Shown here one piece after another: positions 1-64,000 of a DNA stretch of 64,000 bases. Position 1 is the stretch's first letter. Each line of letters begins with the position of its first letter. The notes below the pieces were generated by a model, which worked only from the letters and a program-made list of their open reading frames with translations, had not been told where the DNA came from and ran no database searches. Location: positions 1-64,000 of the forward strand of contig RFVF01000020.1 of the NCBI GenBank assembly GCA_009922615.1. Reading direction: 5' to 3'. A program made the position numbers and the translations under genes. Source of the DNA: Pseudomonadota bacterium. Its GTDB lineage: Bacteria; Verrucomicrobiota; Verrucomicrobiia; Limisphaerales; SXTU01.

Positions 1-90
1 CCCTCCGACGGCACCAACCCAAGCAATGAACAGGGAGACGATCTGACAGCGGTTGGCCTGCTGAACAAGGACTGCTGCTGCTATGCCTAG
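1..90 (+). CDS. C-terminal end of an unknown protein, cut by the window edge
   Basis: Frame 1 is open from the first base to a TAG at 88-90 and encodes 29 residues ending in Leu-Leu-Asn-Lys-Asp-Cys-Cys-Cys-Tyr-Ala. The segment is rich in Asp, Asn and Gly and ends in a three-cysteine cluster. It lies 36 bases before the start of the following cytochrome gene on the same strand. No family can be named from so short a piece. It may be the tail of a secreted protein, or a chance open frame. Confidence 0.35.
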   Translation, partial: PSDGTNPSNEQGDDLTAVGLLNKDCCCYA

Positions 91-126
91 AATTCCCACC
101 GCAGCGCGACCGTCGGAAGCTGACTG

Positions 127-3100
127 ATGTGTCTGCGCCGTTGTCCGACAATTTGCCTTGCCCGCTTGCTCCTCTTCTGCGTGAGCAAGGCATTCCGACT
201 GTGCGCTGCCTCTGCGGAACTCCCATCGGCTGCTGGTTTGGAATTTTTCGAACAGAAAATTCGGCCGCTGCTCGTTGAACATTGCTACGAGTGCCACAGC
301 ACCGAAGCCAAGAAGGTGAAGGCAGGTCTCCGGCTGGCACGCGCGAGCAATTGCTCAAGGGCGGCGAGTCCGGACCGGCTCTTGTGCCGGGCAAGCCAGA
401 CGAGAGCCTGCTCATCCGCTCGGTGCGCTACGCGGACAAGGAGTTCCAGATGCCGCCCAAGGGCAAGCTCCGGGCCGATCAGATTGCGGCCCTGGAACAA
501 TGGGTGGTCATGGGCGCGCCTGATCCACGCACTGGCGGCATCGACACGGCCGGGCCCAAACCCTCGCCAGTGAACATTACCGAGGGACGGAGATTTTGGG
601 CGTTTCAACCGCTGATCTCCCCGCCGTTGCCGAAGGTGAAGGACTCGCGCTGGGGGCAGTCGCCGTGGGACCGTTTCATCCTCGCAGGTCTTGAGGCGAA
701 GGGACTCAAGCCTGCGCCCGCGACGGACAAGCGCACGCTGATCCGTCGCGCGACGTTCGATCTCACGGGCTTGCCGCCGTCGCCGGCCGAGGTGGAGGCA
801 TTCCTTGCAGACAACTCGCCGCATGCATTTGCCCGGGTGATTGATCGCCTGCTGGCTTCGCCGCAATACGGCGAACGTTGGGGCCGGCACTGGTTGGATG
901 TCGCGCGTTACAGCGATTCCAACGGCCTCGACGAGAATCTCGCGTATGCGAATGCGTTTCGTTACCGCGATTACGTGATCCGCGCCTTCAACTCCGACAA
1001 GCCTTACGACCGGTTCCTCCACGAGCAACTCGCTGGCGACCTCTTGCCCACTACCGCCGATGAGCCGGAGTCGCAGCGGTTCGACCGGTTGACGGCCACG
1101 GCGTTTCTCTCGCTCGGGCCTAAGATGCTTGCCGAGGATGATCCCCGGAAGATGGAGATGGACATCATCGATGAGCAAGTGGACACGACGTCGCGTGCGC
1201 TGCTCGGCCTGACGATGGGATGCGCGCGTTGCCACGATCACAAATACGATCCGCTGGCGCAGACCGACTACTACTCGCTGGCCAGCATTTTCAAGAGCAC
1301 CAAGACGATGGAAAACTTCCGGGTCGTGGCGGTGTGGCACGAACATTCGGTGGCCACGGCGGAAGAAGTCGCACGGTCGGAAGCCCACGACAAATTGATC
1401 AAGGCCAAGGAAACGGAGCAGAAGGACCGCACACGCCTGGCCCAGGAAGAGTTCCTCAGCGCCGAACGGAAGCAGGCCGGACGTTATCTCGTAGCGGCGG
1501 CGGAACTGGTTGCCTACGGCGGCGCAGGCAAGGCGACGCCTACCGGAAATCTCCCAGAGCTCAAGCCCCTGGCCGTGAAGAGCAAAAGTAAATCGCCCGT
1601 GCCGGAGGGGATCGTCATCGAAGCAGAGGCATACACGCGGGGCACGTTCCTCAAGCGCGGGCCGATCATCCAAAACGCTGGTGGCGCGGAGTTTTTCAAC
1701 GAGGCGGAATACGACGTGGCGATTCCCAAGGACGGCAACTACCAGCTCGACCTGCTTTACACCTCGACTGGCGGCCGGCACGTGCGTCTGTTCGTCAACG
1801 GGCAGCTCGTGAAATCCGAGGCGGCGAACCAGGCGACCGGCGGTTTTGATGATGCGATGGTGCAATGGTTCGCCGAAGGCATCTACAACCTGAAGCAAGG
1901 CCGCGTGACTCTCCGCGTGGAGCAAACTGGCCCGACGCCTCATCTCGACAAGCTGGCGCTGACGCCCACGGCAGCCGCTCCTACCGTGGCGTTGCGCGCG
2001 CTCAAGCCGGGTGAAAAATCACTGCCGCAACTCGCGACCGAGCGGAAGCTCAAGGAAGATTTGCTCCAGCGCTGCGTGGTATTCTTGCGTTCGGCCAGCC
2101 CGACGAATCCAGTGGCAGCCTTGAGCCAGCCGGCACCGACCAACGCCGCGTCTGCCGACCAGATGGCGATGCGGGCGCAGGAGCAGTTCGACCTCGCGCT
2201 CCAATCCAACGGCCAGACACAGGACACCAATCTCAAGGCGATTCGCGCAGTGCTGTTGGATGCCAAAGGCCCATTCCAGCTCCCGCCCAAACCGGAACGG
2301 TTCTTTCCCGAGGCCACTCGTGCCGCACTGGCGAAGCTGGAGGTAGAGCAGAAGGATTTGGAAAAGAAACGCCCTGTGCTGCCCAAAGCGATGGGCGTGC
2401 GCGATGGCGAAGTGGCTGATTTGAAAGTGCACCTGCGCGGCAACTATCTCACGCTGGGCACGCCTACGCAGCGGCGTTTCCCGGAAGTGCTTGTCGCGGG
2501 CAAACCGACTCCGATTCCGGACGGTCGCAGTGGGCGGCTGGAATTCGCGCGTTGGCTGACGTCCCCTGAAAATCCACTCCCAGCCCGTGTGATGGTCAAC
2601 CGCATCTGGCAATGGCATTTCGGCACGGGGTTGGTGCGGTCGGTGGACAATTTCGGCCGGCTTGGCGAGCGGCCCACGCACCCGGAATTACTGGACTGGC
2701 TCGCATCGGAATTCCGCCAGCGCGGCTGGTCGATCAAAGAAATGCACCGGTTGCTGATGCTTTCGAGCACGTATCAGATGAGCACCGCGCGCACGAGCAA
2801 GGGCGATGCGGTCGATCCGGAAAACAAGCTGATGCACCGCTTCAACCGCCGCCGGCTCGAAGCGGAGGAAGTGCGTGACAGCATCCTGCTGCTCGGCGGC
2901 AAGCTGGACCTTACGATCGGCGGGCAGTTGATGACCTTCAACAACCGTGCCTACGTGACCGGCGTGGCCGGGGTCGGCGCCCGCACGAGCAACTACGACC
3001 ATCCGCGCCGGAGCGTGTATCTCCCCATCCTGCGCAGCGCCGTTTATGAGGTCTTGCAGGCCTTTGATTTCGGCGACCCGAGCGTCATCAACGGCGAGCG

Positions 3101-3416
3101 TGGCAGCACCGTCGTTGCGCCGCAGGCACTCTTCATGATCAACAGCGATCTGGTCGCGCAAAACGCGGCGGCCATGGCTGAGGCCTTGCTGGCCCGGTCG
3201 GAGATCGGCGACGCGGAGCGGCTCCGACTCGCATGGCAACGCGCCTTTGCTCGGCTCCCGACGGCCGATGAATCGAAACGGATGCTGAATCTCGTGGAGC
3301 GCTTGGAGCATCAATTTACTCCGAACCCAGCCAAGCCGGAGGCTGCGCGTCAGCAGGCATGGCGCAGTCTCTGCCGCGTCTTGATGGCGTCGAACGAATT
3401 CATCTACCTCGAATGA
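127..3416 (+). pseudogene. Planctomycete-type cytochrome c protein (PSCyt1-PSCyt2-PSD1), broken by a -1 frameshift
   Basis: The reading frame starts at ATG 127 with a signal-peptide-like stretch and reaches a PSCyt1 domain with a CxxCH haem motif (CYECH, residues 53-57). At base 337/338 the coding moves to another frame. One base is missing where relatives read Leu-Asp-Thr-Arg-Glu, and inserting it restores a continuous protein of about 1095 residues. After the shift come DUF1549/PSCyt2 with a second haem motif (CARCH), an inserted carbohydrate-binding-like beta module (about 1610-1980), and DUF1553/PSD1 (about 2520-3416) containing NPLPARVMVNRIWQWHFG. The family is exported and of unknown enzymatic role. 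It is almost always followed by DUF1501, as here (36 bases downstream). The lesion is either a sequencing or assembly error or a genuine inactivation. Confidence 0.85.
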
Positions 3417-3452
3417 CACCTCGCCCGACCGGGTCAGGACTCTGAACCGAAC

Positions 3453-4892
3453 ATGAACACCCACTGGCTGGCCACTCCATCAAGCACGCCGCTAACCCGG
3501 CGCGAGATGCTCTGGCGCAGCGGTGCGGGCTTTGCGGGTCTTGCCATGACGGGTCTGCTTGCTGCGGAAGCGCGGGCGGATGCGCCAAAGAGTTCTCCTG
3601 CCAACCCTCTGGCTCCGCGCCAGCCGCTCTTCGCGCCGCGAGCGAAGCGGGTCATCTTCCTGTTCATGCACGGCGGGCCGTCGCAAGTGGACACCTTCGA
3701 CTACAAGCCGCAGCTCGAAAAGGACCACGGCAAGCCGCTGCCATTTCCCAAGCCACGCATCGTTTCCGGGGCCACCGGCAACCTGCTTAAGTCGCCTTGG
3801 GCCTTTAAGCCGTATGGCCAGAGCGGCATCGAGGTGAGCGACCTTTTTCCCAACGTTGGCCGCTGTGTGGATGACATCTGTTTCATCAACTCGATGTGGG
3901 GCTCCAACTCCCGCCACGGCGCAGCACTGCTCGAGCTGCACACCGGCAGCGACACCTTCGTGCGGCCCAGCATGGGCTCGTGGATAACCTACGGTTTGGG
4001 CACGGAAAACCAAAACCTGCCGGGCTTCGTCACGATCTGCCCCACACTCGGCCACGGCGGCGTGAACGCCTGGAGTTCGTCTTTCCTGCCGGCGGTTTAT
4101 CAAGGCACGCCGATCGGCTATTCCAGCGTGCCGAGCGATCAGGCGAAAATCCCTTTCGTCGCCAACGCCGAGACCTCGCGGGACATCCAGCGCATGGAAC
4201 TCGACGCGTTGCGTGAGCAGAACACTGCGCGACTCAAGGTTACTGGCACGGACGGCGCATTGGAGGCGCGGATCAATTCCTTTGAACTCGCCTTCCGCAT
4301 GCAGACCAGCGTGCCGGACGTGCAGGACATCTCCGGCGAAAGCGAGGCTACGCAAAAGCTCTACGGCCTCGACCAGCCCAAGACGAAAAACTTCGGCCGG
4401 CAATGCCTGATGGCGCGGCGCTTCGCTGAACGCGGCGTGCGCTTTATCCAATGCACACACAGTTACAAATGGGACCAGCACGGCGGCCTGCGGAGCGGCC
4501 ATGCCAGCAATGCGGCCGAGGTGGACCAGCCCATTGCCGCCCTGCTAACCGATCTCAAACAGCGCGGGTTGCTCGACGACACGCTGGTGCTATGGGGCGG
4601 TGAGTTCGGTCGCACGCCCACCTCCCAAGGCGGGGACGACGGGCGCGACCATCATCCGCACGCCTACACTATGTGGCTGGCCGGAGGGGGCGTGAAAGGC
4701 GGACTCAAGTTTGGTGCGAGCGACGAATACGGCTTCTACGGCGCGAAGGACAAAGTTCACTTGCACGATCTGCACGCGACGCTGTTGCACCTGCTGGGCC
4801 TGGATCATCTTCAACTCACCTGGCGCCACGCCGGCCGCGATTTCCGGCTCACGGACATCCACGGTGAGGTGGTCAAGGGCATCTTCGCCTAG
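3453..4892 (+). CDS. DUF1501 family exported protein
   Basis: This is a 479-residue protein of the DUF1501 family, a branch of the alkaline phosphatase/sulfatase fold. The N-terminus has a twin-arginine signal (TRREMLWRSGAGFAGLAM, about residues 13-30), so it should be exported folded. Family signatures visible are the nucleophile-side segment FLFMHGGPSQVDTFDYKP, the segment FIQCTHSYKWDQHGG, and the metal-site segment LWGGEFGRTP followed by GRDHHPHAYTMW. The gene follows the frameshifted cytochrome gene on the same strand, the classic pairing of these two families, so they are probably co-transcribed. The substrate is unknown. The length is normal and no damage is seen. Confidence 0.9.
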   Translation: MNTHWLATPSSTPLTRREMLWRSGAGFAGLAMTGLLAAEARADAPKSSPANPLAPRQPLFAPRAKRVIFLFMHGGPSQVDTFDYKPQLEKDHGKPLPFPKPRIVSGATGNLLKSPWAFKPYGQSGIEVSDLFPNVGRCVDDICFINSMWGSNSRHGAALLELHTGSDTFVRPSMGSWITYGLGTENQNLPGFVTICPTLGHGGVNAWSSSFLPAVYQGTPIGYSSVPSDQAKIPFVANAETSRDIQRMELDALREQNTARLKVTGTDGALEARINSFELAFRMQTSVPDVQDISGESEATQKLYGLDQPKTKNFGRQCLMARRFAERGVRFIQCTHSYKWDQHGGLRSGHASNAAEVDQPIAALLTDLKQRGLLDDTLVLWGGEFGRTPTSQGGDDGRDHHPHAYTMWLAGGGVKGGLKFGASDEYGFYGAKDKVHLHDLHATLLHLLGLDHLQLTWRHAGRDFRLTDIHGEVVKGIFA

Positions 4893-4907
4893 CCGCGCGT
4901 CGCTCGG

Positions 4908-6161
4908 CTACTTCAAGTAGGGCCCCACCACTTCCTTCCAGATCGCGTAGCCTTTGGCGTTCATGTGCAGCTTGTCCTCGACGAAGATGTCGGGCTTGGG
5001 CGTGCCGTCGGGGCCCATCATGTGTGGGAAGACGTTGATGAACGCGAGCTGCGAATCAGTCTTGGTGAATTCCTCGATCAACCGGTTGGCCTCACGGACT
5101 TGGTCCACCTGTTTCCAACGGGCCGGATTGCCGGCGATGGAGATACAGGCCACGCGCGTCTGCGGCAGCTTCTTCTTCACCAGCGCGACGAAAGCCTTGA
5201 AGTCGCTGAAGACGCGTTCGGGAGTCTTGCCGGCATTGATATCATTGCCGCCGGCGTAGAGCACGATTTGCCGTGGCTGATGCGGTAGCACGGCGCGATC
5301 GAAGTAATTCACCGAGTCAAACAGTTCGGAGCCACCGAAGCCGCGGTTCACGACCTTGTGCTCCGGGAAATCTTGCTCGAGCGTTTTCCACCGCACGATG
5401 CTCGAACTGCCGACGAAGACGATGCCGCCCTTTACCGGCGGGTTCGACGCGTCGGATTTGGCAAACGCATCCATCGCGCTCTGCCACTTGATGCAGGAAG
5501 TGACGATGTCGTAACCCGCCTCGCTGAAGTGCAGCTTGTCTGCCACGAAGAGTTCCGCGCGCGGCTGGCCATCGTCGCCAAGCAGGTGCGGGAAAAAATT
5601 GATGAAGCCCAACTTGCCGTCGGTCTTGGCGTAATCGGCGATGAGCTCGTTGGCCTTGCGCACCTGCTCAACCTCGCTCCAGCGCGACGGCGAGGTAGGA
5701 ATGGAGAGGTAGCTGATCTTGGTCTCGGGCAGCGCGCGGCGAACCTTGGTGACGAACGCTTGGAACTCGGCCAACACCTCCTCGGGCGTGCGGCCTGCGT
5801 GCAGATCATTGCCGCCGGCGTTCAGGTAAATCTGCTTCGGCGCGTAAGGGATGACGACGCGGTCCGCGAAATGAACACAGTCGCTCAACTGCGAGCCGCC
5901 GAAACCACGATTGATGACCTTGGCTTTGCCGAAGCGCTGCGGCAGCGATTTCCACAGGCGGATGTTGGACGCGCCGTAGAAGAGCGTGGTGTCCTTCGGC
6001 GGGGCGTTCGTCTTGTCCTCGGCCTCGTAGGCGGCGATGGCCTTCTCGAAGCGCGCGGGATCAGCGGGCTTGGTCGCGGCAAACGCAGTCGGCGCCGTGA
6101 GCCACGCAGCGAGGTATAACCAACAAGCACGACGACTCAGCACCCAAGCGGATAGTTTCAT
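4908..6161 (-). CDS. Secreted protein with two SGNH/GDSL hydrolase domains in tandem
   Basis: The start at 6161 gives 417 residues with a signal peptide ending near AAWLTAPTAFA; the open frame continues upstream without coding character. Two homologous SGNH domains follow (about residues 55-235 and 235-417). Each has a block I serine (LFYGASNIRLW; VFVGSSSIVRW), an oxyanion-block NRGFGGS, a block III GGND, and a block V Asp-x-x-His (DKLHFSEAGY; DKLHMNAKGY). Both active sites therefore look complete. Family members are esterases, often acetyl esterases acting on glycans, so a periplasmic deacetylase role is plausible but not proven. The gene converges with the DUF1501 gene, with 15 bases between their stops. 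Confidence 0.88.
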   Translation of the reverse strand: MKLSAWVLSRRACWLYLAAWLTAPTAFAATKPADPARFEKAIAAYEAEDKTNAPPKDTTLFYGASNIRLWKSLPQRFGKAKVINRGFGGSQLSDCVHFADRVVIPYAPKQIYLNAGGNDLHAGRTPEEVLAEFQAFVTKVRRALPETKISYLSIPTSPSRWSEVEQVRKANELIADYAKTDGKLGFINFFPHLLGDDGQPRAELFVADKLHFSEAGYDIVTSCIKWQSAMDAFAKSDASNPPVKGGIVFVGSSSIVRWKTLEQDFPEHKVVNRGFGGSELFDSVNYFDRAVLPHQPRQIVLYAGGNDINAGKTPERVFSDFKAFVALVKKKLPQTRVACISIAGNPARWKQVDQVREANRLIEEFTKTDSQLAFINVFPHMMGPDGTPKPDIFVEDKLHMNAKGYAIWKEVVGPYLK

Positions 6162-6229
6162 GCCGGCGAATATCCGGGCAGAGCGCCGAAAAGGGAAAGC
6201 GAAAATCCAACCGACAGCGGTGTTCGCAT

Positions 6230-6901
6230 TCAGCTCTTTCCGGCGCGCTTGGCTGCCGCGCGCTCGGCGGCGCGGAACTGGCGTTCGCGGCGCTGTGTCT
6301 CGGCTCGGAGGAGTTCCTCGGCGGACCAGCCTCGGGCTTGCGCCGCGGAGGCGAGGGTGAAAAGTTGCTCGGCGAGTTGTCGGCGGGTGAGGCGCGACGG
6401 GCGGGCGGACGCGGTCAGGACGTTGGCCTTCTTCGCTTTCTTGACGAGCTTCTCCGCACGGGCCAGGGCCGGGAGATGCTTGGGAATGCCATCGAGCGCC
6501 GAGGACCGCGCGTGTTTCGTGCCAGCTTTTTCGGCGCGCTTGATCTGCTCCCAATTGGCCCAGACCTCGGCCACGTCCTTCACCTTCACGTCGCCAAAGA
6601 CGTGCGGGTGGCGGCGGATGAGCTTGTCGGTGATGCGGCGGGCCACTTGCTCGAAATCGAACGCGCCGCGCTCGCGCGCAAGCTGGCAGTGAAAGACCAC
6701 TTGCAGCAGCAGGTCGCCGAGTTCCTCGGCCATCTCGTGATCGTCGCCGGCCTCGATGGCATCCATCAGCTCATAGACTTCCTCGACCGCGTGCGTGCGG
6801 AGGGTCATGTGGTCCTGCTCTCGGTCCCACGGGCAGCCCTCGGGAGAACGGAGCTTGGCCATGACGGCGAGGAGGTCGGTGAGGGCGGGCTTGGGTTTCA
6901 T
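6230..6901 (-). CDS. mazG: MazG-type nucleoside triphosphate pyrophosphohydrolase
   Basis: This 223-residue protein opens with the MazG signature region LRSPEGCPWDREQDHMTLR. It carries the acidic metal-binding helices EEVYEL and EELGDLLLQVVFH of the all-alpha NTP pyrophosphatase fold, then RRHPHVFGD and VWANWEQIK, which are typical of full MazG. It hydrolyses non-canonical or excess NTPs to NMP and pyrophosphate, a nucleotide-pool cleaning role. The C-terminus is basic and Ala/Arg-rich and slightly shorter than in E. coli MazG. The start lies just inside a dispersed repeat element that occupies the whole upstream spacer; I see no strong ribosome binding site. Confidence 0.92.
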   Translation of the reverse strand: MKPKPALTDLLAVMAKLRSPEGCPWDREQDHMTLRTHAVEEVYELMDAIEAGDDHEMAEELGDLLLQVVFHCQLARERGAFDFEQVARRITDKLIRRHPHVFGDVKVKDVAEVWANWEQIKRAEKAGTKHARSSALDGIPKHLPALARAEKLVKKAKKANVLTASARPSRLTRRQLAEQLFTLASAAQARGWSAEELLRAETQRRERQFRAAERAAAKRAGKS

Positions 6902-6907
6902 TTTTTA

Positions 6908-7042
6908 AGCCACAGATGAACCACAGATGAACCACAGAAAGGACTCAGCAGGAGCGAACCCAACCCTGTGGCTCGGATTCTTGCTTTCCGGCTCTCCTGA
7001 TGGATTTTCTATCCGTGCTCAATTTGTGTTCCATCTGTGGCT
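6908..7042. repeat. Dispersed CCACAGATG-type intergenic repeat with inverted ends
   Basis: The element starts with AGCCACAGATG and ends with CATCTGTGGCT, an 11-base perfect inverted pair. Its left side carries ACCACAGATGA and ACCACAG direct copies. It fills the spacer between proB and mazG, both read leftwards. Its right end supplies the TAG stop codon of proB, and its left end sits 6 bases before the mazG start. Similar CCACAGA text occurs at 31621-31660. The structure and the absence of coding suggest a non-autonomous or replication-derived repeat. Confidence 0.7.
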
Positions 7043-8117
7043 AAAGGATCACCAGGTCATCCCGATGCACGACTTCTTCGCGGGGGAGCTGGTGGTCGGC
7101 GATTTGAACAGAATGAAAGCGTGAGATTCCACGGGCAAACTCCGTGCCGTCTTCGTCGCAGATGCGGACGACCTCGTCCTTGTCGAAGTCACCTTCGCAG
7201 CGCGTGATGCCGGGCGGGAGCAGGCTGCGGCCTTTCTCGCGGAGCGCCTTCTTCGCACCGTCATCCACGAAGAGCGTGCCCTTGGGATGGTGGAAAAAAG
7301 CGATCCAGCGCTTGCGGCCGGGGAGCATGTTGGGCAGCGGGACAAAGAGCGTGCCTTCGGTCGCACCAGCGAGAATGTCCGCGATCGCATTGGGTTTTCG
7401 GCCACTGGCGATGACGAGCGGAATGCCGGAGCGCGTGACAATTTTAGCGGCTTGAATCTTCGTGGCCATGCCGCCGACCGCCGTGGCACTTAAGGTGCCG
7501 CCGGCCATGCCTTCCACGGAATCGTCGATGCGCTCAACTGTGGGCAGCAGCCGCGCCGCCGGTGTGCCGAAGTTTTCGATCACGCCGTCCACGGTCGTGA
7601 GAATCACGAGCAGATCGGCGGGCAGCAGCGAGGCGACGAGGGCGGAGAGCTTGTCGTTGTCGCCGAACTTCAGCTCGGTCCAGGATACGGCGTCGTTCTC
7701 GTTGATGATCGGGATAACGCCACGGTCGAGCAGGGCGACGAGGGTGTTGCGGGCGTTGAGGTGGCGTTCGTGGTGTTCGAGGTCGTCGTGGGTGAGGAGC
7801 ACTTGCGCGACGTGCAGGCCGAATTTGGCGAACAGGTTTTCGTAAGTGGTCATCAACCGCGACTGGCCGACGGCGGCGCAGGCTTGAAGTTCCGCGAGTT
7901 CCTTGGGCCGTGTTTCAAAGCCGAGCACACCCATGCCTGCGCCGACGGCCCCGGAGGTGACGAGCACGATCTCGCGGCCTGCGCGCCGCTGGGCGGCGAC
8001 TTGCGCGACGAGCTGCTCCATCTGGGCGAGGTCGGGCTGCTTCCGGGCATCGGTGAGGACGCCGGTGCCGAGCTTCACCACGAGGCGGGAGATGTCTTTG
8101 AGAACCGCAGAACGCAC
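7041..8117 (-). CDS. proB: Glutamate 5-kinase with C-terminal PUA domain
   Basis: This 358-residue protein has an amino-acid kinase domain followed by a PUA domain (about residues 275-358). Visible signatures are VVKLGTGVLT at the phosphate-binding loop, LVTSGAVGAG, IPIINENDAVS and FGDNDKLSALVA, all typical of ProB. It phosphorylates glutamate as the first step of proline synthesis in the cytoplasm. No proA is adjacent. The stop codon lies inside the repeat element that separates it from mazG, so the original 3' end may have been altered by a few residues. The start at 8117 matches the family N-terminus. Confidence 0.95.
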   Translation of the reverse strand: MRSAVLKDISRLVVKLGTGVLTDARKQPDLAQMEQLVAQVAAQRRAGREIVLVTSGAVGAGMGVLGFETRPKELAELQACAAVGQSRLMTTYENLFAKFGLHVAQVLLTHDDLEHHERHLNARNTLVALLDRGVIPIINENDAVSWTELKFGDNDKLSALVASLLPADLLVILTTVDGVIENFGTPAARLLPTVERIDDSVEGMAGGTLSATAVGGMATKIQAAKIVTRSGIPLVIASGRKPNAIADILAGATEGTLFVPLPNMLPGRKRWIAFFHHPKGTLFVDDGAKKALREKGRSLLPPGITRCEGDFDKDEVVRICDEDGTEFARGISRFHSVQIADHQLPREEVVHRDDLVIL

Positions 8118-8195
8118 GGTGGGTTTCTAGCAGCCGCAGGCGCGGCGGCGAAGTGGAAAAATCAGGCCGATGATATTCCGGGCACGAAAGGATAA

Positions 8196-9014
8196 TCAGA
8201 GCTTGAGATGCTCCCACAAATCCCCTGGCTGCAGCCGCAGGTTGATGTAGAAGGGCCCGAACTCGCCGAAGCGTGCGCTGACCTCGTCGAAACGCATCTC
8301 GTAGATAATTTCCTTCACGGCATCGAGGTTGTGCGCGATGAGCGTGACGCCCCATTCATACTCGTCCAGGCCGGTAGAGCCGGTGATGAGCTGCGAGATG
8401 CGCCCGGCGAACTTGCGCCCGGTCTTCGCGTGGCTGGCCATGAGTTTTTTGCGCGCGTCGAAATCGAGCATATACCAGTTGTCGGCGAGGTCGCGCTTCT
8501 TGCTCATGCCGTAGAAGCACATGATCTCCCAGTCTTCCAACTCGGGGTTGAGCCGGTAGAACTTGTATTCGTCGTTGCGTTTCTTGGCGGCGGCGAAAGC
8601 ATCATCGAACTCCGGCGTGCCGGGCTGGAGCTTGCGTTCGCCGTGCTGGATCATCCGCCTCAAGTCGTCGTCGGTGGTGACGTATTCCGGCAACTCCGTA
8701 ACGCTGAGGTAGGAGTAAACCGGCTGCAACGCGCCGGCGGGGAAGGCCAGTTCCACTTCGCGCTGCATGGCGCTGAGTTGCTGCAACTCAGCGGCGTAAA
8801 TCATGAACGCAATATCCGCCTTGCCGCCGACGCCAGCGTAAGTGCAGACGCGCGGCGCGGCGGGGCCGGGATACTTCTGCGTGATCGCTTCGAGGCGGGT
8901 TAGGGTGGCGGCAGCTTCGCCGGCGGGCAGCGCGGCCCAGCGCGTGCGATCGACGCGGAAAAACAGGTGCAGGATGTGGATGCCTTGCGTGAGCTTGATG
9001 GAGGGGATGGCCAT
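8196..9014 (-). CDS. hemQ: Coproheme decarboxylase (HemQ, chlorite dismutase-like)
   Basis: This is a 272-residue member of the chlorite dismutase-like family. The HemQ subgroup is indicated by NWYMLDFDAR, which holds the catalytic tyrosine, and by the haem-ligand region MASHAKTGR with its proximal histidine, followed by QLITGSTGLDEYEWGVTL. HemQ oxidatively decarboxylates coproheme III to protohaem in the coproporphyrin-dependent pathway. Such a pathway fits a genome rich in c-type cytochromes. The Arg-less distal pocket argues against a true chlorite dismutase, though this is by eye. It follows proB on the same strand with a 78-base spacer. Confidence 0.88.
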   Translation of the reverse strand: MAIPSIKLTQGIHILHLFFRVDRTRWAALPAGEAAATLTRLEAITQKYPGPAAPRVCTYAGVGGKADIAFMIYAAELQQLSAMQREVELAFPAGALQPVYSYLSVTELPEYVTTDDDLRRMIQHGERKLQPGTPEFDDAFAAAKKRNDEYKFYRLNPELEDWEIMCFYGMSKKRDLADNWYMLDFDARKKLMASHAKTGRKFAGRISQLITGSTGLDEYEWGVTLIAHNLDAVKEIIYEMRFDEVSARFGEFGPFYINLRLQPGDLWEHLKL

Positions 9015-9023
9015 GAGTCGGAA

Positions 9024-9112
9024 AGTAATTAGTAGTCAGTGCTTAGTCGCAGCGGGGGAAAGCGTGGCGGAAAGCAGGAGGAGCAATCAACTAACAACTA
9101 ATCACAAATCAC
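9024..9112. repeat. Imperfect inverted AGTCAGT/ACTAACAACTAATCAC repeat
   Basis: The spacer upstream of hemQ holds TAATTAGTAGTCAGTGCTTAG on the left and ACTAACAACTAATCACAAATCACT on the right, which are loose reverse complements of each other. The composition is much more A+T-rich than the flanking genes. It resembles the other short repeated texts in this window and holds no gene. Confidence 0.35.
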
Positions 9113-9119
9113 TCTTACC

Positions 9120-9494
9120 TCACTCCACCATCATTGCCCGGTCAAGCATCGCGGGGAGCTGGGCGAGCATCGCCTCGTCGCTGGCGATGACGGCGGCCCC
9201 TGCCGCGAGCGCAGCCTCCTGCAACTTTTCGTGCCGAGGACTGCTGAAGGCCAAGACCGGAATGTGGTGGGTGTTGGCCGCCGAACGCAGCGATTGAATG
9301 GCCGCGCACGCATCGGTGTTGCGCCACTCCAAGTCCACGAAAGCCACGAGCGGCTTTTCCTTTTCAGCCGTGGCGACGATGCCAGTCAAGTCCGTCACGT
9401 GAAGAATCCGGTAACCCAAGTCACGCAGCTTGTTGCCCAACGCGCTGCCAGGCAGCAGGCGTTCGTAGAGCAGCAGGGCGAGCGGACTTGTCAT
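9120..9494 (-). CDS. Small stand-alone receiver-like protein
   Basis: The start at ATG 9494 gives 124 residues; an in-frame ATG at 9503 is also possible. The sequence has the beta-alpha repeat of a CheY-type receiver: LALLLYERLLPGS, LRDLGYRILHVTDL, then LVAFVDLEWRN with an Asp at the expected phospho-acceptor strand, HIPVLAFSS in place of the usual Thr/Ser strand, and AAGAAVIASDE where the Lys strand would be. The acidic pocket and the lysine appear degenerate, so it may be a pseudo-receiver acting in protein-protein contact. There is no kinase gene nearby. It diverges from the NIF3 gene. Confidence 0.6.
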   Translation of the reverse strand: MTSPLALLLYERLLPGSALGNKLRDLGYRILHVTDLTGIVATAEKEKPLVAFVDLEWRNTDACAAIQSLRSAANTHHIPVLAFSSPRHEKLQEAALAAGAAVIASDEAMLAQLPAMLDRAMMVE

Positions 9495-9584
9495 GCGCGC
9501 GAGCATGGGGAGCCGCGGATCAAATTGCAATCTCCCCACCGACGGAAGCTGGAGCCGGACAGCGGGCTGTGGTTAGCTCCCCGC

Positions 9585-10346
9585 ATGGCAACCGCTTCGC
9601 TCAACGACATCGTCCGCCACTGTGACACGCTCCTGCGCACCGCCGAGGTCAACGATTGGGATCGCGCACACAACGGCCTGCAAGTGGAGAACGATGGTCG
9701 AATCACGCGAATCGCCGCCGCCGTGGATGCGAGCCTCGCCACGGCGAAGCTCGCCATCGCCGCGCGCGCCGACTTGCTGCTCGTGCATCACGGATTGTTC
9801 TGGAGCGACACGGTGCCGTGGACGGGCAAGCGCCGTGAGTTGCAGCGCTTGTTGCTCGAAAATAATTTGGCGATCTACAGCTCGCATTTGCCGTTGGACT
9901 TGCATCCGAAGCTGGGGAACAACGCGCAGCTCGCTGCTGCGCTGGGCATGAAGCGGCTCAAGCCATTCTTTTTGGCAAAAGGCCAGCACATCGGCTTGCG
10001 CGCGGAGCGAAGGATCAGCCGCGAGCAGCTATCCAACCGACTGGCACAAGCAACCGGCGTTATGCCCAAAGTGTTACCCGGCGGGCCAGCAGAGTGCCGG
10101 CGCATTGGCATCGTGACCGGCGGGGCAGGGGCGGAACTCAAGCAGGCGGCGGTTGAGGGCGTGGACACCTTCATCACCGGCGAAGGGCCGCACTGGACGT
10201 TCGCGCTGGCCGAAGAGCTGGGAGTGAATGTGCTCTACGGTGGTCACTATGCCACCGAGACATTTGGGGTGAAGGCGCTCGCCGCGCATCTGGCTACCAA
10301 GTATGTGCTGCCGTGGGATTTTCTCGACCATCCCACCGGGCTGTGA
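9585..10346 (+). CDS. NIF3/YbgI-like dinuclear metal-centre protein
   Basis: The ATG at 9585 gives 253 residues matching the short NIF3 form; the open frame upstream is non-coding. Family hallmarks are the metal-ligand segment LLLVHHGLFW, HLPLDLHPKLGNN, and the late GGHYATE, which provide the His/Glu/Asp ligands of a two-metal centre. Members form hexameric toroids. They are annotated as GTP cyclohydrolase 1 type 2 homologues, but their real reaction is unsettled. The gene is monocistronic here, between a divergent receiver-like gene and a convergent DUF1501 gene. Confidence 0.88.
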   Translation: MATASLNDIVRHCDTLLRTAEVNDWDRAHNGLQVENDGRITRIAAAVDASLATAKLAIAARADLLLVHHGLFWSDTVPWTGKRRELQRLLLENNLAIYSSHLPLDLHPKLGNNAQLAAALGMKRLKPFFLAKGQHIGLRAERRISREQLSNRLAQATGVMPKVLPGGPAECRRIGIVTGGAGAELKQAAVEGVDTFITGEGPHWTFALAEELGVNVLYGGHYATETFGVKALAAHLATKYVLPWDFLDHPTGL

Positions 10347-10372
10347 ACAACGGCCTTGCCCGGCTTTCAATT

Positions 10373-10388
10373 GGTTGAGCGCTCAACC
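10373..10388. terminator. 16-base perfect palindrome between convergent genes
   Basis: GGTTGAGCGCTCAACC is a perfect palindrome that overlaps the TGA of the leftward DUF1501 gene (10383-10385) and follows the NIF3 stop by 27 bases. There is no T-run on either side, so it is at best a weak or factor-assisted terminator. It could equally be a protein-binding palindrome. Confidence 0.35.
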
Positions 10389-11668
10389 GAGCTCGGCAAT
10401 CGGCTGGCCGCCGTCCGTGACGATGGACACGGGCCGGCCTTGGCGATCAATCCACTGGGAGGCGGGATCAATGCCGAGATGCCGATACACCGTCGCCGCC
10501 AAGTCACCGGGTAGGACGGGACGCGAAGCGATGTCGGAGCCGCGCCGATCCGTGCTGCCGATCACTTGCCCGTGGCGCAGTCCGCCGCCAGCCATCACCA
10601 TCGACATCACGCGCGTCCAGTGATCGCGCCCGGCGTTCTTGTTGATCACCGGCCCGCGGCCAAATTCGCCCATCATCAGGATGAGCGTGCTGTCCAGCAG
10701 GCCTCGGCTTTCCAAGTCCGTGACAATGGCGTGCAACGTCTGATCTACGCGCGGCAGCAACGGCTTAAGGCCCTTCTCAATGCCGCCCCAGCGAACCTCA
10801 CCACCAGCCGACGCGCGAGCAACGCCTTCTCGCCCATGCTGGTGTTGCCGTAAAGCTCGCGCATCGCCGCCGGTTCCTCGTCGAGATTGAAGGCTCGTTG
10901 CGCGCGGCCAGACAGAACCACGTCGTAGGCTTGTTGTGTGTATTGGTCCGCTGCCGCAACGGCGGGGCTGTGGTCCAAAGTGCGTTTCAACCGATCGAGG
11001 TTTTCCTGCAACGACTGTCGGTCGCCGAGCCGGTCCAGGGAAATTCCTTCGGGCAATGTGAGTTGGCCGGACAACTCCTTGCCGTTGACCGGCTCGAAGG
11101 CGTTGCCCATGTCGCCCGCACCCCAGACATCGGACTTCCACGAGTCCGCCAAGCCGACGAAACCCGGCATGCCGGGCGCGTTCGGGCCGCGAAACTTGGC
11201 GGCGACCGCGCCCATGCTGGGATAGCCGCCTCCGTCCTTGCCATCGTTGGTGCGGCGGGCAAGCGGGTTGCACGCCTGCATGGTGATGGGCGTGTGATCG
11301 CTCGCGCGGCAATCCACCGAGCGCAGGATTGTAAGCTTGTCCATCAGCTTCGCGGTGAGCGGCAGATGCTCGCATACGTGGATGCCCGGAACCTTCGTGG
11401 GAATGTCACCAAACGGGCCGCGAATCTCGCGCGGGGCTTCGGGCTTGGGATCCCACATGTCAATGTGGCTCGGGCCGCCCGAAAGCCAGAAGAGAATCAC
11501 ACTTGTCTTACGCGGTGATCGCCCCGCCGCCGTGGCCAGCGCTCGTTGTTGGAGCAAGGTCGGCAAAGACAAGCCCGCGATGCCTTTGAGACCGGTCTGG
11601 AGAAAACCCCGTCGCGTGCTGCCCACGCGGAGGAGTTCGCCACTGGCTGGTCCGAACCACGGCAACAC
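10383..11668 (-). pseudogene. DUF1501 family protein with an internal deletion and frameshift
   Basis: The best start is GTG 11668, giving LPWFGPASG and a twin-arginine signal (STRRGFLQTGLKGIAGL). The N-terminal two thirds are normal DUF1501 (VILFWLSGGPSHIDMWDPKP). At about 10795-10808 the frame changes. Upstream it reads ALLARRLV, then meaningless residues; in the other frame conserved sequence resumes at GEVRWGGIEKGLKPLLP and runs to the end (LILMMGEFGRGPV, AGRDHWTRVM). The conserved stretch of about 20 residues expected between them, including a metal-site histidine segment, is missing. A short deletion of a length not divisible by three explains this. A copy this damaged should be inactive, unless the gap is an assembly error. 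Confidence 0.82.
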
Positions 11669-11787
11669 GCCGCTTCGTGCATGAGTTGCGCGATGGCCGA
11701 TTGGATTCACAGCGTCGTCAATGCGCCGGGCACGGTGGAATGTCAAGCTTCCTGTCCGGCAAATAATCGGGCCTGCCAACAGCTCAC

Positions 11788-12000
11788 TTACAGCCCGCGC
11801 CAGATGAGCTCCAGCGACAAGAGCGCGTAGTTGGTGGTCAGCGCAGTTTCCTTCTCCCATCAGCGTGTGTTGTCGCTCGCCCACGAGCCGTCGAGCTTCG
11901 CCGGACACCCACAGCTGCACGTTATGCAATGGCAGGTTTTGGCAGTTGAGTAAAAAGTGAATGGCAGCGGCGAAGTCCAGTTCCTTGCTGCTTGAGGTTG
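11788..12000 (-). pseudogene. Degraded C-terminal fragment, possibly of a terpene-cyclase-like repeat protein
   Basis: Three leftward pieces look like one former coding sequence: ELDFAAAIHFLLNCQNLP then LHNVQLWVS (about 11906-11983), KLDGSWASDNTR in another frame ending at TGA 11860-11862, and WEKETALTTNYALLSLELIW in the same frame beyond that TGA, ending at TAA 11788-11790. Gln-Asn/Asp-Gly-Ser-Trp repeats ending in an aliphatic helix resemble prenyltransferase/squalene-cyclase-like alpha-toroid proteins of this phylum; that identification is tentative. It lies directly upstream of the damaged DUF1501 gene on the same strand. It occupies most of the 378-base gene-free gap 11669-12046; I see nothing else in that gap. 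Confidence 0.4.
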
Positions 12001-12046
12001 GCCTTTCCGCTTGCCGCGACTTCGCGTTGTGCTACTCACTGGCCGC

Positions 12047-12679
12047 GTGAGTGAACTCAAGAAACTGCGGCTCGGCATCCTCGGCTCCGGCAAAGGCTCC
12101 AACATGGTCGCCATCGCCGATGCCATCGCGGCGGGCAGCGTGCCCGCCGAGATCGCCATCGTGCTCGCGGACGTGGCGGACGCGGGCATCCTGACCCGGG
12201 CTAAGGATCGCGGGCTGCCGGCGCGCTTCATCGCCCCGGGAAAATTTCGCACCAAGCTGGATGAGGAAGCTGAGGCAGCCTACATCGCGGCGTTGAAAGA
12301 GGCCGGCGTTGAGCTGGTCGTGCTCGCGGGGTTCATGCGCATCTTGAAAGGCGAATTCCTCCGCGCCTTTCCTCAGCGCGTCATCAACATCCATCCCTCG
12401 CTGCTGCCGTCGTTCACCGGCTTGGAAGCGTGGAAGCAAGCGCTGGATTACGGCGTGAAGTTCACGGGCTGCACCGTTCACTTCGTGGATCAAGGCGTGG
12501 ACACCGGCCCGATCATCGCGCAACAAACCGTGCCCGTCCTGAGCCGCGACGACGCGGACACCTTACACGGCCGCATCCAAGTCGCGGAACGCCAGCTCTA
12601 CCCGCTGGCCATCTCCGCCCTCGCCCGCGGCCTCGTCCGCGTGGAAGGCCGCAAGACGGTGACGCAATCGGCGGGGTGA
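12047..12679 (+). CDS. purN: Phosphoribosylglycinamide formyltransferase
   Basis: The GTG at 12047 gives 210 residues beginning two to five residues before the first strand ([14 protein letters not shown]), the normal PurN N-terminus; an in-frame TTG at 12011 would add 12 uncharacteristic residues. Catalytic signatures are present: [11 protein letters not shown] with the Asn and His, and [15 protein letters not shown] with the Asp. It transfers a formyl group from 10-formyl-THF to GAR in purine synthesis. Its TGA is followed immediately by the ATG of a methyltransferase gene, so the two are probably translationally coupled. Confidence 0.93.
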
Positions 12680-13507
12680 ATGGATTCGTTGCCCGTGTCC
12701 TCCGGCTACATCCACACCTTTTCCGCCGAGGAACAGGCGCGGCTCGTGGCGCAGGCGGCGTTTCTGGAGCCTTACATTTTCCCGACGATTGATTTTACCG
12801 GCTGCGATCGTGTGTTAGAGATCGGCTGCGGCGTGGGTGCAGAGCTGCAGATTCTCCACCGGCGTTTCCCCCACGCCCGACTCACGGGGGTGGACTTCGC
12901 GCCGTCGCAACTGGCCAAGGCCCGTGAGCTTCTGCAAGACGAACTCGCTGCCGGGGCGGTGCAACTGCACGTCGGCAGCGCGTATGAACTCCCTTTCGCT
13001 GAGGCGTCGTTCGACGGCGTCTGCCTGATCTGGGTGTTGGAACATCTCACCGATCCATTGCGCGCGCTGCGCGAAGCCCGGCGCGTCCTGCGGCCCGGCG
13101 GCGTGCTCTCGGTCACCGAAGTGTTCAATGCCAGCTTGCGCGTCGAGCCACCGTGTCCGGCGATGGCCGAATACTGGCAGGCCTTCAACGCGTTGCAACG
13201 CGAGCTCGGCGGCGCACCCGACATCGGCGCGGAGCTGGCCACACTCGCAGCGGTTGCGGGCTTTGGGGAAATCCAGTTTCGCACGCTCCCGGTGCGGATG
13301 GATGCTCGCATGACGGAATTGTCAGCCCGGAGGAAGTTCATCGGCTACTGGCGCACGCTCTGGCTCAGTGGCGCGGCGCAACTGCTGGAGCGCGACCGGG
13401 TCACGCCAGCGCTCGTGGCCGCAATGGAATGCGAGTTTACCGCCCTCGGCGAGAATCTGAACTCCGTTTACGACTACTCCGCCTCGCAGGTGCAGGCCCG
13501 GAAATAG
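12680..13507 (+). CDS. Class I SAM-dependent methyltransferase
   Basis: This 275-residue protein has a clear SAM-binding motif I (VLEIGCGVGAEL), an acidic end of strand 2 (TGVDFA), a motif II/III region (SFDGVCLIWVLEHLTDP) and motif post-III (RVLRPGGVLSVTEVF). It belongs to the Methyltransf_11/25 group. The substrate cannot be read from sequence; ubiquinone/menaquinone-type and small-molecule methyltransferases share this layout. It abuts purN with zero spacing, suggesting co-translation without implying a shared pathway. Confidence 0.8.
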   Translation: MDSLPVSSGYIHTFSAEEQARLVAQAAFLEPYIFPTIDFTGCDRVLEIGCGVGAELQILHRRFPHARLTGVDFAPSQLAKARELLQDELAAGAVQLHVGSAYELPFAEASFDGVCLIWVLEHLTDPLRALREARRVLRPGGVLSVTEVFNASLRVEPPCPAMAEYWQAFNALQRELGGAPDIGAELATLAAVAGFGEIQFRTLPVRMDARMTELSARRKFIGYWRTLWLSGAAQLLERDRVTPALVAAMECEFTALGENLNSVYDYSASQVQARK

Positions 13508-13514
13508 TTCTGCG

Positions 13515-14546
13515 CTAATGCATCGCGCTGGCCTTGAGCAAGGCCTCGTGCACCAGTTCGTCCTCCGCGGGTGTGACCGCCAGTGGCTTGCCAGCGCGCA
13601 CACATGCGGCCAGTTCGGCGAACTCGGGCGTGTAGCGTTGGTAGGGCGGGAAGTTGATGACTTGGCTGCCCTTCTTGTAAGGCCCGGCTTCCTTTGCAAG
13701 CTCCACGGTCAACACGGGTTGCTCCAGTGGTTTCACGATGGCGACGCCGTTGGTGCCCTGAATCTCAAATGTGCGATGTGCGCCCGCCGTGTGCTGCATC
13801 GCCACGCTGCTGATGACGGCAACAGCGCGCGGGAAATCGAAGACAGCCACGCAATTGTCCGCCAGCGCGTCGGCGTCCTTGCTGTCGTGGCGCAGCACGG
13901 GCGTGATCTGGGCGTGTTTGCCCAACAGCCGCACCAGGGGATCGATCAGATGACAGCCGAGTTCGAACATCGTGCCGCCGGCAATCTCGCCAAACGAGCG
14001 GCGGCCCTCGGCGTTGAGGTTGGTGTTGATCACGCCGCGCACGAAATGCACATCGCCAAGCCAGCCTTGCCGGGCGGCTTCGAGCGCGGCGTTGATGCCC
14101 GGGTTATACCGCCACATGTAGCCCATCTGCATCAGGACTTTTTTCTCGCGGGCCAAGCCGAGGAGTTCACGGAACTCGGCAAGGCCGACAGTCGGTGGCT
14201 TCTCGACATGAACGTGTTTCCCGGCGAGCAACGCGGCTTTGGTGAGGGCGTGCCGGTCTTTCGCGTCGCATTCGATGGCGAGCACTTCGCTGGCGGCGAT
14301 GACTTGGTCTTGTGGCAGCGCTTTCGCCCCGAGCTTCTCCGCAGCCGCACGATGCTTGGCGTCCGGCTCGAACACGCCGACGCATTCCCAATCCGGCGAC
14401 TGGAGGGCGAGTTTCACTTTGGGCAGCGCGTGTGAGTGGCTGCATCCAAGAAAGCCAATGCGCACGCGGCGTGGTGCTTCGGTGGCCCCGAGGGTGAACG
14501 CAAGTGAGGAGGAGGCGGCCGTGTGGAGAAAGGTGCGACGGTGCAT
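13515..14546 (-). CDS. Gfo/Idh/MocA family oxidoreductase with exported-type N-terminus
   Basis: The ATG at 14546 gives 343 residues starting MHRRTFLHTAASSSLAF, a short twin-arginine-like signal, so the protein is probably periplasmic. The longer open frame upstream lacks coding character. The N-terminal Rossmann fold begins VRIGFLGCSHSHAL, slightly unlike the usual GxGxxG. The conserved GKHVHVEKPP gives the catalytic-region EKP motif, and GGTMFELGCHLID is the typical substrate-domain helix. Family members oxidise or reduce sugars and related alcohols with NAD(P). Secreted members are frequent in this phylum. Confidence 0.85.
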   Translation of the reverse strand: MHRRTFLHTAASSSLAFTLGATEAPRRVRIGFLGCSHSHALPKVKLALQSPDWECVGVFEPDAKHRAAAEKLGAKALPQDQVIAASEVLAIECDAKDRHALTKAALLAGKHVHVEKPPTVGLAEFRELLGLAREKKVLMQMGYMWRYNPGINAALEAARQGWLGDVHFVRGVINTNLNAEGRRSFGEIAGGTMFELGCHLIDPLVRLLGKHAQITPVLRHDSKDADALADNCVAVFDFPRAVAVISSVAMQHTAGAHRTFEIQGTNGVAIVKPLEQPVLTVELAKEAGPYKKGSQVINFPPYQRYTPEFAELAACVRAGKPLAVTPAEDELVHEALLKASAMH

Positions 14547-14585
14547 AAAGTGGTCGCGATGCTGGCGCGATTGGTTCACTCGGGC

Positions 14586-14617
14586 AACAAAAAGGCCCGC
14601 GAGACTGCTCGCGGGCC
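14586..14617 (-). terminator. Intrinsic terminator of the tandem HMA gene
   Basis: A perfect 10-bp stem (GGCCCGCGAG, loop ACTG, CTCGCGGGCC; 14594-14617) is followed on the minus strand by TTTTTG. It lies 22 bases past the stop of the leftward HMA-domain gene. It is the clearest rho-independent terminator in the window. Confidence 0.88.
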
Positions 14618-14638
14618 GAGGTTTGCGAAAGTGCTGGA

Positions 14639-15151
14639 TTACTTCGCCACCGTGCCGGTCAGGCCGGCGTTTTGCAGGGCGGTGAAAACGGCCTTGGGGC
14701 TGAAGTCGCCGGTGACCTCGAAGGTCTTGGCGTTCTTCTCGGCGGTATTGCCTTTGACACCGGGCACTTTGCTGATCGCGTTTTGCACGGCGGTCACGCA
14801 CTTGCCGCAGCAGAGGTGGACCCCTTCGATCTTGATGGAGGCGACCTTCGCGTCCTTCGCACCGCTGTCGGCGAGCTTGATCGAGCTGTCGCTGGACTTA
14901 CCGTAGTAACCGGCGGTCACAAGCGCATTCACGGTTTCCTGGATCGCTTCCTTCTTGCTCGCGGAGATGGTGACGGTGCCGGCGTCCTTGTCGATCGCGA
15001 CGGAAGCGCCGCTGACTTTGGCGGCCACTTTTTCGACGCCCTTGACGCAACTGCCACAGCAGAGATGCACGCCAGAGAGTTTAATTTCATCCGCCTGGAC
15101 GGCCAGGGCAGCAGTGAGGGTGAAGAGGCTGAGGGTGAGACGGAGTTTCAT
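14639..15151 (-). CDS. Periplasmic protein with two HMA-like metal-binding domains
   Basis: This 170-residue protein has a signal peptide (LTLSLFTLTAALAVQA) and then two ferredoxin-like HMA-type domains (about residues 22-85 and 103-168). Instead of the canonical GMxCxxC loop, each has GVHLCCGxC: GVHLCCGSCVKGV and GVHLCCGKCVTAV, i.e. three cysteines plus a histidine. The domains retain the usual V(T)VS... strand and the (A)L-x-x-AG-(Y/L) end helix. It should bind a soft metal such as Cu or Zn in the periplasm. No P-type ATPase or regulator is adjacent. A strong terminator follows, so it is probably a single-gene unit. Confidence 0.8.
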   Translation of the reverse strand: MKLRLTLSLFTLTAALAVQADEIKLSGVHLCCGSCVKGVEKVAAKVSGASVAIDKDAGTVTISASKKEAIQETVNALVTAGYYGKSSDSSIKLADSGAKDAKVASIKIEGVHLCCGKCVTAVQNAISKVPGVKGNTAEKNAKTFEVTGDFSPKAVFTALQNAGLTGTVAK

Positions 15152-15232
15152 TTGGGTTTTCAGAGTTATGGGTTTACCGGCGGAGGGCAGACGAACGTCG
15201 AGCGACGAGGATTCAGCGACCGGATACCGCGC

Positions 15233-15952
15233 TCACCGCGTGGCGCGGGCGACGTTGATCGAGTCGCGCAGCCGGCGGTTGTCGGCGCGGATGCGGGCGG
15301 TGAGGGTCTTGCAAATGGCGACGAGGAAGGGCGTTGCCAGTTCCGGTGCGTCCTGGAGAAGGCGCTGAAAATTCGTCGCGGAAACCTTGAGCAGGACCGA
15401 GTTATTATTGGCCACCACGTCGGCCGAACGCGGGCCGTGATCGAAGAGCGAGATATCACCGAAGAATTCGCCGGCCAGCAGGGTGACGAGGACAGTCTCC
15501 TTGCCGCCAATCATCTGGCGCACCCGCAGTTCGCCTTCGAGGATCAGGAACATCGAGTCGCCGGGGTCGCCCTGTTTGACGATGGTGTGGAACTGCCGGA
15601 CGTTTTCCACCTCCATGAACTGCGCAAACCGGCCGAGCTGCTGGTCTGTCATCTCTCCGAGAATTTTCACGCGCCGGAGCGCGCCGGGCCGGATGCCGGC
15701 GATGAGTGGGGCCGGAACGGCGGCTCCGGCAGCGGCGGCTCCGCCGGGCTGAACCGCATTGAAGACGGCGCGCAGCTCCTTCATCTGGCCGGCCGGGCTC
15801 CACTTGTTTTCGTGGCAACTGTAAACCCAGGTTTCCGCCAGCACCCGCTCGTCTCTCACCCACTCGGCCAAGGTCGGCAAATCCACCGGACCATAGACGA
15901 CGTCGTCCACGGCCCAGATTTTGAAACGGATTTCCTGAGTTGGTTGATCCAC
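15233..15952 (-). CDS. GYF_2 domain fused to a cyclic-nucleotide-binding domain
   Basis: This 239-residue protein starts with a GYF_2/DUF4339-type module (about residues 8-65: VYGPVDLPTLAEWV, then WVYSCHENKWSPAG). An Ala/Pro linker leads to a cNMP-binding beta roll (about residues 100-215) with the phosphate-cassette-like segment GEFFGDISLFDHGPRSADVV. There is no DNA-binding helix-turn-helix after it, so it is not a CRP-type regulator. It more likely works as a sensor or adaptor in protein contacts. It begins 86 bases left of the argS stop, and its own stop is 81 bases before the HMA gene start. Confidence 0.82.
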   Translation of the reverse strand: MDQPTQEIRFKIWAVDDVVYGPVDLPTLAEWVRDERVLAETWVYSCHENKWSPAGQMKELRAVFNAVQPGGAAAAGAAVPAPLIAGIRPGALRRVKILGEMTDQQLGRFAQFMEVENVRQFHTIVKQGDPGDSMFLILEGELRVRQMIGGKETVLVTLLAGEFFGDISLFDHGPRSADVVANNNSVLLKVSATNFQRLLQDAPELATPFLVAICKTLTARIRADNRRLRDSINVARATR

Positions 15953-16038
15953 GCTGTGCTCTAGTTTCGTCGCGGCAAGGTGGAGATAGAATCGGCAAGT
16001 GCGAGGCGGCAGTAAAGGGAGATTTTTCCGCCGGCCGA

Positions 16039-17802
16039 CTACATCTGGTCAGTGGTTTGGATGCCGAGCACTTCGAGCCCTTGCTTGAGCACTCGGCCGG
16101 TGAGATCGCACAGCAGCAGGCGAGTGGCCCGCTCGGCTCCTTCGGCCTTGAGCACCGGGCAATTCTCATAGAAACGCGCGAACAATCCCGCCAGGTCGTA
16201 AAGGTAATTGCAGAGAAAATTCGGACGGTATTCCTCGGCCGCTGCTTCCAGCACCAAACCGAAGTTCAAGAAGTGCTTCGCCAAGGCCAGCTCCTCGGCG
16301 GCAACCAGCTTGATTTCCAATCCCTGATCTCCGGCGGTCACTTCCTGCTTTCGCAGCACGCTCCGCACACGCGTGTAAGCGTAGAGCAGATACGGCGCGG
16401 TGTTGCCTTGCAGCGCAAGCATCTTGTCCCAACTGAACTGGTAATCACTCTGCCGGTTCGGCAGCAGGTCGGCGTATTTAACTGCGCCCAGGCCCACGAT
16501 CCGCGCGATCTCCTTCCGTTCGACCACGGGCAAATCCGGGTTCTTTTCCGTGACCACTTTCAACGCTCGTTCCTCCGCCTCGTCCAACAATTCGCCGAGC
16601 TTCACCGTGTCGCCGCTGCGGGTTTTGAACGGCTTGCCGTCCTCGCCGAGAATCTTGCCGAAGCCCACGTGAACCAGCTTCACCTTTGCCGCCGCCTCGG
16701 GCTGCCAGCGCGCGAAGGTGAGGAACAGCTTCTTGAAATGCGGCGCCTGCCGGTCATCGACCACGTAAACGATCTCCGCCGGCGCCCACGTCTTGAGCCG
16801 GTAATCAATCGTCGCCAGGTCCGTCGTCATGTAATTGAAACCACCATCGCTCTTGCGCACGAGTGCGGGGTCCGCAATCCACTCGCCGTCACGGTTCACG
16901 AGAAAAGGGTCTTGTTTGGGCGGCAGTGAGCCGTCGCTGAACACGCCGACTGCGCCTTCGCTCTCCCGCGCGATGCCACGCGCCAGCAAATCCTCCACCA
17001 CCGGGCCGAGCTGCGGGTTGTAAAAACTCTCCCCCAGTGCGTGATCGAACTTCACGCCCAGTCGCCCATAGATCGCGTCGAATTGCACCTGCGAGACGCG
17101 GATCATCTCCTGCCAGACGCTGCAATTCTCGGCATCGCCGGCTTGGAGTTTGACCAGCTCATGCTTCGCTTCTTCAAGCCGCGCGGGGCTCGCATCGCAC
17201 TCGGCATTGATGACTTTGTAAAGCCGTTCCAGCTCGGCGATGGCATCGGCAGCGAGCGCCTCGCGGTTGAGGATCTGCTTCCAGCCCAGCAGCAGCTTGC
17301 CGAATTGTGTGCCCCAGTCGCCGATGTGGTTGTCCGAGATGACGCGATGCCCGAGCAGCCGGAAGATACGCTGCAACGCATCGCCGATGCCCGTGGACCG
17401 GATGTGCCCCACGTGCATGGGCTTGGCCACATTGGGCGAACTAAAATCAATCACCACTGTGCGCGGCTGCGCGGCGGGGGCGTAGAACAAATGCTCGCCG
17501 CGCGCCGCCGCCAGCAGCGTTGCCGCCAGCGCGGTTGGCCGCACCCGGAAGTTGAGAAAGCCCGGACCGGCAATATCCACGGCTTCACAGATCTCGGCCA
17601 CATCGAGCGCCGCCTTCACCTGCTCGGCGAGCTGGCGGGGATTGAGCTTGCGCTGTTTTGCCAGGGCGATGAGGGCGTTGGATTGATAATCACCGTGACG
17701 CGCATCCGGGCATGGGCGCACGAGAACGGTGGCGGCATCCGCGTCCGGCAACACAGTTCGGACAGCGGCTTGGAGTCGGGCTTGAAGGGTCAGGTGCAAC
17801 AT
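16039..17802 (-). CDS. argS: Arginyl-tRNA synthetase
   Basis: The ATG at 17802 gives 587 residues, the usual length, starting at the N-terminal additional domain (LTLQARLQAAV). The class I HIGH motif is HVGH within SSPNVAKPMHVGHIRST. The KMSKS region is replaced by the GKPFKTRSGDTVKL form common in bacterial ArgRS. The C-terminal anticodon-binding DALR domain ends the protein. It charges tRNA-Arg in the cytoplasm. The upstream extension to 17868 is not conserved in character. Confidence 0.95.
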   Translation of the reverse strand: MLHLTLQARLQAAVRTVLPDADAATVLVRPCPDARHGDYQSNALIALAKQRKLNPRQLAEQVKAALDVAEICEAVDIAGPGFLNFRVRPTALAATLLAAARGEHLFYAPAAQPRTVVIDFSSPNVAKPMHVGHIRSTGIGDALQRIFRLLGHRVISDNHIGDWGTQFGKLLLGWKQILNREALAADAIAELERLYKVINAECDASPARLEEAKHELVKLQAGDAENCSVWQEMIRVSQVQFDAIYGRLGVKFDHALGESFYNPQLGPVVEDLLARGIARESEGAVGVFSDGSLPPKQDPFLVNRDGEWIADPALVRKSDGGFNYMTTDLATIDYRLKTWAPAEIVYVVDDRQAPHFKKLFLTFARWQPEAAAKVKLVHVGFGKILGEDGKPFKTRSGDTVKLGELLDEAEERALKVVTEKNPDLPVVERKEIARIVGLGAVKYADLLPNRQSDYQFSWDKMLALQGNTAPYLLYAYTRVRSVLRKQEVTAGDQGLEIKLVAAEELALAKHFLNFGLVLEAAAEEYRPNFLCNYLYDLAGLFARFYENCPVLKAEGAERATRLLLCDLTGRVLKQGLEVLGIQTTDQM

Positions 17803-17934
17803 GATTTCCGCAAAGCGCGAGAGGTTAATGACCACTGCCCGAAGGGGCGAGCGCAAAGGCGGTTCCATACCCGGAGCGGGTTCATCGCACCGAATTCCGG
17901 CGGTGAGTAGGAGAAGGTTGAATTTGCAGCCGCT

Positions 17935-19518
17935 TCACTCCAACCCATACCGCTCGATCCAAGCCTGCGGAATGGTCCCGAAGCTCAGGAGCCAGTCGTT
18001 GAACCGTTGCAGGCTCCAGCCGCGCCCCACCACGAGCCGTTGACGCAGCCGCTCGTTCTCCAACCGCCCGAGCCAGTAGCTCATCGGCACCGTGGGCGAG
18101 GCGGAATACCAGTTGATCTCGGCCTCGCTCCGCGCCTTGGTAAAGCCCAGATGTTTTCGCAGGTGCGCGGCGGCTTGCTCGTAACTGTAGCGGCCGGTCT
18201 GGAGGCGTAGGTCCACTAGGATACGATGCACGCGCCAGAGGGCGTCGTGGAGTTGCTGGACCTTCAGCCACGGCGTGCGGTCAATGCGGAGGTCCACCAT
18301 CATTTGCTCGCACCAGAGCGTCCAGCCCTCGTAGAAAACGGCGTGGGCGAAGAGCCGACGCCACTTGCGCGGGTGGCGGTTCGCCGTGACGAACTGAAGA
18401 TGATGCCCCGGATACGCCTCGTGCGCGGCGGTGAGGCTCAAGCCGAAGTGCTGCTGCCGCTCCGCGAGCTTCTCGGCCTCGGTCGTCTTGGTGAGGCTGA
18501 GGTCGTTGACCCAAAAGATGCCGCGCTGTCTCTTCTCAAATGCACCGGGCGAGGAATAAGCCGCCGTCGGATACAAGTGTCGCATGAACTCCGGCACGAG
18601 CCGCACCTGAAGTTCATCGCCCTTCGGAAACGTCACCGCCTTGGCCGTGCGGAACCCGTCTGCCACGCGCTGCGTCTCCGCCCGATACACGGCCGGCAAG
18701 TCTGCTCCGGGGTTCCACTGGGCACGCGCGTCGGAAATGATTTCTTCCACTGAACGGTCTTTGCCAAACTGCTTGCATGCCGCGTCCAGCAACGCGCCAA
18801 TACGCTGCGCTTCGCCGAGCGCGAGTGATTCAATCTCCGCCAGTGTGTAGTCCAAGCCGACCTGCTCTCGCACGCGCCGCTGCGTCGCCTCCGCGCCGAT
18901 GGCGAAGGAGCCTTCCGGCGCAAGCGGGCGTTTCATGACGGCGTCATGATAGGTCTGCGTGGCGCGGCGCGCGGCGGCGGTGGCGGGTTGTTTCAAAAAC
19001 GTGTCCACCGCATCAAAAAGCGACGAGGCTCCGGCGAAAGTCTGCTGCATCACCTTGCGCCACACGCGCTCGGGGCGCGTGACCACCGCTGCGCCCTCGG
19101 CCAGAAAACGCGGCGTCTCGCGAAGGACGCCAAGAATGTTCTCACGAGCGCGCGCAGGCTCGTCATCGCCGCGCTGAAGTTCGTGCTGCAACAGGTTCAG
19201 CACGGCATCAATGCCATCAGGCTCCAACGTATGACGACCGCGCGCGAAGTCTTCGCACTCTTTGTTGAGCATGGCACGCAAGGCGAGCCGGTCGAGGTGC
19301 TGCTCGCTGGACAATTCGCGCGGATTGAGCGCGTCAAGCGATGCAAGCGTCTGCCGCCGCCGCTTCTCCTGCCGTTGCGAGTGCGCAAGGGTGGCACGGC
19401 CCAGCTTGCCTTCGCCAGTGCTCAGGCCAGTGTGGTTGGCCCAGACCGGATTGTCAGCCAAGGCGGATTCAAAGTAGCGGTCGAGGAGGCCCTCGAAATT
19501 GCGTTGTGTTGCGTTCAT
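17935..19518 (-). CDS. DUF885 family metallopeptidase-like protein
   Basis: The ATG at 19518 gives 527 residues with no signal peptide. The DUF885 signature HEAYPGHHLQFV (about residue 375) carries the zinc-site HExxxGH, and FYEGWTLWCEQMM supplies the downstream glutamate. The family resembles M32-type carboxypeptidases in fold and is presumed peptidase; no substrate is known for this clade. It diverges from the ketosynthase gene across only 41 bases, which must hold both promoters. Confidence 0.87.
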   Translation of the reverse strand: MNATQRNFEGLLDRYFESALADNPVWANHTGLSTGEGKLGRATLAHSQRQEKRRRQTLASLDALNPRELSSEQHLDRLALRAMLNKECEDFARGRHTLEPDGIDAVLNLLQHELQRGDDEPARARENILGVLRETPRFLAEGAAVVTRPERVWRKVMQQTFAGASSLFDAVDTFLKQPATAAARRATQTYHDAVMKRPLAPEGSFAIGAEATQRRVREQVGLDYTLAEIESLALGEAQRIGALLDAACKQFGKDRSVEEIISDARAQWNPGADLPAVYRAETQRVADGFRTAKAVTFPKGDELQVRLVPEFMRHLYPTAAYSSPGAFEKRQRGIFWVNDLSLTKTTEAEKLAERQQHFGLSLTAAHEAYPGHHLQFVTANRHPRKWRRLFAHAVFYEGWTLWCEQMMVDLRIDRTPWLKVQQLHDALWRVHRILVDLRLQTGRYSYEQAAAHLRKHLGFTKARSEAEINWYSASPTVPMSYWLGRLENERLRQRLVVGRGWSLQRFNDWLLSFGTIPQAWIERYGLE

Positions 19519-19559
19519 CGCGCGCGATTGAAACGGAATTACGTGCAAAAGGGAACGTT

Positions 19560-20819
19560 ATGGTTTACCTGTCCGCCCCGCGCGTGAACCCGCCGCTGCT
19601 CCATAGCCTGCTCCGAGAAAGCCCCGTCGTCGTGACGGGCATGGGCGTATTTTGCGGCGCGGGCGCGAGCGTTCGCGAACTTTGGGCAACCGTGCTGCAC
19701 GGCGAGTCGCCAGCGGTTTGGCTGCCCGACCACCTGTCGCCATCCGGCCACCGCATCGCTGCGGTTCGTGCCACCGAGCCGCCGGTTACGCGGCTCACGC
19801 GCAAAATGGACCGCAGTGCGCAACTGGCCTACGCCGCTGCGGCCGAGGCTTGGCACGCAGCTCAATTAGATCTCCGACCCGTTGCGCCCGAACGCATCGG
19901 GGTCTTCGTCGGCACATCGCGCGGCGCGGTGGGCAAACTCGCAGAGTGCGTAGTCACTCCGAATCTCCCGCGCGCCCGGCCGTCCGATGCCGCGCATTGC
20001 TCGCTCGCAAACATCAGCGGGATGCTTTCACTCGCGTTCCCCGCGCACGGCCCGGCGTTGACAGTCTCCGCGACCTGCGCGTCCGGCGCGGCGGCGATCG
20101 TGGTGGCGGCCCAGCAAATTCTTCTCGGTGAAGTGGACGTCGCCCTCGCCGGTGGCGCGGAAGCTCCGTTGAACCCGATCGTCATCGCGCAACTGCACGC
20201 CACCGGCATCCTCGGTCACGCGACCGATCCGCACCTGACCTGCAAGCCCTTTGACACCGCGCGCAACGGCATCGTCCTCGGCGAAGGCGCGGGCTTCCTC
20301 GTTTTGGAATCGCAGGCGTCCGCGCTTCGCCGCAGTGCCAGCTGTTTGGCGCGCTTGACCGGCTGGGCGCTGGCCGCAGAGGGCAGCGAGCGCGTGGGCA
20401 TGGATCGAACCGGTGCGAGTTTGAGCCGCGTCATCACGGAGTCACTCCGCATGGCAGAGATTACGCCCACGCAACTCGGCTACCTCAACGCGCACGGCAC
20501 GGGCACGGTGCTCAATGATCTCGCCGAGGCCAACGCGCTCGGCCTGGCGTTGGGCGAAGCAGTGGCGAACATCCCGTGTTCCTCGACCAAGGCCGTAACG
20601 GGTCATTGCCTCGGCGCATCCGCCGCGCTCGAAGCGGTGATTGCGATGCTGGCGATGAAGGAGGGAATTCTGCCCGGCACCGTGAATTGCCGAGAGTTGG
20701 ATCGCGAAGCGAACTTGAACGTGCTCCAGGCGGCCCAGACGGTGCAGGTAAATTCTGTGCTGTCCATCTCCGCCGGCTTCTGGGGTAACCAAGCGGCGCT
20801 GGTGTTTCAGGCGGTTTGA
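19560..20819 (+). CDS. Stand-alone beta-ketoacyl-ACP synthase (KAS II/PKS-like)
   Basis: The ATG at 19560 gives 419 residues of the thiolase-fold ketosynthase. The Cys-His-His triad is intact: SATCASGAAA, NAHGTGTVLND, and STKAVTGHCLGASA. HGTGTxxND is more like polyketide or aryl-polyene ketosynthases than housekeeping FabF (usually HGTSTxxGD). It performs decarboxylative Claisen condensation on an acyl carrier protein. No ACP, ketoreductase or dehydratase is adjacent, so its pathway is unclear. Its last 13 bases overlap the convergent LAB_N gene. Confidence 0.85.
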   Translation: MVYLSAPRVNPPLLHSLLRESPVVVTGMGVFCGAGASVRELWATVLHGESPAVWLPDHLSPSGHRIAAVRATEPPVTRLTRKMDRSAQLAYAAAAEAWHAAQLDLRPVAPERIGVFVGTSRGAVGKLAECVVTPNLPRARPSDAAHCSLANISGMLSLAFPAHGPALTVSATCASGAAAIVVAAQQILLGEVDVALAGGAEAPLNPIVIAQLHATGILGHATDPHLTCKPFDTARNGIVLGEGAGFLVLESQASALRRSASCLARLTGWALAAEGSERVGMDRTGASLSRVITESLRMAEITPTQLGYLNAHGTGTVLNDLAEANALGLALGEAVANIPCSSTKAVTGHCLGASAALEAVIAMLAMKEGILPGTVNCRELDREANLNVLQAAQTVQVNSVLSISAGFWGNQAALVFQAV

Positions 20820-21211
20820 CCGGCGGTCTTTGCTTTCAATGCCGCGCCGCAGCTCGCGCAAAAGTTCGCCTGCGGTGGGCAGTTCACCTCGCACACCGGA
20901 CAAAGCGTGTGCGCTTCTTTGTGGCGGCGGTGGATGATAAGATTGCGGATATAGGGAATCCACGAGAAGAGATTCGCGAAGATGAAGACGGAGTCCTTGC
21001 GATAGAACGCGTAGGAGAGGAGCAGCAGCGAACCGCTCAGGCTCAACCACCAGAACGCCTGTGGCACCACGACTTGTTTGCGCTTTTCCGTGGCGTGCCA
21101 TTGCACGATGAAGCGCGAGAAGAACACGACGTTGCCCAGCCAGCCGACAAGCTTCCAGACGTGCCACTCGATGCCGAGAAACTTCCCGCCCGGGAAGAAA
21201 ATTGAGTCCAT
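20807..21211 (-). CDS. LAB_N membrane protein with C-terminal zinc ribbon
   Basis: The ATG at 21211 gives 134 residues. Residues 10-95 match the lipid A biosynthesis N-terminal (LAB_N) domain: WKLVGWLGNVVFFSRFIVQW, PQAFWWLSLSGSLLLLSYAF and FANLFSWIPYIRNL, with about three membrane helices. It ends with a zinc-ribbon-like CPVCEVNCPPQANFCASCG, two paired cysteine knuckles. LAB_N alone is usually joined to or near glycosyltransferases or lipid A enzymes; here it stands alone with a cytoplasmic-type zinc ribbon added. Function unknown. Confidence 0.8.
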   Translation of the reverse strand: MDSIFFPGGKFLGIEWHVWKLVGWLGNVVFFSRFIVQWHATEKRKQVVVPQAFWWLSLSGSLLLLSYAFYRKDSVFIFANLFSWIPYIRNLIIHRRHKEAHTLCPVCEVNCPPQANFCASCGAALKAKTAGQTA

Positions 21212-21306
21212 GGCGTGCAGGGTAAACTCGTCGCTGTCAGTTGAGAAGGCCAAGGATTGGCGTCCGGACAGTTGCGGTTGGCTCCGCGAACTCACAGACT
21301 GCACGC

Positions 21307-22308
21307 ATGAATGTGAAACGACCGCGTATCGCGGTCACGATGGGCGATCCCGCCGGCGTCGGGCCGGAGCTGTGCCTGCGTCTGCTCGCCGATGCGGCGA
21401 TCACGCGCGAATGCGTGCCGGTCGTGTTCGGCGACGCAGGCGTGCTGCGCCGGGTGGCCGAGTGGATTGGGCTGGTGTTCAGGGCGCGGGTGATTTTGCC
21501 GGCTGAGTGGCAGGCAGGCTTCGCGGATTTGCGCGAGCCGGCTGTGCTGGATTTGCAATGCCTTGCCGCCGATACCGTGACGCCCGGCCACGTGGACGCG
21601 CGCTGTGGCGACGCCGCGTTTCGCTACGTGCACGCAGCGATTGATGCAGGCAAGCGCGGCGAAGTCGCCGCCGTCACGACCGCGCCGATCAACAAGACGG
21701 CGTTGCACGCGGCCGGCCACATGTATCCCGGCCACACCGAGATTTTTGCTGAACGAATGGCCGCCGCCCGCTCGTGCATGGCATTCTTCTCCGATGATTT
21801 GATTTGCAGCCTCGTGACCGTGCATGTCGGTTACGCCGAAGTGCCTGCGCTCCTGGAATCCAGACGCATCCTCGACGTGATTGAGCTGACCGCCGACGCG
21901 GTGCGCCGCGTGCGCGGTCGCGAGCCGAAGCTGCTCGTCTGCGGCTTGAATCCTCACGCGGGCGAAAGCGGGATGTTCGGCCAGCGCGAAGAGGAGCTCG
22001 CCGTGCAGCCCGCTGTGCTTGCGGCGCAACAACGCGGATTGAACGTGACGGGGCCTGTGCCGCCGGACACGGCTTTCACACCCGCGCGGCGCAAACAGTT
22101 CGATGCCGTGGTCTGCCTGTATCACGACCAGGCGCTGATCCCGGTGAAGGCGCTTGCGTTTGACTCCGCCGTGAACACCACGCTCGGTCTGCCCGTGCCG
22201 CGCACCAGCGTGGACCACGGCACCGCCTTCGACATCGCGTGGCAAGGTGTTGCGAGTCCTGGCAGCCTCTTTTCCGCCGTGCGACTCGCCGCGAAGCTCG
22301 CGCAGTAA
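21307..22308 (+). CDS. pdxA: 4-hydroxythreonine-4-phosphate dehydrogenase
   Basis: The ATG at 21307 gives 333 residues starting just before IAVTMGDPAGVGPE, the invariant PdxA opening. Further signatures are TTAPINKTALHAAGH, GHTEIFAERM, GLNPHAGESGMFG and CLYHDQALIPVK with a metal-ligand histidine, then TSVDHGTAFDIA. It oxidises 4-phosphohydroxy-L-threonine in pyridoxal phosphate synthesis and needs a divalent metal and NAD. The mutM gene follows 27 bases later on the same strand. Confidence 0.95.
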   Translation: MNVKRPRIAVTMGDPAGVGPELCLRLLADAAITRECVPVVFGDAGVLRRVAEWIGLVFRARVILPAEWQAGFADLREPAVLDLQCLAADTVTPGHVDARCGDAAFRYVHAAIDAGKRGEVAAVTTAPINKTALHAAGHMYPGHTEIFAERMAAARSCMAFFSDDLICSLVTVHVGYAEVPALLESRRILDVIELTADAVRRVRGREPKLLVCGLNPHAGESGMFGQREEELAVQPAVLAAQQRGLNVTGPVPPDTAFTPARRKQFDAVVCLYHDQALIPVKALAFDSAVNTTLGLPVPRTSVDHGTAFDIAWQGVASPGSLFSAVRLAAKLAQ

Positions 22309-22335
22309 AGCAGGCGTCCCAACCGAGTATTCCCC

Positions 22336-23187
22336 GTGCCAGAATTGCCCGAAGTCGAAGTGCTCGTGCGTCATCTCGCGCCGGCCTTATGCCATAAAGT
22401 CATTCGCAGTGTGCTGGTCCGGAAGACGAAGGTGTGCCGACCCACGACCGAAAGCGAGCTGCACGCCGCGCTCGTCGGCGCGTGCTTCAAAAGCGTCACG
22501 CGGCGCGGGAAGTATCTGGTGTTCACTCTGCGTCGGCCGGGCAGGGCAGGGGAGGTCAGCGTCATCGGGCATCTAGGCATGACGGGGCGAATGTTTCTCC
22601 TGCCGAAGGGCGCGCCGCTGCCGAAGCATGCCGTCGTGGTGCTGGACATGGGCACGACGAACTTCGTGTATGAAGACCCACGCCAGTTCGGGCGGTTTAC
22701 GCTGGACGACTCTGCGCTGCACGCGCTCGGACCGGAGCCGTGGGATGAAGCATTTTCCGTCGCCGCCTTTCGGACCGCACTCTGCCGCTCCGCCCAGGCT
22801 GTGAAGGTGAAACTGCTGGATCAATCGCTCGTAGCGGGGATCGGTAACATCTACGCGAGTGAAGCGCTATTCCGCGCGGGAGTGTCGCCGAAGCGCGCGG
22901 CGCGCCGGGTGAAGGCGGAGGAAGTCGCGCGCTTGCATGCGACCATCCGCGAGGTGCTAACCGAGGCCATCGAATGTGGCAGCACCATCCCGCTGGACTT
23001 CGCGGGTGGCGGGCTACGCGACGGGTTGTTTTACTACGGGGCGGTCGAGGGAAACTCGCAGTTCTACCAAGAGCGGCTGTGCGTTTACGACCGTGCGGGC
23101 CAGCCGTGTGTGAACTGTGCCGCCCCCATCAAGCGCATGGTTCAGGCGGCGCGTAGCACGTTCTTTTGCCCGAGGTGCCAGCGGTGA
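22336..23187 (+). CDS. mutM: Formamidopyrimidine-DNA glycosylase
   Basis: The start is GTG 22336, required because the catalytic proline must be residue 2 (MPELPEVE). The 283-residue protein has the catalytic Pro2/Glu3, the helix-two-turn-helix LLDQSLVAGIGNIYASEALF, and a C-terminal zinc finger (CVNC and CPRC). The residues before the last pair read RMVQAARSTFFCPRCQR, as in Fpg. It excises oxidised purines such as 8-oxoguanine and nicks the strand. It lies 27 bases after pdxA and probably shares its transcript. Confidence 0.95.
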   Translation: MPELPEVEVLVRHLAPALCHKVIRSVLVRKTKVCRPTTESELHAALVGACFKSVTRRGKYLVFTLRRPGRAGEVSVIGHLGMTGRMFLLPKGAPLPKHAVVVLDMGTTNFVYEDPRQFGRFTLDDSALHALGPEPWDEAFSVAAFRTALCRSAQAVKVKLLDQSLVAGIGNIYASEALFRAGVSPKRAARRVKAEEVARLHATIREVLTEAIECGSTIPLDFAGGGLRDGLFYYGAVEGNSQFYQERLCVYDRAGQPCVNCAAPIKRMVQAARSTFFCPRCQR

Positions 23188-23193
23188 AGTCCC

Positions 23194-23216
23194 GTGCCGG
23201 CGAGTTGCAGTCGCCG
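23194..23216. repeat. REP-like palindrome GTGCCGGCGAGTTGCAGTCG
   Basis: The 23-base sequence directly after mutM contains GGCGA...TCGCC around a GTTGCAG core. It matches one half of the larger double palindrome inside the giant gene at 30521-30590 (GTGCCGGCG ends, GACTGCAAGTCGCC core). It sits between convergent genes, where such elements may also act as bidirectional 3' structures. Confidence 0.6.
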
Positions 23217-23229
23217 CTTGGCGGGTTGG

Positions 23230-26200
23230 TCACGCCGCCCGGCGCTGGGCGAAGACGGCCACGGCAATCCACAGTGCGAGGAACGCGCCGAGTGTCAGCA
23301 CGATGGGTTTGAGCCAGCCGCCAGCCTTCAAATTCCGCGCGGTGAACTCGACGGTCATCGGCTTGTTCACCTCGGTTTGGAGGACTTGCGTGAATGCGTG
23401 GCGCTGGCCTCGCAGAGGGAGGTTCACGCGCAGCGGTTGCACAGTCGCCACGGTCACTTCCTGCGCCTTCTGGAGCTTCTCCAACTGCTGCTCGGCGGCA
23501 CCGGTGTCGTAGGTCAACGCGTTGGCACCTTTTCCAGCTTCGAAGAAGCCGTCGGCTTGCCCGCCGAACTTCGTTGCATTGTCCAACGAATAAGCCTGCT
23601 GCGCCTGCACCAAGTTGCTTGCCTGCGATTGGCGCAGTTGCTTCTCCACTTCCTTCAACTGCCGGAAGTCGTCCCCGTCGCCGTCTTTGCCGGCCTTCCA
23701 GTCTGGCCCACCGCGATTGCCTTGCGGGTTTGCGCTGCGCTTGTAGTTGAACCACTCGTTGTTCGCCTCGTTGAGTTTGCCGGAGGAGAGCAGGCTGCTG
23801 AGTTTGCTCAGACTCGATTTGGATTCGTTGTCACGCACCTCCTTGTTCCTTGCCTCCTGGCGCGAGTAATCCGTGGCCGAGTAGTTCACCGTCACCACCG
23901 GCGCACCACTGGTGTCGCGGCCCATCGTGCCGGCGAACTCCGTGTATTCGTAGTCGGGCGGCAACAGCAGTTCCCACCGGGCGTTCTTCAGCGGCACGTC
24001 GAACTTCGGCGAAGCGAAGGCCACGTTGCCCTGGCGCTTGGGGAACTTGTCTGCCGCCACGTAGGTGAACTCAATCGGCAGCGCCGCGTCGCCGCCGGCC
24101 TGCTCCATCGGCAGAAGCAGCTTGCCGCCCTGTTTGGTCGGTCGCACCGGCTGGCCGTTGACGAACGCGCTCCACACGATTGCGCCTGTCGGCAGCTCTA
24201 CTTCGAGGAACTGCCGCCCGTTGTTGCGCACAGATAGCGACACCTCCGTCATCATCTGCCCGTCGTCGGCCACGACCGTCGTGAGCCGCGCGCTGTCCAC
24301 CAGCGCCTGCAACACCGCCGCCTCCGCGAAGCGCTGCGGTGTCACCGCCAGCTTCCAGCCGGGCCGCAAGTAACGCCACGCCAGCACGACTTGCTCGCCC
24401 TTCGCGCCGCTCGCGTGGGCCGACGCCCATTCGGGCAGCTCTCGCGCATCAATCCGCACCAGCTCCGTGCTCGCGGACTTCTCCGAGACTTGCAACGGCG
24501 GCTTGGCCAGGATGGCCACGGTGCCCGTCTCGCGCTCGACGCCCACGGCCTCGACCGCCGGCACGTCCACGGGGGCGGCGGACTTCGCGACGCGCGGCTG
24601 CTCCCACGTCACCACGAACGTGTGCTGGCCGCGCAGTTTGTTCTGCAATTCCACGCGCCACACTTCGCCGGTCTGGTCGCGCCGGCGGATGTTGGGGCCG
24701 GTGATGTCCACGTTCGTCACGGTCAGCGGAATCTTCAGCCGGAACTCCTTCACCGGCGCATTCGCGATGTCCAACCGCACCAGCGCGCGCCCGCTCACGA
24801 GCGTCTCGCTCACGCTGATGAGATTCACCACTTCGGCGCGCACCCACGACTCAAGCTGCTCCGTTGCCACGGACAGCTTCCACACGGCAGCGGGCGTCGG
24901 GTCGGGGGAAAGGAACTTGAAGGCCAACGTGGCTTGCTCACTCAGCCCTTTGTAAATGCCGACCGGTGTCGAGGCGGCAGGAATCTCGCTCAAGCCGTCG
25001 AAGCTCTCGGTCTTCACCGAGAGGCCCGCCTCGGTGGAAACGGAGACGAAGCCGTTCAGCTTGTGGACGCCCAGCGGATGCACCGCCGGCACCGCGAAGG
25101 TCTTGGGCGCTTCCTTCACCGTCTGCGCCAGCACTACCAGCAGCGAGACTTGGCCCTGCGTGCGTTCGCGAAGTGGCACTTCCAGCACGCGCACACCGGC
25201 GTCGGTCTTCTCGGTCCAGTTGTTGATGGGCATGAGCGCGCTGCCCTTGGCGCGCAACGTGGCGTCCACGTAGGCGACGGTTTCGATCCGCCAGCCCACA
25301 GGAATCTGCGCGCGGAGCTGGAAGATGCCAGCCTTCTTCACGGTGTAACTCACTTCGGCGGCGAGCCGCAGCTCCTCCGCGCCGAGGCGCATGCGCTGCA
25401 TCACCACGGCCTCGACCTGCGGCTGCACCGCCTCGGCCTTCACCGTGAGAGCGAAGGTGCTGCGCAGGTAGCGGAACGCGCTGACAAGGTCGGTGTGGTT
25501 GAGCTTGCTGGCGCGGTTGAACTCCGCGAGGTCCACGCGCTGCAAGTCATCCGCCGTCTCGACGGCCAGGCTCGTCTCCTCCGCGCCGCGCACGGCCACG
25601 AGGCCCGCCTCGCGCCGCACGTCCTGCACGACGGGCACCTCGACCTTCACCGTCGCGGGCAGTGTGGGGAGCGGCTTCTCCGTCTCAATGGTCAATCGCC
25701 AGTTCGCGCTCATGCCCTTGAGCAAGTCCACGGAGAGAATTTCCGTGCCGCCCTCGGTCATGAGTTCCCACGTGCGGATGCCCTCGCCCTCGACGCGCAG
25801 GAGCCGTTGCCCGACGGGCAGGCGGACCTTGGCCTGGCGCAGTTCGCCCTGCGCGATTTGGTAGTCCACCACCGCGCGTGAGTTCACCACGCCGCCGCCG
25901 ACGGTCACGAGCGTGGCGGTCTGCGCGAAGACGGTGGCCTCCATCTCGGCAAGGCGTTTCATGCGCGGCGTCCAAGCGAGGTCCACGCGGTCGGTGCTGC
26001 CGATGATGGCCTCGACGCGCGTCTGCTTGCCGGCGGGCGTGCGCTTGAAGGCCACGGCGCTGGGGAACTCGACATCCGCGTCCTGCTCGTCAATAAGCGC
26101 GGTGAACTGGCTGGCCAAAGCCGGCGGCAGGCCGAAGCCGAGCCGGCGCTTGGTGACATCGCCATCGAGGCGGACGAACAGTTTTAGCTCCACCGTGACC

Positions 26201-29200
26201 GCGCCGGCCTTGGGCAGCCAGACGCGGGCGGAACCGGCCTCGCGCACGAGCCGCGCCTCGCCGGACTTCGCGGTGAAACTCTGGATGGCCACATCGCTGC
26301 CGAAGAGCGTGAAGGTTTGGTTCGTGCCGGTGGAACTGAGCGCGAGCGTGGCGGTGAACTCGGCGGCCTTCTCGCGGATCGTGCCCGTGTAGGCGGCAGA
26401 GGTGAGGGTGACGATGCTGGATGCTGGATGCTGGATGCTGGATGAAGACTGAGCGCAGAGCGCGAACTGCAAGGCGAGCAGCAACAGAACGATGCTCGCC
26501 ACGGTCGGCGGCGCAGAGCCGGAGCCTTTGTCCGAGTCTGAACCTCGGGTGGCCTCGGAGACCGCCGCGCTGGAAGTCACCGGCGCAACCGCCGGAGCCA
26601 ATCCAGCATCCGGAATCTGGCCTCCAGCATCGGTCTTGCGCGGCCAAAATTTCCACGCCAGCCACACGAGCAACGCCGCCCCAACCAACGGCACCGCCGC
26701 GATCAGCACCCAATGCAGCGTGCGCGCCGAAAGCCCCAGCCACACGACGCCCGCGAGCGCCAGCGCCACGCCCAGCGCAATGCCGAAGCTGCTGCGGTCC
26801 GCGCTGCGCCAGCCGAGCAGCGCCCAGAGCAGGCCTCCGAGGAAGAGCGCGAGCTGCCCGGCGGACTGCGCGGCGCGGAACTTGCCCAGCGGCATCAGGG
26901 ACATCTCAATGCCCAGCGGCTCGGACTTGAGGTTGAGCACCTTGGTGAAGGTGAACGCCTGCCCGCTGCGCGGGATGTCGATGCGGATGGAGCGCATCCC
27001 AACGGCGGTCTGCGCGGCCTCGCCGGCGACGCTGGCAAAGCCGGGGCCACCACCCGGTGCACCACCACCACCGACACCACCTGCGGCGAGCATGCCAAGT
27101 TGGAAGGCTCCGCTCGCGTTTGCCGTGCCGGTAAGGCCACCTCGACGGTCAGTAACAGCACCAGCAACATAATCGTTTCCCGTGACGGCCGTTCCATTCG
27201 CAGTCGCAAAGTTTACGGACACAGTTTGGTTAGTCGTCTGGCTGTCTAAGACTCTCACCCCGTAAACGGCAGCCCCAAAGTCCGGCGGCGCCGATGGCTT
27301 GGTGGTGGCAGCGATTGGGTTGCCCATCGGGTCCAGTGGTGGAGCGGGCATTGCCGCTGGCGGCGGCGTCATGGGCATCGGGCCGGAGGAGGCCTTGCGT
27401 TCGGCACTTAAGTGGTCCACACGGGCGAGTGATTCGGATTTCTCCCGCTGGGCCAGTTTCTTGTCCATGTCGGCGAGTTGCTCCATCTCCGCGCGCAACT
27501 CCTGTGGCTTGGCTGGCTGGTCTGCTTGCTTGGCAAACTCCAGTCGGCGCGTCGCCACGAGGGAGTTTGAGAAGGTCGTATCCACCGACCCATCCACATT
27601 CAACCGGGCGATGCGATTGCGAGGGGTTCCGTTCATGTTGGAGAAGTCCCCGCCAACCGCGCCAGCACCAGATATCGGTGTCACGTTCTTCGGTGTCTTC
27701 ATCGCCAAGGCCTGGGCGTCTTGCGCCATCCCCACGCCCTGCGCCCTGCGCACGGAGGACTGTGCGACGATTTGAGCGTCCTTCTGCAACGCTTGGGCGA
27801 AGGCCGAACTGGTCATCTGCTGCACGCTGCCGTCGCCGAAGACGGCGTTGCGGTGGCCTTCCACGTCCACCGGCGTGAAGGCGAGGACGGAGTCGGGATG
27901 CTCGGGCTTGCCCGCGCCCGTCCACACGTAGCGCTCGCCGGTCTCGGGGTCGGTGAGGATTTTGTCCGAGCCGAGCTCGTTCATCATCTCCTCGAAGTTG
28001 TCGGGGAAGCGGCCGGCGTTGTCGTTGGCGAAGATTTTGGCCGCGAGGCCGATTTGCTTGAGGTTGTTCGCGGACTTGATGCGACCCGCCTTGGCCTTCG
28101 CCTTGGAGAGCGCGGGTAGCATCATGCTGGCGATGATAGCGCAGACGAACAGCACCACGGCAGCGGTGCCAAAGCCTTTCATCCCGTTCACCTTCACCGA
28201 GCGGACGATGAAGTAAACGACCGCGAGAAAGGCCAGCCCGCCGAGGAGTTGGCTCCACACGTCTTCCCACCACAAGAGGAAGCGGTCCCACGCTTCGCGC
28301 AGTCCGTAAGTAGTCCCGCGCGCCTCGGTCATGGTGCCGCCGAAGCTGGAGACGCGCTTGGTGGCGGGGACGAAGAGCTGCCACTCAGCGTAGGTGTTCG
28401 GCACGTCCGTGGCCGGCGCGGTGAGCGCGACGTGCTGCGGCAGCCATTTGTCCAGCGCCGCGAGCTTCTGTGCATACACGATGTCCACGGCGAACGCCTC
28501 GTCGCGGTTTTCGCCGCGCGGCAGCGGGATTTGCAGCCAGTCGCCGTCGCGCTCGGCCTTGCTGGGCTGGTTGTTGACGTAGCAGCCCCAGAAGTTCGCG
28601 CCGGCCGGGAGCTTGAAACGCTGATGCTGCTTCTCGTTGTTCTTCACCATGAAGCTGGCCTGCGTGAGCATCTCGCCCGCCTCGGTCACGACGCTGGTGA
28701 TCTGCGTGCGGTCGGCCACGGCGTCCAGCACGCGCTCCTCGTCGAAGCGCGCCGCGTCCGCCGTGAGCGCGTAGCTGCTGCCGGTGTAACGATACGCCAG
28801 CAACACGGGCCGCGTGATGAGCGCGCGGTCGGTCTCGGCCAGCTCAGACTGGTCGATGGTCCGCAACGGCTCGGCGGCGGGCTTGGGCTGGAGTTTCAGG
28901 TTCGCGGCGGCGGTCACGGCCACGGAGCCGGTCTCGCGCTCGACGCCGTCGCAATGCGCGCCCGCGAGGTCGAGCACGGCCTTCTTGGGGTCGAACTGGT
29001 AGTCGTAGGTGACGACCAGCGTGTAGCCGCCCCAGGCTTTGTCCTGGAGAGAAACTGTCCATACCTTCGTCGCCTGCTCCTTGCGCCGGATGTTGGGCCC
29101 GGTAAACTCGACGTTCTTCCAATGCCCCGGAAGCCGGACTTTGAACTCCTGCACGCCCTGATTGAGGATGCCGAAGCGGATGGTCGCGCTGCCGCCCACG

Positions 29201-31479
29201 AGTCCGTCGCCGACAGTGACGAGGTTGAACACCTCGGCCACGACGCGCGCGGGCAGGCGCTCGGTGGCGAGGGCGAGCTTCCAATCCGGCGCATCGGCGG
29301 TGAAGGCGAGGGCCTCGTCGCCCGCCCGCTGCGAGAGCTGGGTCACCGGGATTTCCCGCGCGCTGGTCAGGGTTTCCGTCTTGAGCCGGATGCCCGCCGC
29401 CGAGGCCGCGCCGATGAACGCGGTCTCCTTCGTCGCGCCCGTGACGCGCACGGCACCGACGGTGATTTGTGCCGGGAAGGTCTTGTGCGGTTGCTCCAAC
29501 GTGAGGTCGAGGCGATGCGCGCTGAGCACGCGCTGCGTGAAGTTGACCTTGAGTTTGCCCGCCGTGGCCTTCCAATCCTCCACGTTCCCGCCGCGCACGT
29601 CGGTCACGTTGAAGTTCGTCGGGTAAGTCAGCTCCGCCGTGTAGATGCCGGCCTTGAGCACGCTGAGGTTCACCGCGTGGCTCACCACGAGCCGCGACTC
29701 CTCCAGCCGTGCCGTGACGCGCGTGGCCGTTTCCAGCACTGGCTCGATGCGCCGCGCGCGGCCGGACACGTCGAAGCCTCGCGCGCTGAAGCGGTAAGCG
29801 TAGAACGTGCCGCTGGGCGCGTTGACCTGGCGCACGTCGCGCGCGGTGGTCACGTCCACCACCATGTCGTCGGCGAGGATGGACACGGTGCCGGACTCGC
29901 GCTCGATACCCACCGGCTGCGGCGGCACGAAGGCCACCGCGCCCGCCGCGTCGTTGGCCGTCTCGGTGAAGAGCGTGAGCGAGTAGGTCTTCTCGACGGG
30001 CTTGGCGAAGGTGACGAGCAACACCTGCGTGGCGTTGCTTCGCGTGACGGCCCAGTCGCGGATGGTCTCGCCGGTGAGCTTGGTGAGCGTGGCGTTGGCG
30101 GGCAGCAGCACGCGCAGCTCGTTGACGCTGGCCTGAAGCAGCTCGTAGCGGAATTCGGTGGTCATCTTCGTCACCGTGGGCGAAACGACGATGCTGGCGG
30201 TGGTGTCCACGGTGATGAGGGACTTGCGCGCAATCTCCGTGGTCTTGCCCTGCCAGCGCAGCGAGACCACACGGTCCGCTCCCACGACGCCGGCGATCGA
30301 GGAAGCGGTCTTGGCCGGCGTGCCTTCGAGCAACGCACCGGTGAGAAGTTCGAACTGAACCCCGATGTTGCCCTCGGCCTTGAGGCTGGCCACGGAGGCG
30401 GGCGGGCCGGTGAAGGCGATTTGGTTCCACGGTTCGGCCTTGGTGATGCGGGCGATGACTTCGAGCTTGAGCGTGTGGACGCCGGGCTTGGTGCAGTGCA
30501 GGCGGTAGGTCCCCGCGCGCGTGCCGGCGGTTTGCAACCGCCGTCCGGAGCTGTCGTTCGCCACAGACGGCGACTGCAAGTCGCCGGCACGGGTGAGGCG
30601 AATGCCCGCCGGCAAGTCCGGCGCGAAGACGGCGACGTCGCCTTGGAAGAGCACGGCGGAGACCTCGTTCGTAGTGAGCGACTCGACCTCGACCGTCGCC
30701 GTGAAGCGCGCCTCGGTGTCGGTGACCTTCCCATCGTAGCGCACCTCGCGGACGATGAGGTTGGTGTAAGTCGCGGGTGGCGGCAGCGCGGCGACGCCGA
30801 TGGTCTTGGGCGGGCTGGAGCCGCGGGAGATGATTTGCAGGCCGTTGAGCACCGCCACGCCACCGGGCCCCGGCGCGACCTCGATGACGATGGGTTGGTC
30901 CTTCTCCACGGGCACATCGCGGAACACGACGAACTGCCGGCCCTCCTGCCAGCCTTGCGCAACCTTCCAGCCCGGCGCAGGCGCGGCGGTGAGCGGGCCA
31001 AGTGTGTTCGTGCCGCTGCGGAGCACGAAGACGGAGTTCTGCTCCGCCGTCGCGTCCGGCTCGGCGTGGCCGTAGAGATAGAAGTGGTAGCGTCCCGCCT
31101 CCAGTGCACGGACGGTCACGACGAGGTTCGAGCCGTTCTGCGCGAAGAGGAACGAGTCGAACATCGCGTCGCCCGAAGCGTTGCCCCAGACGCCTGGGGC
31201 GTTTTGCACCGCGATGGACACGGGCGATTCAGATCTGTCGGCGAACTTGAGCCTCTCGGTGGTGTGGTTTGGCACCTGCGGCTGGCCGGGCGTGAAGCGC
31301 GGGTTGTAATGAGCGTGAAGATTCCAGAAATCATTCGTCGCGAGCCCGGTGGCGGCAAACCCGGACTTGGCACTCGCCGCGCCGACGCCGAAGTCCACGT
31401 TGAGAAGGACTTGCGCCCGGGCAGGAGTGAGTAAAAGCAGGAGGAAGAGGAATGAGACACGAACGGCAGAAGTCTTCAT
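23230..31479 (-). CDS. 2749-residue composite envelope protein made of two fused paralogous halves
   Basis: The ATG at 31479 starts a signal peptide (SVRVSFLFLLLLL-like, cleaved near TPARA). The protein is mainly beta-rich. A unit of about 330 residues occurs four times, marked by GIERESGTVSI (about residue 525), GVERETGSVAV (845), VRREAGLVAV (1955) and GVERETGTVAI (2312). TGPNIRRKEQ (795) and TGPNIRRRDQ (2263) mark the same spot in each half. Each half ends with a similar strand pair plus membrane helix. Half 1 carries extra membrane helices (about 1075-1120 and 1540-1613) and inserted foreign segments. A second signal-like helix (IVLLLLALQFALCAQ, about 1665-1680) begins half 2. The C-terminus is a helix (about 2722-2745) followed by Arg-Arg-Ala-Ala. 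It is probably anchored in the inner membrane with large periplasmic parts. I do not recognise a named family, and the function is unknown. Confidence 0.85.
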   Translation of the reverse strand: MKTSAVRVSFLFLLLLLTPARAQVLLNVDFGVGAASAKSGFAATGLATNDFWNLHAHYNPRFTPGQPQVPNHTTERLKFADRSESPVSIAVQNAPGVWGNASGDAMFDSFLFAQNGSNLVVTVRALEAGRYHFYLYGHAEPDATAEQNSVFVLRSGTNTLGPLTAAPAPGWKVAQGWQEGRQFVVFRDVPVEKDQPIVIEVAPGPGGVAVLNGLQIISRGSSPPKTIGVAALPPPATYTNLIVREVRYDGKVTDTEARFTATVEVESLTTNEVSAVLFQGDVAVFAPDLPAGIRLTRAGDLQSPSVANDSSGRRLQTAGTRAGTYRLHCTKPGVHTLKLEVIARITKAEPWNQIAFTGPPASVASLKAEGNIGVQFELLTGALLEGTPAKTASSIAGVVGADRVVSLRWQGKTTEIARKSLITVDTTASIVVSPTVTKMTTEFRYELLQASVNELRVLLPANATLTKLTGETIRDWAVTRSNATQVLLVTFAKPVEKTYSLTLFTETANDAAGAVAFVPPQPVGIERESGTVSILADDMVVDVTTARDVRQVNAPSGTFYAYRFSARGFDVSGRARRIEPVLETATRVTARLEESRLVVSHAVNLSVLKAGIYTAELTYPTNFNVTDVRGGNVEDWKATAGKLKVNFTQRVLSAHRLDLTLEQPHKTFPAQITVGAVRVTGATKETAFIGAASAAGIRLKTETLTSAREIPVTQLSQRAGDEALAFTADAPDWKLALATERLPARVVAEVFNLVTVGDGLVGGSATIRFGILNQGVQEFKVRLPGHWKNVEFTGPNIRRKEQATKVWTVSLQDKAWGGYTLVVTYDYQFDPKKAVLDLAGAHCDGVERETGSVAVTAAANLKLQPKPAAEPLRTIDQSELAETDRALITRPVLLAYRYTGSSYALTADAARFDEERVLDAVADRTQITSVVTEAGEMLTQASFMVKNNEKQHQRFKLPAGANFWGCYVNNQPSKAERDGDWLQIPLPRGENRDEAFAVDIVYAQKLAALDKWLPQHVALTAPATDVPNTYAEWQLFVPATKRVSSFGGTMTEARGTTYGLREAWDRFLLWWEDVWSQLLGGLAFLAVVYFIVRSVKVNGMKGFGTAAVVLFVCAIIASMMLPALSKAKAKAGRIKSANNLKQIGLAAKIFANDNAGRFPDNFEEMMNELGSDKILTDPETGERYVWTGAGKPEHPDSVLAFTPVDVEGHRNAVFGDGSVQQMTSSAFAQALQKDAQIVAQSSVRRAQGVGMAQDAQALAMKTPKNVTPISGAGAVGGDFSNMNGTPRNRIARLNVDGSVDTTFSNSLVATRRLEFAKQADQPAKPQELRAEMEQLADMDKKLAQREKSESLARVDHLSAERKASSGPMPMTPPPAAMPAPPLDPMGNPIAATTKPSAPPDFGAAVYGVRVLDSQTTNQTVSVNFATANGTAVTGNDYVAGAVTDRRGGLTGTANASGAFQLGMLAAGGVGGGGAPGGGPGFASVAGEAAQTAVGMRSIRIDIPRSGQAFTFTKVLNLKSEPLGIEMSLMPLGKFRAAQSAGQLALFLGGLLWALLGWRSADRSSFGIALGVALALAGVVWLGLSARTLHWVLIAAVPLVGAALLVWLAWKFWPRKTDAGGQIPDAGLAPAVAPVTSSAAVSEATRGSDSDKGSGSAPPTVASIVLLLLALQFALCAQSSSSIQHPASSIVTLTSAAYTGTIREKAAEFTATLALSSTGTNQTFTLFGSDVAIQSFTAKSGEARLVREAGSARVWLPKAGAVTVELKLFVRLDGDVTKRRLGFGLPPALASQFTALIDEQDADVEFPSAVAFKRTPAGKQTRVEAIIGSTDRVDLAWTPRMKRLAEMEATVFAQTATLVTVGGGVVNSRAVVDYQIAQGELRQAKVRLPVGQRLLRVEGEGIRTWELMTEGGTEILSVDLLKGMSANWRLTIETEKPLPTLPATVKVEVPVVQDVRREAGLVAVRGAEETSLAVETADDLQRVDLAEFNRASKLNHTDLVSAFRYLRSTFALTVKAEAVQPQVEAVVMQRMRLGAEELRLAAEVSYTVKKAGIFQLRAQIPVGWRIETVAYVDATLRAKGSALMPINNWTEKTDAGVRVLEVPLRERTQGQVSLLVVLAQTVKEAPKTFAVPAVHPLGVHKLNGFVSVSTEAGLSVKTESFDGLSEIPAASTPVGIYKGLSEQATLAFKFLSPDPTPAAVWKLSVATEQLESWVRAEVVNLISVSETLVSGRALVRLDIANAPVKEFRLKIPLTVTNVDITGPNIRRRDQTGEVWRVELQNKLRGQHTFVVTWEQPRVAKSAAPVDVPAVEAVGVERETGTVAILAKPPLQVSEKSASTELVRIDARELPEWASAHASGAKGEQVVLAWRYLRPGWKLAVTPQRFAEAAVLQALVDSARLTTVVADDGQMMTEVSLSVRNNGRQFLEVELPTGAIVWSAFVNGQPVRPTKQGGKLLLPMEQAGGDAALPIEFTYVAADKFPKRQGNVAFASPKFDVPLKNARWELLLPPDYEYTEFAGTMGRDTSGAPVVTVNYSATDYSRQEARNKEVRDNESKSSLSKLSSLLSSGKLNEANNEWFNYKRSANPQGNRGGPDWKAGKDGDGDDFRQLKEVEKQLRQSQASNLVQAQQAYSLDNATKFGGQADGFFEAGKGANALTYDTGAAEQQLEKLQKAQEVTVATVQPLRVNLPLRGQRHAFTQVLQTEVNKPMTVEFTARNLKAGGWLKPIVLTLGAFLALWIAVAVFAQRRAA
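26413..26440. repeat. Four tandem copies of GATGCTG inside the giant gene
   Basis: Four perfect heptamers are followed by GATGAAG. Seven bases is not a multiple of three, so the repeat is read in all frames across copies and still leaves the gene open, giving SSIQHPASSI in the protein. It sits just after the internal signal-like helix, at the junction of the two protein halves. Confidence 0.85.
27121..27280 (-). other. Calx-beta-like fragment inside the giant gene
   Basis: This segment of the 2749-residue protein (about residues 1400-1450) reads VSVNFATANGTAVTGNDYVA, the signature strand pair of Calx-beta domains, without the rest of the domain. It is visibly less G+C-rich than flanking coding sequence. 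It is followed by a Gly/Ala-rich linker (AAGGVGGGGAPGGGPGF). Confidence 0.65.
27561..27680 (-). other. Single delta-60-like repeat inside the giant gene
   Basis: About residues 1266-1306 of the giant protein read GAVGGDFSNMNGTPRNRIAR then LNVDGSVDTTF, a near-consensus delta-60 repeat. Such repeats normally come in long tandem series in secreted proteins of this phylum. A lone unit between a pseudopilin-like segment and a coiled-coil-like linker is out of place. Confidence 0.7.
27810..28180 (-). other. Pseudopilin-like segment with H-X9-DG motif inside the giant gene
   Basis: About residues 1100-1223 contain a hydrophobic helix (AAVVLFVCAIIASMMLPAL), the charged SKAKAKAGRIKSANNLKQIG typical of verrucomicrobial pseudopilins, AKIFANDNAGRFPDNFEEM, and a closing GHRNAVFGDGSVQQM that fits the H-X9-DG motif of prepilin-type proteins. 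The normal prepilin peptidase site before the helix is absent, so this is an embedded pilin core and not a processed pilin. Confidence 0.75.
30521..30590. repeat. 70-bp double palindrome embedded in the giant coding sequence
   Basis: The ends are GTGCCGGCG and CGCCGGCAC. Inside are two perfect hairpins, GGCGGTT-TGC-AACCGCC (30526-30542) and GGCGACT-GCA-AGTCGCC (30569-30585). The element is read in frame on the minus strand as RAGDLQSPSVANDSSGRRLQ plus TAGT. A half copy lies at 23194-23216 outside the gene. This points to a mobile or copy-prone REP-like sequence that entered a coding region without breaking it. Confidence 0.8.
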
Positions 31480-31620
31480 GGCGTGAGTTCGGATTGCGGC
31501 GGAGTGTAGCGGGTTCATGCGGTGAAAGTCATCGGGTGAAACACGGAGTCAGCGGGATGGTTGCGGAGCGCATGGAGCATTGGACGGGACGATCACGGAA
31601 ATGCTCCTGCGCACGAACTG

Positions 31621-31660
31621 TTAACCACAGAGACACACAGGGCACCGAGCGGAAGAAGTT
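31621..31660. repeat. TTAACCACAGAGACACACAG-type repeat fragment
   Basis: The 228-base gap between the giant gene and potC contains TTAACCACAGAGACACACAG followed by GGCACCGAGCGGAAGAAG. This is another member or relative of the CCACAGA text seen at 6908-7042. No gene is seen in the gap. Confidence 0.5.
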
Positions 31661-31707
31661 TACGTCCGATCGAGATTATCCGCCGAATCTTCCCGCCCAG
31701 GCATGGC

Positions 31708-32505
31708 TCAGGTCTTCACTTCGGTTCGTCCCCGCAGCCACGCGACGGTCACGACGGTCAGCGCGGATACAATAACGATGAGGCTGGCAATGGCGTTGAT
31801 GTCAGGGGTTAGGCCGCGCTTCACGGAGGAGTAGATCAAGATGGGCAACGTGGTCGAACCCGGGCCGCTGGTGAAGAAGCTGACCACGAAGTCATCCAGG
31901 CTCAACGTGAACGCCAACAGCCCGCCGGCGACGATGCCCGGCACCATGAGCGGGAATGTGATATGGCGGAACGTCAGCCACGGGCCCGCACCGAGGTCAG
32001 CGGCGGCTTCTTCCAGTTGGGGATCGCAGTCGGCCATGCGGGCGCGCACGACGATGGCGATGAAGGGGATTTGGAAAGTGATGTGCGCCAGGGTCATCGT
32101 AGTCATGCCGAGTTCAAACCCAGCCAGCCACTTCCGCAACACGGCGAAAAAGAGCAGCAACGCCACAGCCATCACGATGTCTGGGATGAAGACTGGCACG
32201 TGCAGGACGTGGTGAAAGAGGCGCTTGAATGGGAATTCGTAGCGGCTCATGCCATACGCCAGAATCGAGCCGAGTAGCACGGAGAAGAACGTGCTCGTGC
32301 AGGCCAGCTCGATGGTGTTGATCGTGGCGGCAATCGCCGGGTCGTTGTGAATCAGCCGTAAATACCAGTCCACGGTAAAGCCGTGCCACTCGGCACCGTA
32401 GCGCGCCGTGTTGAACGAGTAGATGATCACCACCACCAGCGGGGCATAGAGGAAAACGAGCACCAGCAGGGCGATCAAGGCGGTGGCAGGCGAGCGGCGG
32501 ATCAT
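31708..32505 (-). CDS. potC: ABC transporter permease, spermidine/putrescine type (PotC-like)
   Basis: The ATG at 32505 gives 265 residues with six membrane helices and the EAA loop EEAAADLGAGPWLTFRHITF before the final helices, as in PotC. It would form the inner-membrane channel with the upstream PotB-like permease. Its start overlaps the end of potB by four bases (ATGA), so translation is coupled. The gene order on the minus strand is potA-potB-potC. The substrate-binding protein gene that normally follows potC is absent here. Confidence 0.9.
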   Translation of the reverse strand: MIRRSPATALIALLVLVFLYAPLVVVIIYSFNTARYGAEWHGFTVDWYLRLIHNDPAIAATINTIELACTSTFFSVLLGSILAYGMSRYEFPFKRLFHHVLHVPVFIPDIVMAVALLLFFAVLRKWLAGFELGMTTMTLAHITFQIPFIAIVVRARMADCDPQLEEAAADLGAGPWLTFRHITFPLMVPGIVAGGLLAFTLSLDDFVVSFFTSGPGSTTLPILIYSSVKRGLTPDINAIASLIVIVSALTVVTVAWLRGRTEVKT

Positions 32506-33458
32506 GGCAGAGAGACCTCCCGGCGGCCGTTCGTCACGCGCGTGTGCAGCCACAGGCCCGCCACCATCACGAGCAACGCGACTACCGCGATGGCCGAGCC
32601 GAAGGGCCAGTCGCGGCTGGAGCCGAACTGTTGTTGCACCGCATTGCCCAGCAACGCCAGCTTTGCGCCGCCCAGCAAATCGGGAATGACGAATTGCCCC
32701 GTGGCTGGCAGAAACACTAGCACTCCGCCCGCGATCATGCCCGGCCGGATCTGCGGCACCACCGCGTGCCAAAACATCCGCCCGGGCGACGCGCCGAGAT
32801 CGGCGGCGGCCTCGGCGAGCAACCAGTCCAGTTTCTCCACGCTCGCGTAGAGCGGCAGAATCATGAACGGCAGATAATCGCACACCATCGCCACCATCAC
32901 GGCCGGCCAGCCGGGATAGAGCGCCGTGCCGGCGGGAATCATGCCGGCCGTGGTGAGGATGTCGGCCAGCCAGCCTTCGGGTGAGAGCAGCAACTGCCAC
33001 GCGTAAGTGCGGATCAGGAGATTGGTCCAAAACGGAATCACCACGAGCGTGAGCGCCACGGACTTCCACCGGCGCGGCAGGCTGGCGATGAAAAACGCCA
33101 CCGGCAGACCGATGAGCAGGCACAGCCCGGCGGTGGCGAAACCCACGCCCAGACTGCGCGCGAGGATGAGCGGCTGCACGGGATCGAAGCCCAGCGAGCC
33201 GTGGCCGAAGAGGCGTTCGTAATTCTCCCACGTGAAGCGCCAGACAATTTCGCCCGCGTCGCCGCGCTGCGCGAAACTCAGCGCCACGACGAACAGCAAC
33301 GGCACCAACATGAACATCGTCACCCACACCAGCGCCGGACCGCACAGCCACGCCGCACGAAACGTGTGCGCGCCTGGCGGCAGCGGCTCGCCGAAGTGAA
33401 CGGTGCGCCGGATGCGCCGGCGGCGCTTGAAGGCAGTTTGTCCAGTGGGCTCAGCCAT
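32502..33458 (-). CDS. potB: ABC transporter permease, spermidine/putrescine type (PotB-like)
   Basis: This 318-residue protein has an N-terminal basic tail (FKRRRRIRRTVHFG) longer than in E. coli PotB, then six membrane helices. The EAA motif is AEAAADLGASPGRMFWHAVV. It starts immediately after the potA stop codon with no spacer and overlaps potC by four bases, a typical tightly coupled importer operon. The substrate (polyamine, putrescine or another cation) cannot be fixed without the binding protein. Confidence 0.9.
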   Translation of the reverse strand: MAEPTGQTAFKRRRRIRRTVHFGEPLPPGAHTFRAAWLCGPALVWVTMFMLVPLLFVVALSFAQRGDAGEIVWRFTWENYERLFGHGSLGFDPVQPLILARSLGVGFATAGLCLLIGLPVAFFIASLPRRWKSVALTLVVIPFWTNLLIRTYAWQLLLSPEGWLADILTTAGMIPAGTALYPGWPAVMVAMVCDYLPFMILPLYASVEKLDWLLAEAAADLGASPGRMFWHAVVPQIRPGMIAGGVLVFLPATGQFVIPDLLGGAKLALLGNAVQQQFGSSRDWPFGSAIAVVALLVMVAGLWLHTRVTNGRREVSLP

Positions 33459-34565
33459 TCAACCCTCCAGCAGAAAGATGTTGCCCGGCGCGAGGGCCAC
33501 TTCCACCGAGTCGCCGACGAAGAGGCCCACGTCGCGCCGGCCTGTGTTCAACTCTGTCACGCGCAGACCGACCTTGCCCAGGTTGATGCGATAGCGGCTC
33601 TCGGCCCCGTTGAAGGTGATTTCCTCGATCCGGCCCAGGACCCGGTTGTCGCCCGCGTGCCCGCCAACCAGCGAGATACGTTCGGGACGGATGCCCAACA
33701 GCAGCTTGCCCTGCTCGGCAAGCTCGATGGCGGTCGAGGGCAGGTCAATGCGCAACCGGCCCAGCGGTGAATCAGCCTCCAGTCGGGAGCCGTCGCGCGA
33801 GATAAATTTCCCCTCGAACAAATTGCACTCCCCGATGAACTCGGCGACAAACCGCGTCTTGGGCCGCTCGTAAATTTCCTCGGGCGTGCCGAGCTGCTCG
33901 ACCCGGCCGGCGTTCATCACCGCCACGCGATCGCTCATCGTCATCGCCTCGTCCTGATCGTGCGTGACGTGGACGAAGGTCATCTCCAGCCGCTGCTGGA
34001 GGTGATGAAGTTCGAGCTGGAGTTCCTTGCGCAGCTTGAGGTCCAGCGCGCCGAGCGGCTCATCGAGCAGGAGGACTTGCGGCTCGTTGACGATGGCCCG
34101 TGCCAGCGCGACGCGCTGCTTCTGTCCGCCGGAGAGTTCGTTGGGATGGCGGGCGGCCAAGGGCATGATCTGCGTCAACTCCATCACCGAGGTCGTGCGG
34201 CGGGTGATTTCAATCGCACTCAGCCGCTTCATGCGCAGGCCGAAGGCGATGTTTTCAGAGACGCTCAGATGTGGAAACAGCGCGTAGGACTGGAAGACCG
34301 TGTTGACGGGGCGCTTCCAAGCCGGCAGCCGCAACGATTCGATGCCGCCGATGCGCAGCCCGCCGCTGTCGGGCAAGTCCAGTCCGGCGATGATGCGCAG
34401 GAGCGTGGTCTTGCCGCAGCCTGACGGCCCGAGCAGGGAGAAAAATTCGCCGCGCCGCACGTTCAGGCTTACTCCTGCCAACGCCTCGATCTTGCCGAAG
34501 CGCCGCGTCAGGTGCTGACATTCGACCGCGAGGGCCGAGTTGGATTTGGGATCAGCCGGTTGCAA
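33459..34565 (-). CDS. potA: ABC transporter ATP-binding protein, spermidine/putrescine type (PotA-like)
   Basis: This 368-residue protein has Walker A GPSGCGKTT, the Q-loop FQSYALFPHLSV, signature NELSGGQKQRVALARA, Walker B VLLLDEPLGALD and switch histidine HVTHDQDEAM. The C-terminal TOBE-type regulatory domain (about residues 280-368: LLGIRPERISL, LFVGDSVEVAL) marks the CUT1/polyamine subgroup. It couples ATP hydrolysis to the PotBC channel. It is the first gene of its operon. Confidence 0.92.
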   Translation of the reverse strand: MQPADPKSNSALAVECQHLTRRFGKIEALAGVSLNVRRGEFFSLLGPSGCGKTTLLRIIAGLDLPDSGGLRIGGIESLRLPAWKRPVNTVFQSYALFPHLSVSENIAFGLRMKRLSAIEITRRTTSVMELTQIMPLAARHPNELSGGQKQRVALARAIVNEPQVLLLDEPLGALDLKLRKELQLELHHLQQRLEMTFVHVTHDQDEAMTMSDRVAVMNAGRVEQLGTPEEIYERPKTRFVAEFIGECNLFEGKFISRDGSRLEADSPLGRLRIDLPSTAIELAEQGKLLLGIRPERISLVGGHAGDNRVLGRIEEITFNGAESRYRINLGKVGLRVTELNTGRRDVGLFVGDSVEVALAPGNIFLLEG

Positions 34566-34676
34566 TGGGAAGTTATTAACGAAACCGGCGGGCGTTGACG
34601 AATCAAAATGTTAGCGAGTGAAGCTACGAGCGCCGGGCTTGCGTTGCCCTCCGACGCGTTCAAGGCTGCCCGCGTG

Positions 34677-35012
34677 ATGGCTAGGAAATGCCTCTTTGTC
34701 TGTAGTCGGAACCGCTGGCGCAGCCCAACGGCCGAGCGGATTTTTCATGGCATGGACGGGATTCAGGCGCGCTCGGCCGGCACCGAAACCGGAGCCCGCA
34801 TCAAAGTCACCGCTGGTCACATCGGGTGGGCAGACGTGATCTTCGTGATGGAACCCAAACACGCGCGACGCCTGCGGGAAAAGTTCGCCGACGAACTGGC
34901 CGACAAGCCGCTGATCTGCCTGCACATCCCGGACGACTACCAGTTCATGCAGCCGGAGCTGATTGCCTTGCTAGAGTCCGCCGTCGCGCCGCATCTTTCC
35001 GGCGCCGCATGA
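34677..35012 (+). CDS. Low-molecular-weight protein-tyrosine-phosphatase-like protein
   Basis: The ATG at 34677 gives 111 residues starting just before KCLFVCSRNRWRSPTAERIF. The P-loop C(X)5R is present (CSRNRWR), although it departs from the standard CxGNxCRS of LMW-PTP. The family's late general-acid DP motif is not obvious, as this subgroup is short. It may be a phosphatase or a phosphate-binding relative. Its stop overlaps the start of the L,D-transpeptidase gene (ATGA), implying coupled expression. Confidence 0.78.
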   Translation: MARKCLFVCSRNRWRSPTAERIFHGMDGIQARSAGTETGARIKVTAGHIGWADVIFVMEPKHARRLREKFADELADKPLICLHIPDDYQFMQPELIALLESAVAPHLSGAA

Positions 35013-35569
35013 CTGCGCCTCGTATTCCAACGAATTTCCGCCGCGCCTGCACACGACTTGGGGTGATGCCCACGCGTCATGTTTTCACCGTTCGCATCGC
35101 GACGCAGCGGGCTGCCTTGTTTGAGGGCTCATCGATAGCGGGGGGCGCCGACCGTCGCTACAGGCTGGTGCGGGAGTTCGTCTGCTCCACTTCCAAGTTC
35201 GGCATCGGCCAGATTGCCGGCTCGAACTGCACGCCGCTGGGCTTGCATCGCATCGCCGAGAAGCACGGCGCGGGCGCGGAACCCGGCACGGTCTTCAAGG
35301 CGCGCAAACCCATCGGCAATTTGCGGGACGGCTTGCCGTTGGCATCCATCACCACGCGCATTTTGTGGCTCGACGGCCTTGATCCTGGCTTCAATCGCGG
35401 CGGCGACGTGGACACGTTTCAGCGCTACATCTACATCCACGGCTTCGGCGACCAAGCCAGCCTTGGGCGGCCTGCGTCGCACGGCTGCATTCATCTTGCC
35501 GACGCCGACCTCGTCCCGCTCTTCGACCTGCTGCCCGTGGAGACGCTCGTGTGGATTGCGGAGAAGTGA
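35009..35569 (+). CDS. L,D-transpeptidase (YkuD domain) family protein
   Basis: The ATG at 35009 overlaps the previous stop by four bases. The 186-residue protein consists of one YkuD domain with its catalytic region: YIYIHGFGDQASLGRPASHG followed by CIHL, giving the conserved His and the nucleophilic Cys. No clear signal peptide is seen, though the start region is ambiguous. YkuD enzymes make 3-3 cross-links in peptidoglycan or attach proteins to it. Pairing with a phosphatase-like gene is unusual. Confidence 0.82.
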   Translation: MTAPRIPTNFRRACTRLGVMPTRHVFTVRIATQRAALFEGSSIAGGADRRYRLVREFVCSTSKFGIGQIAGSNCTPLGLHRIAEKHGAGAEPGTVFKARKPIGNLRDGLPLASITTRILWLDGLDPGFNRGGDVDTFQRYIYIHGFGDQASLGRPASHGCIHLADADLVPLFDLLPVETLVWIAEK

Positions 35570-35662
35570 TGGGCCGAGAATGGACGCAACCGGAACTGAC
35601 GTTGCCAGCCGCGGCTTTCCCTTTTGAGTCCTCTGCGCCCTTTCGCGGCCAATTCGACTTTC

Positions 35663-36781
35663 TCAGGGCAATTGCAGCACCCGATAGAAGCGGCTCGCCG
35701 CGCCCGCCGCGCCCACGTCCGACGCGCGGAACTGATTGGAGAGCGCGTTGAGCGGCAGCGCGTTTGTCGACAGACTGCTCCAACCGCCCAGTTGATTCGC
35801 CGCCTGCACCACGTTCGTCCGTCCGGGGATCACGCCGCCGACCCGCAACTCGAAGCTGCCTGTCGTCGGGTTGTTCGTGCCCGCCACGCTGAACGGCGCG
35901 AACAAATCGAAGAGGTCTGCGGCGTTGGCCGCGTCATTGAGGTAGGTTTGGTTTACTCCGAAAATGTCCTGCAACGTGCGCACCAGTGAGCTGTGCGTGT
36001 AGTGCCGGTTGTTGAAATAGCCGCCACCGCGCGCCAACGGCGAGAGGACGATCATGCCAATCGGACCATCGCTGCCTTCGCCCTCATCCCACGTGATGAA
36101 AAGTGCGCCGTTGTTTTTGAAAGTCGCCGAATTGGTTATCTTCGGCACCTCGGTCGCGAGCCAGTCGTCGGTCTGGCGCACGACGTTGTAGTTGGGCGGG
36201 GCGGGATCGTGGCCGTCGTGGACGAGGTTGGGCGTGATGAAGCAGTAGCGCGGCACGGTGTTATTGAGGAGATCCGTTGCCAACTCGGAGTAGGGCCGGA
36301 TATGAGCGATGCCAAACGCGTAAGCCCGGTTGTTCGTCCCGGTGACATCGTCGAAGAACACCATAGGATTGTGCTTGGGCGCGTAAAGGTTCGTGGATGT
36401 CAGCGGGACATACGTGCCATCAATGTCCTCCTGATAGCTCTTCCACGAGATGCCCGCGCGGCTGAGGCGCGTGCTGAGATGGTTGGTGATGGCGAAGTGG
36501 TTGATGGCCGGGTCCGCGTCGTTGAAGACGCCGAAGTTCGTGGCCGCCTCGAACCAGAGGTAATTCGGCTCGCTTGGGTGGATGCCGGGCGGGTTGTAAT
36601 ACTGTTCACAGTGCGAGGCGGACGGCAGCAGGACGGTGTTGATGAAGGGCGCGGAGGCACTGCCCTTGAAGCTAGCCCAGTTATTGTTCTCCAACACGAT
36701 GACGAACACCGTCTGAATCGGCGGCACCGATGCGGCCTGCAAACCAGCCCCGAGCCAGAGCAGGGCAAGGCACAATCTCAT
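35663..36781 (-). CDS. Secreted phosphoesterase-family protein with C-terminal beta module
   Basis: The start at 36781 (MRLCLALLWLGAGLQA) gives a good signal peptide and 372 residues. The phosphoesterase (phospholipase C/acid phosphatase) family pattern is visible: VFVIVLENNNWASF at the metal site, PNLVHDGHDPAP, FITWDEGEGSDG and THSSLVRTLQDIFG. After residue about 305, a module with VVQAANQLGGWSSLSTNA and a final RFYRVL resembles the C-terminal domain found on many secreted verrucomicrobial proteins. It probably releases phosphate outside the cytoplasm. Confidence 0.82.
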   Translation of the reverse strand: MRLCLALLWLGAGLQAASVPPIQTVFVIVLENNNWASFKGSASAPFINTVLLPSASHCEQYYNPPGIHPSEPNYLWFEAATNFGVFNDADPAINHFAITNHLSTRLSRAGISWKSYQEDIDGTYVPLTSTNLYAPKHNPMVFFDDVTGTNNRAYAFGIAHIRPYSELATDLLNNTVPRYCFITPNLVHDGHDPAPPNYNVVRQTDDWLATEVPKITNSATFKNNGALFITWDEGEGSDGPIGMIVLSPLARGGGYFNNRHYTHSSLVRTLQDIFGVNQTYLNDAANAADLFDLFAPFSVAGTNNPTTGSFELRVGGVIPGRTNVVQAANQLGGWSSLSTNALPLNALSNQFRASDVGAAGAASRFYRVLQLP

Positions 36782-36927
36782 CGAAGCGAAAAGTGGATGG
36801 CCGAAGTGATGGCGCAGGCAAGTCATGCGGTGCGGGTTAAAAACTGTTCTGCTCGGACAGCGGACCGTTCGAACTTCGGTGCTCCGCTTGCCTTTTAGGG
36901 ACGATTGCCTATCGTGCGCCGAACCGG

Positions 36928-39726
36928 ATGTCGAGCCTTGCCGATAAGATTGTAGCCAACGCCGCCAAACGCCTGAGCCTGCCGGCGGGGCGATTGCCGG
37001 CCCGTGAGCTGCCGCGGTTCAAACAATTTCTCAAGGTGGAAACGGCCCGGCTAAAGATGCTGCATCGCGCCGGTGGCGGCGGGCGCGAAGTGTGCCAGGC
37101 CCGGGCCGTGGTGCTCGACGCGCTCCACCGGCATATCTTGGAGGCTCTCGTCAACACGTTGCCGGTGGCCGAGCGGCGCACACTGCCGCGCTATGCGCTC
37201 ATTGCCATCGGCGGCTACGGCCGGGGCGAGCTAAACCCGCACAGCGACATCGACATTCTGTTGCTGCACACCGGTGACACGGCGGCAGCGGCGCGCGGTC
37301 GGGTGCATCCTTTCATCAAGTTGCTTACGGAACCAGATGGCCTGCTCTACACGCTCTTTGATCTGGGGCTGAAGGTGGGTTACTCGGTGCGCACGTTGGA
37401 CGATTGCGTGACGGCGGCCAACGAAAACATCCAGTCCAAAACCTCGCTCATTGAAGCGCGTTTGCTATGCGGGGACGAGGCGCTGTTCCGGGAGATGCAG
37501 GCCATCGTGATCGTGCGTTGCGTGCGTGGCCACGAGGAAGCCTACATCGCGGCGCGGTTGGCGGACCAGGAATCGCGCCGCCAGAAATACGGCAACACCG
37601 CGTTGATGCAGGAGCCAAACATCAAGAACGGCTGCGGTGGCTTGCGCGATTACCAAAACCTCTTGTGGATGGCGTTCTTCACCAAGGACCGGCCACGCAA
37701 CCTGGCCGATCTTCAGGCGAAGGAATTCATCAGTGACGCCGAGCGGCGGCAGCTCGACGCGGCGTATGACTTTTTGCTGCGGGCGCGCAACGAGCTGCAT
37801 TACCTCACCAATCGCGCCGGTGACGTGCTGACCAAGAGCGTGCAGCCCGCCATCGCCCACAGCCTCGGTTACACGGATCGCTCGCCCAGTCGGCGGCTTG
37901 AACGATTCATGCGCGACTACTATCTGCACGCGCGGAACATTGACATGATCACGCGGACGGTGGAGCGCCGCCTGGCGTTGCTGCCGAAACCAGCCCGCAT
38001 GCCGTTCTTTGCAAAATTCTTGCCCGGCCGCCGCAAGCTGCCAGAGCCGGTCGTCGATGGATACCGCCTGGTCGAAGGCGAGTTGCTGCACCAGTCTCCG
38101 CGCGTCTTCCGGGACGATCCGTGCCGCTTGATGCGGGTGTTCCTCTACGCCCAGCAACGCGGTGCGCGGCTGCATCCGGACACCGCACAACTGCTGCGCA
38201 ACGAGCTGCGGCTGGTGGATTCGGCGTTTCTCCGCAACGAGCATGTGCACGAAAGTTTTCGCGAAATCCTGAGCCAGCGCGGCAACGTCGCGCCCGCGCT
38301 CCGCGCCATGCACGAGGTCGATTTCCTCGGCAAATACCTGCCCGAGTTCGGCAAGCTGACCTGTCTGGTTCAACACGAGTTTTTCCACATTTACACGGCG
38401 GACGAGCACACCCTGATGTGCGTGCAGAAGCTCGACGACATCTGGGCCGGGCGCATTCCCAATGCCGCACCGTATCAGGAGGTGTTTCAGAAAATTGAGC
38501 GGCCCTTTATCCTGTATCTCGCGCTGCTGTTGCATGACGCGGGCAAGGCCGCGCAGGGCCGCCATCACGAGGTGGACAGCGCGCAGTGCGCCGATCGTGT
38601 GGCCCGGCGGCTCCGGCTCGACGGGGCCACCACGCACGTGTTGCGGCTGCTGGTGGAGCATCACCTCGCCGCCATCCAGATTTCCCAGCGGCGCGATCTG
38701 GATGACCCGTCGGTGGTCCGGCATTTCGCCGCGCTCGTGCAGACCCCGGAAAATCTGAACAAGCTGATCTTGCACACGCTGGCGGATTCGCTTGGCACGA
38801 GTGACAAACTCTGGAACGGCTTCAAGGACACCCTGCTGTGGACTCTTTACCGCAAGACTTTCGCCGAGCTGACAGGAGCCACAACTTTTCTCCGTGCAGA
38901 AGAAAAGCAGCGTGAATTATTGCTCGCCGAGGTGGTGCGGATGCTTCCCCGCGAGGTGCAGCTGGGTGAGGCTCAGGCCCATTTTGGCACTTTGCCGCCG
39001 CGCTATTTCCTCATTCACAACGCACAGGAAATCGTCGCTGACCTTACGCTGGCCAACCGTTTCATGCGGAACCTCCTGAGTAACGACCCAGAGGTTTCGC
39101 TCGCACCGGCAATCGTGTGGGTGGATGAGCCGGATCGCGGCTGTTCAAGGGTGAAGGTCTGCACTTGGGATCGTGCCGGCTTGTTCAGCAAGCTGGCCGG
39201 GTCTTTCACCGCCGCTGGCTTGAACATTCTCAGTGCGCAGATTTTCACCCGCACTGACCGCGTGGTCCTGGACACGTTTGACGTGACCAGCGCCCGCACT
39301 GGCATTCTGGCTACGAAAGAGGAGAAGGACAGGTTTGATCAACTGCTTGCCAAAGCGCTCGTCGGGGAGGTGGATTTCGATCCGTTGATTGCCCGGCTTA
39401 AAGTGGCAAACCCGCTCTACCAATCGCTCGAAGGCGAGCGCATCGCGACCGACATCGTGTTCGACAACGAGACCTCCGATCGCTGCACGGTGATCGACGT
39501 TGAGACGGAGGACCGCGTGGGTCTGCTTTACGCGCTCTCGCAGACGCTGAGTGAACTTGGCATCGACATCTCGGTGGCGAAGATCAGCACGGAAAAGGGC
39601 GCGGCGATGGACAGCTTTTATGTGACCGAGCTCAACGGCGACAAGGTGCTCGTCCCGCACCGGCAGCATCAAATCGAAGCCAGACTCCGCCGGGCGTTGC
39701 TCAATTTGGACCAACGAGCTAAGTGA
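36928..39726 (+). CDS. glnD: Bifunctional uridylyltransferase/uridylyl-removing enzyme
   Basis: This 932-residue protein has the full GlnD layout. The nucleotidyltransferase domain carries GGYGRGELNPHSDIDIL (residues 95-111) with the metal-binding Asp pair. The HD hydrolase domain shows LLLHDAGKAAQGRHHEVDS (about residues 530-550), and two ACT domains lie at about 730-800 and 845-930. It uridylylates and deuridylylates PII in response to glutamine. No glnB or amtB is in the window, so its partner is elsewhere. Confidence 0.95.
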   Translation: MSSLADKIVANAAKRLSLPAGRLPARELPRFKQFLKVETARLKMLHRAGGGGREVCQARAVVLDALHRHILEALVNTLPVAERRTLPRYALIAIGGYGRGELNPHSDIDILLLHTGDTAAAARGRVHPFIKLLTEPDGLLYTLFDLGLKVGYSVRTLDDCVTAANENIQSKTSLIEARLLCGDEALFREMQAIVIVRCVRGHEEAYIAARLADQESRRQKYGNTALMQEPNIKNGCGGLRDYQNLLWMAFFTKDRPRNLADLQAKEFISDAERRQLDAAYDFLLRARNELHYLTNRAGDVLTKSVQPAIAHSLGYTDRSPSRRLERFMRDYYLHARNIDMITRTVERRLALLPKPARMPFFAKFLPGRRKLPEPVVDGYRLVEGELLHQSPRVFRDDPCRLMRVFLYAQQRGARLHPDTAQLLRNELRLVDSAFLRNEHVHESFREILSQRGNVAPALRAMHEVDFLGKYLPEFGKLTCLVQHEFFHIYTADEHTLMCVQKLDDIWAGRIPNAAPYQEVFQKIERPFILYLALLLHDAGKAAQGRHHEVDSAQCADRVARRLRLDGATTHVLRLLVEHHLAAIQISQRRDLDDPSVVRHFAALVQTPENLNKLILHTLADSLGTSDKLWNGFKDTLLWTLYRKTFAELTGATTFLRAEEKQRELLLAEVVRMLPREVQLGEAQAHFGTLPPRYFLIHNAQEIVADLTLANRFMRNLLSNDPEVSLAPAIVWVDEPDRGCSRVKVCTWDRAGLFSKLAGSFTAAGLNILSAQIFTRTDRVVLDTFDVTSARTGILATKEEKDRFDQLLAKALVGEVDFDPLIARLKVANPLYQSLEGERIATDIVFDNETSDRCTVIDVETEDRVGLLYALSQTLSELGIDISVAKISTEKGAAMDSFYVTELNGDKVLVPHRQHQIEARLRRALLNLDQRAK

Positions 39727-39780
39727 AACCAAGGGCCAGCAGGAGTTGCGAGCTGGATGGTAGGCGCGGGCTGGCGACGC

Positions 39781-39813
39781 GGAAGTCGCAGGTCAGGTTA
39801 CTTCCTGACTTCC
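39781..39813. promoter_or_regulatory. Inverted repeat ahead of the glycan-type operon
   Basis: The 136-base spacer between glnD and the split transketolase holds nested inverted repeats: GTCAGG-TTACTT-CCTGAC, and a wider GGAAGTC/GACTTCC pair around it. It could be the glnD terminator (no T-run follows) or an operator or leader structure for the operon that starts 50 bases later. Nothing else is seen in the spacer. Confidence 0.35.
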
Positions 39814-39862
39814 CCTCGCGGCGGTGCTCCGGTATTTATCCCGCGCCAATCGTCCTGGCTTG

Positions 39863-40687
39863 ATGGAACAACGCGCACTCATCGACTCTCGCGGCAAAGA
39901 CCACCGCCGGCTCATCCTGCAAATGCTAGTGGGCAGCGGGCGCGGGCACGTCGGCGCGGCGCTCTCGGTCATGGAGATTTGCCGCGTGCTCTACGACGAC
40001 ATACTGCGCGTGGACCCGGCGAACCCGAAGTGGGCGGACCGCGACCGCTTCATCTTCAGCAAGGGCCACGGTTGCCTCTCCCTCTACGTGATGCTCGCGG
40101 AGAAGGGCTTTTTCCCGAAAGAGGAGCTGATGCGCTCCTGCCACTTTGGTTCACGGCTGGGCGGGCACCCCGAGTCGCGCAAGACGCCGGGCGTGGAAGC
40201 CAGCACCGGCGCACTCGGGCACGGGCTGTCCATCGGCGTCGGCTGCGCGTTGGCGGCGCGGATTGACAAGAAGTCGTGGCGAACGTTCGTCCTCATCGGG
40301 GATGGCGAGTCGAACGAAGGCAGCGTCTGGGAGGCAGCCTTGAGCGCGGGTAAACACCGGCTGTCGAACCTCACGGTGCTGGTGGACTACAACAAGTTTC
40401 AATCCTACGGCCCGAGCAAGGACATTCAGGACCTTGAACCTTTCGCGGACAAGTGGCGCAGCTTTGGCTTCGCGGTGCGCGAGGTGGATGGGCATGACGT
40501 GCCGGCGTTGCGCGAGGCGCTGAAGGCCACGCCGTTTGATGCCGCCAAGCCGAGCGTGCTCATCTGCCACACGGTGAAGGGCAAGGGCTTCAAGACCACC
40601 GAGCACAACGCCGACTGGCATCACAAGGCCAAGGTGAAGCCGGAGGAACTCGCCGCGCTGCTCGCGGAACTGGAGGCGACGCCGTGA
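39863..40687 (+). CDS. Transketolase, N-terminal (thiamine diphosphate-binding) subunit
   Basis: The ATG at 39863 gives 274 residues of the split-transketolase N subunit. The ThDP/Mg motif is GDGESNEGSVWEAALSAGKH with the closing VDYNKFQSYG. GRGHVGAALSVMEI and FSKGHGCLSLYVML hold the conserved histidines, and CHTVKGKGF follows. It needs the next gene product for activity. Its end overlaps that gene by four bases (GTGA). Split transketolases occur both in pentose metabolism and in dedicated sugar or secondary-metabolite clusters. The neighbours here favour the latter, by inference. Confidence 0.92.
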   Translation: MEQRALIDSRGKDHRRLILQMLVGSGRGHVGAALSVMEICRVLYDDILRVDPANPKWADRDRFIFSKGHGCLSLYVMLAEKGFFPKEELMRSCHFGSRLGGHPESRKTPGVEASTGALGHGLSIGVGCALAARIDKKSWRTFVLIGDGESNEGSVWEAALSAGKHRLSNLTVLVDYNKFQSYGPSKDIQDLEPFADKWRSFGFAVREVDGHDVPALREALKATPFDAAKPSVLICHTVKGKGFKTTEHNADWHHKAKVKPEELAALLAELEATP

Positions 40688-41604
40688 GAAAAGCCTGCCT
40701 CCTCGCCGTTCACGAACTCGCGAAGCGCGATCCGCGCGTGGTGTTCGTCGGCTCGGACATCACGAAGCAGAACCTGGAGAAATTCGCGGCGGAGTTTCCC
40801 GACCGCTACCTGATGGAGGGCATTTACGAGCAGCACATCATCGGCATGTGCGCGGGCCTCGCGATGTCCGGGAAAATTCCCTACCTCAACACCATCGCGA
40901 CCTTCATCACGCGCCGGTGCTACGAGCAAGTGCTCATTGATCTTTGCTTGCACGAGTTGCCCGTGCGCCTGCTCGGCAGCGGCGGCGGGACGGTCTATGC
41001 GCCGCTCGGCCCGACGCATCTGGCGAACGAAGACCTCGCGATCATGCGGGCGATCCCGAACATGACCATCGTTGCGCCGTGCGACGCGGACGAGATGAAG
41101 CGCTTGATGGCGCAATCGCTGGACTGGCACGGGCCGCTCTACATCCGCATCGCGAAGGGCGGCGACAAGGTGGTTTCATCGGACGCTCGCGGCTTCAAGA
41201 TCGGCGACGCCATCCCGATGCACGAGGGCAAGGACGTCTTGCTCGTCAGCACCGGTATCACCACGCAGGTCGCGCTCGACGCGGCGGACTTGCTGGCCAA
41301 GGACTGGCTCACCGCGACGGTCTTGCACGTCCACACGCTCAAGCCGTTCGACGCTGCGCGCGTGTTGCACTACGCCGCACAGGCGAAGGCCGTGCTGACC
41401 ATCGAGGAGCACACGCTGGTCGGCGGACTCGGCAGCGCGGTGGCGGAGACGCTCATGGACGCGGGCAAGGGGGGCGTGCCCTTCGCGCGGCTGGGTTTCC
41501 CGGATGTCTTCACCGAGGAGCTTGGCTCGCAGGCCGAGATCATGGGGAAATATGGTTTGACCAGCGCAAATCTGGCGGCGAAGGCGAGGCAACTTCTCTC
41601 GTGA
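40684..41604 (+). CDS. Transketolase, C-terminal (pyrimidine-binding) subunit
   Basis: The GTG at 40684 overlaps the preceding stop. The 306-residue protein has the PYR domain, with the catalytic glutamate in YLMEGIYEQHIIGMCAGLAM, then LGSGGGTVYAPLGPTHLANE and the transketolase C domain (VLLVSTGITTQVALDAADLL; TIEEHTLVGGLGSAV). Together with the upstream subunit it would transfer two-carbon ketol units between sugars. The stop TGA shares one base with the start of the next small gene. Confidence 0.92.
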   Translation: MRKACLLAVHELAKRDPRVVFVGSDITKQNLEKFAAEFPDRYLMEGIYEQHIIGMCAGLAMSGKIPYLNTIATFITRRCYEQVLIDLCLHELPVRLLGSGGGTVYAPLGPTHLANEDLAIMRAIPNMTIVAPCDADEMKRLMAQSLDWHGPLYIRIAKGGDKVVSSDARGFKIGDAIPMHEGKDVLLVSTGITTQVALDAADLLAKDWLTATVLHVHTLKPFDAARVLHYAAQAKAVLTIEEHTLVGGLGSAVAETLMDAGKGGVPFARLGFPDVFTEELGSQAEIMGKYGLTSANLAAKARQLLS

Positions 41605-41849
41605 TGACCACGGAACAAAAAGTTGTGCTGGCGATTCTCGAGGCAGTTGCCTTGACCGTCATCGTGCGGCTGTGGTGGCGGGGCGGAAAAACGGGTCTGC
41701 TGGCGCGTGTCCTCTGGACGGTGGTGCTAGCCGTGCCGCTGCTGGGGGTTTTGATTTACGCTTTCTTGAGGATCAATCCTGACGAGAATCCCGACGACAA
41801 CGTGACCTTCTCGCAACGGGCAGAAGCTGAAAACGACCATCGCCACTGA
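41604..41849 (+). CDS. 81-residue membrane protein within the operon
   Basis: The start codon overlaps the transketolase stop (TGATG), and the next gene starts four bases after its stop, so it is an integral operon member. It has two predicted membrane helices (VVLAILEAVALTVIVRLWW and ARVLWTVVLAVPLLGVLIYAFL) joined by a short basic loop, and an acidic tail (NPDENPDDN). The second helix has the pattern of the PLDc_N/phospholipase_D_nuclease_N family, a small membrane domain of unknown role. It may tether the pathway or its product to the membrane. Confidence 0.75.
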   Translation: MTTEQKVVLAILEAVALTVIVRLWWRGGKTGLLARVLWTVVLAVPLLGVLIYAFLRINPDENPDDNVTFSQRAEAENDHRH

Positions 41850-41852
41850 CTT

Positions 41853-42515
41853 ATGGGCCAACTGATGAACTTCTTCACGCCGCTGCACAAGCGGACGGCG
41901 CGCAAATACATTGACCGCATGGTGGACGACAAGGTCGCCTGCATGCTCAAGGCCAAGGAATACGAGTTCGACTACTGGGACGGCGACCGCCGCTTCGGCT
42001 ATGGCGGCTACAAATACGACGGCCGCTGGAAGCCCGTCGCCGAGCAGATCATCGCGACCTACGGCTTGAAGGACGGCGCGAAGATTTTGGATGTTGGCTG
42101 CGGCAAGGCGTATCTGCTCTACGAGTTGCAGCAGTTGCTGCCGAACGCCGAGATCGTCGGCTTCGACATTTCCAAGCACGGCCTCGCTACCGCGCCGGAG
42201 CCGGTGCGCCCGAAGCTCATGCGCTACCGCGCGCAGGATGCATATCCGTGGGGCGACAAGCACTTCGACCTCGTGCTCTCGTTGGGCTGCCTGCACAACC
42301 TGCGCATCTTCGAGCTCAAGACGGCACTCGCCGAAATTCAGCGCGTGGGCAAGCGCGGCTACGTGATGTTGGAGAGCTACCGCAACGAGCAGGAGCTCTT
42401 CAACCTCCAGTGCTGGGCACTCACCGCCGAGTCGTTCTTCGACACCGCCGAGTGGATCTGGCTCTACAACCACTTCGGCTTCACCGGCGACTACGAGTTC
42501 ATTTACTTCGAGTAA
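41853..42515 (+). CDS. SAM-dependent methyltransferase
   Basis: This 220-residue protein has motif I ILDVGCGKAYLLYEL, strand-2 acid region IVGFDISKHGL, and FDLVLSLGCLHNL followed by RVGKRGYVMLESYRNEQELF. The N-terminal 65 residues (YWDGDRRFGYGGYKYDGRW) are a distinctive Tyr/Gly/Asp-rich cap. The Asp-containing motif II suits a sugar or small-molecule substrate. It is the first of four methyltransferases in this operon. Confidence 0.82.
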   Translation: MGQLMNFFTPLHKRTARKYIDRMVDDKVACMLKAKEYEFDYWDGDRRFGYGGYKYDGRWKPVAEQIIATYGLKDGAKILDVGCGKAYLLYELQQLLPNAEIVGFDISKHGLATAPEPVRPKLMRYRAQDAYPWGDKHFDLVLSLGCLHNLRIFELKTALAEIQRVGKRGYVMLESYRNEQELFNLQCWALTAESFFDTAEWIWLYNHFGFTGDYEFIYFE

Positions 42516-42536
42516 GGGAAAGACATTTTCAAACAC

Positions 42537-43595
42537 ATGAAATTTCGCGCCGCCATCCTCACCGAGCTGAAACAGCCGCTCGTTGTCGAAGAAATCGAGT
42601 CCGGCCCGCTGCGCTTCGGGCAGGTGCTCGTGAAGATCCATTGCAGTGGCATCTGCGGTGCGCAGATCAACGAGATCGAGGGCGCGAAGGGGCCAGACAA
42701 ATTCCTCCCGCACCTGCTTGGCCACGAGGCCACCGCCACCGTGCAGGATGTTGGCGAAGGCGTGACCAGCGTGAAGCCCGGCGACCGCGTCGTCTGCCAC
42801 TGGCGCAAGGGTGCGGGCTTGCAGGGACCGGTCGCGGCTTACACCTCGAAGCGCTTCCCGAAAATCAACTCCGGCTGGGTCACAACCTTCAGTGAGTATT
42901 CCGTCATCTCAGAGAACCGCTGCACGCGCATCCCGACGGACTTCGATGCCGAAGCTGGCGCGCTCTTCGGCTGCGCGGTAACGACGGCGATGGGTGTGCT
43001 CAACAACAACGCCAAGCTCGGCATCGGCGAGAGCATCGTCATCCTCGGCACCGGCGGCGTGGGGCTGAACCTTGTGCAATTCGCCGCGATGGTCGGCGCG
43101 CACCCGATTATCGGCGTGGACCTGCACGACCACAAACTCGAGCTGGCCCGCAAGATGGGCGCGACGCACACGATCAACGGGCGCGGAACCAACGTCATAG
43201 AGGAAGTCCGCAAGATCGTCGGCGCGACTGGCGCGGACGTGGTGATCGAGAACACCGGCATCGCCGATCTCATCGAGCAAGCCTACGAGATGACCGCGTC
43301 GCAAGGCCGGGTGATTCTCGTCGGCGTGCCGACCAAGAGCGCGCGGCACCCGAGCTTTTACACCTTGCCACTGCACTTCAAAAAAGTGCTAACCGGCTCC
43401 GAAGGCGGCGACTGCCGGCCCGACGTGGACATCCCGAAACTGGTTAGGCTCTGCCAGGCCGGGAAGCTCAAGTTCGACGGCCTCGTGAGTAAACGCTACC
43501 GCCTCGACGAAATCAACGAAGCCATCTCCGACCTCAAGCAAGGCCGCGCCGCCGGCCGCTGCATCGTGTGGATGGACGAACCGCCGAAGGCATGA
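42537..43595 (+). CDS. Medium-chain (zinc-type) dehydrogenase lacking the structural zinc cluster
   Basis: This 352-residue MDR protein has the catalytic-zinc Cys in HCSGICGAQINEIEG, GHEATATV, and the Rossmann motif VILGTGGVGLNLVQFAA with VDLHDHKLELA, indicating NAD preference. The four-cysteine structural zinc loop normally after VVCHW is replaced by a stretch without cysteines (RKGAGLQGPVAAYTSKRFPK). It would oxidise or reduce a hydroxyl on a sugar-like substrate. Its end overlaps the next gene by four bases. Confidence 0.87.
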   Translation: MKFRAAILTELKQPLVVEEIESGPLRFGQVLVKIHCSGICGAQINEIEGAKGPDKFLPHLLGHEATATVQDVGEGVTSVKPGDRVVCHWRKGAGLQGPVAAYTSKRFPKINSGWVTTFSEYSVISENRCTRIPTDFDAEAGALFGCAVTTAMGVLNNNAKLGIGESIVILGTGGVGLNLVQFAAMVGAHPIIGVDLHDHKLELARKMGATHTINGRGTNVIEEVRKIVGATGADVVIENTGIADLIEQAYEMTASQGRVILVGVPTKSARHPSFYTLPLHFKKVLTGSEGGDCRPDVDIPKLVRLCQAGKLKFDGLVSKRYRLDEINEAISDLKQGRAAGRCIVWMDEPPKA

Positions 43596-44464
43596 GCGGG
43601 GCAAGCCTATCCGACGGCACCGTGCTAGTGGTGGGGGCGGATGGCTTGGTGGGGAGCGCTTTGGCTGAGTCGTTTGGAGCATGTGGCTCGGTAGTTGTTG
43701 CCTCACGCCGCAAAGGCTCAATGTTGCACCCTTTGGATTTATCCAAGGATCCATCGACTTGGGAATTGCCTCAACAAGTGTCAGTGGCTTTCCTTTGTGG
43801 GGCCGTGACGTCACTGCAAATGTGCCGTGAGAAGCCAATGGAATCCCGGCAGATTAATGTGACGAATACGGTAGCTCTTGCGCAGCGATTGAGGGCACTC
43901 GGTGCGCGAGTGGTCTTCTTCTCAAGTGGGCTTGTTTTCGACGGCACAAAGCCATTTCAGAGTGAGGCCGATACGGTGAATCCGCAGTGCGAATATGGGC
44001 GCCAGAAGGCAGAAACCGAGTGCATGCTGTTGGCGATGGGGAAATCCGTTGCTATTGTCCGGCTGACGAAAGTCGTCGCCCCGGAACTGCCTTTGTTCTG
44101 GCGTTGGGCGGAGGACTTGCGTGCCGGGCGCGTGGTGCGGCCCTTTTCCGATTACGTCATGTCGCCGATCACGCTGGGCTTGGTCGCGGAGGCGATGCGG
44201 CGACTGGCGCTGAACTGGTCTGGCGGCGTGTGGCACGTCGGGGCGGACGCGCAGGTGAGCTACACGGAAGCGGCGTTCCGGCTGGCAACGCGGCTGGGCG
44301 CGTGCGCAGACTTGGTGCAACCGACGACGAGTCGTGAGGCCGGTGTGGACTTGGAAACGGTGCCGATGCACACCACATTGGGCACGACGCGGCTGCAAAC
44401 GGAATTGGGGTTGGCACCGCCGCCCGCCCTCGCCGTGCTAGATGAGTGCTTTGCGTCACTTTGA
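43592..44464 (+). CDS. RmlD-like short-chain (extended) dehydrogenase/reductase
   Basis: The ATG at 43592 overlaps the previous stop (ATGA). The 290-residue protein has the nucleotide-binding VVGADGLVGSALAESFG, catalytic FFSSGLVFDG (Ser region) and the YxxxK pair in CEYGRQKAETE. It resembles dTDP-4-dehydrorhamnose reductase-like enzymes that act on nucleotide sugars. Its first half has clearly lower G+C and freer codon use than the neighbours, which may mark recent acquisition or recombination. Confidence 0.85.
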   Translation: MSGASLSDGTVLVVGADGLVGSALAESFGACGSVVVASRRKGSMLHPLDLSKDPSTWELPQQVSVAFLCGAVTSLQMCREKPMESRQINVTNTVALAQRLRALGARVVFFSSGLVFDGTKPFQSEADTVNPQCEYGRQKAETECMLLAMGKSVAIVRLTKVVAPELPLFWRWAEDLRAGRVVRPFSDYVMSPITLGLVAEAMRRLALNWSGGVWHVGADAQVSYTEAAFRLATRLGACADLVQPTTSREAGVDLETVPMHTTLGTTRLQTELGLAPPPALAVLDECFASL

Positions 44465-44466
44465 AA

Positions 44467-45630
44467 ATGGCCGATTCCGTTTCTATACCCTGTCACCTGT
44501 GTGGTCACGCGCACGTGGAGCCGCTGCCGGAATACGCGGTGCTCCGACGCGTCACTTCGGACTGCAAACCTTGGGCGGCAGGGGGCTGGTTGGGCGTGTG
44601 TCGCGCATGCGGTGGCGTGCAGAAGCGGATGGATGCGGGCTGGCGGGCGGAAATCGAACGTGTCTATCGCGAATACACCATTTACCACCAGAGCGGCGGC
44701 ACGGAGCAGGCGGCTTTCTCCGCCGCGACCGGACAAGGAGTGGCCCGCTCCGAGCGGATCGTCGAGCGGCTGGTGCAGTCTGGCCTCGTGGGCGCGCGCG
44801 GGCGGCTGCTGGATGTCGGTTGCGGCAACGGGGCGTTGCTGCGCGCGTGCAGTCGGCTGCTGCCGGGGTGGTCGCTGGCAGGCACGGAAATCAACGATAA
44901 ATATCGGGCCGAAGTCGAAGCCATTCCCGGCGTGAGTGTGATGCAGGTGGGCGGGGCAGCCGACGTGACTGGTGAATTCGATTTTGTCACGCTAATCCAC
45001 GTGCTCGAACATGTGCCGGAGCCCGCGCAATTCTTGGCGTCGCTGCGGGCAAAACTGGTCTGCGGCGGACACCTGATGGTCGAGGTGCCGCATTACGTGG
45101 ACAATCCCTTCGACCTGCTCATCGTGGACCACAGCACGCATTTTTCGGCGGAGGTCTTGCGCGGCGTTGCCGTGCGCGGCGGCTATTTGCCTGGCGTATT
45201 GGCGACGGATTGGGTGGCGAAGGAGTTGACGATGGTGGCGCAGCCGACGACAACGGAGCCAATCGCCTTGGGTGAGGACATTTTTCCTCGCATCTTCGCT
45301 GACCTGCGGAAGCGTCTGGACTGGCTCACGGAGGTTGCCAAACAGACCCGCGAACTGGCGCGGAGGAGACGGTTCGGAATCTTCGGCACCTCCATCGCGG
45401 CGATGTGGCTGTTTGGGGAACTGGACGGGCGCGTGGACTTTTTCATGGACGAGGATCCGACGCGCGTGGGTCGCGAGTGTTTTGGCAAGCCGGTCCTGTC
45501 AGCGTCGCAAGTGCCTGCCGGCAGCCGTGTCTGGCTGGCATTGCCGTCTCGCATTGCGCAGCAGGTGAAGGCCCGCCTCGCGCCGGAGTGCTCGAATCTT
45601 GAGTTCTTCGTTCCACCGGAGTTAGTCTGA
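44467..45630 (+). CDS. Sugar C-methyltransferase-like protein with N-terminal zinc site
   Basis: The ATG at 44467 gives 387 residues. The N-terminus has paired cysteines (CHLCGH ... CRACG) as in the NovU/TylC3 sugar C-methyltransferases. It is followed by a class I SAM fold (LLDVGCGNGALLRACSRLLP; FVTLIHVLEHVPEP) and a C-terminal domain (RRFGIFGTSIAAMWLFGEL, VDFFMDEDP) like the Methyltransf_14 module. Such enzymes methylate carbon 3 of 4-keto deoxy-sugars. It starts two bases after the reductase gene. Confidence 0.82.
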   Translation: MADSVSIPCHLCGHAHVEPLPEYAVLRRVTSDCKPWAAGGWLGVCRACGGVQKRMDAGWRAEIERVYREYTIYHQSGGTEQAAFSAATGQGVARSERIVERLVQSGLVGARGRLLDVGCGNGALLRACSRLLPGWSLAGTEINDKYRAEVEAIPGVSVMQVGGAADVTGEFDFVTLIHVLEHVPEPAQFLASLRAKLVCGGHLMVEVPHYVDNPFDLLIVDHSTHFSAEVLRGVAVRGGYLPGVLATDWVAKELTMVAQPTTTEPIALGEDIFPRIFADLRKRLDWLTEVAKQTRELARRRRFGIFGTSIAAMWLFGELDGRVDFFMDEDPTRVGRECFGKPVLSASQVPAGSRVWLALPSRIAQQVKARLAPECSNLEFFVPPELV

Positions 45631-45649
45631 AACCTCAACTGCAAACACG

Positions 45650-46435
45650 ATGACTACTCGCATTAAAGACGCGTTCGGCCCGGCGGGTTGGCACCTGGAA
45701 CGCGGCATCCTTGAAAAGGATTTCGTCTGCCAGGTCCGCGATTTTCTCGATGCCCGACGGCTGCGCCTCCAGCAGCAGTTTTCGCAGTGGGTTGGCGAGG
45801 CGGTGACGGACGAGAGTTACGCGGCTCACCAACGGAAGACCGAGGAATATATCGCGCGGGGGCTGCCAAAGGACTTGAAGCATTTCCTGCGCGGTGAGTT
45901 TGACCTCGATACGCGCTTGGACAAACGCATCATGCAGGTGCTGGCTACGCCGCGCGTGCTGGGCTACTTGAGCAACTTCCTCAAATCGGATGGCTACTGC
46001 ATCCACTATCCGCCGATGATGCGGTTCAAGATGGCGGCGGCCGAGGCGAGCCAGCTGCCGCCGCATCAGGACTGGCCTTACAACACGCACATGAAGGATT
46101 TCCTCACCGTGTGGGTGCCGTTGGTCGTTGTGGATGAGGGCACCGGTGGTGTTGTCGTGTATGAGGGGAGTCATCAAGATGGGAATGTTCAGCACGTGGC
46201 CGAAGGTTCATGGGAGGCGAAGGCGATCGGGGACCTCGACAAATATCCGCAGCTCCACGTCCACATGAATCCCGGCGACATCCTTACCTTTCCATCGGAG
46301 CTTTTGCACGCGTCTGCGCCGCAGACCAGCTCGCGCATTCGCTACAGCATCGACTTCCGGGTCTTCCGCGATCCGGCTGATTCCACCAAGTCGTTCTTCA
46401 AGGCGAAGACGCAGGAGATTGTGAGGGTTGACTGA
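45650..46435 (+). CDS. PhyH family Fe(II)/2-oxoglutarate dioxygenase
   Basis: This 261-residue protein has the facial-triad HxD (LPPHQDWPYN), a distal histidine (SELLHASAPQTS) and the 2-oxoglutarate-binding arginine (SSRIRYSIDFRVF). The double-stranded beta helix is framed by VWVPLVVVDEGTGGVVVYEG, typical of phytanoyl-CoA dioxygenase relatives. It would hydroxylate or otherwise oxidise the pathway intermediate. Its stop overlaps the next start (TGATG), tying it to the TylF-like gene. Confidence 0.87.
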   Translation: MTTRIKDAFGPAGWHLERGILEKDFVCQVRDFLDARRLRLQQQFSQWVGEAVTDESYAAHQRKTEEYIARGLPKDLKHFLRGEFDLDTRLDKRIMQVLATPRVLGYLSNFLKSDGYCIHYPPMMRFKMAAAEASQLPPHQDWPYNTHMKDFLTVWVPLVVVDEGTGGVVVYEGSHQDGNVQHVAEGSWEAKAIGDLDKYPQLHVHMNPGDILTFPSELLHASAPQTSSRIRYSIDFRVFRDPADSTKSFFKAKTQEIVRVD

Positions 46436-47199
46436 TGGAGCGCGCGTTTGACGGAACAAAGAAGTCCAATCTCGACCAGGAAATCGAGCAACAGTTGGTC
46501 GCGCATTGCCAGAAACATGGCATTGATGCACTCGACGCGGCGAAACTCTTCGCCGTGCTAGCGCGGCGGCAGTGGCTCAAGCGTTTTCTCGCGCACGCCG
46601 AACTGTTCAAGCAAACGCTTGATGTGCCCGGCGACATTGCAGAGCTGGGTGTCTGGCGCGGCGCGGGGTTGATGACCTGGGCGAACTTGCTGGAGACTTA
46701 CGTTGTGGGCAATCGCACGAAGACAGTTTATGGCTTCGACAACTGGGAGGGCTTCACCAGCCTCGCGCCGGAGGATGGCGCGCAGGACGCGGCGGCGGGC
46801 AAGGTGGTCGGCGGGTTTTCACCGAAGTCCTATTTGCCGGAGCTGAAGGATGCCATTGCAATTTTCGATCAGGACCGCTTCATCCCACAGAAGGCGCGGG
46901 TGGAGCTGGTGCCGGGGGACATCGCGCAGACCGTGCCGCAGTTCGTGCAGGACAACCCAGGCGTGCGTTTCTCGCTCATCCATTTCGACTGCGATTTGTA
47001 TCAACCGACCAAAGCCGCGCTGGACGCGTTCTGGCCTGTGCTCTCGCGCGGCGGTCTGATGCTGTTCGACGAATACGCAATCCCGAACTGGCCTGGCGAG
47101 ACGCGCGCGGTGGATGAATTCATCGCCGATAAGCCCGGCCTTCGCATCCGGACCCTAGCTTGGAACAACACGCCCGCCGGCTATCTCGTGAAGGAGTAA
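46435..47199 (+). CDS. TylF/macrocin-type O-methyltransferase
   Basis: This 254-residue protein has the TylF-family core: DIAELGVWRGAGLMTWANLL, VYGFDNWEGF, LIHFDCDLYQPTKAAL with the metal-binding aspartates, and LFDEYAIPNWPGE. These are Mg-dependent O-methyltransferases acting on sugar hydroxyls in macrolide and glycan pathways. It is coupled to the PhyH gene by a one-base overlap, suggesting sequential hydroxylation and methylation of the same sugar (inference). Confidence 0.88.
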   Translation: MERAFDGTKKSNLDQEIEQQLVAHCQKHGIDALDAAKLFAVLARRQWLKRFLAHAELFKQTLDVPGDIAELGVWRGAGLMTWANLLETYVVGNRTKTVYGFDNWEGFTSLAPEDGAQDAAAGKVVGGFSPKSYLPELKDAIAIFDQDRFIPQKARVELVPGDIAQTVPQFVQDNPGVRFSLIHFDCDLYQPTKAALDAFWPVLSRGGLMLFDEYAIPNWPGETRAVDEFIADKPGLRIRTLAWNNTPAGYLVKE

Positions 47200-47206
47200 T
47201 TCGCTG

Positions 47207-48181
47207 ATGCCGGACTCCTCCCTGCCGACGATTTCGGTGGTGATGCCGAACTTCAACCACGGCAAATACCTTTCCACCTCGCTGCCGGCGATTCTCAACC
47301 AATCCGTTCAGCCGCTCGAAGTCATCATCATTGACGACTGCTCGACCGACAACAGTTGGGATATCATCCAGGAGTTCGCGCGCCAGCACCCGGTCATCCG
47401 TGCCATTCGCAACGAGAAAAACCTTGGCGTCATCGCCAACGGCAACAAGGGCCTCGAACTCGCGCGCGGCGAATACATCCACTTCGGCTCGGCGGATGAC
47501 GAGATTTATCCCGGCCTGTTTGAGAAGTCGCTGAAGCTTTTGAAGCTGTATCCGCAGGCTGCCTACTGCTGCACCATTGGCGACTGGCACGAGCTGGCCA
47601 CCGGCTTCAACTGGCACGTCAGCGTCGGCATGGCCGACTCACCGTGCTACCTACCTCCTGAGCGGATGGCCGAGTTGGAGCGGGAGAGCAAATTCTTCAT
47701 TGCAAGCCACACCACGGTGCTGAAGCGCTCGGCGTTCATCGAAGTAGGCAGCTTCATTCCTGAGTTGAAGTGGCATGCCGATTGGTTCGTGCTCTACGCC
47801 TGCGGCTTTCGCCACGGCGTCTGTTACATTCCTGAGCCGCTGGCACGCTTCAACATCTTCACCACTTCCTACTACAAGTCCGGCCGGCGCGACGAGGTGG
47901 CGCATCGCGCTGTGCTGCGCGGCATCCTTGACCGGCTCGCCAGCCCGGAATTTGCGCGTGAGGCGGAGTTCATCCGGCAGGGTGGGTCGTTGTTTCAGTT
48001 TGCCGGTCCCATTCGCGAGCTGATGCGCAACGACCCGCGCTTCGAAAACTGGCTCACGCCGCTCATGTTGCGCCGGAGCTACTGGCACAGCTTCAAGCTC
48101 GCCGTGAAAGATCACCTCCCGGTTTGGCTGGCGAACCTCTACTTCCGTCTGGCAGGCTATCGCGCGTCGAAGCCTGCATGA
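47207..48181 (+). CDS. Family 2 glycosyltransferase (GT-A fold)
   Basis: This 324-residue protein starts with the GT2 N-terminus ISVVMPNFNHGKYL. It has the nucleotide-binding VIIIDDCSTDNSWDII and the metal-binding region YIHFGSADDEIYPGLFEKSL. The acceptor part includes LKWHADWFVLYACGFRHGVC. No membrane helices are evident, so it works at the cytoplasmic face. It is the only glycosyltransferase of the operon and probably transfers the modified sugar. Its end overlaps the last gene by four bases. Confidence 0.9.
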   Translation: MPDSSLPTISVVMPNFNHGKYLSTSLPAILNQSVQPLEVIIIDDCSTDNSWDIIQEFARQHPVIRAIRNEKNLGVIANGNKGLELARGEYIHFGSADDEIYPGLFEKSLKLLKLYPQAAYCCTIGDWHELATGFNWHVSVGMADSPCYLPPERMAELERESKFFIASHTTVLKRSAFIEVGSFIPELKWHADWFVLYACGFRHGVCYIPEPLARFNIFTTSYYKSGRRDEVAHRAVLRGILDRLASPEFAREAEFIRQGGSLFQFAGPIRELMRNDPRFENWLTPLMLRRSYWHSFKLAVKDHLPVWLANLYFRLAGYRASKPA

Positions 48182-48900
48182 AATCCTCCGAACTCCAGCG
48201 CCTCCACGCCGCCGCGTGCCCCATCACGCACGACCCGGAGAACCCCGACCACCGCGTGCGCAAGGTCCGCCAGCTTTTTACGGAATACACCGACCGGAAG
48301 AAAGTGCTCGACGTCGGCTGCGCGGACGGTTCAGTGCTCAAGCCGTTTATCAAGCATCACGAACTGTACGGCGTGGATGTCAGCCCGGACTATTTGCAGG
48401 GCGCGATTGACCTCGGCTACCAAGCGCGCATCCACGACATCGAGAGCGACCCGCTGCCGTATCCCGACGGAACGTTCGATGTCGTGTATGCCGGCGAAAC
48501 CATCGAGCATCTCACGGACACCGACTGGTTCCTCGCTGAAATCAATCGCGTGCTCAAGCCCGGTGGACACTTCATCGTCACATACCCGAACGTCCGCACA
48601 CTGACTTCGCTGGCAATGATGCTCTTTGCCGACCTGCCGCCGATGTATTCCGCACGCTACCGTGGGCCGCACTTCCGCGACTTCACCCAGAAGACCATCC
48701 GCATCGCGCTGGCGAACCACCACTTCCGCCCCGACAAAACGCTCGGCACACACTTCTACTTTCCCGGTTTCGGCGATTGCTTGTCCGGACTCGCGTCGGT
48801 CGTTCCTGGCTGGGCCTCGCAAGTGGTCTTGCGTTCCGTGAAGACTGGTGAATCGCGCTACTCAGCTGAGGCGGCGGCAAAGAAGGACATCTACGGCTGA
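48178..48900 (+). CDS. SAM-dependent methyltransferase (last gene of the operon)
   Basis: The ATG at 48178 overlaps the glycosyltransferase stop and gives 240 residues. Motif I is VLDVGCADGSVLKPF, followed by LYGVDVSPDYL, FDVVYAGETIEHLTDTDWFL and RVLKPGGHFIVTYPNVRTL, a Methyltransf_11/23-type fold. It is likely to cap or decorate the glycan. Its last 10 bases overlap the convergent dihydrolipoyl dehydrogenase gene. Confidence 0.85.
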   Translation: MKSSELQRLHAAACPITHDPENPDHRVRKVRQLFTEYTDRKKVLDVGCADGSVLKPFIKHHELYGVDVSPDYLQGAIDLGYQARIHDIESDPLPYPDGTFDVVYAGETIEHLTDTDWFLAEINRVLKPGGHFIVTYPNVRTLTSLAMMLFADLPPMYSARYRGPHFRDFTQKTIRIALANHHFRPDKTLGTHFYFPGFGDCLSGLASVVPGWASQVVLRSVKTGESRYSAEAAAKKDIYG

Positions 48901-50336
48901 CAGCCCTGCTGGCTGGCTCTGGACGATTTCTTTTTCGGCAAAGCGTGCGTGCCGTGGCCGTAAAAGGACTCGGCGGCTTCCATCAAAGTCTCAGACAACG
49001 TCGGGTGTGGGTGAATCACGTGGGCCAGTCCGCGCGCCGTCAGCTTGTGTTCCACGGCGATGGTGGCTTCGGCAATGAGTTCGCCTGCGCCCTGACCCGC
49101 GATGCCGACGCCGAGAATTTGTTCTGTCTGCGGTTCGATGATCAGTTTGGTCACGCCGTCGGGGCGGTCGTTGGTCAACGCACGTCCACTGGCACCCCAC
49201 TGGAATTTCGCGATTTCCACGGCCACCGCGCGCGCCTTGGCTTCTGCTTCCGTCAAGCCCACCCATGCAATCTCCGGATCTGTGAACACCACAGCGGGAA
49301 CCACCGCGTGGCGCGTTGTCTCCGGCAGGCCGAGGATGGCTTCGACCGCCACACGTGCATCGCGCGCGGCTTTGTGCGCGAGCATCACGCCGCCGGCCAC
49401 ATCGCCGATGGCGTAGAGCGCGGGGTCGGCAGTTTGCTGCCGGTCGTTTACCGTGAGGCATCCGCGCGGATCGAGCGTGGCTTGGGTGTTCTCCAAACCG
49501 AGTTCGCCGGAATTCGCCACACGGCCCACCGCGATGAGCACGCGATCGTAAAGCTCCTCCTTCGACTCGCCGTTGGTTTCCATCACGGCCCGAACGCGTT
49601 CGCCTGCCATGGTCAGTGAGCGGATGCTGGTTTTTACGCGCACTTCTTTGAACAGCTTGCGTCCGTAGGCCACGACCAGTCGCGAGAGGTCCGCATCCGC
49701 TCCGGCGAGAATCGAATCCAGCGCCTCTACCACGGTGACGCGACTGCCGAGCCGCGCGTAAACCGTGCCCATCTCCATGCCAATGTAGCCACCACCCACG
49801 ACAAGCAGCTCGCCGGGGATGTCCGCTAGCTCCAGCGCGCCAGTCGAGGTCATCACGCGCGGATGGCCGAGGTTGAAGCTGCGTGGCAACGCCGGCCGTG
49901 AGCCGGTGGCGATGATGGCGTGGGTGAACTCAACTGGCAACTCGCCCGCCGTCGTCTGCACCGCGAGCGAGTGTGAACTGGTGAAACGCGCCTTGCCAAC
50001 CACGACTTGCACGCCGCGCTTCTGCGCCAGTGAGCTAATGCCATTGCCGAGCTTGGTCAAAACGCCATCTTTCCAGCCGCGCAGTTTCGCCAAATCAATT
50101 TGCGCTGGCCCGAATGTGATGCCGCGCAAGGCTGATTCGCCTGCCGCAGGCAGCGCGTGGGTGGCGTGCAGCAAAGCTTTGGAGGGAATGCAGCCTTCAT
50201 TCAAACACGCGCCGCCCAATCGGGCTCCGCGCTCGATGAGCACAACCTTCTTACCGAGATCAGCCGCGTAAAACGCCGCCGCGTAGCCGCCCGGCCCGCC
50301 GCCGATGACCGCTATATCCGCCTGCAAATTGTCCAT
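48891..50336 (-). CDS. lpdA: Dihydrolipoyl dehydrogenase
   Basis: The ATG at 50336 gives 481 residues beginning ADIAVIGGGPGGYAAAFYAA (FAD site); the upstream extension lacks coding character. The redox disulfide is GGACLNEGCIPSKAL. The NAD site is LLVVGGGYIGMEMGTVYARLG, and the C-terminal catalytic His-Glu dyad is in HPHPTLSETLMEAAE. It regenerates lipoamide in the 2-oxoacid dehydrogenase and glycine cleavage complexes. It diverges from a lipoate ligase gene across 70 bases, a functional neighbour. Confidence 0.95.
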   Translation of the reverse strand: MDNLQADIAVIGGGPGGYAAAFYAADLGKKVVLIERGARLGGACLNEGCIPSKALLHATHALPAAGESALRGITFGPAQIDLAKLRGWKDGVLTKLGNGISSLAQKRGVQVVVGKARFTSSHSLAVQTTAGELPVEFTHAIIATGSRPALPRSFNLGHPRVMTSTGALELADIPGELLVVGGGYIGMEMGTVYARLGSRVTVVEALDSILAGADADLSRLVVAYGRKLFKEVRVKTSIRSLTMAGERVRAVMETNGESKEELYDRVLIAVGRVANSGELGLENTQATLDPRGCLTVNDRQQTADPALYAIGDVAGGVMLAHKAARDARVAVEAILGLPETTRHAVVPAVVFTDPEIAWVGLTEAEAKARAVAVEIAKFQWGASGRALTNDRPDGVTKLIIEPQTEQILGVGIAGQGAGELIAEATIAVEHKLTARGLAHVIHPHPTLSETLMEAAESFYGHGTHALPKKKSSRASQQGCQP

Positions 50337-50406
50337 GCCTCGATGGTTCGGCTGCGGCGGTAAATTGCAAGCCAGGTTGCTCCACGCTTTGCTGAGTCGT
50401 GTCGCC

Positions 50407-51141
50407 ATGCTCAAATCAATCCGCTTGCGCTTGCTCGACCTCACCCTGCCGACGCCCGCCGCGAACCTCGCGCTCGATGAAGCTTTACTCGATGACTGCG
50501 AGGCGCGGGGCGGGGCAGTGCTTCGCTTTTGGGAGTCGAAAACGCCGTTCGTCGTCGTCGGCTACGCGAACGCGTTGGTCAACGAGGTAAACCTGTCGGC
50601 GTGCGAGACAGCTCAAGTGCCCGTGCTGCGTCGGTGCTCCGGCGGGGGGACGGTGTTGCAAGGGCCGGGTTGCTTGAACTACGCACTCTTGCTGGAGATC
50701 GCATCTGATCCGGCACTAACGTCAGTGACAGGCACGAACCAGTTCATCTTGAATTGCCTTGCCAAGGCGCTGTCACCGCTGTTGCAGGATTCCGTCTCCG
50801 TGCAGGGAGACACCGATCTTGTCTGGCGCGGGCGCAAATTTTCCGGCAATGCGCAGCGACGCCGGCGGACACATCTGCTCTTCCACGGCACGATCTTGTT
50901 GAACTTGGATTTGCCGCTCCTGGAGAAATGCCTGCCGCTGCCCACGCGGCAGCCGGCGTATCGTGCAGCACGCCCTCACGGAGAGTTCATCGTCAACCTG
51001 CCTTTGCCAATGTCGGCGGTGAAACGCGCGCTGGCCTTGGAGTGGCAAGCGGATGAAGTGCTGCGTCCTTGGCCTGACGCCGGAACCCGCCGGCTCGTGA
51101 GCGAGCGTTACGCGCGGGCCGAATGGAACCAACGCCGTTGA
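50407..51141 (+). CDS. Lipoate-protein ligase A family protein
   Basis: The ATG at 50407 gives 244 residues of the BPL/LplA fold. It has LRRCSGGGTVLQGPGCLNYA as the lipoate loop, GDTDLVWRGRKFSGNAQRRR with the invariant lysine, and HLLFHGTILLNLD. It would attach lipoate or octanoate to E2 or H-protein domains. It is shorter than E. coli LplA and lacks the accessory domain, so it may be an octanoyltransferase of the LipM type or need a partner. Its position next to lpdA supports a lipoylation role. Confidence 0.85.
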   Translation: MLKSIRLRLLDLTLPTPAANLALDEALLDDCEARGGAVLRFWESKTPFVVVGYANALVNEVNLSACETAQVPVLRRCSGGGTVLQGPGCLNYALLLEIASDPALTSVTGTNQFILNCLAKALSPLLQDSVSVQGDTDLVWRGRKFSGNAQRRRRTHLLFHGTILLNLDLPLLEKCLPLPTRQPAYRAARPHGEFIVNLPLPMSAVKRALALEWQADEVLRPWPDAGTRRLVSERYARAEWNQRR

Positions 51142-51193
51142 CGGCGCGCTGGCTTGCCGCACGGCGTTCTGACCGATAGCGTTTGGGCGTCAG

Positions 51194-54193
51194 ATGTCCG
51201 CCCGCACTGTGAAAAGCTTCGCCCGTCGTCTTTGCCTTCGGCTGGGCTTGGCGCTGGTGCTGGTTCAGTCGGTGGTCGCAGCGGAGCAGGGCAGGGGGGC
51301 AGTTCAATTCGACCGGGACATCCGGCCCATCCTTTCGGCCAAATGCTTCGCCTGTCACGGCCCCGACTCTGCCAAACGCAAGGCCGGATTGCGGCTCGAC
51401 ACACGAGACGGATTGTTCGGTCCGTTGAAGGACGGCGGGCGCACGGTGGTGCCGCGACAGCCAGCGCAGAGCGAGTTGCTCAAACGCATCCACAGCAGCG
51501 ATCCGACTCAACTCATGCCGCCGCCGAAGACGGGAAAGGAACTCACGGCGGCAGAACGTGCCCGGTTGAGCCAATGGGTTGAAGACGGCGCGAATTGGTC
51601 ACCCGGTTGGACGTTCACGCCGCCGCATTCACCTGCAATTCCAACCGTGGGGCAAACCACTTGGCCGCGCGGGGCCATCGACCACTTCATTCTCACCGCT
51701 CTGGAGCAACGCGGCTGGCGGCCAGCGGCGGAGGCGGATCGGGTCACCTTGATTCGGCGGTTGAGCTACGACCTCATCGGCTTGCCGCCGACGCCGGAGG
51801 AAGTGGATGCGTTCCTCGCCGACACTTCCACGCACGCTTACGAGCGAGTCGTGGACCGGCTGCTGGCGTCGAAACATTTCGGCGAGCGCATGGCCCAGCA
51901 CTGGCTTGATCTTGCGCGCTACGCGGACTCGGACGGTTACCACGATGATTACCTCCGCGAGATGCACGGCTACCGCGACTACGTCATCGCCGCATTCAAC
52001 CGCAACCTGCCGTTCAGCCAGTTCACCATTGAGCAACTGGCTGGCGACTTGCTGCCCAATGCAACGCGAGAGCAAATCGTCGCCACCGCCTTCAACCGCA
52101 ATGGCCCGACGACTTCCGAGAACGGTGCAGATGCCGAGGAATATCGGGTGCGCTACGCCGCCGAACGCGTGAGCACCACGGCGACAGTGTGGCTCGGGCT
52201 TTCACTCGCTTGCGCCGAGTGTCACGACCACAAATTCGATCCACTAACGACGCGGGATTTTTACCGGATGCTCGCTTTCTTCAATCAGGTGCCGGGCAAC
52301 CCGCTAGCTAATGGCAACGCTGCGGAACCAATCCTCAAGCTCGTGCCCCCGGGCTTGGCCGAGCCGCTCAAGCAGGCCGAGGACGAGCAGGCGCGCACGC
52401 GAGACGTGGCGTTGAAACTGTATTACGAGCCGCGTGCCGATTGGGACCGGATGCAGGCGGCGTGGGAGGAACGGTTGCGCACAATGAAGCTCGAACCGGT
52501 GCGGCTGGGTGATTGGCGCAAGGCCGGGCCGTTCATTGCGCCAACCAATTCGGAGTTCCTCCTGCCACCGGAGCGGGCGCAAGTGCTTAACGATCGCGCC
52601 GCCGCGAAGGAGTTTTCCTGGAACACGTTCGGCCGCACCGTGACAAACGAGGTCAAGCTCGCGGCCAGCACGGGCGTCGTCAGCCTCCAACGGGACGTCG
52701 CCACGGTGACGAGCGCGCTGCTGCGGTGCCGCCTCACGACAAACGCGACAACACGAGTGTGGCTAGATGACCAGTTTATTCATGAGAGCGGACGGAACAC
52801 GGAATCAGTGGCGACCATCCGGACTTTTAACGTGCGCGTGCCAGCCGGTCGCCACCGACTGCTGATGCGCGTGACGCCACTGGGCGGGCGCGGCGACGTG
52901 GAAGTGAGCGTGTCCGAATCCAGCTTGCACCAGGCGAGGATCGAACATTTCAAAGCGCAGGTGTTCGATATCCCGCTGGCCCAACGGGCCACGAATGATC
53001 TCACGTTGGTGCGAAGGATTTTTCGAGAACTGCACTTTGCCGAATTGGACTCAGCGCAAGTCGCGGCAGCGAATGCTCAGGCGAAGTTGGATCACCTCGC
53101 AAAGAGCGCCTCGCGTGTCCGCATAATGGCTGAAAGCACAAACGCGGTGCCGACGCACGTGCTGATGCGCGGAGATTTTCGACGGCGCGGCGAGCAGATC
53201 AGCGCGGCTATTCCAGCGGTTTTCGGCAGCCTGCCCGAGGGACCGGCGAACCGTCTCGCGCTCGCGCGCTGGCTCGTTTCTCGCGAGAACCCGCTGACGG
53301 CACGCGTGACGGTGAACCGGTTTTGGCAAATGGTCTTTGGCGCGGGAATTGTGAAATCGTCCGAGGATCTGGGCGCGCAGGGCGAGCCGCCCACGCATCC
53401 GGAGTTGCTCGACTGGCTGGCGGTGCGCTTCATGGACAGCGGATGGGATGTGAAGGCGTTGTTGCGTGAGATTGTGACGAGCGCGACGTATCGGCAGGCG
53501 TCGCAAATCCCGAATTCCGATGATCCGGACAATCGCTGGCTCGCGCGCGGCCCGCGCTTCCGGCTGCCTGCCGAGTTTGTTCGCGACACCGCGTTGGCGG
53601 CCAGCGGGCTGCTCGACCGCAATCGCCTGCCCGAGGGCCGCAGCGTGCTGCCGTATCAACCAGGGCCCGATCTCTGGAAGGAATTCGCGTTCGGGGAGAG
53701 CTTGAAATACATCCAAGACCACGACGGGGAGTTGTATCGACGCGGCGTTTACATGTTTTGGAAGCGGTCGGTGTTGCACCCGTATCTCGCCGTGATGGAT
53801 GCGCCAACGCGCGACGTTTGCACCGCGCGGCGTCCAGTGACGAACACGCCGACACAGGCGCTGGCACTGCTGAACGAGACGCTGCTCGTCGAGTGCGCGC
53901 GAGTGCTAGCACAGCGACTCATGCTGGAGGAGCAACCCGATGACGCATCGCGTGTGCGTCGAGCATTTCGTCTCGTGCTGGCTCGGACACCGACCGAACG
54001 GGAAGTCAGCACGTTGCTCGCATTGCACGCGGACTCGCTGCGGCATTACTCGGCGGACAGGGCTGCGGCAACCAAGCTGGTTTCCATCGGCGAGTCGGCA
54101 CGACCCACGAAACTCGACGTTGCGCAACACGCTGCCTGGCTCTGCGCGTGCAATGCGCTGCTGAACTTGGATGAAACGCTGACGAAGGAATGA
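51194..54193 (+). CDS. Planctomycete-type cytochrome c protein (PSCyt1-PSCyt2-PSD1), intact copy
   Basis: This 999-residue protein has a signal peptide (LCLRLGLALVLVQSVVAA). PSCyt1 carries CFACH (residues 51-55), DUF1549/PSCyt2 has the second haem motif in LACAECHDHKFDPL (about residue 338), a beta-rich middle carries a carbohydrate- or lectin-like segment, and DUF1553/PSD1 follows with NPLTARVTVNRFWQMVFG and VNTPTQALALLNETL-like sequence. It is the undamaged counterpart of the first gene pair. It overlaps the following DUF1501 gene by four bases, so the two are translated together. Biochemical role unknown. Confidence 0.92.
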   Translation: MSARTVKSFARRLCLRLGLALVLVQSVVAAEQGRGAVQFDRDIRPILSAKCFACHGPDSAKRKAGLRLDTRDGLFGPLKDGGRTVVPRQPAQSELLKRIHSSDPTQLMPPPKTGKELTAAERARLSQWVEDGANWSPGWTFTPPHSPAIPTVGQTTWPRGAIDHFILTALEQRGWRPAAEADRVTLIRRLSYDLIGLPPTPEEVDAFLADTSTHAYERVVDRLLASKHFGERMAQHWLDLARYADSDGYHDDYLREMHGYRDYVIAAFNRNLPFSQFTIEQLAGDLLPNATREQIVATAFNRNGPTTSENGADAEEYRVRYAAERVSTTATVWLGLSLACAECHDHKFDPLTTRDFYRMLAFFNQVPGNPLANGNAAEPILKLVPPGLAEPLKQAEDEQARTRDVALKLYYEPRADWDRMQAAWEERLRTMKLEPVRLGDWRKAGPFIAPTNSEFLLPPERAQVLNDRAAAKEFSWNTFGRTVTNEVKLAASTGVVSLQRDVATVTSALLRCRLTTNATTRVWLDDQFIHESGRNTESVATIRTFNVRVPAGRHRLLMRVTPLGGRGDVEVSVSESSLHQARIEHFKAQVFDIPLAQRATNDLTLVRRIFRELHFAELDSAQVAAANAQAKLDHLAKSASRVRIMAESTNAVPTHVLMRGDFRRRGEQISAAIPAVFGSLPEGPANRLALARWLVSRENPLTARVTVNRFWQMVFGAGIVKSSEDLGAQGEPPTHPELLDWLAVRFMDSGWDVKALLREIVTSATYRQASQIPNSDDPDNRWLARGPRFRLPAEFVRDTALAASGLLDRNRLPEGRSVLPYQPGPDLWKEFAFGESLKYIQDHDGELYRRGVYMFWKRSVLHPYLAVMDAPTRDVCTARRPVTNTPTQALALLNETLLVECARVLAQRLMLEEQPDDASRVRRAFRLVLARTPTEREVSTLLALHADSLRHYSADRAAATKLVSIGESARPTKLDVAQHAAWLCACNALLNLDETLTKE

Positions 54194-55638
54194 AACACCC
54201 ACCGAGCATCCCCGGTCTCGAGGCGTCGTCTTGGACGCGGCGTGCGTTCTTGCAGCGCGGCGCGTTCGGGTTCGGTGCACTGGGTTTTCTTCAAGCAGCG
54301 GAAGCGCTGGCCGGTGCGGCTTCGATTGGGCCGCTCGGTGTGATGAAGGAGTTCCACGTGCCGCCCCGGGCCAAGCGCGTGATCTTCCTCTTCATGGGTG
54401 GTGGACCGTCGCAGTTCGAGACGTTCGATCCTAAGCCGAAACTGAACAAGCTCTGGGGCAAACCCATGCCCAGTAGTCTCACGAAGGGCGAGCGGGTGGC
54501 TCAGTTGCAAGGCTCGCCACTAGTCATCCTTGGCACACACCGCAAGTTCGCGAAGTGCGGGAAGGCGGGCGTCGAGGTGAGCGACTTGCTGCCACACATG
54601 CGGAAGGTCATGGACGAGGTCACGGTCATCCGCTCGATGCAGACCGACGCGATCAACCACGACCCCGGCGTCACGTTCATGCAGACGGGGCACCAGCTTC
54701 CCGGCCGTCCCGCGATGGGCGCGTGGCTCTCTTACGGCCTCGGCAGCGAGAACAAAAACTTGCCTGCCTACATGGCGCTGCTGTCTGGCCAAGGTCAGGA
54801 TCAGAACGTGAAGGCGCGTTACTGGACGAGCGGTTTTCTCCCGACGATTCACCAAGGCGTGCAACTCCGTTCGCCCGGCGAGCCTGTGTTTTACTTGGAC
54901 AATCCGGCGGGCATGGACAGCGCGACGCGGCGACGCATCCTCGACAGCGTGCGGGAGCTGAACCAGTCGCGTCTGGAGACGGTCGGCGATCCCGAGATCG
55001 CCACGCGCATCGCGCAATACGAGATGGCCTACCGGATGCAAACGAGCGTGCCGGAACTGACGGACCTCTCGCGCGAGCCGAAGAGCGTCTTCGAGCTTTA
55101 TGGCGACGAGGCGCGCAAGCCCGGCACCTTCGCCGCGAACTGTCTGCTCGCGCGTCGTCTTGCCGAGCGTGGCGTGCGCTTCATCCAGCTCTACCATCGC
55201 GGCTGGGATCATCACGATGGCATCCAAGGCCGCATGATTCAGGAGTGCAAGAAGGTGGACCAGCCTTGCGCTGGGCTACTCCGAGACTTGAAACAACGCG
55301 GTTTGCTTAAGGACACGCTCGTCGTGTGGACCGGCGAGTTCGGTCGCACGCCGATGGCTCAAGGCGACGCGAAGTCGGAGAATTACGGGCGCGATCACCA
55401 GATGCGGGCGTTCACGTCGTGGGTCGCCGGCGGTGGTTTCAAGGCCGGCGCGGTGCACGGCGCGACGGACGAGTTCGGCTACAATGTGGTGGAGAGTCCC
55501 GTGCATGTGCACGATCTGCACGCAACGATACTGCACGCGCTGGGCATCGACCATCTGCGGCTGACCTACAAGTTCCAGGCACGCGAACACCGGCTGACGG
55601 ACGTGGCGGGGAAGGTTGTGCCTGGGTTGCTCGCGTGA
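54190..55638 (+). CDS. DUF1501 family exported protein (second intact copy)
   Basis: This 482-residue protein starts within the preceding stop region (ATGA). The twin-arginine-like signal is TRRAFLQRGAFGFGALGFL. It keeps FLFMGGGPSQFETFDPKP, FIQLYHRGWDHHDG with the metal-site histidines lost from the damaged copy at 10.8 kb, WTGEFGRTPMAQ, and GRDHQMRAFTSW. It serves as a good internal reference for judging the damaged copy. Substrate unknown. Confidence 0.92.
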   Translation: MKHPPSIPGLEASSWTRRAFLQRGAFGFGALGFLQAAEALAGAASIGPLGVMKEFHVPPRAKRVIFLFMGGGPSQFETFDPKPKLNKLWGKPMPSSLTKGERVAQLQGSPLVILGTHRKFAKCGKAGVEVSDLLPHMRKVMDEVTVIRSMQTDAINHDPGVTFMQTGHQLPGRPAMGAWLSYGLGSENKNLPAYMALLSGQGQDQNVKARYWTSGFLPTIHQGVQLRSPGEPVFYLDNPAGMDSATRRRILDSVRELNQSRLETVGDPEIATRIAQYEMAYRMQTSVPELTDLSREPKSVFELYGDEARKPGTFAANCLLARRLAERGVRFIQLYHRGWDHHDGIQGRMIQECKKVDQPCAGLLRDLKQRGLLKDTLVVWTGEFGRTPMAQGDAKSENYGRDHQMRAFTSWVAGGGFKAGAVHGATDEFGYNVVESPVHVHDLHATILHALGIDHLRLTYKFQAREHRLTDVAGKVVPGLLA

Positions 55639-55641
55639 GTT

Positions 55642-55720
55642 GGTAGGGCCGATCGGTGGTCAGCCTCGGCTCACTGATTGGAGTTCACGAGGCCGCGCGC
55701 AGCGCGGCTCTACCATCTGG
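55642..55720. repeat. Intergenic repeat with GGTAGGGCCG/CGGCTCTACC ends and a strong hairpin
   Basis: The sequence between the convergent DUF1501 and dapF genes begins GGTAGGGCCG and ends near CGGCTCTACC. It contains a perfect hairpin GCCGCGC-GCA-GCGCGGC (55692-55708). It can act as a bidirectional terminator and probably belongs to a dispersed repeat family. Confidence 0.6.
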
Positions 55721-56378
55721 TCAAATCTCGACCCGCCCCTCAAAGGAGAAATCCGCCGGACCGTTGAGGCGCACGTCGGAGAAACCCTCACCGTTCGATT
55801 GAAAGCTGACTTCCAACGTGTCGCCGCCCTGCACCAGCACCTTCACCGGGGACGTGAAGCCTTGCACGCGCGAGGCGATCATCGCTGCCGCGCTGACGCC
55901 CGTGCCGCAGGCGAGCGTCTCGCCCGAGGACCGCGTGCGGAACGCCGGTGTTGAGCGAGTGAATCGCCGTGGAGCCAGTGGAGAGCAGGACTTGCTCGTT
56001 GAACCGCAAGCTGTGCGGCGGCGTCAGATTCACGGTCACGCGCTCGCCTTGGAAGGTTGCGGTGATGACGCCGGCGACTGTCTCGAACGTCACGCGGTCC
56101 TTCGCGCCGGTGAGCCGTTGGATGTAGCGGGCGAAGCATCGCGCGCCGTTGCCACACATTTCCGCCCGGCTGCCGTCGCTGTTCCAAAACTCCCACGCCC
56201 AGTCGGCTTTTCTTGAAGGGCAGTGGACAAGCAGCATCAAACCGTCTGCGCCGATGCCGCGCTGGCGGTGGCAGAGATGCGCGACCTGCTCGGGCGTGAG
56301 CCGGATATTTCCAGCCCGGTTATCGGCGAGGATGAAGTCATTGCCCGCGCCGTTCATCTTGATGAATTCCAAAATCAT
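55721..56378 (-). pseudogene. dapF: Diaminopimelate epimerase with an internal deletion and frameshift
   Basis: The ATG at 56378 starts IKMNGAGNDFILADN, the invariant DapF opening, followed by EMCGNGARCFARY with the first catalytic cysteine and HSLNTGVPHAV. At about 55925-55945 the frame breaks. In the other frame sequence resumes at SGETLACGTGVSAAAM with the second catalytic cysteine and runs to a normal C-terminus ending FSFEGRVEI. About 75 residues that normally link these segments are missing. The two cysteines of the racemisation pair are therefore in different frames. dapF is normally essential for meso-diaminopimelate. The loss is either an assembly error or implies another route to meso-DAP. 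Confidence 0.85.
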
Positions 56379-56482
56379 GGCGCGGGAAGTTAATGGGAAG
56401 CGGCGCGGGCGCAAGCTCTATGCGCTCATTCCTAAATTGCCGGCCGCAGCGGGGCAGGGTGGGGAAGAGGATCGAGTCAGGT

Positions 56483-58711
56483 TTAGCCAGCGTTCCCCGG
56501 CGTGGCAGCAGACGAATTGGTGGCAACGAATACGATCACACTCAGCGGCGGCAGGGTGAAGTCGGCGGACCAAGGCTGGCCGTGCATTTCCATTTCTTCG
56601 GCGGTCACACCACCGAGGTTACCCTGATTGCTGCCACCGTAGACCGCAGAGTCGCTGTTGAGCACTTCGCGCCAGTGACCGCCGTGCGGGAGACCGATGC
56701 GATAGCCGTGCCGCAGCTCCGGCGTCAGATGCAGGACTACGAGCATCTGCTGTCGTCCGTCCTTCGTGCGCCGTAGAAAGGAAAAGACGCTGTGCAAGTT
56801 GTCGGAACAGTCCACCCACTGAAAGCCTTCGAGGTCGTAGTCCGCCTCCCAGAGCGCGGGGTGGGCACGATAGATTTGGTTGAGGTCGGCGACGAAGCGC
56901 TGCGTGCCGGCATGGAGGGGGCCTTGTTCGAGCAGCCACCAGTCGAGACTCCGGTTCTCGCTCCATTCGCGCGAGTGCCCGAACTCGCCGCCCATGAAGA
57001 GCAGTTGTTTACCAGGAAACAGCCATTGGTAGCCGAGGAGCGCACGCAAGTTGGCGAACTTCTGCCATTCGTCGCCGGGCATTTTGCCGAACAACGAGGC
57101 TTTGCCGTGGACGATTTCATCGTGGGAGAGCGGCAGGATGTAGTTCTCCGTGTGGTGGTAGAGCATCGCGAACGTAAGATCGTTCTGATGATAACGACGA
57201 TAAAGCGGGTCGCGGCTGTAGTAGCGCAGCGTGTCGTGCATCCAGCCCATGTTCCATTTGAAACTGAAACCGAGGCCACCGAGGTAAGGCGGACGCGTGA
57301 CCAACGGCCAAGCAGTGCTCTCTTCGGCGATGGTAACGACACCGGGCGATTCGGTGTGGACGAGATGGTTGAACTCGCGGAGGAATTCGACGGCTTCCAA
57401 GTTTTCCCGGCCGCCGTATTTGTTCGGCACCCATTCGCCCGGCTTGCGCGAGTAGTCGAGGTAAAGCATCGAAGCGACGGCGTCCACGCGCAGGCCGTCG
57501 ATGTGGAAGCGTTCGCACCAGAAGAGCGCGTTGGCCGTAAGGAAATTGCGGACCTCGTGCCGGCCGAAGTTGAAGATGAGCGTGCCCCAGTCCTGATGCG
57601 CGCCCTGACGCGGGTCTTCGTGCTCGTAGAGCGCCGTGCCGTCGAAGCGCGCGAGCGCCCATTCGTCACGCGGGAAGTGCGCCGGCACCCAATCCACGAG
57701 GACGCCGATGCCAGCCTCATGCAGTGAGTTCACCAGAAATTGGAAATCATCCGGCGTGCCGAAACGACAGGTCGGTGAATAGAAGCCCGTGACCTGATAG
57801 CCCCAGCTCGGATAGTAGGCGTGCTCGGAGACGGGCAGAAACTCGACGTGCGTGAAGCCGAGTCGCCGGACGTATTCCACCAGCAGCGGCGCGACCTCGC
57901 GATAGCTGTAGGATTCCGCGACGTTCTTCTTCATCCACGAGCCGAGGTGGATTTCGTAAATGCTCATCGGCTCGCGCAAGGGCTGGCGGGTGCGGCGTTG
58001 TTCGAGCCACGCGGCGTCGGTCCAGGCGAACTTGCGGTTGTTCCAAACGATGGAGGCATTCTGCGGGGCGGCCTCAAAGAAGAAACCGTAGGGATCGGTC
58101 TTGAGCACCACGGCACCTTGGGCATTGCGCACCTCGAACTTGTAGAGCGTTCCTTCTCCCAAACCCGGCACGAACAATTCCCACACGCCGGAGGTGCCGA
58201 GCACCCGCATTGGATGATAGCGACCATCCCAGCCGTTGAAGGGGCCGACGACGCTGATGCGCTGCGCGTGGGGTGCCCACACGGCAAAGCTCACGCCGGA
58301 AACGCCATCCACTTCGCGAAGCTGCGCGCCGAGCTTGTCGTAGATGCGGCGCTCATTGCCCTGGCCGAAGAGGTAAAGATCGGTTTCGCCGAGTGAGGGC
58401 CAGAAGGAATACGGATCGCGGGTCCGACGGGTGTTGCCTTGATAGTCCGTGATGACGAGGTCGTAGGCGTAAGTGCGCTGGGCCGCCGTGGTCGCGCCCT
58501 CGAACAGGCCACGCGCATCCAGCATTGTGAGCGCGAAGCTGGGCTTGTGCGGCTCATGCACCGGCACCACTTCGACGCGCGCGGCATTTTGCAGCAGAGC
58601 ACGGACGACGAGGCCCGAGCCGTCCCCGAGCGGGTGCATGCCGAGGAGTTGGTGCGGGGAGGAATGCTGCGCTTGAACGAGGCTCTCCAGTTCAGCCGGC
58701 GTCAAAATCAT
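56483..58711 (-). CDS. glgB: 1,4-alpha-glucan branching enzyme
   Basis: The ATG at 58711 gives 742 residues. An N1 domain and CBM48 are followed by a GH13 barrel with the nucleophile in IDGLRVDAVASMLYLDYSRK, the acid in VTIAEEST, and LPLSHDEIVHGK. It introduces alpha-1,6 branches in glycogen. No other glycogen gene is adjacent. It is the full-length long form found in many bacteria. Confidence 0.95.
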   Translation of the reverse strand: MILTPAELESLVQAQHSSPHQLLGMHPLGDGSGLVVRALLQNAARVEVVPVHEPHKPSFALTMLDARGLFEGATTAAQRTYAYDLVITDYQGNTRRTRDPYSFWPSLGETDLYLFGQGNERRIYDKLGAQLREVDGVSGVSFAVWAPHAQRISVVGPFNGWDGRYHPMRVLGTSGVWELFVPGLGEGTLYKFEVRNAQGAVVLKTDPYGFFFEAAPQNASIVWNNRKFAWTDAAWLEQRRTRQPLREPMSIYEIHLGSWMKKNVAESYSYREVAPLLVEYVRRLGFTHVEFLPVSEHAYYPSWGYQVTGFYSPTCRFGTPDDFQFLVNSLHEAGIGVLVDWVPAHFPRDEWALARFDGTALYEHEDPRQGAHQDWGTLIFNFGRHEVRNFLTANALFWCERFHIDGLRVDAVASMLYLDYSRKPGEWVPNKYGGRENLEAVEFLREFNHLVHTESPGVVTIAEESTAWPLVTRPPYLGGLGFSFKWNMGWMHDTLRYYSRDPLYRRYHQNDLTFAMLYHHTENYILPLSHDEIVHGKASLFGKMPGDEWQKFANLRALLGYQWLFPGKQLLFMGGEFGHSREWSENRSLDWWLLEQGPLHAGTQRFVADLNQIYRAHPALWEADYDLEGFQWVDCSDNLHSVFSFLRRTKDGRQQMLVVLHLTPELRHGYRIGLPHGGHWREVLNSDSAVYGGSNQGNLGGVTAEEMEMHGQPWSADFTLPPLSVIVFVATNSSAATPGNAG

Positions 58712-58762
58712 GGCAACAGAGTGGCAGAGGGCGTCGGGGTTGCCACGCAAAAAGGCAAACCG

Positions 58763-59323
58763 TTAATGCGGCGAGGCCTGCTTCCGCCGCCACAGGTCGT
58801 AGTGGTAGAGCGCCACGACGACGAGCGCGTGCTGAATCTTCCCCGAAGCGACTAGCTCCGGCAGCTCCGCCACCGGCACGAGGTGCGTGCGGATGTCCTC
58901 GCAACTGTCGAATTCCACAGGATGCGTGAGCCGGCAGTTACGCACGAGCAGCGTGTGGCAGGTGTTGGACATGATGGCGGGATTCGGGAAAATCTGACCG
59001 ATGATCTCCGCTCGGTCCCCTTCGTAGCCGGTCTCCTCGCGCAATTCACGCTGGCCGCCCAGCACCGGTGAAGGATCCTCCGCGTCCATCACGCCGCCGG
59101 GAATTTCCAGCTCAATTGTGTCCGAGCCGTGGCGGTATTGCTCCACCATCACTAGTTTGTCGTCCGGGGTAACGGCGATGACATTAACCCAGCTCCGAGT
59201 ATCGAGGACGAAAAAGTCGTGTTCCGCTCCGGTGCGCGGCGAGCGCTTCACGTCTGTGCGGACGGTGAAGATCCGGAAGTCCGCAAGCTGCTTGGAACTA
59301 AGGACAGGCCACTTCTGAATCAT
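58763..59323 (-). CDS. Nudix hydrolase, ADP-ribose pyrophosphatase type
   Basis: The ATG at 59323 gives 186 residues; the longer open frame passes into repeat-like sequence. The Nudix box is GGQRELREETGYEGD, preceded by ELEIPGGVMDAED as in ADP-ribose/NDP-sugar hydrolases, with QIFPNPAIMSNTCHTLLV near it. It hydrolyses nucleoside diphosphates linked to another group. It is 51 bases from glgB on the same strand, as seen for sugar-nucleotide hydrolases near glycogen genes. Confidence 0.86.
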   Translation of the reverse strand: MIQKWPVLSSKQLADFRIFTVRTDVKRSPRTGAEHDFFVLDTRSWVNVIAVTPDDKLVMVEQYRHGSDTIELEIPGGVMDAEDPSPVLGGQRELREETGYEGDRAEIIGQIFPNPAIMSNTCHTLLVRNCRLTHPVEFDSCEDIRTHLVPVAELPELVASGKIQHALVVVALYHYDLWRRKQASPH

Positions 59324-59332
59324 TGGCAGATA

Positions 59333-59427
59333 AGAGTTGAAAGCAGAGGAAACGGAAAGGCGAGAGTTGGGAAGCAGATCGTTGATAGACGCGATCGCTC
59401 TCCGGGGCCGTCTCTCAACTATCAACT
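59333..59427. repeat. AGAGTTGA / TCTCAACTATCAACTC inverted repeat text
   Basis: The 213-base gap upstream of the Nudix gene contains AGAGTTGA and GAGAGTTGG on the left and TCTCAACTATCAACTC on the right. These are reverse complements of the same short word. It is another low-complexity dispersed repeat; no gene is seen in the gap. Confidence 0.4.
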
Positions 59428-59536
59428 CCCACTCTATCGACTCTGCGCTACTTCTCTGACGAGATAGCGACGCTCATCTGTATGGTGTGGAGCGACTGCC
59501 GCCGCTTTCCATGCGGGCTGGCAGAGCGCCTCAGAG

Positions 59537-59839
59537 TCACAACTCAAAGTCCAAGACCGTGACCTTCTCAATGAGCGGCAAGGCCCAGGCGACGAAGGCC
59601 TGGTGTTCCGGGTGGGTCAGGTAGGCGTCGCGCGCGGCGGTGTCGGCAAGCGTCATCACGAAGGCGTGCGTGTGGCCACCGGTCAAGCCTTCGGGGCTGT
59701 TGTTAGGACCGGAGATGAAATCCTCGACGCCCGGGATGCTTTCGGACAGATCCAGCAAGGCGTTAAAAATCTGATCGATCTGGTCCGGCGTGGTGTCGGC
59801 TTTGAACTGCACGAATGCGATGTGTTTGACTTTGGCCAT
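59537..59839 (-). CDS. Dabb (stress-responsive alpha/beta barrel) domain protein
   Basis: This 100-residue single-domain protein has the Dabb pattern: VKHIAFVQFKADTTPDQIDQ at the start, then GVEDFISGPNNSPEGLTGGH and HAFVMTLADTAARDAYLTHP and a closing VTVLDFEL. Dabb proteins form dimeric ferredoxin-like barrels. Some bind or turn over small hydrophobic molecules, but most have no known reaction. The gene stands alone, with gaps of 213 and 274 bases in which I see no other gene. Confidence 0.87.
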   Translation of the reverse strand: MAKVKHIAFVQFKADTTPDQIDQIFNALLDLSESIPGVEDFISGPNNSPEGLTGGHTHAFVMTLADTAARDAYLTHPEHQAFVAWALPLIEKVTVLDFEL

Positions 59840-60113
59840 AATTATTTCGTTTGCCCCGCGCCGGAAGGAACCGCCCCGCCGCTCTGGACGCTTTAATTTC
59901 GGCGGAGTATGGGGACTGGCCGGGCCAAGTCAAACGCGCGTTCCAAAGTTTTGACTGGCCGCCCATTTGAATGTGCCGGGTTGAACCTCGCGGGCATGGA
60001 CACCGGATCGGGGCAACCGGATTGGAGCAACGGGTCGAATGGGCGACAATCCTTGGCCAAGCCATGCCAAGATTGGTGAATCATTCCGCGCCGCACCGGA
60101 GTCTAGTTGACAC

Positions 60114-61445
60114 ATGTTAGTTCTACGCGTGCTCTGGTCCCGACGTCAGTTGGTAGCCATCGTTGTCGCGAGCTGGTCGTGGCTGGCTGCCGCGCAATCC
60201 GACTTTCAGGGTGCGACTCACATGGTGCCCTTCGAGGAGGACACGATCAGTTACAACAAAACGCCTTCCACCGGCCCCGTGGCGCGACTGCAAACTCGGT
60301 TGGACCGCGGTGAAGTGAAGCTCACCTTTGACCCGAAGACCGGCTGGCGCGATTCCATACTGGCGGCATTGAACGTCTCACCCAAGTCGCAGACGTTGCT
60401 TTTCTCCAAGACCTCGCTTCAACGCGAGCGCATCGCACCGCAGACGCCACGCGCGGTGTTCTTCAACGACGAGGTTTACATCGGCTGGATTCCCGGGGCA
60501 CCGGTCATGGAGTTCAGCGAAGTGGATGCCAAGCTCGGCGGCGTTTTTTACACGCTGGAGCAGACCGCGACGGACAAGCCCAAGTTCGTGCGCAACAACC
60601 AATGCCTGGAATGCCACGCCTCGGCCAAAACCATGGGCATCCCCGGCCATCTCATTCGCTCGTTCAAAACCGATGAGCAGGGCATCATTGATCTCATCAC
60701 CGGTGTCTCCGAAGTGAACCATCGCACTCCCATCGAGGACCGCTGGGGTGGTTGGTATGTGACCGGCACCCACGGCAAAGTTACCCATCGCGGCAATCTA
60801 TTCGGCAAGGCCGCGTTTCAGAAAGCCGAGGAGAAACCCAATTACCTCGGCAACCTCACCAGTCTCAAACCGCTGGTGGACCTCACCGAATATGCGAGCC
60901 CGCACAGCGACATCGTCGCCTTGATGGTGCTGGAGCACGAAGCACACATGCACAACTACCTGACCCGCCTCCACTACGAGACGCAGATGTCGTTATCCCG
61001 CTACCAGCACATCCGCTACCTCCGAAGCATGGCCGAAGGGTTTTTGAAATACTTGCTCTTCACTGAGGAAACTCCCCTCAAGGCGCGCGTCAAGGGCACC
61101 TCTGGCTTCGCAGAACAGTTCGCCTCGCTCGGGCCGAAAGATCGCCGGGGCCGGTCGTTCCGTCAGTTCGATCTCGAATCCCGCCTGTTCAAATACCCGT
61201 GTAGCTTCCTCATATACTCGGAATCGTTCGACCTCCTGCCCAAGCCCATGCGCGAGCATGTGCTCCAACGGCTGCACGAGATTCTCACCGGACAGGACTC
61301 ATCTCCCGAATTTGCCGGCCTCGCTCCCGAACGGCGCAAAGCAATCCTCGAAATCCTCATCGACACGAAGCCCAACCTGCCTGGCTACTGGCGAGGCGAG
61401 GCTCCGCGCGCCGCACTGCCCGCAGCGACGGATGTGGCGCGATAG
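60114..61445 (+). CDS. Periplasmic single-haem protein of unknown function
   Basis: This 443-residue protein has a signal peptide (LVAIVVASWSWLAAAQ) and one CxxCH haem motif in NNQCLECHASAKT (about residues 163-167). It is followed by MGIPGHLIRSF, EVNHRTPIEDRWGGWYVTGT, and a helical part with VLEHEAHMHNYLTRLHYET, which has several histidines that could ligate haem iron or a metal. It fits no cytochrome family I can name, but similar single-haem proteins occur in this phylum. It is monocistronic. Confidence 0.75.
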   Translation: MLVLRVLWSRRQLVAIVVASWSWLAAAQSDFQGATHMVPFEEDTISYNKTPSTGPVARLQTRLDRGEVKLTFDPKTGWRDSILAALNVSPKSQTLLFSKTSLQRERIAPQTPRAVFFNDEVYIGWIPGAPVMEFSEVDAKLGGVFYTLEQTATDKPKFVRNNQCLECHASAKTMGIPGHLIRSFKTDEQGIIDLITGVSEVNHRTPIEDRWGGWYVTGTHGKVTHRGNLFGKAAFQKAEEKPNYLGNLTSLKPLVDLTEYASPHSDIVALMVLEHEAHMHNYLTRLHYETQMSLSRYQHIRYLRSMAEGFLKYLLFTEETPLKARVKGTSGFAEQFASLGPKDRRGRSFRQFDLESRLFKYPCSFLIYSESFDLLPKPMREHVLQRLHEILTGQDSSPEFAGLAPERRKAILEILIDTKPNLPGYWRGEAPRAALPAATDVAR

Positions 61446-61559
61446 CAGGGCAGGGGAGATCATTGGTTTTCTTCCAAGCACTACGCCCACGATCGCAGCA
61501 AGAAGTAGTTTTTGCCGGGACGGTGCGCTAGTTTCTGGCCTGTGCGGGCGCACATTAAA

Positions 61560-62408
61560 ATGCCGACTGGTCCGGGCGAGGCACAAATCCCGAGCTCAAA
61601 ACGCAACTACGTCATCCTTGCGGGGTGCCTCGCCTGCTTGATTTTCTGTTGCGTTACGCTGTTCACCTTGAACCGATCTCGCGAGAGTGCGGCACTGGAA
61701 CATGCCTTTTGGATCGTCGGCCACGCTTCCTATGCAGCGCCGCAACGTCAGGAGGCATTTTTGCAACTGATCGCAGCGGGCAACCGAGAATGGCGCGGAG
61801 CCCAAGTCGCCGCACTCCACTTTGATGGAGTGGCTTTCCCACAGGTTTTTTTGAAGGAGATTGATTTCACTGGCGGCAGTTTCTGCCGATCGGTGTTTGC
61901 ACGTGCTCAGCTCGGTGGAGCAAAATTGGCAAACACGGATCTCAGCGACAGCGACTTTTCCGAAGGGGATCTGGCTGGAGCGAATCTGTTCAAAGCCCAG
62001 CTCGCTCGTGCCCATTTTCGGCAAGCGTCCTTGCGCGGGGCGGTGTTGGAGCAGGTGGCGGCATCGAACGCGGTGTTCCTCGGTGCCGAACTTGGTGAGG
62101 CCCAGTGTTTGATGGGTAACTTTAGCGGCGCGAATTTCACCAGTGCCAACCTCACCGGCGCGAGCCTCGAAGCCGCCGTGCTCAGGGGGGCGAATTTAAC
62201 ATTCGCGCTGATGGTCGGCGTGGATTTGAAGGACGCGGACCTGACCGATGCGAATTGGTGGCGTGCCCGACAACTCACGAGTAGCCAAATCAACTGGTTG
62301 GCGAAGCGGTTTCCACCTAGCAGAAATGCGCCGAAAGGTTGGCAGGACGATTTTGCGGAGTGGCAAACGGTCTACCAGAAGGCGATTGGAGTCGAGCCAG
62401 AGAAGTAG
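61560..62408 (+). CDS. Membrane-anchored pentapeptide-repeat protein
   Basis: The ATG at 61560 gives 282 residues with one N-terminal membrane helix (VILAGCLACLIFCCVTLFTL). After a helical region, pentapeptide repeats begin (about residue 110) with A(D/N)Lxx units such as ANTDLSDSDFSEGDLAGANL and GANFTSANLTGASLEAAVLR. The C-terminus (QLTSSQINWLAKRFP) ends with a small helical part. Such right-handed quadrilateral helices act as scaffolds; no specific partner is evident. Confidence 0.82.
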   Translation: MPTGPGEAQIPSSKRNYVILAGCLACLIFCCVTLFTLNRSRESAALEHAFWIVGHASYAAPQRQEAFLQLIAAGNREWRGAQVAALHFDGVAFPQVFLKEIDFTGGSFCRSVFARAQLGGAKLANTDLSDSDFSEGDLAGANLFKAQLARAHFRQASLRGAVLEQVAASNAVFLGAELGEAQCLMGNFSGANFTSANLTGASLEAAVLRGANLTFALMVGVDLKDADLTDANWWRARQLTSSQINWLAKRFPPSRNAPKGWQDDFAEWQTVYQKAIGVEPEK

Positions 62409-62537
62409 ACAAGATAGGGAGGTAAGACTGGAGCCGACAACACATGGATAAGGAATGGCTGATATTTGGGTCGTCTTTACAGAACATAACATACATTGTA
62501 TACTCGATTGCTCACCGTGAACCAGCCAAGCCGGCGG

Positions 62538-63692
62538 TCATCCGGGCATCAAAGCTGCCGCCAGCCTTGCATACGTGTTAGTTCCGGCCTCTAGGTCCTT
62601 CAACGATATGAACTCATCGACCGTATGCGCTTGGGCGATGTCGCCGGGACCAAGGACGATGACGGGCACGCCGTGCGCGGCGATCTTGCTGGCGTCACAA
62701 GAGAAGAAAACGACATCAGACTCCGGTTGTTGGAGCACGGAACACGCAGTGGTTGCGAGCGGATGTAATGCGGACAACTCGAAACTCGGATCAACGACAC
62801 TGGGCGGATCGAATTGAAAACGGACGCCGTCGGGAACTTGATCCAGCCAACCGTCCGACAACCGGACGATTTCCTCGTGAGTTGTTCGCCAGTCCTGATT
62901 CGGTAGCAGCCGGATGTCCACTTGGATCGTGCAGCGCTCCGGCACGATGTTCACTCCCGTGCCGCCGCTGATGAGGCCGATGGAACCAGTGCTGGTGCCG
63001 AAACCTAGCGCGGCGATCTGTGCTAGCCGCGTGGCGAAATGTTTTTCCAATGTAAGGATCGCATGCGCCATCGCGACCACGGCGCTCCGGCCCTCATGTG
63101 GCTTGCTGCTATGCGCGGCGCGGCCCAGCGCGTGAATGGCGAAACGCAAACAGCCTTTGCAGCCGCGCACCACGCGCAGACGGGTGGGTTCACCGACCAC
63201 GGCAAAGTCGGGCAGTGCATCGCCCATCTGCTCCAACATGGCCGTCACGCCGCGGAAGCGGAATTCCTCGTCTGCCATGCAGGCGACGGTGAGCGTGCCA
63301 CGCCACGAAGTCGGCGAGCACTTCAACTGAAGCGCCGCTGCCATCATGCACGCGAGCGGGCCTTTCATGTCGCTGGCTCCCCTGCCCCACAGCTTGCCGT
63401 CACGCACTTCGCCGCCGAAAGGCGCGACGGTCATGCCGCCGACGCCCACGGTGTCGGTGTGCCCATTGAGCATAAAGTGCGGATGGTCCGCGCCGTTACG
63501 GAACTGAAGGAAGATGTTCTCGCGTCCCGGCAGGACCGGCTGCCGCCAGACGGTGAAGCCGTTCGCGCGTCCCCAGTTTTCAATCCAAGCCGTCACCGCG
63601 CCTTCGCCTGCGCTGGCTGGATCGTAGTCCGGGTTCACGCTGGGGATGCGGACAAGTGATTGCGCGATGTCGAGTGAGGTCGTAGGTGTCAT
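62538..63692 (-). CDS. M20 family metallodeacylase (ArgE/DapE/CPG2-like)
   Basis: This 384-residue protein has the di-zinc ligands of M20 enzymes: FMLNGHTDTVG (His, Asp), LWGRGASDMKGPLA (bridging Asp) and CMADEEF (catalytic Glu), with a dimerisation domain between (GKGCLRFAIHALGRAAHSSK-like). It hydrolyses an N-acyl amino acid or dipeptide. Acetylornithine deacetylase and succinyl-DAP desuccinylase cannot be separated by eye. It begins six bases after the stop of the zinc-finger gene, on the same strand. Confidence 0.87.
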   Translation of the reverse strand: MTPTTSLDIAQSLVRIPSVNPDYDPASAGEGAVTAWIENWGRANGFTVWRQPVLPGRENIFLQFRNGADHPHFMLNGHTDTVGVGGMTVAPFGGEVRDGKLWGRGASDMKGPLACMMAAALQLKCSPTSWRGTLTVACMADEEFRFRGVTAMLEQMGDALPDFAVVGEPTRLRVVRGCKGCLRFAIHALGRAAHSSKPHEGRSAVVAMAHAILTLEKHFATRLAQIAALGFGTSTGSIGLISGGTGVNIVPERCTIQVDIRLLPNQDWRTTHEEIVRLSDGWLDQVPDGVRFQFDPPSVVDPSFELSALHPLATTACSVLQQPESDVVFFSCDASKIAAHGVPVIVLGPGDIAQAHTVDEFISLKDLEAGTNTYARLAAALMPG

Positions 63693-63698
63693 GCGTGC

Positions 63699-64000
63699 TC
63701 AAAACAATGCTGCCAGCAGCTCCGCGAATACGACGTCGGCTCCGAGCGCCTCGCCCGCTACCAGCAGCGTGCCCTGCGCTGCCCCGGCAACCACATCGGC
63801 CGCCAACCCGCTGTCGGCTAGCAGTGATGCGGTCTCTCGCGGGGTTGAAGTTGAATGGGCGCGAGCCTTGGTGAGCAGTTTTTCCACCGCAGCCTTGCCC
63901 AGCCAAACTCCGCCGCAGTTGGGACAGCGGTTGGTTTCCAGCTCACCTTGTATCCGTGTCTGCAAGGCGTTGCTCTCACAAGCAGGACACGGCCAATGAC
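63699..64000 (-). CDS. TFIIB-type zinc-finger (zf-TFIIB) protein, cut by the window edge
   Basis: The frame is open to the last base. It reads HWPCPACESNALQTRIQGEL then ETNRCPNCGGVWLGKAAVEKL, a complete zf-TFIIB knuckle pair, followed by an Ala-rich tail (DSGLAADVVAGAAQGTL). The true start lies to the right of the window, probably only a few residues away; the TTG at 63965 would delete the first cysteine pair. These small proteins are of unknown function and probably bind zinc. Confidence 0.8.
   Translation of the reverse strand, partial: HWPCPACESNALQTRIQGELETNRCPNCGGVWLGKAAVEKLLTKARAHSTSTPRETASLLADSGLAADVVAGAAQGTLLVAGEALGADVVFAELLAALF

Follow-up and report, generated by a model that had tools for sequence, protein, structure and literature searches.

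The giant envelope protein encoded in the window (the whole stretch of 64,000 nucleotides analysed here) carries in its centre a cassette of pilin descent, residues ~1113-1246 (nucleotides ~27781-28182), composed of a pilin-type helix and a small alpha/beta domain. At about even confidence, we explain this segment as a domesticated pilin, which would act as an input or contact module of extracytoplasmic envelope signalling and not as an assembled pseudopilin. The first-pass annotation had placed a pseudopilin core at residues 1100-1223; a pilin-type core is indeed present at this location, in a unit that extends slightly further than was claimed.

The gene occupies positions 23230-31518 of the minus strand, on which all parts of the protein given below are encoded, and forms an intact ORF of 2,762 aa without interruption, present in one copy in its own genome. 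An N-terminal signal peptide or first hydrophobic segment (aa ~14-36, 31411-31479, from hydropathy) is followed by the N-lobe (aa 37-1074, 28297-31410) and by TM1 (aa 1086-1108, 28195-28263), detected by hydropathy and also a helix in the AlphaFold model. A short basic loop with Gly1112 (28183-28185) connects TM1 to TM2, the N-terminal half of the pilin-type alpha1 (aa 1113-1136, 28111-28182), and the C-terminal half of alpha1 with the small alpha/beta domain completes the cassette (aa 1137-1246, 27781-28110), both parts being supported by profile matches and the AlphaFold model. The linker behind it contains a single delta-60 (DUF5122) repeat (aa 1288-1316, 27571-27657; Pfam E 6.5e-9, above cut-off) and a Calx-beta-like scrap (aa 1421-1454, 27157-27258; Pfam E 0.003, below cut-off); another delta-60-like piece is seen by eye in the linker of L045. 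Hydropathy further indicates a TM3-TM5 bundle (aa 1550-1625, 26644-26871), a signal-peptide-like TM6 (aa 1667-1695, 26434-26520) and TM7 (aa 2736-2759, 23242-23313), the last two enclosing the C-lobe (aa 1696-2735, 23314-26433). The two lobes are homologous, with ~30% identity when each is compared through its orthologues. Because positive residues are found in the TM1-TM2 loop and after the TM3-TM5 bundle, both lobes and the pilin domain would lie on the periplasmic side.

Several short repetitive features are scattered over the gene. At positions 30521-30590 (aa ~310-333) the reading frame runs through a palindrome of 70 bp, GTGCCGGCG...CGCCGGCAC, that contains two inner hairpins; this element has 32 matches across the window's genome, one of them inside an unrelated ORF at C310. 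A heptamer, GATGCTG, is tandemly repeated 4.6 times at positions 26413-26444, adjoining TM6, and a second repetitive place occurs at ~26600; in other genomes the same two places flanking TM6 hold different short repetitive words. The neighbours of the giant gene in the window are a mutM-like gene and ABC-transporter genes.

Judged by sequence, the pilin homology of the embedded segment is far beyond chance. A search with residues 1120-1173 recovers dozens of canonical pilins encoded in the window's genome (best E 7.8e-11), and an alpha1 profile reaches canonical pilins at E values down to 9e-17. When a profile of 39 orthologous segments is compared with the sequences of solved structures, it matches GspG (5wda, E 1e-6) and a Geobacter pilin (E 1.4e-5). 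Of the family models, GspG (NCBIfam, TIGR01710) is matched by 22 of the 39 orthologues, PilA by 21, and DUF1559 (PF07596) by 22 at E <= 0.01 (best 2.7e-9). The search against prepilin and H-X9-DG models that the first-pass annotation had proposed is answered positively for pilins by the 39-segment profile; the window sequence itself remains below the gathering cut-off of PF07596 (~19 versus 23.3 bits) and below the curated cut-off of TIGR04294 (12.8 versus 19 bits). The AlphaFold model comprises a long helix, short helices, a three-stranded sheet and a C-terminal helix, with a pLDDT of 88.9 including the TM hairpin and 90.8 for the part after TM2. Foldseek searches of both AlphaFold models against the PDB return no solved pilin, nor does a profile built from the portion behind TM2 find any relative among PDB sequences, so that the fold is backed by model and sequence and not by a structural match.

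Orthologues of the giant were detected in 26 of 40 related genomes, and 63 loci were obtained from the genome collection. Nearly all are labelled as Verrucomicrobia (Limisphaerales, Pedosphaera, subdivision 3), with a few labelled otherwise. Contigs L082, L083, L087 and L117 are labelled Klebsiella pneumoniae, Proteobacteria or Akkermansia muciniphila, yet carry the giant gene, and are probably mislabelled MAGs. The cassette is present at the same place in 39 of the ~60 orthologues with a readable centre and missing from about a third, including the closest relatives. Some of the cassette-less orthologues keep alpha1 remnants only (e.g. L086, L114, L126, L129), others nothing recognisable. More distant homologues of ~2,100-2,500 aa possess the TM pair and lack the pilin part; the ancestor of the nearer group therefore probably acquired the cassette, which was often lost afterwards. 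Its dN/dS values, 0.04-0.25 in most pairs and 0.42 in one, point to mostly purifying selection. A misassembly and a one-off insertion are both rejected, two other genomes of the genus and ~36 further orthologues having the cassette in frame and at the same place. The first-pass annotation had named a misassembly and the lack of any match to pilin models as grounds against its proposal; neither was found. In a genome of the window's genus, a short frame on the contig of L057 (L141, 8216-8632) has the cassette helix (NNLKQIGLA) running straight into the last TM, LALWIAIAVFAQRRTA, and looks as though a large stretch inside the gene had been deleted or the assembly had been joined there.

The two strings on which the first-pass annotation was based are present in the giant, SKAKAKAGRIK from residue 1138 and GHRNAVFGDG from residue 1221. 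The second had been read as an H-X9-DG motif, and here the DG part stands while the spacing does not: the window has H-x6-DG (aa 1222-1230, 27829-27855), the strict H-x9-DG form occurs in just 2 of 40 cassettes, and DGSV is the conserved part, the His not being kept.

The absence of a prepilin cleavage site, likewise claimed at first pass, is borne out across the family. The class III signal is missing, with Gly at -1 in none of the 40 cassettes and Glu at +5 in five (no GFxxxE site), and a canonical prepilin peptidase site is rejected. This comes with the caveat of a Gly located one residue earlier, within RRG[W/F], which is invariant in all 40 cassette-bearing orthologues. A prepilin peptidase, which the genome encodes, might cut RRG|[W/F] in the cytoplasmic loop and release a C-terminal half with a pilin-type N-terminus and the C-lobe, and the invariant Gly does stand after basic residues and before a hydrophobic helix. 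Most cassette-less orthologues retain RRG[W/F] too, however, so that it looks like a hairpin-loop motif, and for this reason we consider such cleavage extremely improbable; the Gly is also one residue off the pilin register, Glu5 is mostly lost, and we know of no prepilin leader that starts with a full TM segment.

The cassette also occurs in proteins other than the giant. A profile search covering 293 genomes from this order has its 51 strongest matches (E below ~1e-23) in 42 giants and nine membrane proteins of ~500 aa (396-521 aa), and in no other hosts. In these ~500-aa partners a short N-terminal stretch leads into a single TM of the pilin pattern, behind which come the cassette and an extended C-terminal tail. 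At the loci inspected, their gene comes after an ECF sigma gene, detected by family models, and diverges from the giant; in most of these loci its ORF overlaps the end of the sigma gene. They are labelled anti-sigma-like here solely for their position and layout, as the cassette-bearing partner matches no anti-sigma model of Pfam or NCBIfam. In cassette trees the partner cassettes fall at two places inside those of the giants, so that the cassette has been copied from the giants' lineage into the partner at least twice; a single origin is rejected (AU p 0.024 against one clade). A cassette-bearing partner stands beside a cassette-bearing giant in 9 of 9 comparable loci, three of the six partners without an intact cassette adjoin cassette-less giants, and where a cassette-less giant has a linked partner (three cases), this partner lacks the cassette too, in a sample that is small and phylogenetically non-independent.

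Three further kinds of host have weaker full-length matches (E ~1e-20 to 1e-14): a second family of ~300 aa, small TM proteins and a Ser/Thr kinase. The second family, also anti-sigma-like, has a TM, a coiled coil and the cassette without the pilin TM, and at three loci its gene immediately follows an ECF sigma gene. The Ser/Thr protein kinase (L158), the single example examined, has a TM before the cassette and a nearly full-model match (E 1.6e-15). Upstream of two distant homologues of the giant (L063, 9543-13298; L059, 11365-14694) lie proteins that combine a pilin-like TM with a VWA/YfbK region, to which the one of L063 adds a weak anti-sigma match and an EpsF-like stretch.

These occurrences bear on the proposal of the first-pass annotation that the segment plugs, from inside another protein, into a type II/IV pilus-like machine. 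An internal, uncleaved pseudopilin entering a type II secretion or type IV pilus platform would agree with the alpha1 homology, with the dozens of canonical prepilins and the prepilin peptidase of the window's genome, and with a predicted topology that is pilin-like (short basic cytoplasmic loop, TM, periplasmic domain). Nothing found links the segment to such a machine, though: it does not have the N-terminal position of a pilin, lying at residues 1113-1246 of 2,762, it is tethered on both sides within a polytopic protein, the Gly(-1)/Glu5 signature is absent, and there is no pilus gene among the inspected neighbours of the giant. Outside the giant, the segment is most closely related to parts of signalling proteins, namely of TM proteins adjacent to ECF sigma genes and of the kinase, which makes a signalling or contact module likelier than a pilus part; we regard the platform reading as quite unlikely.

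The presence of the cassette varies among close relatives in a way that involves more than the cassette. On a tree of the N-lobe flank it changes at least 6 times across well-supported branches, and 12 times by parsimony. L087, with the cassette, and L088, without it, share 95% DNA identity over the 3.1 kb that lead up to the block, then have ~660 bases without any match, and are 91% identical beyond; the window and L084 display the same pattern of similar flanks around an unrelated block. The cassette bearers of the window's genus (window, L080, L082) cluster by their TM1-TM2 segment (0.97 support), whereas the N-lobe rejects them as a single clade (AU p 4.9e-6), and their synonymous divergence is 0.37-0.97 in the block versus 0.24-0.30 in the flank. 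These patterns are best explained by recombinational replacement of a variable central block (residues ~1075-1500, 27019-28296), which spans TM1, TM2, cassette and linker and passes between close relatives as one piece. Simple deletion is insufficient as the origin of the cassette-less forms in the genus, as TM1 and the linker are replaced too and the flank tree disagrees with the grouping of the block.

Such exchange could mean that the block is a diversity module, whose forms with and without the pilin domain are kept by recombination, for example under attack by phages or rivals. The unrelated blocks between similar flanks, the 6-12 changes on the flank tree, the rejection of the genus bearers as one clade by the flank and the higher synonymous divergence of the block would all follow from it, but the cassette itself is mostly under purifying selection, and its repeated use in a kinase and in proteins linked to sigma factors speaks for a specific function; this explanation appears unlikely to us. 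Very unlikely is that the cassette is a functionless passenger, i.e. a pilin-gene fragment captured by recombination and now being lost. It would account for the many losses that leave alpha1 remnants, and for the other scraps in the same protein (delta-60, Calx-beta, palindromic repeat), but not for a cassette that is conserved across families at low dN/dS and has entered one and the same neighbouring gene on at least two occasions.

The domesticated pilin that we favour would retain the alpha1 helix and a compact globular domain without the processing signals. It would supply the second TM helix and a periplasmic domain to a two-lobed polytopic envelope protein of the Limisphaerales and would remain in the inner membrane without export. 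Within envelope signalling it would most likely serve as an input or contact module on the extracytoplasmic side, the most economical mechanism being one confined to inner membrane and periplasm. Its pilin-like helix would pair laterally with the pilin-like helices of partners, foremost, in other lineages, with the cassette-bearing anti-sigma-like protein beside the ECF sigma factor, and any signal would pass through such contacts. In favour of this explanation stand the pilin homology, the constant position in 39 orthologues with mostly low dN/dS, the confinement of the strongest matches to giants and ~500-aa partners, the repeated copying into the partner and the joint occurrence of the cassette in linked giants and partners, the further matches in sigma-adjacent proteins and a kinase, and the precedent of PilS binding PilA. 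Several findings count against this explanation: the giant of the window's genus has no sigma/anti-sigma pair among the neighbours inspected, and the match found in C288, a partner homologue in the window's genome, lies outside the cassette only; the cassette is dispensable, and Foldseek retrieves no solved pilin. Repeated transfer between neighbouring genes could, moreover, reflect their adjacency and not a function. More tentatively, and at clearly less than even confidence, the pilin-derived helix with its small domain may be a common intramembrane signalling currency of the order, sensing true pilins or each other, which was grafted on two kinds of sigma-linked protein, a Ser/Thr kinase and the giant, and which is exchanged as a block in the giant gene among close relatives.

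Compared with known systems, the cassette resembles the pilins and pseudopilins of type II secretion and type IV pili (GspG TIGR01710, the Geobacter pilin, the N-methylation domain) in its hydrophobic alpha1, the MLLPALSKAKAKA...NNLKQIG pattern and the predicted small alpha/beta domain next to it, and differs in its internal position, the missing Gly(-1)/Glu5 leader, the tethering on both sides, the lack of known filament partners and the lack of a Foldseek match to solved pilins. With the H-X9-DG-CTERM (TIGR04294) and DUF1559 (PF07596) families it shares the DG-containing C-terminal strand and the LKQIG region, and several orthologues match these models; it departs from them in the spacing of the His, and the window sequence does not reach either cut-off. 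In an ECF sigma/transmembrane anti-sigma pair, the place of the cassette-bearing partner would correspond to that of the anti-sigma factor, as it follows the ECF sigma gene and has a short N-terminus, one TM and a long C-terminal part; it deviates in matching no Pfam or NCBIfam anti-sigma model and in the pilin-derived domain after the TM. Contact of a pilin with a membrane sensor is known from Pseudomonas aeruginosa, where PilS binds the pilin PilA in the inner membrane, and likewise from the sensing of a minor pilin by FimS (PMC5979040). There, a true, processed pilin meets a histidine kinase sensor, whereas here the regulators themselves contain the pilin-derived domain.

Among the open-licence papers searched for verrucomicrobial pseudopilins, for pilin-like domains together with ECF anti-sigma factors, and for H-X9-DG and DUF1559, none describes such a system in its title or abstract. 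The parts are known already; their combination and use appear to be new. Pilins are subunits of filaments and secretion machines, and in these bacteria the pilin core has apparently been reused inside membrane regulators, namely two ECF-sigma-adjacent families, a kinase and a giant envelope protein. The exchange of the block provides a clean natural experiment, with near-identical proteins that do and do not possess the domain, and the linked locus of other Limisphaerales, which combines the sigma factor, the cassette-bearing partner and a giant with the same cassette, makes the pairing idea directly testable. If the pairing is true, bacteria with dozens of pilins could read the state of their envelope via helix contacts in the membrane.

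Follow-up and report, generated by a model that had tools for sequence, protein, structure and literature searches.

The window, by which we mean the whole 64,000-nucleotide stretch of DNA analysed, carries a dapF gene on its minus strand (56378-55721) that is broken at 55925/55926. The features at this locus are as follows.

55926-56378, minus strand: N-terminal part of dapF, with an ATG start at 56378, matching TIGR00652 positions 2-159 (E 3.9e-40).
55721-55925, minus strand: C-terminal part of dapF in another frame, placed by DNA alignment and matching TIGR00652 positions 206-268 (E 3.7e-10).
55925-55926, minus strand: junction at which a 152-base block of the relatives is absent, placed to within a few bases and containing no N.
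55910-55924, no strand assigned: inverted repeat GGCGAG-ACG-CTCGCC, a perfect 6-bp repeat with a 3-base loop, touching the junction.

To locate the break, the DNA was aligned with nine relatives, of which eight are genus mates (one having a broken dapF of its own) and the ninth belongs to the same order. The gap is a single clean block between GTTCCGCACGCGGTCCTC and GGGCGAGACGCTCGCC. The N-terminal part is whole as far as NTGVPHAVL and includes the cysteine of MCGNGARC, the C-terminal part spans GETLACGTG to the TGA stop codon (55723-55721), and everything between the two is gone. Measured against each of G001, G002, G004, G006, G007, G009, and G010, the gap is exactly 152 bases, or 50 codons plus 2 bases (3x50+2), which shifts the reading frame. 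A preliminary description of this DNA had put the loss at about 225 bases, or 75 residues, which was too large. Its claims that the two parts lie in different frames and that the break separates two cysteines were both borne out: the matches to the 270-position TIGR00652 profile fall in two frames with no continuous frame across it, and MCGNGARC and LACGTG, whose cysteines we take to be catalytic, are both present on opposite sides of the junction. Within the missing 152 bases lie the GTNVNF and YERG motifs, which are kept in intact genus mates. We take the Asn of the former and the Glu-Arg of the latter to be the substrate-binding stretch between the DapF cysteines, and the region belongs to a stretch alignable with solved DapF structures. 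Both halves therefore match the DapF family (TIGR00652, PF01678) and retain its two cysteine motifs, but with some 50 codons gone and the frame changed, no complete enzyme is encoded as assembled.

What remains of the gene shows no sign of decay. There are no stops in the 171 codons common to this draft (G000), G005, and G002, and we found no second lesion in the rest of dapF. The dN/dS of the G000 gene against its eight genus mates is 0.032-0.112, similar to the 0.049-0.099 of six intact dapF pairs. The gene thus does not look like a decayed pseudogene, and only a very recent loss would fit. The remaining coding constraint, kept in both halves, might also be expected if the broken gene still yielded a working enzyme through frameshifting or as two chains. 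However, frameshifting could not supply about 50 residues that are wholly absent, including GTNVNF and YERG, and we give this reading next to no credence.

The draft comprises 5.5 Mb in 331 contigs and is 92.6% complete, and its DapF sequence is closest, among named records, to drafts of uncultured Verrucomicrobiota, of which one bears the label Pedosphaera. The preliminary description reasoned that, if the loss were real, meso-diaminopimelate (meso-DAP) would have to be made in another way, and called for searches of the rest of the genome for dapF, dapL, and ddh. In the 5.5-Mb draft, the broken dapF is the single copy, no second dapF was found, and the missing 52 residues have no copy elsewhere (best E 0.9). 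DapL is present (C247:45465-46685), as are DapB, LysA, and MurE. The MurE carries DNPR, presumably the motif of a MurE that adds meso-DAP. No Ddh rose above the cut-off in G000, where a weak match covered the first 51 positions only, and no MurI-type glutamate racemase was found across the whole genome. No replacement epimerase was found. DapL makes LL-DAP, and it is DapF that converts LL-DAP to meso-DAP, according to the portion of the source consulted (PMC4176475). DapF would thus still be required downstream of DapL, for both cell wall and lysine, and with DapB, DapL, LysA, and MurE present and neither Ddh nor MurI found, it should be indispensable. Excerpts of a study on Chlamydia trachomatis report that its DapF doubles as a glutamate racemase, a double role that the authors propose for other members of the superphylum that lack MurI (PMC5885031). 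By analogy, the DapF of G000 may also be bifunctional, in which case the absence of MurI would make it doubly needed.

We then compared the draft with its genus mates more widely. A total of 183,520 bases of G000 were examined, of which 63,490 were alignable to stretches of genus mates. In these ~63 kb, at least two further genes are broken by clean gaps, of 116 and 160 bases, and further clean gaps lie in sister drafts, including a different block of dapF itself. The gaps outside the window are as follows.

G000, C276 near 26,674: sulfatase (Pfam) gene with 116 bases missing and the frame changed, compared with G004 only.
G000, C125 near 31,853: gene with HPTWCPGCGDFSVL, 160 bases missing including an intergenic stretch and the start codon, compared with G001 only.
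G005, C27:149432-150084: dapF with 139 bases missing as one clean block, not the one absent from G000, and the frame shifted.
G004, C436: PQQ/laminin-G domain protein gene with 131 bases missing, the gene being whole in G000, G001, and G005.

We take the gene with HPTWCPGCGDFSVL to be a probable beta subunit of 2-oxoacid:ferredoxin oxidoreductase. Together with the break in the window, the five gaps (in G000, G005, and G004) all measure 116-160 bases, a common scale that suggests one technical cause, though it is no proof of one. The 183,520 bases of G000 contain no N at all, so joins in this stretch are not marked as gaps. Other differences of at least 25 bases in G000 (26, 27, 29, 29, 86, and 218 bases) fall in non-coding, short, or variable stretches and were left out of the count of gene breaks. 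A 97-base coding difference between G004 and G005 was likewise not counted because it is not a clean gap, and several matches from the frame-break screen were dropped as spurious reading frames, for example antisense to or upstream of DapL.

Broken essential genes also occur more widely among related drafts. A dapF match was found in 292 of 320 genomes of the order, and in seven of these 292 the gene is interrupted within a single contig (G000, G005, G070, G093, G124, G208, and G252). In G208 and G252, the break lies at N-runs with duplicated flanks, and in G070, G093, and G124, there are two matches on one contig each, with no N in the locus. In a gyrB control covering 58 genomes of the order, the gene is split inside one contig in two, at an N-run in G036 and by a 22-base gap in G007, while the partial gyrB of G013, G034, and G048 extends to a contig end. 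The rate at which essential genes are broken in such drafts is thus a few per cent. In the genus itself, nine of 11 genomes have a dapF match and two of those nine (G000 and G005) have the gene broken, with no match in G003 and G008. This rate is above that of the order (2/9 vs. 7/292) and could hint at something specific to the genus, although the numbers are small. We note that G003 is reported as 92% complete in 950 contigs yet has no dapF match, possibly owing to a contig break.

From these results, we infer that the break in dapF very probably arose through a local error in assembling this metagenome draft. Three observations favor this reading: the remainder of the gene is as conserved as in intact relatives and has no second lesion; clean gaps break at least two other genes of the draft; and sister drafts show the same type of break, while N-runs interrupt dapF or gyrB in others. 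In joining two pieces, perhaps at a scaffold join or across a weakly covered stretch, the assembly would have omitted some 150 bases of an otherwise normal, essential dapF. The organism would then most likely have an intact dapF, whose product epimerizes the LL-DAP from DapL to the meso-DAP used by MurE and LysA. Passages of a review on metagenome curation describe local assembly errors, and gaps with duplicated flanks as a known scaffolding error (PMC7111523). As in those passages, conserved genes are broken here, several per draft, giving incorrect protein-coding sequences; unlike the scaffold-join gaps described there, the dapF join carries no N and is recognizable only through relatives or reads. 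Some results count against an assembly error: the lack of N at the joins, the higher rate of broken dapF in the genus, the single relative behind each of the other two gaps in G000, and the fact that the drop-out of the missing blocks is explained by neither their GC content nor their folding energy. As a set, these blocks do not stand out, ranking among background windows anywhere between 10 of 126 and 117 of 127, and no microhomology at the junction was obvious by eye. The inverted repeat that touches the junction (fold −6.3 kcal/mol) occupies the stretch encoding the active-site motif, which relatives largely keep, and as a hairpin it was rejected as the cause of drop-out because intact relatives have it too.

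The best-surviving alternative is that the sampled strain has truly lost dapF by a very recent deletion, with meso-DAP, or D-glutamate and lysine, coming from neighbours or another epimerase. It would account for the sole dapF of the draft being broken, for the break in the genus mate G005, and for the lack of a dapF match in G003 and G008. Still, we consider it improbable, because the genome retains LysA and a meso-DAP type MurE and yields neither MurI nor an above-cut-off Ddh, the dapF remainder is undecayed, and the same type of gap occurs in unrelated genes of the draft. In a wider version, which we find very unlikely, the loss of the sole DapF is real and has occurred repeatedly in one genus: a Verrucomicrobiota lineage that has DapL, LysA, and a meso-DAP type MurE would then obtain meso-DAP, and perhaps D-glutamate, through an unknown epimerase or from neighbours. 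Strain mixture, in which intact and deleted dapF alleles coexist and the assembly took a minor or chimeric path, is more doubtful again. The review's passages note that metagenome assemblies can merge strains (PMC7111523), and the junction is clean and has no N, but a second allele could be traced on no contig, and equally clean gaps in unrelated genes call for a general cause. We therefore favor assembly error, which the preliminary description had named as the case that would refute loss, given the other clean gene-breaking gaps in the draft; with these gaps and no replacement epimerase found, the reading of the break as a loss is unsupported.

Overall, the dapF break is most likely ordinary, an artefact rather than a biological loss. 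Several such gaps recur in this group, and they serve as a caution that clean, N-free gaps of ~115-160 bases can mimic the loss of essential genes in draft genomes. A real break would call for an unknown epimerase in the genus.
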